Positions 1 to 7,804 of a DNA stretch of 7,804 nucleotides are shown here, piece by piece; within the stretch, counting starts at the first letter, position 1; each line of letters starts with the position of its first letter. A program made the translations under genes and the position numbers. Below the pieces are notes generated by a model. The model did not search any database. It was not told the DNA's origin and was given only the letters and a program-made list of their open reading frames with translations. The stretch is from NCBI GenBank assembly GCA_023539445.1, contig JAKCEW010000021.1:1-7804 (forward strand), written 5' to 3'. The stretch is from Candidatus Terraquivivens yellowstonensis (GTDB lineage: Archaea; Thermoproteota; Nitrososphaeria_A; Caldarchaeales; Wolframiiraptoraceae).

Positions 1-1
1 T

Positions 2-22
2 TACAATTGGATGCAAATTGTA
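2..22. repeat. AT-rich inverted repeat, 7-base arms
   Basis: TACAATT at 2-8 is the exact reverse complement of AATTGTA at 16-22, with a 7-base spacer. It lies downstream of the ribokinase stop codon. The stem is too AT-rich to be a convincing intrinsic terminator and has no T tract. It may instead be an operator for a gene left of the window, or chance in AT-rich DNA. Confidence 0.3.
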
Positions 23-34
23 CTAACAACAGTT

Positions 35-63
35 AATAGGATTCAAATACAGTCCTATTTGAA
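35..63. repeat. Overlapping inverted repeats after ribokinase gene
   Basis: AATAGGA at 35-41 pairs exactly with TCCTATT at 53-59 across an 11-base loop. A second, mutually exclusive pairing joins TTCAAAT at 42-48 with ATTTGAA at 57-63. Being 10 to 38 bases past the ribokinase stop, it could act as a weak 3' end structure for the leftward operon. No poly-T run follows on the minus strand, so calling it a terminator is not justified. Confidence 0.35.
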
Positions 64-72
64 ATGCTAGAT

Positions 73-981
73 TTAAAAGGTCAGTGTTTTTTTAAGAAAA
101 GCTTCTACTTCATCCCGATACGGAAGTGAAGGTTGGGCTCCTTTACGGGTGGTGGCCAGGGCTCCGGCGGCATTAGCCCAAAGAATTGCTTCCTCTATGG
201 AGCGTCCCTCACTTAATGCTACTGCCAGTGCTCCGTTGAATGCGTCCCCTGCAGCGGTTGTGTCTACCGGGATTACAGGAAACGCAGGAAAGTGACGGAC
301 TTTTTTCTTCGTAATTAAATAGGCCCCTTCAGCCCCAGCTTTGTAGACGACTTGGCTAACTCCGAGATCTAAAAGGTCGTAAGCTGCCTTTTTTATTTCT
401 TTTTTGCCTGTAATAGTGATCAATTCGGCTTGATTAGGAGTAAGAATATCCACTCGCTCAAGTGGAAGGGTTGAAAGATCTTGAGCGGGAGCTGGGTCCA
501 GAATAACCAAAGGGCTTCTTTGAGGCAGATTTCGAAGCACGTAAGCAACAGTTTGCAAAGGGATTTCGAGTTGGAGAAGAAGAATTTCAGCGGCTGCCAG
601 TTTAGGAAGTACACGTTCTACGTAACTGGTATCCACTAAAGCGTTAGCACCAGGCACATAGACAATCGCGTTCTTCCCGTCCTTCGTAACCCAAATCGAA
701 GCAATTCCTGAATGAGTATTTTGTTCCCGTTCGACGAAATCGATACCAACTCCGTTACTTTTTAGGCTTTGTAAAAGCTCCTGTCCAAAGACGTCATTTC
801 CTACTTTGCCGCAAAAAAAGACTTGTGCCCCAAGACGAGCGACTGCAACAGCCTGGTTGGCCCCCTTACCGCCAGGATACCGAGCAAAAGAAAAGCCTTT
901 TAACGTTTCTCCTAGCTGAGGAAATTGTGGTACCTCGAAGACGAAATCTATGTTAATGCTTCCCAAGACTGTAACTATCAT
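73..981 (-). CDS. rbsK: Ribokinase, PfkB family carbohydrate kinase
   Basis: A cytoplasmic ATP-dependent kinase expected to convert D-ribose to ribose 5-phosphate for the pentose phosphate pathway. The 302 residues match the usual RbsK length. Visible signatures are GSINID at 7-12 (ribose contacts), the PfkB glycine motif PGGKGANQA at 36-44, the QLEIP segment near 137-141, NPAPA-like DPAPA near 162-166, and the C-terminal PfkB motif [11 protein letters not shown] at 240-250, whose D246 is the expected catalytic base and whose AAGD forms the anion hole. The tail [19 protein letters not shown] follows E. coli RbsK almost residue for residue, which favours ribose over other PfkB substrates. The ATG starts 2 bases after the upstream aminotransferase stop and has only a weak ribosome site, so translation is probably coupled. 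It is the last gene of the leftward operon. No rbsD or rbsABC is nearby, so free ribose may not be the imported compound. Confidence 0.93.
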
Positions 982-983
982 TT

Positions 984-2453
984 TTAATCTCGATTGATGG
1001 AAAAGAATTTTTCAGCTGTAGTGAAAACTTTATCAAAGATTTCCAAAGCACGATCGATAGTGCTTCTACGAATAGTAAGAGGTGGTATTAGTTGAAAACG
1101 GTTGTAATAATACCCACCTCTTTCGAACACCAATCCATTTTTAACGCATTCGTCAAGAATAAAACCTGCTTCCTCAGAAGCAGGTTCACGGGTTTCCCTA
1201 TTTTTTACGAGTTCTATACCGATATAAAGGCCACGTGCATCGATGTGCCCAATCAATGGGTGGCGTTCTTGTAACTCTTTAAGTCCATTATAAAAGTACT
1301 CACCCTTATGTCGCACCTCGGCAAGGAACTCCTCTTTTGTGACAATTTCTAATACTTTATTAGCTGCAGCACAAGCTAGCACGTTTCCTGCTTGTGTAGA
1401 AACATGGGCTCCTGGTCCCCATGCTTCCAATATGTCAGCCCTGGCTATTACAGCAGAGAGTGGTAAGCCCCCACCAAGCGCCTTAGAAGTAAGGAGCATA
1501 TCAACTTCAACCCCTTCCCACTCTGTGGCCCACAACTTTCCGGTGCGACCGAGACCAGTTTGAATCTCGTCCACGATTAAGAGAATACCATATTTGTCAG
1601 CTAATTGGCGAAGTAATTTCAAGTATCCAGCTGGAGGGATAATATAGCCAGCCGAGCTTTGAAAAGGTTCTACTAAGAAGGCGGCTACATTGGTAATATC
1701 CTTTTTGACTTCCCGATAGGGCGATTCTTTGCTTAAAAAGTAGTATTCAAGGTATTCTTCAAGTTTTTTAAGACAATATTCTCCCTCATCTTCGCCAGCA
1801 GGAGGACGCCCAAAAGGCGAGCGGTAAGGATAGGGAAAGGGAAAGTACCCTACCGCACTGTCATGTGGGGGTACAGGATAGAAATAGGCCCACATACCAC
1901 CTTTCCCTGTGAAAGGCATAGTTCCATACGTTACTCCATGGTAATCGCCAAAGGCTGTTAGGATAAAGGGGCGGCCAGTATAGTAACGAGCGGCACGAAC
2001 AGCTAACTCCACAGCATCTGCTCCGGTTACCCCGAACACCACTCGTGCTTTGCCACCTTTGATAGGGGTGATTTGCGTGAGCTTCTCCGCAAGCTTAATA
2101 CGCTCAGGATGTGGAAGATCAAAATAATGGACAAGTTTTATAGACTGTTCTTTTATAACTTCGGCAATGTCACGATTACATTGACCAAGAGCTGAAACAG
2201 AGAAACCTGCCAATAAATCGATATACTCTTTGCCATCTACATCAATTAGTACATCATTTTCCGCTCGCTCAACAATTGGAGGCATTTTAAAAAGCGCAAG
2301 CCCCACTTGTCCATATGATTCTACTGAAAGCCATCTTCTAGCCCAGTTTTTGCCTTGTTCTCCAAAAGATGATTCGGAGATACGCTGTTCGATTTCGGCT
2401 TCGGTTAGCTTAAGTTTTTGCCTTTGTATTTCTGTTCTTCCATTAAAAAGCAT
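984..2453 (-). CDS. Class III PLP-dependent aminotransferase (aspartate aminotransferase fold I)
   Basis: A cytoplasmic pyridoxal-phosphate enzyme of the acetylornithine/GABA aminotransferase family, 489 residues from the chosen start. Hallmarks are the phosphate-binding loop TGADAVE (about 143-149), YHG at 171-173 stacking on the cofactor, the [11 protein letters not shown] segment near 259-269, [12 protein letters not shown] with D295 contacting the pyridine nitrogen, and SKALGGG with K324 as the Schiff-base lysine. T353 in STQAGN is the expected phosphate ligand from the partner subunit. Residues about 190-250 form an extra aromatic/proline-rich stretch ([12 protein letters not shown]) followed by a charged helix, as in archaeal-type broad-substrate aminotransferases and class III amino-acid racemases. 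Transaminase and racemase therefore cannot be told apart here. The reading frame opens 45 bases upstream at 2498, but the ATG at 2453 follows a perfect AGGAGG and avoids overlapping the lacI-type gene, so it is preferred. The amino donor is unknown. Confidence 0.88.
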
Positions 2454-2459
2454 AATAAA

Positions 2460-2465
2460 CCTCCT
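2460..2465 (-). promoter_or_regulatory. Ribosome binding site deciding the aminotransferase start
   Basis: The minus strand reads AGGAGG here, 6 bases before the ATG at 2453. No comparable site precedes the alternative start at 2498. It lies in the 19-base gap after the LacI-family stop codon, so the aminotransferase can be translated strongly and independently of the weakly initiated repressor gene. Confidence 0.85.
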
Positions 2466-2472
2466 TTCTTTT

Positions 2473-3453
2473 TTATTTTTTCCTACATGATTCTCCACGA
2501 ATTATTCGAACTTTTAACATGCAAGTTTTATTGTCGTACTTTAAAAATTGGCGCATAGCTATTTGCCCCATATTAAAAGCAGGAATTTCTACTGTAGTGA
2601 GTTTAGGGCGCAGAAAGTCAGACCAGGGAATATGGTCAAACCCCGTCACTCCGAGATCTTCCGGGACCCGCAGCCCATTATCCTCAGCAGCGCGGACTGC
2701 GCCGATGGCCATCAAATCGTTCCCGCACATGATGGCATCGACCTGGTGACGTTGGATAATTTTTTGAGCCTGTTCATAACCACTTTCATAAGTGAAATTC
2801 CCATGTCTTACATCTAAAGGCTTCAGCCCCGCTTTCGCCAACGCTTCTAAGAAACCTTTAAGCCGATCCTCTGCAGTGCTTACTTTCGCTGGCCCGGCAA
2901 TATAAGCGATCTTTCGATACCCAAGCTTAATAATATACTCAGTAAGCTTGCGACTACCCTCCTTGTTATCTGCTTCCACTACTGGCAATCCTTCAACACG
3001 TCGATCAGCCACTATGATTTTAAGCCCCTGTCGAAGCAGACGTTGGACGCGATCCATAACTGGCTGATTAACTGGAATAAAAATAATTCCCTCCACTCCT
3101 TCAGCAAGCAAAATAGCTAAATAACGTGATTCTTTTTGTATAGAGTGGTTCGAGTCACAAATCATCGTCGAATATCCTTTAACAAAAGCTATTGATTCGA
3201 CGCCACGGGCAAAAAGCGCAAAAAATGGATTCGAAATGTCAGGAAGGAGCACGGCGATAGTCTGAGTTCGGCGTTGACGCAAAACACGAGCTGCCTTGAC
3301 TGGGGTGTATTCAAGCTCTTTTATTACTCGGAGTATTCGATCTTTTGTTTCTGGGCGCATATGTCCAACGTCACAGCCGTTAAGCACCCTTGACACCGTG
3401 CTCGGTGAAACTCCTGCTAGCACAGCTACATCTTTTATCGTTGGTCGCTTCAT
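2473..3453 (-). CDS. LacI-family transcriptional regulator, probable local repressor
   Basis: A 326-residue DNA-binding protein of the LacI/GalR family. The N-terminal helix-turn-helix is clear (TIKDVAVLAGVSPSTVSRVLNG, 5 to 26), followed by the hinge region (LEYTPVKAARVLRQ) and a periplasmic-binding-protein-like effector domain from about residue 63 (TIAVLLPDISNPFFA) to the end. GNDLMAIGAVRA and GVTGFDHIPWSDFLRPKLTT are typical late signatures. The overall pattern resembles RbsR/CcpA-like repressors, and the rbsK neighbour makes a ribose-type effector plausible, but this is inference. The hinge lacks the usual Asn (YxPN), which is Val here. The gene leads the leftward operon. It starts only about 15 bases after the predicted transcription start and has no visible Shine-Dalgarno, which should keep its level low. 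An in-frame TAG six codons upstream excludes a longer start. A LacI-type site overlaps the predicted transcription start, so autoregulation is likely. Confidence 0.94.
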   Translation of the reverse strand: MKRPTIKDVAVLAGVSPSTVSRVLNGCDVGHMRPETKDRILRVIKELEYTPVKAARVLRQRRTQTIAVLLPDISNPFFALFARGVESIAFVKGYSTMICDSNHSIQKESRYLAILLAEGVEGIIFIPVNQPVMDRVQRLLRQGLKIIVADRRVEGLPVVEADNKEGSRKLTEYIIKLGYRKIAYIAGPAKVSTAEDRLKGFLEALAKAGLKPLDVRHGNFTYESGYEQAQKIIQRHQVDAIMCGNDLMAIGAVRAAEDNGLRVPEDLGVTGFDHIPWSDFLRPKLTTVEIPAFNMGQIAMRQFLKYDNKTCMLKVRIIRGESCRKK

Positions 3454-3455
3454 TT

Positions 3456-3469
3456 GGAAATCGTTACAC
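3456..3469 (-). promoter_or_regulatory. Candidate LacI-type operator of the leftward operon
   Basis: On the minus strand the 14-mer GTGTAACGATTTCC has a central CG and the half-site GATTTCC. It begins 5 bases after the -10 box and covers the expected transcription start. As a palindrome it is poor (4 of 7 pairs), but its right half is identical to that of the site at 3941-3954 and its position relative to the promoter is the same. Binding here would block transcription of the regulator, aminotransferase and ribokinase genes. Confidence 0.6.
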
Positions 3470-3474
3470 TACAA

Positions 3475-3503
3475 AGTATAGCGTGACCTAAATTTGATGT
3501 CAA
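3475..3503 (-). promoter_or_regulatory. Sigma-70/sigma-A type promoter of the leftward operon
   Basis: On the minus strand TTGACA (3503-3498) is separated by exactly 17 bases from TATACT (3480-3475). The predicted start, 7 bases past the -10 box, is near 3468 and leaves a leader of about 15 bases before the repressor ATG at 3453. It is the only strong promoter seen for the three leftward genes. Confidence 0.85.
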
Positions 3504-3578
3504 GATACACTAAGCTTGTCGAAACAATGAATAAAAGGACCTATTTTAAAGTTTAAAAATTGTTTTTGCACTTGCAAT

Positions 3579-3609
3579 CTTGATCATTGGATGCCATCAG
3601 ATGATCTAG
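3579..3609. repeat. Imperfect 15-base inverted repeat around a single C
   Basis: CTTGATCATTGGATG (3579-3593) and CATCAGATGATCTAG (3595-3609) are reverse complements at 12 of 15 positions, centred on C3594. A smaller palindrome, TTGCA-ct-TGCAA, sits just left of it at 3566-3577. The repeat lies immediately before the transposase remnant. It could be a leftover of the element, a regulator site or a transcript hairpin. The rest of 3504-3578 shows nothing recognisable beyond AT-rich sequence. Confidence 0.4.
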
Positions 3610-3891
3610 TTCAAGGGCGGTGGGAAAGTGCGAGATCCAAGGAGAAGGGAAATATTGAAAGCTTTTCGTTTAGATCTTTATCGGCTGCGAGCAGTGGGCG
3701 AGGGAATATTCGGGGCCCTGAAAACGAGGCTCAACGGGAGGCTCAGGAATCTAAGCGTTTCTAACACCCAAAAGGAGGCCCTTCTCCTTGGGGTGTGTTA
3801 TGTGCTGCGGGTATTTCTGGCCTTATTCCGTTGGCTTTTAAGTCTCCGCTCTTCCAGGTCAACAAGAAGGGCCATCCTCGCCTTTTCTTAG
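3610..3891 (+). pseudogene. C-terminal remnant of a DDE transposase (IS4/IS5-like)
   Basis: The frame is open from just after a TAG at 3607 to the TAG at 3889-3891, with a GTG at 3628 as its only early start candidate. The core of the reading (VGEGIFGALKTRLNGRLR, then KEALLLGVCYVLR) resembles the last part of IS4/IS5-type transposases, where the final catalytic Glu lies in an (R/V)VEGVFGxLK motif and is followed by a CYNLR-like helix. Here GEGIFGALK would carry that Glu. Everything upstream, including the two catalytic Asp regions, is missing, so it cannot be an active transposase. The last 25 or so residues are low-complexity and basic and are probably not original coding sequence. The assignment to a family is tentative. 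It sits inside the divergent promoter region, and its end is only 16 bases from the -35 box of the transporter operon. Confidence 0.55.
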
Positions 3892-3907
3892 ACAAGCCCC
3901 ATAATAC

Positions 3908-3935
3908 TTGACAACAATAAGAGTTTGATTATAAT
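3908..3935 (+). promoter_or_regulatory. Consensus sigma-70/sigma-A promoter of the transporter operon
   Basis: TTGACA (3908-3913) and TATAAT (3930-3935) are both exact consensus boxes, with a 16-base spacer. Transcription should start near 3942, about 31 bases before the chosen ATG at 3973. Two perfect boxes imply high unregulated activity, which makes control by the overlapping operator important. Confidence 0.85.
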
Positions 3936-3940
3936 GTTTA

Positions 3941-3954
3941 GTAAATCGATTTCC
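3941..3954 (+). promoter_or_regulatory. LacI-type operator at the transporter operon start
   Basis: GTAAATCGATTTCC is a near-perfect palindrome (6 of 7 pairs, with AAATCGATTT exact) centred on CG, as is typical for LacI-family operators. It starts 5 bases after the -10 box and covers the predicted +1. Its half-site GATTTCC is identical in sequence and placement to the one in front of the LacI-family gene, so that protein is the natural candidate ligand. Confidence 0.7.
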
Positions 3955-3958
3955 TTAA

Positions 3959-3967
3959 GGGAGGTGG
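3959..3967 (+). promoter_or_regulatory. Strong ribosome binding site deciding the solute-binding protein start
   Basis: GGGAGGTGG, with GGAGG at 3960-3964, lies 8 bases before ATG 3973. The longer in-frame start at 3925 falls upstream of the -10 box and of the predicted transcription start, so it cannot be used from this promoter. Confidence 0.85.
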
Positions 3968-3972
3968 TCGTT

Positions 3973-5535
3973 ATGAAGTTCAGCTTGTTGGTGGTAGGTT
4001 GTTTAGCTGCGGTTCTTACTGCGATACCAAGGTTGACAACAGCTTCTACTCCAATAGAAACCTTGTTTGTTGGAGTTACAGAAGAACCAACGATGCTAGA
4101 TCCTGCAATTGATTACACGTTTGGTAGCATGCCCGTGTTCCGAGCGACATACGAAAGACTTGTTACATATAACTCCCGCACAGAAATGGTCGAACCGGAG
4201 TTGGCGGCTTCCTGGGAGATATCGGAAGATGGTTTAGTATATACATTTTACCTTCGTCCCGGTGTTAAGTTCCATGACGGTGCGACTTTTGATGCGTATG
4301 CGGTAAAGACAGCCTATGAGCGGGTTATGACAATCAATGAGGGGCCTGCTTGGATGCTGACAACATACGTAAAGTCCATTGATGTGGTTGATGATCTAAT
4401 TGTCCGTATTAATCTCCAACATCCCTTTGTTCCGTTTTTGCGTGTTCTAACTTCGTATTGGGGCATGGGCATTCCTAGTCCAAAAGCGATCGCGGAGCAC
4501 GTCGAGGATTTAGGAAAGGCTTTCTTCCGTGATCATGTTGTTGGGACGGGTCCGTATAAATTAGTTGAATGGGTGAAAGGGCAATACATAATGCTCGAGC
4601 GATTTGAGGACTATTGGCGTGGATGGCCTGGAAAACACCTCGATCGTATTGTAATACAGATAGTGCGAGACACAACAACGATGGCGATGCTTTTGGAACG
4701 CGGAGAAATAGATATTGCGTATGGAATCCCTGTTGCTGAGTTGGAACCTCTTAAGGCGAACCCAGAAATTGTTGTTAATGTCTATGATACGTATACAACG
4801 AACATGATTGCCATGAATACCACTAGACCTCCCCTTAATGACGTCCGCGTTAGACAAGCCCTGTCCTATTCCTTCGACTACGATAGTGCGATGGAGGTCT
4901 TCGCTGGTTATACCAAGCCTCTTGTTGGCCAAATTCCGCCTGGTTTGCTGGGATATGATCCTACTTTGCCTCGATACGTTTTTGACCTAGACCGAGCTAG
5001 AGAACTTTTAGCCCAAGCCGGCTATCCTCATGGCGGATTCACACTGGAGTATACATGGGTGACAGAAGAGCCAGAGGGGCGCCGCATAGGTATTCTTTGG
5101 CAAGAGGCGCTTCGCAAACTCGGAATTGAATTAAAAATTACTGAAGTCACGGTAGCTGGGCACTGGGATAGAATATCACATCCTGAGACAACCCCCGATT
5201 TAGCTAACTACAGGTGGAGTATTGACTTCCCTGATGCGTTATCGATTCTCCTACCTCTATATCATGGAGATTATGCTCCTCCCGTCGGTTACAACATTTC
5301 AAGGTGGTCTAATCCACGCATTAACGAACTTATTGACAAAGCCGGAATAGAGCGGGATGAGGAGGTGCGAAAACAAATACTTAGGGAAATACAGCTACTT
5401 TTACTTAACGATGCGCCGAACATCTGGATTACAACTGTACCAGTAGCTATATGCATGCGCAAAAATGTACATGGTTTTGTGTTTGAACCAGCTTACTTCT
5501 CATCGTTCAACTTTTATAACATGTATAAAGACTGA
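3973..5535 (+). CDS. ABC transporter substrate-binding protein, family 5 (Dpp/Opp type)
   Basis: A 520-residue extracytoplasmic receptor that delivers solute to the two permeases encoded next. Residues 1-24 form a signal peptide: a short basic start, a hydrophobic run, and a likely signal peptidase I cut after TTA. Cys10 is in a VVGC context, but the hydrophobic stretch before it is too short for a normal lipobox, so a soluble periplasmic protein is favoured. Family landmarks are EEPTMLDPA near 37-45, LAASWEIS at 77-84, LRPGVKFHDG at 94-103, VGTGPYKLVEW at 190-200 and the PPLNDVRVRQALSYSFD block at 286-302. Length is normal. Family 5 receptors bind peptides, but also nickel, oligosaccharides, opines and glutathione, so the substrate is open. 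With a ribokinase and an aminotransferase under the same apparent operator, a non-peptide or conjugated sugar ligand deserves consideration. It is the first gene of the rightward operon and is followed by a strong hairpin. Confidence 0.92.
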   Translation: MKFSLLVVGCLAAVLTAIPRLTTASTPIETLFVGVTEEPTMLDPAIDYTFGSMPVFRATYERLVTYNSRTEMVEPELAASWEISEDGLVYTFYLRPGVKFHDGATFDAYAVKTAYERVMTINEGPAWMLTTYVKSIDVVDDLIVRINLQHPFVPFLRVLTSYWGMGIPSPKAIAEHVEDLGKAFFRDHVVGTGPYKLVEWVKGQYIMLERFEDYWRGWPGKHLDRIVIQIVRDTTTMAMLLERGEIDIAYGIPVAELEPLKANPEIVVNVYDTYTTNMIAMNTTRPPLNDVRVRQALSYSFDYDSAMEVFAGYTKPLVGQIPPGLLGYDPTLPRYVFDLDRARELLAQAGYPHGGFTLEYTWVTEEPEGRRIGILWQEALRKLGIELKITEVTVAGHWDRISHPETTPDLANYRWSIDFPDALSILLPLYHGDYAPPVGYNISRWSNPRINELIDKAGIERDEEVRKQILREIQLLLLNDAPNIWITTVPVAICMRKNVHGFVFEPAYFSSFNFYNMYKD

Positions 5536-5553
5536 GGTAGATTTATTTTTAGC

Positions 5554-5585
5554 AGGGGGTTGCCGTCTTTCGGCGGCAACCCCCT
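5554..5585 (+). promoter_or_regulatory. GC-rich intercistronic stem-loop between receptor and first permease
   Basis: AGGGGGTTGCCG (5554-5565) pairs perfectly with CGGCAACCCCCT (5574-5585), a 12-bp stem with an 8-base loop. It lies 18 bases after the receptor stop and ends 7 bases before the permease ATG. No T tract follows, so it is not a classical terminator. As in other binding-protein operons, it probably protects the receptor mRNA from 3' decay and lowers permease expression, either by partial termination or by hindering ribosomes, because it occupies the place where a Shine-Dalgarno would be. Confidence 0.8.
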
Positions 5586-5592
5586 TCAACAA

Positions 5593-6594
5593 ATGAGCAA
5601 ATATATTGTAAGGCGATTGGCATTTTTGGTAATAACGCTTTTAGGAGTACTAACAATTACTTTTTTTCTGTCTCGAATATTACCTGGTGATCCTGCCCGG
5701 CTTGCAGCGGGAATACGTGCTGGACCAGAGCAAGTAGAAGCCCTCCGCAGATCATTAGGTCTTGATCGCCCTCTTGCTGAACAATACGTACGCTACATAA
5801 CGAGCGTAATGCGTGGGGACCTCGGGATGTCCATTCGCACACGACGACCTGTTAGGGCAGACTTGGTAGAATACTTTCCTGCCACTGTAGAACTAACTAT
5901 TTTTGCAACATTTCTTTGTATCCTGCTCGGAATTCCTTTAGGCATTTTTTCTGCGGTTCGACAGGAAACATTGGTGGATCATGTATTACGAGTTGCAGCG
6001 GTAGCCGCGGTTTCAATGCCCAGTTTCTGGCTTGGTTTGCTCTTTCAGCTTGTGTTTTTCCGCTGGCTTGGAATACTCCCAGCAACGGGTCGTGTTGGGC
6101 TAGGCTTCCGACCAACTCACATAACGGGATTGTACGTGCTCGATAGCATCATAACTCAAAATTGGGCTGCATTAGGAAGCTGTCTCAAGCACTTGGCGCT
6201 TCCTGCAATGGCGCTTGCGGCAAGTTCAGTTGCACAGATCAGTCGCATGATGAGATCGAGCTTACTTGAAGTACTTTCTCACGACTATGTGCGGACTGCA
6301 CGCGCAAAGGGATTGAAGGAAAGCGCGGTCATACTAAAACATGCGCTTCGCAACGCATTGTTGCCGACGCTAACTGTTATTGGTCTTCAGACTGGCGTTC
6401 TTCTATCAGGTGCAGTCCCAGTCGAGGTTGTTTTTAGTTGGCCTGGAATTGGTTTATATGCGGTTCAATCAATTGTCTTTGTAGATTTTATGGCCATTCT
6501 TGGTGTTACTCTCCTCATGACTATTGTATATTCAGGGATAAATTTGATTGTCGATGTACTTTATGGAGTACTTGATCCTCGAATCCAATACTGA
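5593..6594 (+). CDS. ABC transporter permease, DppB/OppB type
   Basis: A 333-residue inner-membrane subunit of a family 5 importer. The start MSKYIVRRLAFLVITLLGVLT is the classic DppB N-terminus, leading into the first membrane segment and the SRILPGDPA motif (about 28-36). A periplasmic loop with SLGLDRPLAEQYVRYI and GDLGMSIRTRRPV follows. About five more hydrophobic segments come after it, and the EAA coupling loop spans about 231-258 (DYVRTARAKGL to LLP), which docks onto an ATPase. The C-terminal FSWPGIG and DVLYGVLDPRIQY are also typical. A longer reading from TTG 5560 would start inside the hairpin and lacks a ribosome site, so ATG 5593 is chosen, although no good Shine-Dalgarno precedes it either. 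The stop codon overlaps the ribosome site of the second permease. Confidence 0.95.
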   Translation: MSKYIVRRLAFLVITLLGVLTITFFLSRILPGDPARLAAGIRAGPEQVEALRRSLGLDRPLAEQYVRYITSVMRGDLGMSIRTRRPVRADLVEYFPATVELTIFATFLCILLGIPLGIFSAVRQETLVDHVLRVAAVAAVSMPSFWLGLLFQLVFFRWLGILPATGRVGLGFRPTHITGLYVLDSIITQNWAALGSCLKHLALPAMALAASSVAQISRMMRSSLLEVLSHDYVRTARAKGLKESAVILKHALRNALLPTLTVIGLQTGVLLSGAVPVEVVFSWPGIGLYAVQSIVFVDFMAILGVTLLMTIVYSGINLIVDVLYGVLDPRIQY

Positions 6595-6599
6595 GGTGG
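6593..6599 (+). promoter_or_regulatory. Ribosome binding site of the second permease, overlapping the previous stop
   Basis: GAGGTGG begins within the TGA stop (6592-6594) of the first permease and lies 10 bases before ATG 6610. The overlap suggests translational coupling and equal production of the two permease subunits. Confidence 0.75.
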
Positions 6600-6609
6600 G
6601 GTACTAGCA

Positions 6610-7476
6610 ATGTTGTGGTGGGTACGAGAGCGACCTCTGGCAACGATAGGTGCAATGATTTTAATCTCCATAGGATTACTTGCGGCTATGGCAGATATTC
6701 TTCCACTTCGTGATCCCAAGGCTGTGAACATCTCCGAAAGGCTTCTACCGCCTTCAGCTAAGCACCCTATGGGCACTGATGATATGGGGCGCGATATTTT
6801 AAGCCGAGTCATTTATGGCGCGCGGACATCACTTCAAGTCGGCATCCTGGTTGTCTTTGTGGCTGCAGTTGTAGGTTTGATCGTTGGTTTAGTGGCTGGG
6901 TACTTTGGGGGCCTTGTAGATGAGCTTATGATGCGGATTACAGATGCTTTTCTTGCCTTTCCAGGACTAATCTTGGCAATGACTATCGCGGTGATTCTTG
7001 GCCCTGGTATTCTGCCGACTGTTACCGCCTTATCGCTCTCTTGGTGGCCATGGTATGCACGACTAGTTCGCTCAGAGGTTCTTATTTATAAACAATCTGC
7101 TTTTGTAGAAGCTGCACGAGCAACCGGGGCTTCAATTTTCAGAATTCTCTGTATCCACATTCTCCCCAATTCACTTTCGCCAGTGATTGTCCAGGGCACG
7201 TTAGACATGGGATATGCAATTCTCACAACATCTGCTCTTAGTTTTATCGGTTTAGGCGTTCAAGAACCTACTCCTGAATGGGGTGCTATGCTCAATATTG
7301 CCCGTAAGTATTTACTCTCAGCATGGTGGTATATTACCTTCCCAGGCTTGGGGATATTTATAACTGTACTTGCAATTAACCTTATCGGAGACGGGATACG
7401 TGACTATCTCGATCCCCGGAGCAGAAGAAGTAGACGCTTAGCTATTGTGCTGGGTAGAAATAAAAAGAATGAGTGA
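6610..7476 (+). CDS. ABC transporter permease, DppC/OppC type
   Basis: A 288-residue inner-membrane partner of the preceding permease. It has an N-terminal membrane anchor (about 11-30) and the DppC signature HPMGTDDMGRDILSRVIYGA (52-71). The membrane domain shows ITDAFLAFPGLILAM (110-124), the EAA loop EAARATGASIFRILCIHILP (167-186) with the conserved Gly, and SFIGLGVQEPTPEWGAML (211-228). The C-terminus ends with GDGIRDYLDPR followed by a basic tail of about 17 residues, a little longer than usual. The family importer needs two ATPases (DppD and DppF type). None follows within the window, where the remaining 328 bases are transposon and toxin-gene debris. The ATPases must be encoded elsewhere or were separated from the operon. 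Confidence 0.95.
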   Translation: MLWWVRERPLATIGAMILISIGLLAAMADILPLRDPKAVNISERLLPPSAKHPMGTDDMGRDILSRVIYGARTSLQVGILVVFVAAVVGLIVGLVAGYFGGLVDELMMRITDAFLAFPGLILAMTIAVILGPGILPTVTALSLSWWPWYARLVRSEVLIYKQSAFVEAARATGASIFRILCIHILPNSLSPVIVQGTLDMGYAILTTSALSFIGLGVQEPTPEWGAMLNIARKYLLSAWWYITFPGLGIFITVLAINLIGDGIRDYLDPRSRRSRRLAIVLGRNKKNE

Positions 7477-7524
7477 GTCAATTTGTGCATAGCGTAGTGT
7501 TTATCGCATCCAATAAGTACATAG

Positions 7525-7548
7525 TGCCCTATTTAGTGTGTAAGGGCA
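7525..7548. repeat. Small inverted repeat downstream of the transporter operon
   Basis: TGCCCT (7525-7530) pairs exactly with AGGGCA (7543-7548) around a 12-base loop. It could be a weak 3' structure for the transporter mRNA or the inner edge of the insertion sequence remnant, whose reading frame ends at 7533. No T tract is present. The stretch 7477-7524 shows nothing I can assign. Confidence 0.25.
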
Positions 7549-7704
7549 ACATGGTGGTTTCCTATTTGGATTTCCGCAAATCCTTGGAGCCTGCGCTCCC
7601 CATGCCTCGCCAAGCAGGTATAGGAGCTTTTCTACGGTGTCTTCCTTGCAGAATGCCGCCACCACCTTCGTCCCCCTCTTTATCTCCTTAACCAACCGTT
7701 CCAG
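7533..7704 (-). pseudogene. C-terminal fragment of an IS256/mutator-type transposase, frameshifted
   Basis: Read leftward from 7704, the minus strand gives LERLVKEIKRGTKVVAAFC, then EDTVEKLLYLL and WGAQ. This matches the end of IS256-family transposases, where (N)xLERxxKEIKRRTxVV follows the catalytic region and a WG...LRGFAEIQ segment closes the protein. After WGAQ, near 7590-7600, the homology continues only in another frame as LQGFAEIQIGNHH, stopping at TAA 7535-7533. A single-base frameshift has therefore occurred. All three catalytic residues lie in the missing N-terminal part. To the right of about 7705 the transposase similarity ends abruptly at a PIN-domain reading on the other strand. 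The fragment is more G+C-rich by eye than the transporter genes, as expected for an unrelated mobile element. Confidence 0.72.
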
Positions 7705-7804
7705 GAAGCTCCGAGGGCGCGGCCAAGCTGGGCGGAGATCTTATGGAAAAAACATCCTCTTCGGGCCCTTGATGCCCTGCATCTCGCCTCAGCGCTTTTC
7801 CTAA
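7624..7804 (+). pseudogene. PIN-domain (VapC-like) C-terminal fragment, runs off the window
   Basis: A plus-strand frame is open from a TAG at 7621 to the window edge. Its last part, WAEILWKKHPL then RALDALHLASALFL (about 7732-7803), is the typical third motif of PIN-domain ribonucleases, where the Asp of DALHLA is an active-site metal ligand. VapC toxins cut RNA and are paired with an antitoxin, which is not seen here. The first 28 or so codons overlap the transposase fragment on the other strand and do not look like PIN sequence. The N-terminal half with the first catalytic Asp is missing, so this is probably a toxin gene cut by the insertion element. Whether an intact C-terminus follows cannot be seen. 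Confidence 0.6.

Follow-up and report, generated by a model that had tools for sequence, protein, structure and literature searches.

Local regulons controlled by a LacI-family protein are a well-known kind of system, and the locus described here is very probably one of them. The described regulons that it most resembles are those of the AdeR, HpxR and UriR groups, which are local and autoregulated and, as here, combine CG-centred operators with nucleoside or nucleobase genes (PMC4052901). These groups involve other proteins and other phyla than our locus; AdeR and HpxR are likened to it by description alone, and against the UriR model our regulator scores 175 bits, where the cut-off is 550. 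The ribose repressors of the RbsR type give the best NCBIfam resemblance (230.7 bits) and share with the locus a ribokinase in the regulon and a CG-centred operator. However, the regulator misses the RbsR equivalog cut-offs (NF047341, 230.7 versus 382 bits; NF007743, 190.8 versus 531 bits), and its clade is accompanied by Bmp, family-1, family-5 and other transporters, not only by RbsABC. CcpA, CytR and PurR have the same domain layout and CG-centred palindromic sites, but the regulator falls below all curated cut-offs for them, and its contig carries two strong sites only, a local rather than a global pattern as far as is visible.

Operator spacing offers another point of comparison. A 2014 survey of the LacI family (PMC4052901) recorded a peak of overlapping operators at a distance of 13 bp, upstream of 110 operons, that it could not account for structurally; for GntR of the gammaproteobacteria this spacing is conserved. 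Relatives of our regulator carry operators at the GntR distance, whereas at our locus each of the two promoters has one operator. In the papers that we searched, a limited set, we found no description of this regulon or of its operator series in Bipolaricaulota.

The contig and its genes

The window, by which we mean the whole 7,804-bp stretch of DNA analysed, is a complete contig (C17 of 35) of a 1.16-Mb assembly (G000). The 16S rRNA of this assembly scores 1465.5 bits with the archaeal model RF01959 and 1079.6 bits with the bacterial model, and a gene beside it reads, by eye, like a replication-factor-C subunit. The contig itself carries a LacI-family gene and consensus sigma-70 promoters. 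In tetranucleotide usage it correlates with the assembly at r = 0.35, compared with 0.50–0.66 for equal-sized pieces of the large contigs, a difference to be read alongside some other short contigs of the assembly that correlate equally poorly. Neither for the regulator nor for the binding protein did we find a close orthologue among 398 genomes of the assembly's own phylum, where the weak matches lay mostly over the effector-domain region; in a plasmid collection, the regulator matches reached at most about 41% identity among the matches listed. The closest regulators come from metagenome-assembled genomes (MAGs) named Acetothermia (69%, 61–66%) and from a short contig of a Thermanaerothrix MAG (64%). 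Judged by these comparisons, the contig is bacterial, most likely from Bipolaricaulota and misbinned into an archaeal assembly; a lateral transfer to the archaeon is the less probable explanation. It should leave the assembly before any archaeal LacI regulon is reported. Since the contig is out of place in this archaeal assembly, we decided against testing the regulon in the host genome and used the assembly as background sequence for matrix scoring. The Thermanaerothrix contig (L016, NZ_CALIMF010000019.1, 8,843 bp) has a ribokinase at 65% identity and a regulator whose branch lies within the Bipolaricaulota clade; it may likewise be misbinned.

The features of the window are collected in Table 1. 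The regulator combines a LacI helix-turn-helix (PF00356, 61.9 bits) with a periplasmic-binding-protein-like effector domain (PF00532, 114 bits), each above cut-off, and this helix-turn-helix is the sole one of the LacI type in the assembly. The window regulator and its orthologues agree in the recognition helix VSPSTVSRVLN and in the hinge, both of which are conserved. The regulator and aminotransferase genes are separated by 19 nt, and the ribokinase gene follows after a further 2 nt. On the transporter side, an ATPase gene is absent beside the binding protein and permeases, both in the window (5593–7476) and in the syntenic operons L130–L132, so the ATPase must be encoded elsewhere in the genome. 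The end of the window (7501–7804) holds short broken frames, 64 aa on the minus strand (without a Pfam match) and 72 aa on the plus strand, possibly left over from a transposase, and a repeat at this place would account for the assembly break.

Table 1. Genes and predicted control elements of the window, in order of position.
Feature	Position	Strand	Evidence or remark
Ribokinase, third gene of the regulator operon	73..981	-	TIGR02152 above cut-off, 326 vs 300 bits
Class-III aminotransferase, second gene of the regulator operon	984..2453	-	PF00202; 70-83% orthologues in 12 relatives
LacI-family regulator, 326 aa	2473..3453	-	PF00356 and PF00532
Predicted operator of the regulator operon, GTGTAACGATTTCC	3456..3469	-	Second-best matrix score; equals operator 1 of orthologous promoters (GTAACGATTTC, 11/11)
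-10 box TATACT	3475..3480	-
-35 box TTGACA	3498..3503	-	Spacer 17
Possible transposase remnant between the promoters	3628..3891	+	Weak PF01609 (DDE_Tnp_1), E = 0.16, below cut-off
-35 box TTGACA	3908..3913	+	Spacer 16
-10 box TATAAT	3930..3935	+
Predicted operator of the transporter operon, GTAAATCGATTTCC	3941..3954	+	Best matrix score; palindrome
Shine-Dalgarno AAGGGAGGTGG, ahead of the ATG at 3973	3957..3967	+	Sequence reading
Family-5 solute-binding protein	3973..5535	+	PF00496; 66-67% in G474-G476
ABC permease, DppB/NikB type	5593..6594	+	PF00528 and PF19300
ABC permease, DppC/NikC type	6610..7476	+	PF00528; NF045474 above cut-off

A shared -10/operator module and its orthologues

The initial annotation of this DNA had proposed that its two divergent promoters share one module, running from the -10 box through a LacI-type operator. 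On recount its figures are exact: TATACTTTGTAGTGTAACGATTTCC (minus strand, 3480–3456) and TATAATGTTTAGTAAATCGATTTCC (plus strand, 3930–3954) are identical at 19 of 25 positions without gaps, and at both promoters a CG-centred 14-mer begins 5 nt past the -10 hexamer. If the start site is taken to lie about 7 nt after the -10 box, both 14-mers cover +1. Both promoters are near-perfect by the sigma-70 consensus, the plus-strand one matching at 12 of 12 positions with a 16-nt spacer and the minus-strand one at 11 of 12 with a 17-nt spacer. The plus-strand site is a good palindrome (6/7 symmetric pairs) and the minus-strand site a poor one (3/7); the asymmetric form of the latter, GTAACGATTTC, is found again in orthologues.

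We then asked where else such sites occur. Across the 1.16-Mb assembly, exact GTRWAWCGATTTCC is found in two places only, both of them the window promoters. With up to two mismatches allowed it occurs 47 times, versus 62 for a reversed control, which is background level. The assembly holds no further copies of the intergenic spacer.

A regulator orthologue (E <= 1e-70) is present in 29 of the 100 genomes of the phylum to which Acetothermia bacterium 64_32 belongs (Bipolaricaulota), with 45–70% identity to the window regulator in full-length matches. Upstream, nearly all of these orthologues follow a common plan: TTGACA, about 17 nt, a TATAAT-like box and GGGGTAACGATTTCGGAAAACGATTTCC, with the ATG directly next in many. 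GGGGTAACGATTTCGGAAAACGATTTCC consists of two CG-centred operators whose centres are 13 bp apart. The operator consensus derived from the orthologues, GGAAAACGTTTTCC, is even in length and CG-centred, and the window sites are imperfect versions of it. The motif is thus conserved upstream of orthologous operons: in 33 loci, comprising orthologous or paralogous LacI genes with upstream sequence, the best tandem-operator score is 18–27 of 27, whereas shuffles average 12.8 and reach 18 at most. The set includes paralogues of one genome and loci from closely related genomes, so the independent cases are fewer than 33.

From the orthologous promoter sites, with the window left out, we built a symmetric matrix and scored with it the window together with 415.6 kb of host sequence (about 423 kb in all). 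Position 3941 (score 16.6) ranked first and position 3456 (15.3) second, and every background position scored lower than both. The top two were the same when the matrix was rebuilt without the two nearest orthologues. The two sites singled out in the initial annotation by their exact motif are therefore also those that the orthologue matrix ranks highest. Its further argument, that identical geometry points to selection, stands in part. Inside the window the geometry is indeed identical, with 11 nt from the -10 box to the central C of the operator at both promoters, but relatives space their operators otherwise: the distance to operator 1 is mostly 7 nt (5 in some), and operator 2 sits 13 bp beyond it. 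A search for a tandem operator at the window promoters found none (scores of 16 and 17 of 27), and each has a single operator.

Gene order in relatives and the role of the regulon

In three relatives, G475, G474 and G476 (loci L130, L131 and L132), the genes for LacI, family-5 binding protein, the two permeases, aminotransferase and ribokinase form, in this order, one co-directional cluster led by LacI. Identity to the window is 50–53% for LacI, 66–67% for the binding protein, 71–75% for the permeases, 76% for the aminotransferase and 52% for the ribokinase. Ahead of the cluster lies a TATAAT box with three operators, namely the tandem pair and one more before the ATG. Because the same six genes share one operon behind such operators in these genomes, the proposal that regulator, aminotransferase, ribokinase and transporter belong together is strongly supported, and by this gene order they very probably constitute one regulon. 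What began as a guess from one sequence is now a regulon with support, in a bacterial phylum that has been little studied.

The divergent arrangement of the window was found in no relative, and the transporter-side site accordingly rests on the matrix and on the one-operon relatives rather than on an orthologous divergent promoter. In the window the six-gene set is split into two divergent operons, and it looks mosaic. In a tree, the regulators of G398, G437 and G401 form a group with the window regulator (support 83/85 and 94/82), and of these the G398 and G401 regulators adjoin Bmp-type transporters. The nearest ribokinase is also from G398 (69%), while the nearest binding protein and permeases are those of G474–G476 and the nearest aminotransferases those of G427, G433 and G434 (83%).

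As to the pathway, ribose and amino compounds had been suggested initially; we prefer nucleoside or nucleobase catabolism, because the clusters of relatives carry enzymes and transporters of this kind together with ribokinase and aminotransferase orthologues. In their LacI-led clusters, ribokinase occurs with dihydropyrimidinase and adenine deaminase (both above cut-off) and with a PreA-like dihydroorotate/dihydropyrimidine dehydrogenase that has a 4Fe-4S domain. More amidohydrolases, an inosine-uridine nucleoside hydrolase and Bmp/PnrA-like binding proteins are found there as well, as is a xanthine-dehydrogenase-like molybdoenzyme, whose match (E = 1.6e-213) falls short of the cut-off set for the selenium-dependent model. 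Orthologues of the window aminotransferase lie in the same clusters, 10–13 kb downstream of LacI, in G484, G488, G493 and G405. The regulon thus probably serves nucleoside or nucleobase catabolism that feeds the ribokinase. The ribokinase would take the released ribose, and the aminotransferase may act on an amino product of base breakdown, for which beta-alanine is our guess. On this account an aminotransferase without an assigned substrate and a family-5 transporter are now tied to nucleoside and nucleobase catabolism.

Loci L191, L192, L193 and L194 are large LacI-led clusters with dihydropyrimidinase, PreA-like dehydrogenase, amidohydrolases, aminotransferase and ribokinase, and with a xanthine-dehydrogenase-like protein that carries its 2Fe-2S domain as a fusion. 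Their content makes them candidate nucleobase degradation operons.

Family-5 binding proteins mostly have peptides, nickel and similar compounds as ligands. Together with an aminotransferase that resembles racemases and 4-aminobutyrate aminotransferases, such a protein would suit a peptide or amino compound as effector and a regulon for amino-acid use. We consider this unlikely, although it is the alternative that survives best: a ribokinase is encoded inside the window operon, and in relatives the same type of regulator accompanies nucleobase and nucleoside enzymes, nucleoside-type transporters and orthologues of the very aminotransferase found in the window.

We therefore return to a nucleoside-type effector. 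The CG step of a LacI-family operator is the hinge-helix site, and +1 directly past a strong -10 box is a classical place for a repressor. Since both operators lie over the transcription start, a dimer bound to them would obstruct RNA polymerase at either promoter, and we infer that the regulator binds these sites and represses rather than activates. We are confident, short of certainty, in a model in which both 14-mers are operators of the LacI-family protein encoded at 2473–3453, a dimer of which would keep both promoters blocked until a nucleoside-type inducer appears, and in which the whole is a misbinned bacterial locus. A dimer on each operator, just downstream of the sigma-70 -10 box, is what LacI-family proteins in general would lead one to expect (PMC4052901). 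The minus-strand promoter would drive regulator, aminotransferase and ribokinase, making the system autoregulated, and the plus-strand promoter would drive the binding protein and the two permeases. Both operons would turn on together when the regulator is released by the imported compound or a breakdown product of it; a nucleoside, or the ribose moiety of one, is the likeliest candidate.

Paired promoters and operator spacing

The likeness of the two promoters might also stem from copying during rearrangement of an ancestral single operon, and not from selection. Rearrangement is plausible, given that the six genes form one operon in relatives and that the spacer may contain transposon debris, a part of the initial annotation that our searches support weakly (the DDE_Tnp_1 match, at E = 0.16, is below cut-off). 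Outside the -10/operator module, however, identity falls to 1–5 of 10 per 10-bp block, and the -35 to -10 spacers differ in length. That the similarity ends exactly at the module borders indicates a shared functional module rather than a recent copy of a longer stretch, and on this ground we ruled out promoter duplication as the sole cause. Moreover, the window regulator and LacI of the one-operon relatives are not sisters, and had copying happened, the survival of functional bases only would in itself amount to selection. We judge copying in place of selection to be improbable.

Slightly less probable again is a reading in which the regulator promoter is the sole true target, by autoregulation, and the site before the transporter genes is a palindrome that arose by chance close to a strong promoter. 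The lack of a divergent layout among relatives favours it, leaving the plus-strand site without an orthologous divergent promoter for comparison. Yet this site is the top position in about 423 kb by the window-free matrix, it overlaps +1 of a 12/12 promoter, and transporter genes stand under these operators in G474–G476. Mere chance likeness of two strong sigma-70 promoters, to which the -10 boxes contribute 5 of the 19 matching bases, can practically be dismissed, as a 19/25 match was reached in only 1 of 500 dinucleotide shuffles (two 100-bp upstream regions compared), the operator part was recovered independently from orthologues, and the matrix ranking in practice refutes it.

Two classical dimers should not fit both operators of the strict 13-bp tandems seen in relatives, whereas the window regulator is a member of the same clade on single operators, placed at the same distance past the -10 box at both promoters. 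We suggest, tentatively and with more doubt than conviction, that this clade provides a natural model of the 13-bp operator overlap left unexplained in the LacI family, and that in it the tandem is a separable add-on and not a requirement. If this is true, the add-on would be a second binding mode or a kinetic buffer. The clade adds about 30 natural cases of 13-bp overlapping operators and one single-site variant.

Loci L106–L140 have strict 13-bp tandem operators directly before the LacI start codon, and their leaders are often very short, without an obvious Shine-Dalgarno sequence. Together they offer good material on the overlapping-operator mode that lacks an explanation. G474, G475 and G476 each encode two paralogous LacI proteins (about 59% and 50–53% identical to the window regulator), with the same tandem operator at both promoters, so that cross-talk of the two regulons is possible.
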